From: an uncultured delta proteobacterium
GTDB taxonomy: Bacteria; RBG-13-61-14; DRUE01
Length of the DNA stretch: 5,665 nucleotides
NCBI GenBank assembly: GCA_903930515.1
Contig: CAIYYW010000400.1
Location: 1-5,665 of the forward strand
Direction of reading: 5' to 3'
Shown here: positions 1 through 5,665 of the stretch, piece by piece
How positions within the stretch are numbered: position 1 is the stretch's first letter
Layout of the letters: every line of letters begins with the position of its first letter
Translations under genes and position numbers: made by a program
Notes under the pieces: generated by a model
The model's database searches: none
Told to the model about the DNA's origin: nothing
What the model saw: only the letters and a program-made list of their open reading frames with translations

Positions 1-151
1 AATGTTCTCTCCCGACTAAAGTCGCCCGCACAGAAAGGTCAAGGGCTGCGCCCTTGTCGCGACTTGCTTCGGCAAACTCGGCTTTGCTTTGTTTCTGGGC
101 AAGGCTGAGAAGGGATTGACATCCGGTTGGCAATGACTAATTTAGGGGGAG
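1..151. other. Non-coding, hairpin-rich upstream region
   Basis: No convincing gene is present. The stretch holds several perfect inverted repeats: CGACT/AGTCG (13-17 and 20-24), CAAGGGC/GCCCTTG (40-46 and 50-56, loop TGC), and TTGC-TTCG-GCAA (64-75), which has the stable C(UUCG)G tetraloop geometry. A further pair, GCAAA/TTTGC (72-76 and 83-87), competes with the UUCG hairpin. Outer arms CAGAAA (31-36) and TTTCTG (92-97) enclose this cluster. No T-tract follows any hairpin, so they are not simple intrinsic terminators. The region could be degenerate intergenic repeat DNA or a folded leader; the sequence alone does not decide. Confidence 0.6.
116..143 (+). promoter_or_regulatory. Weak candidate promoter for the 152-601 gene
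   Basis: A perfect TTGACA lies at 116-121. Sixteen bases later TAATTT (138-143) matches the -10 consensus at only three positions. Transcription from here would start almost at the ATG at 152. The -35 match is good but the -10 is poor, so this is a weak call. Confidence 0.22.
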
Positions 152-601
152 ATGAAGGAAGAGAAAGGGAAGGATAAATTGCGGGGACTGGCCGAGTTGG
201 TATTGGACCCGATTTATTTATCAGAGGCGGAGAAGGGGATTATAGACCGGCAATTGGAGGAAGGTCAGGGGAAGGACTTGGACCCGCTGATCGCGAATTA
301 TGTGCTTTTGGTTAATCAATTCCCGTTCATCTCCACGATCCGGAGTTGCGAGGGTCACGGGTATCCCGGGCATATTTCGTTCCGCTTTTTCAAAGAGTGG
401 CACGAGCGATTTATGGAAAGGGGAATCCGGGAATTGATTGGAAAAAAGGTATGCCATATTTATTTGGAAGCCGGAACCTGGTTGAAGACTACCAGCGGGA
501 TTTATTTCAGATGGAACGCTAAATTTTCAGAAGAAAAGCGGGACGATTTTTTCCGGGAATTCATCAATTGGCTGAGGCTGGAATCCGGCAAAAAAGACTG
601 A
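152..601 (+). CDS. Uncharacterised 149-aa protein with SCEGHG motif
   Basis: Function unknown. The N-terminal third is charged and probably helical. The most distinctive stretch is residues 50-78: a hydrophobic strand or helix followed by N-Q-F-P-F-I-S-T-I-R, the motif S-C-E-G-H-G (65-70), then a short strand I-S-F-R-F. I recall uncharacterised phage and bacterial proteins with a similar 'N-x-x-P-x-I-x-T-x-x-S-C-x-G-H-G' pattern, so Cys66 and His69 may bind a metal or be catalytic; this is inference from memory. A second Cys-His pair is at 101-102 (V-C-H-I-Y). There is no signal peptide or membrane segment. ATG at 152 directly follows the purine run AGGGGGAG (144-151), which is closer than usual; an in-frame TTG at 179 after AGGGAAGGA is a possible alternative start. 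Separated by about 300 AT-rich bases from the next gene, so probably its own unit. Confidence 0.7.
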   Translation: MKEEKGKDKLRGLAELVLDPIYLSEAEKGIIDRQLEEGQGKDLDPLIANYVLLVNQFPFISTIRSCEGHGYPGHISFRFFKEWHERFMERGIRELIGKKVCHIYLEAGTWLKTTSGIYFRWNAKFSEEKRDDFFREFINWLRLESGKKD

Positions 602-894
602 AAATATCCGGAACCGAATTCCTTTCCAAATCAATCAGTTATCATTTTATTGAAAATATCGTTCATCCCCACTAAACAGTTGCGGATTTGCGACGGTTTA
701 ATATTTTCCTGTAAAATCAAGCGGATATGTCATAAATATGCCTTCTTATTTAGGTAGCGAATTTCGTACTTATAGGGGGGTATGTATATTTTGCCGGACA
801 AAACACCCGGGTTTAAAGGTTCAAAAACTCGAACCCCAGTAATTTCAGAAACCGGGATTTTGAGAAAGGCGCGAATAATTTATGGAGGAATGCG
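602..894. other. AT-rich intergenic region, no gene seen
   Basis: This stretch is clearly AT-richer than the genes around it. It contains a candidate promoter (688-717), a run of six G at 775-780, and two inverted repeats, TTTTG/CAAAA (789-793 and 799-803) and GGTTC/GAACC (818-822 and 831-835). The second competes with GGGTT/AACCC (809-813 and 832-836). The strong Shine-Dalgarno GGAGG at its end belongs to the gene at 895. It reads as a leader and promoter region for the small genes downstream. A terminator for the 152-601 gene is not obvious. Confidence 0.55.
688..717 (+). promoter_or_regulatory. Candidate promoter for the two small genes
   Basis: TTGCGA (688-693, four of six matches to the -35 consensus) is followed after 18 bases by TAAAAT (712-717, five of six matches to the -10), with TG just before the -10. 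It lies in AT-rich DNA upstream of the genes at 895 and 1043 and would give a leader of about 170 bases. AT-rich DNA yields such matches by chance, so this is tentative. Confidence 0.3.
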
Positions 895-1056
895 ATGCTT
901 AAATTTCCGTTGAAGGCGGTCAAGGTTTTGTGGGACGAGTATCGGATGGCGCGTCAGCTTAGAAGGGGCTGGTGGTGGCTGATCTATGAGGTTGATCCTC
1001 CGGGCTGGTTTATGCGGTATGAGTTGGGGATGGAAGTGGAAGATGGAGATCGTTGA
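895..1056 (+). CDS. Small tryptophan-rich protein, 53 aa, function unknown
   Basis: A short gene supported mainly by its ribosome binding site: GGAGG at 884-888, six bases before ATG 895, the best Shine-Dalgarno spacing in the window apart from the terminase. The product is basic at the N-terminus, with a Trp-Trp-Trp cluster at residues 26-28 (R-R-G-W-W-W-L-I-Y), then P-P-G-W-F near residues 35-39 and an acidic tail (M-E-V-E-D-G-D-R). It is too short and charged for a clear membrane segment. No family is recognised. Its end overlaps the start of the next gene by 14 bases in another frame, which suggests the two are translated together from one mRNA. It could be a small phage accessory or regulatory protein. 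Confidence 0.55.
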   Translation: MLKFPLKAVKVLWDEYRMARQLRRGWWWLIYEVDPPGWFMRYELGMEVEDGDR

Positions 1057-1420
1057 ACCGAAGGATGGGGTTGAGCGGAAAAAGGATCAGCTGTCGGAAA
1101 TAGAGCGGGAGTTGGAGGCGATCAAGCAGGTGTTGCTCCGGGAGATCGTGACCCGGACCCAGGCTGGGGCGGAAATGGACGAGGCATTGCTCAAGAAGAT
1201 TGCCGGTTATTTGAAGGTGGTGCAGGGGTTGGCCGGGGTGATCCGGATGCGGAGCAAGGAGCCGAGGGAGGTTGAGGGTGTGATGGCTCTGCGGTTGGTC
1301 TGGGAGGTCCTGGAGGGGATTCCTAAAATTCAGAGGTTGCTTTCGGACCCCGCGATCAAGTCGCAAATCCTGAAGGCGGTTCAAGAGCGGATGAAGGAAA
1401 AAGCGAGGTCTCAATCGTAA
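1043..1420 (+). CDS. Uncharacterised 125-aa helical protein
   Basis: The start at ATG 1043 (M-E-I-V-E-P-K-D) is chosen because upstream in-frame ATGs at 986 and 1019 lie inside the preceding small gene; the purine-rich GGAAGTGGAAG just before 1043 can act as ribosome binding site. The product is almost all helix. Residues 10-37 are a highly charged, probable coiled coil (K-K-D-Q-L-S-E-I-E-R-E-L-E-A-I-K). A middle helix K-K-I-A-G-Y-L-K-V-V-Q-G-L-A-G-V-I-R follows, and the C-terminus is basic. There are no cysteines and no catalytic motif. Size, helicity and position near a terminase would fit a terminase small subunit or another small phage structural protein, but nothing in the sequence proves this. 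Its last ten bases overlap the 3' end of the opposing radical SAM gene. Confidence 0.65.
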   Translation: MEIVEPKDGVERKKDQLSEIERELEAIKQVLLREIVTRTQAGAEMDEALLKKIAGYLKVVQGLAGVIRMRSKEPREVEGVMALRLVWEVLEGIPKIQRLLSDPAIKSQILKAVQERMKEKARSQS

Positions 1421-2628
1421 GTGCAGTTGCAATATTGTTTTGCGCCCGGAAGGTTCAGGGCCTTGTGCATCTTTTCCGTCTCCTTGCACAGGCCGATTCG
1501 GATATGGCGCAGGCGCGAGATCAGGCGCTGATATATTTCCAGCCGAAGCTCAAACGGGATCCGCATCCTTCCGTCCGGGTCGGATTGGTCGGTGGCGAAG
1601 TTGAAAATGTCCGATTCGGGCGCGTGGTTTTTCAGGGTGGGGAAAAAGCGGAGCGAGCCCAGGGTGACGGTTTCCGGCCGGACCGCGTTGATTTCGTCAA
1701 TCAGGGTGTCGTAGAAATTTTCCCAGCCCGGAACCGGGATGATCGGATCGATCCGGAGCCGGATCTTCCAGCCCAACTCCTTGAGCCGCCTGGCCGCGGC
1801 CAATCTCGCTTCCGGCCGGGCCGAGCGTTTCTCGTATTTTCCGGAAACTTCCGAGGCGTTGATGGAAAAACTTACGATCACCTGCGGGGTTGGCGGGAGC
1901 TTGATCAGCTCGGAGATCTGGGTGGACTTGGTGAGGAAAAGCAGACGGTGCTTATTCTGGGCGGCGAAGAGCGGGACCAGGTTGGCGGTCAGGTTGATCT
2001 CGGAATCCCAGACCAAACTGTCCGAGAGCTCGCCGGCGTTCAGGACCGACGGTTCGGGGGTGGAATAAAGCCAGTCGCGGATCTCCTGATACATCCGGGC
2101 GGTATTGGAAAAAACCGTGGGCTCCGGCCAATGCCGGAGGGTCAGGTAAAGGTAACAGTAGTCGCAGCGGAACGGGCAGCCGTTGGCGAAAGCGAGGATA
2201 TGGAAATGCGGGCAGACGATCCCGGGCGGGGTTTTGTCAAAGTAATGAATGAACCCGGTATGCCTCCGGCGGAGCACGAACCCGAGCTTGCGCTGCTTCT
2301 TCTTGTTCAGACTGAAGAGCGGCTCGGAATCCTTTTCCTCCTTGACCCGCTTCGCCGCGCCGTAGGTGCCCATGGTTTTATGCGCCTTCCAGGCCCGGAT
2401 GGAGCCCTCGCGGACCCCGAATTTCTCAGACACCTCCGCCAGGGTCAGGCCCGGATTCTCCTCAATGAAATCCATCACCTGGTCGCGCAAGCCGGATGCG
2501 GCCTTCCGATACTCCGAACGAAGGGTGCGGCTTTGGGATTCCTGAAGCTCGTCCTTGGCCCGCTCCGCCTCCAGCTCCAAATCCAATTCGGGTTTGGTCA
2601 GTTTATCTTTTTCCCGGTCTTTCACCAT
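1411..2628 (-). CDS. Radical SAM protein, spore photoproduct lyase family, with N-terminal HTH
   Basis: A 405-aa protein in two parts. Residues 1-45 are charged and probably coiled coil. Residues 47-82 form a helix-turn-helix (L-T-L-A-E-V-S-E-K-F-G-V-R-E-G-S-I-R-A-W-K) like those of phage terminase small subunits. From about 115 onward it is a SplB-like radical SAM domain: the C-x3-C-x2-C cluster motif is Cys151, Cys155, Cys158 (N-G-C-P-F-R-C-D-Y-C-Y), which binds a [4Fe-4S] cluster and S-adenosylmethionine. It continues with G-E-L-S-D-S-L (199-205), the strand R-I-D-P-I-I-P (292-298), G-L-C-K-E-T (379-384) and a terminal C-N-C (400-402). Spore photoproduct lyase repairs a thymine dimer in DNA by radical chemistry. 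By eye the position of its hydrogen-donor cysteine (Cys141 in B. subtilis) is not cysteine here, so the substrate is probably different. Ribosome binding site GGAAAG lies six bases upstream of the ATG. Divergent from the methyltransferase operon. Confidence 0.9.
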   Translation of the reverse strand: MVKDREKDKLTKPELDLELEAERAKDELQESQSRTLRSEYRKAASGLRDQVMDFIEENPGLTLAEVSEKFGVREGSIRAWKAHKTMGTYGAAKRVKEEKDSEPLFSLNKKKQRKLGFVLRRRHTGFIHYFDKTPPGIVCPHFHILAFANGCPFRCDYCYLYLTLRHWPEPTVFSNTARMYQEIRDWLYSTPEPSVLNAGELSDSLVWDSEINLTANLVPLFAAQNKHRLLFLTKSTQISELIKLPPTPQVIVSFSINASEVSGKYEKRSARPEARLAAARRLKELGWKIRLRIDPIIPVPGWENFYDTLIDEINAVRPETVTLGSLRFFPTLKNHAPESDIFNFATDQSDPDGRMRIPFELRLEIYQRLISRLRHIRIGLCKETEKMHKALNLPGAKQYCNCTYD

Positions 2629-2678
2629 TGGAATCTTTCCATAATTTTAAATCCGGACGGAAAATAGGTCAAGCAGAA
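2629..2678. promoter_or_regulatory. Divergent intergenic region, probable promoters
   Basis: These 50 AT-rich bases separate the start codons of the radical SAM gene (minus) and the methyltransferase operon (plus), so the plus-strand operon promoter should lie in or next to it. CATAAT at 2640-2645 is a plus-strand -10 candidate (five of six), but no good -35 precedes it. On the minus strand TAAAAT (complement of 2644-2649) would place the start very close to the ATG at 2628. The HTH of the adjacent protein could bind here as an autoregulator, which is speculation. Confidence 0.3.
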
Positions 2679-3314
2679 ATGTTTCAAAGCAAAACCAAAG
2701 ATAATTCCAGCCTATCTTTGAAGATCCTGCTCCGGAAAAGTTTCCTGGGAATCGGAGCGGTTCCCAAAAGGGTCGCCCTGGATTTGTTCTCGGGCAAGGG
2801 GGAGATCGCCCGGAGGGCGTATCTGGATTTTCCGGAGCTTCATTTGGTGGAAAAAAATCCCCGGCAGGTGGAACTGCTGAAGGCCGGATTTGCCGGTTTG
2901 ACCCGGGCGCGGATTTGGGAGATGGATAATCTGGAATTCCTGCAAAAGCATCTGCCCGGATTTCCCGGACTGAGCCTGGTGGACTTTGACGCTTACGGCT
3001 CGCCCAATAAACAGATTCAGGCGTTTTTTTCCGCCTGCAAAATCCGCGAACCGATCCTGATTTTCGCCACGGACGGAGGGGTGCTGGCCACGATCCGGGG
3101 CAGGGGCATTTCCCCGGATTTGTATCTGGCCGGCTCGGACCAGGGATGGGGCGCCGGATATGACCCGGTGATCGGACGGAATTATGAGCGGATGATCAGA
3201 TGCTTCTGGGACGAGCTCTCTAAAAGGCACAACTTCCGGATTGAGCTGTTCAAGATTATCTGGAAAAAAGGAGGTCAGCTGGCATATTATGGATTGCTTA
3301 TCAAACCCCGCTGA
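2679..3314 (+). CDS. Class I SAM-dependent methyltransferase with Trm1-like motif
   Basis: A 211-aa Rossmann-type methyltransferase. The SAM-binding motif I is A-L-D-L-F-S-G-K-G (33-41); strand 2 ends in V-E-K-N (57-60), where the acidic residue normally contacts the ribose hydroxyls of SAM. M-D-N at 82-84 follows strand 3. The motif IV region is V-D-F-D-A-Y-G-S-P (101-109). D-P-F/Y-G-S-P at this place is typical of Trm1 tRNA guanine-26 dimethyltransferases, whereas DNA adenine methyltransferases carry D/N-P-P-Y. An RNA or nucleobase exocyclic-amine target is therefore possible, but the protein is much shorter than Trm1 and lacks its C-terminal domain. A conserved-looking T-D-G-G is at 131-134. 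ATG 2679 was chosen because upstream in-frame starts lie inside the divergent gene; the ribosome binding site (AGG at 2666-2668) is weak. The gene ends 26 bases inside the ParB-like gene, so the two are probably translationally coupled. Confidence 0.8.
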   Translation: MFQSKTKDNSSLSLKILLRKSFLGIGAVPKRVALDLFSGKGEIARRAYLDFPELHLVEKNPRQVELLKAGFAGLTRARIWEMDNLEFLQKHLPGFPGLSLVDFDAYGSPNKQIQAFFSACKIREPILIFATDGGVLATIRGRGISPDLYLAGSDQGWGAGYDPVIGRNYERMIRCFWDELSKRHNFRIELFKIIWKKGGQLAYYGLLIKPR

Positions 3315-3966
3315 GAAAGCGATTGAGTTCAAGTGGCTGAAGACCGACGAACTCCGGCCCAATCCCTGGAACCCGAACCGGATGAGCCAGGAGATGATCA
3401 GGAAATTGTCCGCGGAGATAAAAAAGTCCGGAATGATCCTGCCGATCGTGGTCCGGCCGGAACCAAGCAATGTTGCAGGCGGGCCACCGGGGCCGCCCCA
3501 GAATTTTTTCCAGATCATTGACGGAGAGCATCGTTGGCTGGTGGCGAAAGAACTCGGGATGGATTTTGCTCCCTGCATCATCGTTCAACTCAGCGAGTCC
3601 GAGGCCCGGATCAAGACCATCCAGCTCAATCGCCTGCGGGGCGAGGACGACCCGGAATTGCTGGCGCGCTTGCTGCGGGACCTGGTTCTTGAACTCGGGG
3701 CAATGGAGCTTGGCGCGCGCCTGCCGTTTGATCCTGTGGAAATTAAACAGACCCTGGAACTCCTGGAATTGCAGGCCGAAGAATCCCGGGAAAAATTGGA
3801 CCGGGAAATGAAGGAGATGCTCAAGCAGCGGATCTTCTCCGTGATCGTCACCGAGCCGGAAAAGGCCCTGATTGAATCAGCCATCTTCCGGCTCCAGTCC
3901 CAACTCGGCTCAACCATCCGCCCCGGAAGCGCGATGGCGAAAATCTGCGAAAAATATATTTCGTAG
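3289..3966 (+). CDS. ParB/Srx-fold domain protein
   Basis: A 225-aa ParB-like protein. Residues 13-34 hold the typical opening (W-L-K-T-D-E-L-R-P-N-P-W-N-P-N). A helix and strand follow (L-S-A-E-I-K-K-S-G-M-I-L-P-I-V-V-R-P), then the signature I-I-D-G-E-H-R-W (76-83), equivalent to the G-E-R-R box that in chromosomal ParB binds CTP. Residues 100-120 (S-E-S-E-A-R-I-K-T-I-Q-L-N-R-L-R-G) fit the end of the domain. The long ParB HTH and dimer domain is not evident; the C-terminus instead has V-T-E-P-E-K-A-L-I-E-S-A-I and ends A-M-A-K-I-C-E-K-Y. Such short forms are common beside phage terminases and may bind or nick DNA. Residues about 59-71 (rich in Gly and Pro) look like an insertion between two strands. 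AAGGAGGT (3268-3275) lies 13 bases before ATG 3289, rather far; a TTG at 3241 is a less likely start. Terminase follows after 24 bases. Confidence 0.87.
   Translation: MDCLSNPAEKAIEFKWLKTDELRPNPWNPNRMSQEMIRKLSAEIKKSGMILPIVVRPEPSNVAGGPPGPPQNFFQIIDGEHRWLVAKELGMDFAPCIIVQLSESEARIKTIQLNRLRGEDDPELLARLLRDLVLELGAMELGARLPFDPVEIKQTLELLELQAEESREKLDREMKEMLKQRIFSVIVTEPEKALIESAIFRLQSQLGSTIRPGSAMAKICEKYIS
3470..3500 (+). repeat. GC-rich in-frame insert in the ParB-like gene
   Basis: About 30 bases dominated by G and C, with outer arms GGCGG (3478-3482) and CCGCC (3493-3497) able to pair. They encode the Gly/Pro-rich stretch between V-V-R-P and I-I-D-G-E-H-R, where ParB-like proteins normally have a tight turn. 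This looks like a short palindromic element captured in frame, but only one copy is in the window. Confidence 0.35.
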
Positions 3967-3979
3967 CGGAAAAAATCTC

Positions 3980-3986
3980 AAGGGGA
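3980..3986 (+). promoter_or_regulatory. Ribosome binding site of the terminase gene
   Basis: AAGGGGA ends four bases before ATG 3991. It supports this start over the in-frame ATG at 3997 and the ATG at 4003. Confidence 0.6.
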
Positions 3987-3990
3987 TGCA

Positions 3991-5400
3991 ATGGAAATGT
4001 CTATGCTTGGGGAGTTGGAACGGATGCTTTCGGAGAACGCTGAAAAACCGGAGGAGCTTGCGAACGCGGACGAATTTATCAGCGAGGTCCTGGGGTATCA
4101 GTTGGAAAGCTTTCATCGGGAATGGATGGAGATCCAGAAGGGGAATAAAAAAAGCTTGATCCTGGCTCCGCGCGGTCACGGCAAGAGCACCATTTGCACA
4201 ATCGCCTATCCGCTCTGGCGCCTGCTTAATGACCCGGACCTGCGAGCGCTCATTGTGTCCAATACCAGCGCCCAGGCCTGCGCGTTCCTCCGCGAAATCC
4301 GCGCGCACCTGGAATCCAATCCCTGGGTCTGCGAAAATTTCCGAAACCTCGCCGGCCATCCCTGGACCGAAAGCGAGCTGGCGATCTCCCTGCGCCAACG
4401 GCAAAGCAAAGAGGCCAGCATCACCGCCCTGGGCGTGCTCGGGCCCGTGATTTCGCGGCATTATGACCTGATTATCCTGGACGATATCGTGGACGAGGAA
4501 AACGCGCGGAGCGCCAAACAAAGGGAACGGCTCCTGCTCTGGTATTACAAGGTCTTGCAACCGTGCCTGGAGCCGGAAGGCGAGCTTCATATCGTGGGCA
4601 CCCGCTATCACTATCTGGATTTTTATGGGCATTTGATTGCGAATGATTTTGCGAACGCGCATTGGATTTACCGCGCGATTGAGCCGGCGGAAGATGTAGG
4701 GGCTGGGCTTGCCCGGCCCGAGGTTGCCCTATGGGAAAAAAAATTCCCGCTTGCCCTGCTCAAGCAGATCCGGAAGGAGGCCGGCCCGGCGATTTTCAAT
4801 TCCCAGTACCAGAACGATATTGAACTGATGAAAGGAGTGATCTTCAAGGAGGAGTGGATTCTATACGCGCAGGACTTGCCTCCCCGCTTGGAAAAAATCA
4901 TCGGCATTGACCTGGCGATCAGCGAAAAGGAACAGGCGGATTATTTCGCCATGGTGGTGGTGGGCCTGGAGAGAGAAAGCGGCAAAATATATGTCCTGGA
5001 TTCCTTCCGCGACCGACTAAGTTTCCAGAGCCAAATCCAGCAAAGCATACGCCTGTTCCAAAAACATGACCTGCCCCGCTCGCCCGTGGTCCGGGTCTGC
5101 GTGGAATCAAATGGTTACCAGGAAGCCTTTGCCCAGAAGCTTAGAACTGAAGGCCTGCCCGTAAAGTCGGTTAAAACGATCAGGGACAAAATCTCCCGCG
5201 CCTATCAGCTCCAGGCCAAATTTGAAAACGGAGAGATCCTATTCCCTTGCCGGCGCGCCCAAGACTTGATTGAAGAACTCATCCTCTTTCCCGAAGCCGA
5301 ACACGACGACCTCTTTGACGCCCTGGAACTCGCCGTCTCCAATGCCAGAACCTTTCTCAATCCCTTCCCCGCGCCCCTCCCCGATGTGGACCCGGAATAA
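3991..5400 (+). CDS. terL: Phage terminase large subunit (ATPase and nuclease)
   Basis: A full-length 469-aa packaging motor. The N-terminal ATPase has the Walker A motif A-P-R-G-H-G-K-S-T (59-67), a strand R-A-L-I-V-S-N-T (85-92), Walker B L-I-I-L-D-D (160-165) followed by acidic residues D-E-E-N, and the coupling motif G-T-R-Y-H (203-207). The C-terminal RNase H-like nuclease has its three expected acidic sites: Asp307 (I-G-I-D-L-A), Glu372 (V-E-S-N-G-Y) and D-D-L-F-D (439-443). In phages this protein cuts concatemeric DNA and translocates it into the procapsid through the portal. The linker between the two domains carries a nine-residue insertion (236-244) encoded by a hairpin element. All catalytic residues I can check are present, so the gene looks functional. 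It is the third gene of the plus-strand operon. The terminase small subunit is not obvious nearby, and no portal gene follows in the remaining 265 bases. Confidence 0.95.
   Translation: MEMSMLGELERMLSENAEKPEELANADEFISEVLGYQLESFHREWMEIQKGNKKSLILAPRGHGKSTICTIAYPLWRLLNDPDLRALIVSNTSAQACAFLREIRAHLESNPWVCENFRNLAGHPWTESELAISLRQRQSKEASITALGVLGPVISRHYDLIILDDIVDEENARSAKQRERLLLWYYKVLQPCLEPEGELHIVGTRYHYLDFYGHLIANDFANAHWIYRAIEPAEDVGAGLARPEVALWEKKFPLALLKQIRKEAGPAIFNSQYQNDIELMKGVIFKEEWILYAQDLPPRLEKIIGIDLAISEKEQADYFAMVVVGLERESGKIYVLDSFRDRLSFQSQIQQSIRLFQKHDLPRSPVVRVCVESNGYQEAFAQKLRTEGLPVKSVKTIRDKISRAYQLQAKFENGEILFPCRRAQDLIEELILFPEAEHDDLFDALELAVSNARTFLNPFPAPLPDVDPE
4696..4722 (+). repeat. 27-base hairpin element in frame inside terL
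   Basis: GGGCTGGGC (4700-4708) and GCCCGGCCC (4711-4719) form a nine-pair stem with one G-U wobble around TT. With the flanking GTAG and GAG it resembles a dispersed intergenic hairpin repeat that I recall from candidate-phylum genomes. It spans exactly nine codons (residues 236-244, V-G-A-G-L-A-R-P-E) in the linker before L-W-E-K-K-F-P, where related terminases usually have only a short loop. The analogy is with Rickettsia palindromic elements, which also insert in frame. The element family is inferred. Confidence 0.55.
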
Positions 5401-5535
5401 TTAAACTCCTCACCGCAAAGAGCGCAGAGCGCGCAAAAAAATCAAATGTCTTTCTCACCGCCGAGGCGCAGAGTTCGCAGAGAATTCAATTCAATCTTTC
5501 ACCACAAAGAGCGCAAAGGACGCAAAAAATTGGTC

Positions 5536-5563
5536 TGAGATATGAGATTTGAAATTTGAGATT
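5536..5563 (+). repeat. Heptamer tandem repeat, four units of TGAGATT
   Basis: Four consecutive 7-base units, TGAGATA, TGAGATT, TGAAATT and TGAGATT, differ from the consensus at two positions in total. The array sits between the third and fourth copies of the longer repeat. Confidence 0.75.
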
Positions 5564-5579
5564 CAGCGCAACGCGCTGA
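5563..5579. repeat. Palindrome TCAGCGC-AAC-GCGCTGA
   Basis: Perfect seven-base arms around a three-base loop, directly after the heptamer array. There is no T-tract, so it is more likely a repeat element than a terminator. Confidence 0.6.
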
Positions 5580-5619
5580 TGCACCGCAGAGGCGCAAAGA
5601 ACGCAATGAATTCTTAGGG

Positions 5620-5639
5620 CACAGACACTCTTGTCTGTG
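5620..5639. repeat. Palindrome CACAGACA-CTCT-TGTCTGTG
   Basis: Perfect eight-base arms (5620-5627 and 5632-5639) around a CTCT loop. It resembles dispersed GGCACAGACA-type hairpins that I recall from uncultivated bacterial genomes. It could form an RNA hairpin in either direction, but no T-run follows. Confidence 0.65.
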
Positions 5640-5665
5640 AACAGTTTTAACCAGAGGCAACATAT

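What the first reader, a model, noticed from the sequence alone, without database searches (positions are those of the whole stretch)
1411..2628. HTH fused to a spore-photoproduct-lyase-like radical SAM enzyme lacking the canonical catalytic cysteine
Seen: a helix-turn-helix (residues 47-82) precedes a SplB-like domain with C-x3-C-x2-C at 151/155/158. Known: B. subtilis SPL uses Cys141, 43 residues after its last cluster cysteine, as hydrogen donor. Here the matching place reads N-A-G-E-L-S-D-S-L, with no cysteine. Inference: this is a different subfamily, guided to DNA by its own HTH, that may modify or repair a base other than the spore photoproduct, in a phage packaging context.
Basis: partly seen in the sequence, partly recalled or inferred. 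Interest (0 to 1): 0.62.

Follow-up and report, generated by a model that had tools for sequence, protein, structure and literature searches.

The report
DNA-binding radical SAM enzyme gene cassette
A rare bacterial lineage carries a small chromosomal gene cassette built around a radical-chemistry enzyme that looks like a known UV-damage repair enzyme but lacks that enzyme's usual catalytic cysteine, has gained its own DNA-binding domain, and sits beside methyltransferase-like, ParB-like and phage-motor-like genes, so it probably modifies DNA or RNA rather than repairing spores.

Summary
On the minus strand of 1411-2628 lies a 405-residue protein with an N-terminal helix-turn-helix (helices up to 57, 63-70, 74-85) and a spore-photoproduct-lyase (SPL) fold (Z 26 against SPL crystals). 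The residue opposite SPL Cys140/141 is Glu200. Lacking that cysteine is not peculiar to this gene: 'G-E-[LI]-x-D-S-L' is the rule in about 85 relatives in bacteria, archaea and viruses. The relatives share four further cysteines (139, 381, 400, 402), perhaps a second metal site. At least 50 of 78 sampled relatives are fused or adjacent to TcmP, a methyltransferase-like partner. The window's clade has no TcmP nearby; it has the HTH, a different methyltransferase-fold protein (ORF4), and ParB-like and terminase-like genes. These four core genes recur in a same-genus and a same-order genome under purifying selection. The phage-packaging reading is weak: host dispersed repeats follow the terminase gene, and in the order relative the cassette lies among housekeeping genes. 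Best explanation: a DNA-directed, nucleic-acid-modifying (possibly defence) cassette, substrate unknown. Loss of Cys141 alone does not exclude photoproduct repair, because a clostridial SPL uses another cysteine.

The parts
1411..2628 (-). HTH + SPL-like radical SAM protein, 405 aa (P0002)
2374..2499 (-). helix-turn-helix, residues 44-85; conserved W-K-A-H-[KRQ]-T-M-G-T-Y at its end
   Evidence: AF2 helices; alignment A7; same motif at the C-terminus of methyltransferase-like viral proteins
1417..2256 (-). radical SAM domain with SPL fold, residues 125-404
2155..2178 (-). CxxxCxxC [4Fe-4S]/SAM motif, C151/C155/C158
   Evidence: invariant in alignment
2029..2031 (-). E200 in N-A-G-E-L-S-D-S-L, the place of SPL Cys140/141
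   Evidence: alignment; E in 85 of 86 aligned relatives
2212..2214 (-). Cys139, invariant; possible H-atom donor or metal ligand
   Evidence: the genome scan pattern contained this residue, so its invariance is partly selected
1486..1488 (-). Cys381 in L-C-K-E-T, invariant
1423..1431 (-). C-terminal C-N-C (Cys400, Cys402), invariant
2679..3314 (+). ORF4: class I methyltransferase-fold protein (motifs LDLFSGKGE, VEKNP, VDFDAYGSPN), distant similarity to TcmP
3289..3966 (+). ParB N-domain protein
   Evidence: PF02195 E 1e-12; PHROG ParB-like families
3991..5400 (+). terminase large subunit-like ATPase/nuclease (Walker A APRGHGKST, Walker B LIILDDI)
   Evidence: PF17289, TIGR01630, phrog_38 E 2e-99; nearest phage terminases about 30% identical
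1043..1420 (+). ORF2: small protein converging on the radical SAM gene; homologue at the same place in G002
   Evidence: BLASTP E 1e-7, 32%
5401..5665 (+). dispersed host repeats directly after the terminase-like gene
   Evidence: 30 places in the host assembly

Best explanation
This is a radical SAM enzyme of an SPL-fold subfamily that normally works together with a methyltransferase-like partner on a nucleic acid. In this lineage it has an HTH, probably to bring it to DNA, and works with ORF4 (in the place of TcmP), ParB-like and terminase-like proteins in a compact chromosomal cassette. Proposed steps. (1) The HTH and the ParB-like protein select DNA [inferred]. (2) The 151/155/158 cluster cleaves SAM to a 5'-deoxyadenosyl radical [from family knowledge]; E200 sits where other radical SAM enzymes have the SAM-binding 'GGE' glutamate, so the catalytic-cysteine site of SPL is here probably an ordinary SAM-binding residue [inferred from alignment and memory of the motif]. 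(3) The radical takes a hydrogen from a base or sugar; Cys139/381/400/402 may hold a second Fe-S or zinc site that supplies sulfur, electrons or structure, or Cys139 may return a hydrogen [inferred]. (4) ORF4 methylates or otherwise finishes the change [inferred]. (5) The terminase-like motor/nuclease translocates on or cuts DNA according to the mark, which would make the whole a modification or defence cassette [speculative].
For: SPL fold (Z 26.4) with E200 for Cys140 and family-wide G-E-x-x-D-S-L (85 of 86). TcmP fused in 11 and within 3 kb in 39 of 78 relatives. TcmP is TIGR04474 and matches PADLOC candidate-defence models PDC-M30A. ORF4 has a class I methyltransferase fold with best Foldseek match tRNA methyltransferase Trm1 (model pLDDT 69.6) and a collinear, weak profile match to TcmP (prob 63, E 7e-5). 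Gene set rSAM-ORF4-ParB-TerL is kept in G001 and G002, with ORF2 also seen in G002, under purifying selection. A distant genome, G121, has a related module of two radical SAM proteins, ParB, an ORF4 homologue and 2-thiouracil desulfurase. ParB also adjoins archaeal/viral members L081 and L110. The same W-K-A-H-x-T-M-G-T-Y HTH ends methyltransferase-like proteins of viral contigs. A few relatives lie next to type I restriction genes, YhcG nuclease or Schlafen AlbA.
Against: No substrate, no activity and no DNA binding shown. ORF4-TcmP homology is weak. RNA is as possible as DNA for both TcmP and ORF4. The contig is only 5.7 kb and its neighbours beyond the repeats are unknown. SPL itself repairs DNA, and loss of Cys141 does not exclude repair (SPL(Ca)).
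Confidence: 0.5

Rival explanations
1. DNA repair enzyme: a photolyase-like radical SAM enzyme that reverses spore photoproduct or a related thymine lesion, using another cysteine (Cys139 or a C-terminal one) as hydrogen donor, with the HTH giving DNA affinity.
For: SPL fold; Y157 and Y159 match the SPL Tyr97/Tyr99 pair by position; SPL from C. acetobutylicum uses Cys74 rather than Cys141 (PMC5368176); Cys139 lies 12 residues before the first cluster cysteine.
Against: TIGR04070 score far below cut-off; recurrent methyltransferase-like partners, also in archaea and viruses that make no endospores; Y157 is W in 65 of 87 relatives; four extra invariant cysteines absent from a true SPL.
Confidence: 0.15
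2. RNA modification: rSAM plus methyltransferase-like partner act on tRNA or rRNA; the HTH and the ParB/terminase genes are regulatory or accidental neighbours.
For: ORF4's best fold match is the tRNA methyltransferase Trm1 and many others are RNA methyltransferases; 2-thiouracil desulfurase and a PP-loop sulfurtransferase-like protein in related cassettes.
Against: HTH fusion, ParB and terminase-like genes all point to DNA; gene set conserved across an order.
Confidence: 0.2
3. Phage packaging module: remnant or satellite in which the HTH replaces the small terminase subunit and the enzyme marks DNA for the terminase.
For: Terminase-like gene present in all three clade members; HTH weakly resembles small terminase HTHs (PHROG E 0.09-0.9; NCBIfam E 0.12).
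Against: No capsid, portal or tail gene; terminase followed by host repeats; G002 cassette among AIR synthase, pyrD-like, pilin and DisA-domain genes; weak HTH matches are shared with transposases and repressors.
Confidence: 0.1

Closest known systems
Spore photoproduct lyase (SPL, SplB; PF20903, TIGR04070)
   Same: radical SAM CxxxCxxC, SPL fold over 99-382, Tyr-Cys-Tyr around the last cluster cysteine
   Different: Glu200 in place of Cys140/141; N-terminal HTH; four extra cysteines; far below the equivalog cut-off; TcmP-family and cassette context instead of spore genes
SPL-like radical SAM partners of TcmP (TIGR04474, three-Cys-motif partner), fused or adjacent in bacteria, archaea and viruses
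   Same: G-E-[LI]-x-D-S-L, V-C-P-H-F, L-C-K-E-T, C-terminal C-N-C; about 31-42% identity; methyltransferase-like partner
   Different: HTH fusion; no TcmP in the host genome; ORF4 in its place; terminase-like gene
P0006-like radical SAM proteins with 2-thiouracil desulfurase (L023, L118)
   Same: same four extra cysteines; ParB and ORF4 in the same cluster
   Different: G-K-L-Q-D-G-L in place of G-E-L-S-D-S-L; no HTH
Phage terminase large subunit (phrog_38, TIGR01630)
   Same: Walker motifs and RNaseH-like nuclease domain in the cassette's last gene
   Different: no small subunit gene and no structural genes nearby

Membership tests
Spore photoproduct lyase | Radical SAM CxxxCxxC cluster motif | tested here: met
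   C151/C155/C158
Spore photoproduct lyase | Cys140/141 hydrogen donor | tested here: not met
   E200 in the aligned column; another donor cysteine not excluded
Spore photoproduct lyase | Tyr97/Tyr99 pair next to the cluster | tested here: met
   Y157 and Y159 in this protein; Y157 not general in relatives
Spore photoproduct lyase | Equivalog score (TIGR04070 cut-off 400 bits) | tested here: not met
   89.6 bits
Spore photoproduct lyase | SPL fold | tested here: met
   Z 26.2-26.4, rmsd 2.6-2.8 over 272-275 residues
Spore photoproduct lyase | Repair of 5-thyminyl-5,6-dihydrothymine | not testable with these tools
   needs enzyme assay
TcmP-partnered SPL-like radical SAM proteins | Sequence signature (E200, C139, C381, C400, C402) | tested here: met
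TcmP-partnered SPL-like radical SAM proteins | TcmP fused or adjacent | tested here: not met
   no TIGR04474 match in G000; ORF4 only weakly TcmP-like
Phage terminase module | Large subunit gene | tested here: met
Phage terminase module | Structural phage genes nearby | tested here: not met
   none in window; G002 flanks are housekeeping genes
Phage terminase module | HTH of the radical SAM protein is a small-terminase HTH | tested here: inconclusive
   only sub-threshold matches
BREX type 4 / Dnd phosphorothioation | PglZ, cysteine desulfurase and other core genes | tested here: not met
   none in the cassette by PADLOC, Pfam and NCBIfam; only a BrxP-like PP-loop gene in the G001 variant

The most novel reading that the evidence does not exclude
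A new DNA modification-and-restriction type system in which an HTH-guided radical SAM enzyme with a second metal site and a methyltransferase-fold partner install an unknown base or sugar mark, and a domesticated terminase motor-nuclease with ParB acts on DNA by that mark.
Probability: 0.15. Interest if true: 0.85.

Novelty: new variant of a known kind. Interest (0 to 1): 0.55.

Why it matters
Of this fold, only SPL has a solved structure in the PDB copy searched and a known reaction. A large sister group, present in bacteria, archaea and viruses, lacks its catalytic cysteine, has four other conserved cysteines and keeps company with methyltransferase-like proteins, yet no assigned reaction was found for it. 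The HTH fusion gives a concrete handle (a DNA-binding domain and a five-gene cassette) for asking which nucleic acid is the substrate.

Tried and rejected
SPL proper: rejected on score and residue. Prophage: no structural genes, host repeats after the terminase-like gene. My first reading of a phage cement protein next to L035: not supported by Pfam and dropped; its D12 DNA methyltransferase neighbour stands. ORF4 in viral contigs: none found. The full protein in phage records: no match. Literature on TcmP with a radical SAM partner, or on radical SAM with ParB/terminase: nothing found in the open library. Rfam and tRNA genes in the window: none. Viral structure library: only distant radical SAM matches. 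A careful tree did not finish; the quick tree was used. A hit of the genome scan in L022 turned out to be the HTH alone, on an unrelated methyltransferase-like protein.

Full report
WHAT IS THERE. The finding's ORF is real and lies on the minus strand, 2628 to 1411 (405 aa). The window is the whole contig C400 of a 3.6 Mb, 401-contig assembly. Other genes: ORF1 152-601 (+, orphan), ORF2 1043-1420 (+), ORF4 2679-3314 (+), ParB-like 3289-3966 (+), terminase large subunit-like 3991-5400 (+). The radical SAM gene is divergent from the ORF4-ParB-terminase block. The last 265 bases are repeats found at 30 places in the host assembly.

THE PROTEIN. Pfam SPL matches at 67.5 bits (cut-off 27), NCBIfam SPL at 89.6 (cut-off 400), so it is SPL-like but not the SPL equivalog. 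The alignment to solved SPL puts E200 of NAGELSD on Cys140 of the Geobacillus enzyme. AlphaFold2 with 82 sequences gives pLDDT 89.4; the model matches SPL crystals at Z 26.2-26.4, rmsd 2.6-2.8, 272-275 residues, the next non-SPL entry being at 15.9. Residues 44-85 form a three-helix HTH with high confidence.

THE FAMILY. A scan of 84,980 species genomes gave 74 loci and a viral scan 4. In 87 family sequences E200 is E in 85 (one K, one gap); C151/C155/C158 are invariant; C139 (85 of 85 present), C381 (84 of 84), C400 and C402 (82 of 82) are invariant as well. Caveat: the scan patterns contained C139 and C151, so their invariance in scan hits is partly selected; C381, C400, C402 and E200 were not in the patterns. 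Against a wider set, the four extra cysteines are shared by the TcmP-linked proteins, the window clade and a P0006-like group; chromosomal 'GTGELADSLA' proteins keep only some; a true SPL (L018, 'FEAACTSD') has none. So glutamate at this place is the usual state and the SPL cysteine the exception in this sample. From memory, many radical SAM enzymes have a 'GGE' motif here that binds the SAM amine; I infer that A-G-E is that motif.

PARTNERS. TcmP (TIGR04474) is fused to the radical SAM domain in 11 of 78 loci and within 3 kb in 39 (contig ends and divergent TcmP hide others). TcmP matches PADLOC candidate defence models PDC-M30A. The host genome has no TcmP. Beside the window gene is ORF4, whose model (pLDDT 69.6, three sequences) is a class I methyltransferase, best Foldseek match Trm1 E 2.6e-8. 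ORF4 aligns end to end with TcmP at probability 63, E 7e-5: suggestive only.

CONSERVATION OF THE CASSETTE. The same-genus genome (G001, L023) has HTH-rSAM, ORF4, ParB, then a second ParB, a PP-loop PAPS-reductase/BrxP-like protein, a 2-thiouracil desulfurase (PF04463), two more radical SAM proteins and the terminase-like gene. The same-order genome (G002, L024; Deltaproteobacteria bacterium RBG_13_61_14) has ORF2, HTH-rSAM, ORF4, ParB, terminase, flanked by AIR synthase, acetyltransferase, dihydroorotate dehydrogenase, pilin and, on the other side, a DisA-domain protein, response regulator, amidohydrolase, alanine dehydrogenase. Its DisA-domain neighbour lies on another contig (C394) in G000, where no cassette adjoins it, so the place differs. 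Substitutions between window and G001 are mostly synonymous (dN 0.17-0.30, dS 0.8-1.25). In 290 and 386 surveyed genomes ORF4 and the HTH are otherwise nearly absent, except G121, whose cluster is MerR-like, radical SAM, ParB, ORF4 homologue, 2-thiouracil desulfurase, P0006-like radical SAM. The quick tree places the G002 protein (as stand-in for the HTH clade) beside a Zixibacteria protein without HTH (L035, SH-aLRT 90), which has a D12 DNA adenine methyltransferase as neighbour, apart from the TcmP clade (99).

THE HTH. Its end W-K-A-H-[KRQ]-T-M-G-T-Y recurs at the C-terminus of proteins in three viral contigs (152 kb, 393 kb and 18 kb) whose front part reads like a Rossmann methyltransferase (L022, L126, L127) but hits no Pfam (L022 only tested), NCBIfam or PHROG family. 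Within the radical SAM family the HTH was seen only in the window clade.

HOW IT MAY WORK. Shown: architecture, predicted fold, residues, conservation, neighbours. Inferred: HTH targets DNA; E200 binds SAM; the cluster generates the deoxyadenosyl radical; the four cysteines hold a second metal site or Cys139 donates hydrogen; ORF4 is the methyltransferase partner; ParB and terminase-like proteins act on DNA. SPL(Ca) works with Cys74 in place of Cys141 (PMC5368176), so the missing cysteine alone cannot decide between modification and repair; the partners and distribution favour modification.

VERDICT. Observation confirmed; interpretation partly supported; the packaging context is not. A new variant (HTH fusion, new cassette) of an uncharacterised but widespread SPL-like family.

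Noticed in passing
L022:6858-8204, L126:5053-6141, L127:4972-6087: Viral proteins with a methyltransferase-like front and the same W-K-A-H-x-T-M-G-T-Y HTH at the C-terminus; no family match found in the libraries searched.
   Followed up: partly
L023:1966-6527 (G001:C729): Between ParB and the terminase-like gene: second ParB, PP-loop/BrxP-like protein with ferredoxin-type end, 2-thiouracil desulfurase and two radical SAM proteins; suggests sulfur-related nucleobase chemistry.
   Followed up: partly
L118:7377-12205 (G121): Related module in a distant genome without terminase: MerR-like, radical SAM, ParB, ORF4 homologue, 2-thiouracil desulfurase, P0006-like radical SAM.
   Followed up: partly
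L028:6451-8655 (G002:C96): A 735-codon open frame fuses a PA0069-like and a P0006-like radical SAM protein.
   Followed up: no
L024:11678-12887 (G002): The terminase-like gene reads in two frames, with masked bases between; possibly frameshifted.
   Followed up: no
L081, L107-L110: Archaeal and viral-contig members carry one or two radical SAM genes with TcmP; L107 also encodes a capsid and a cement protein, so some members are truly viral.
   Followed up: partly
window 152-601: ORF1, 149 aa, no significant family match in any library searched.
   Followed up: no
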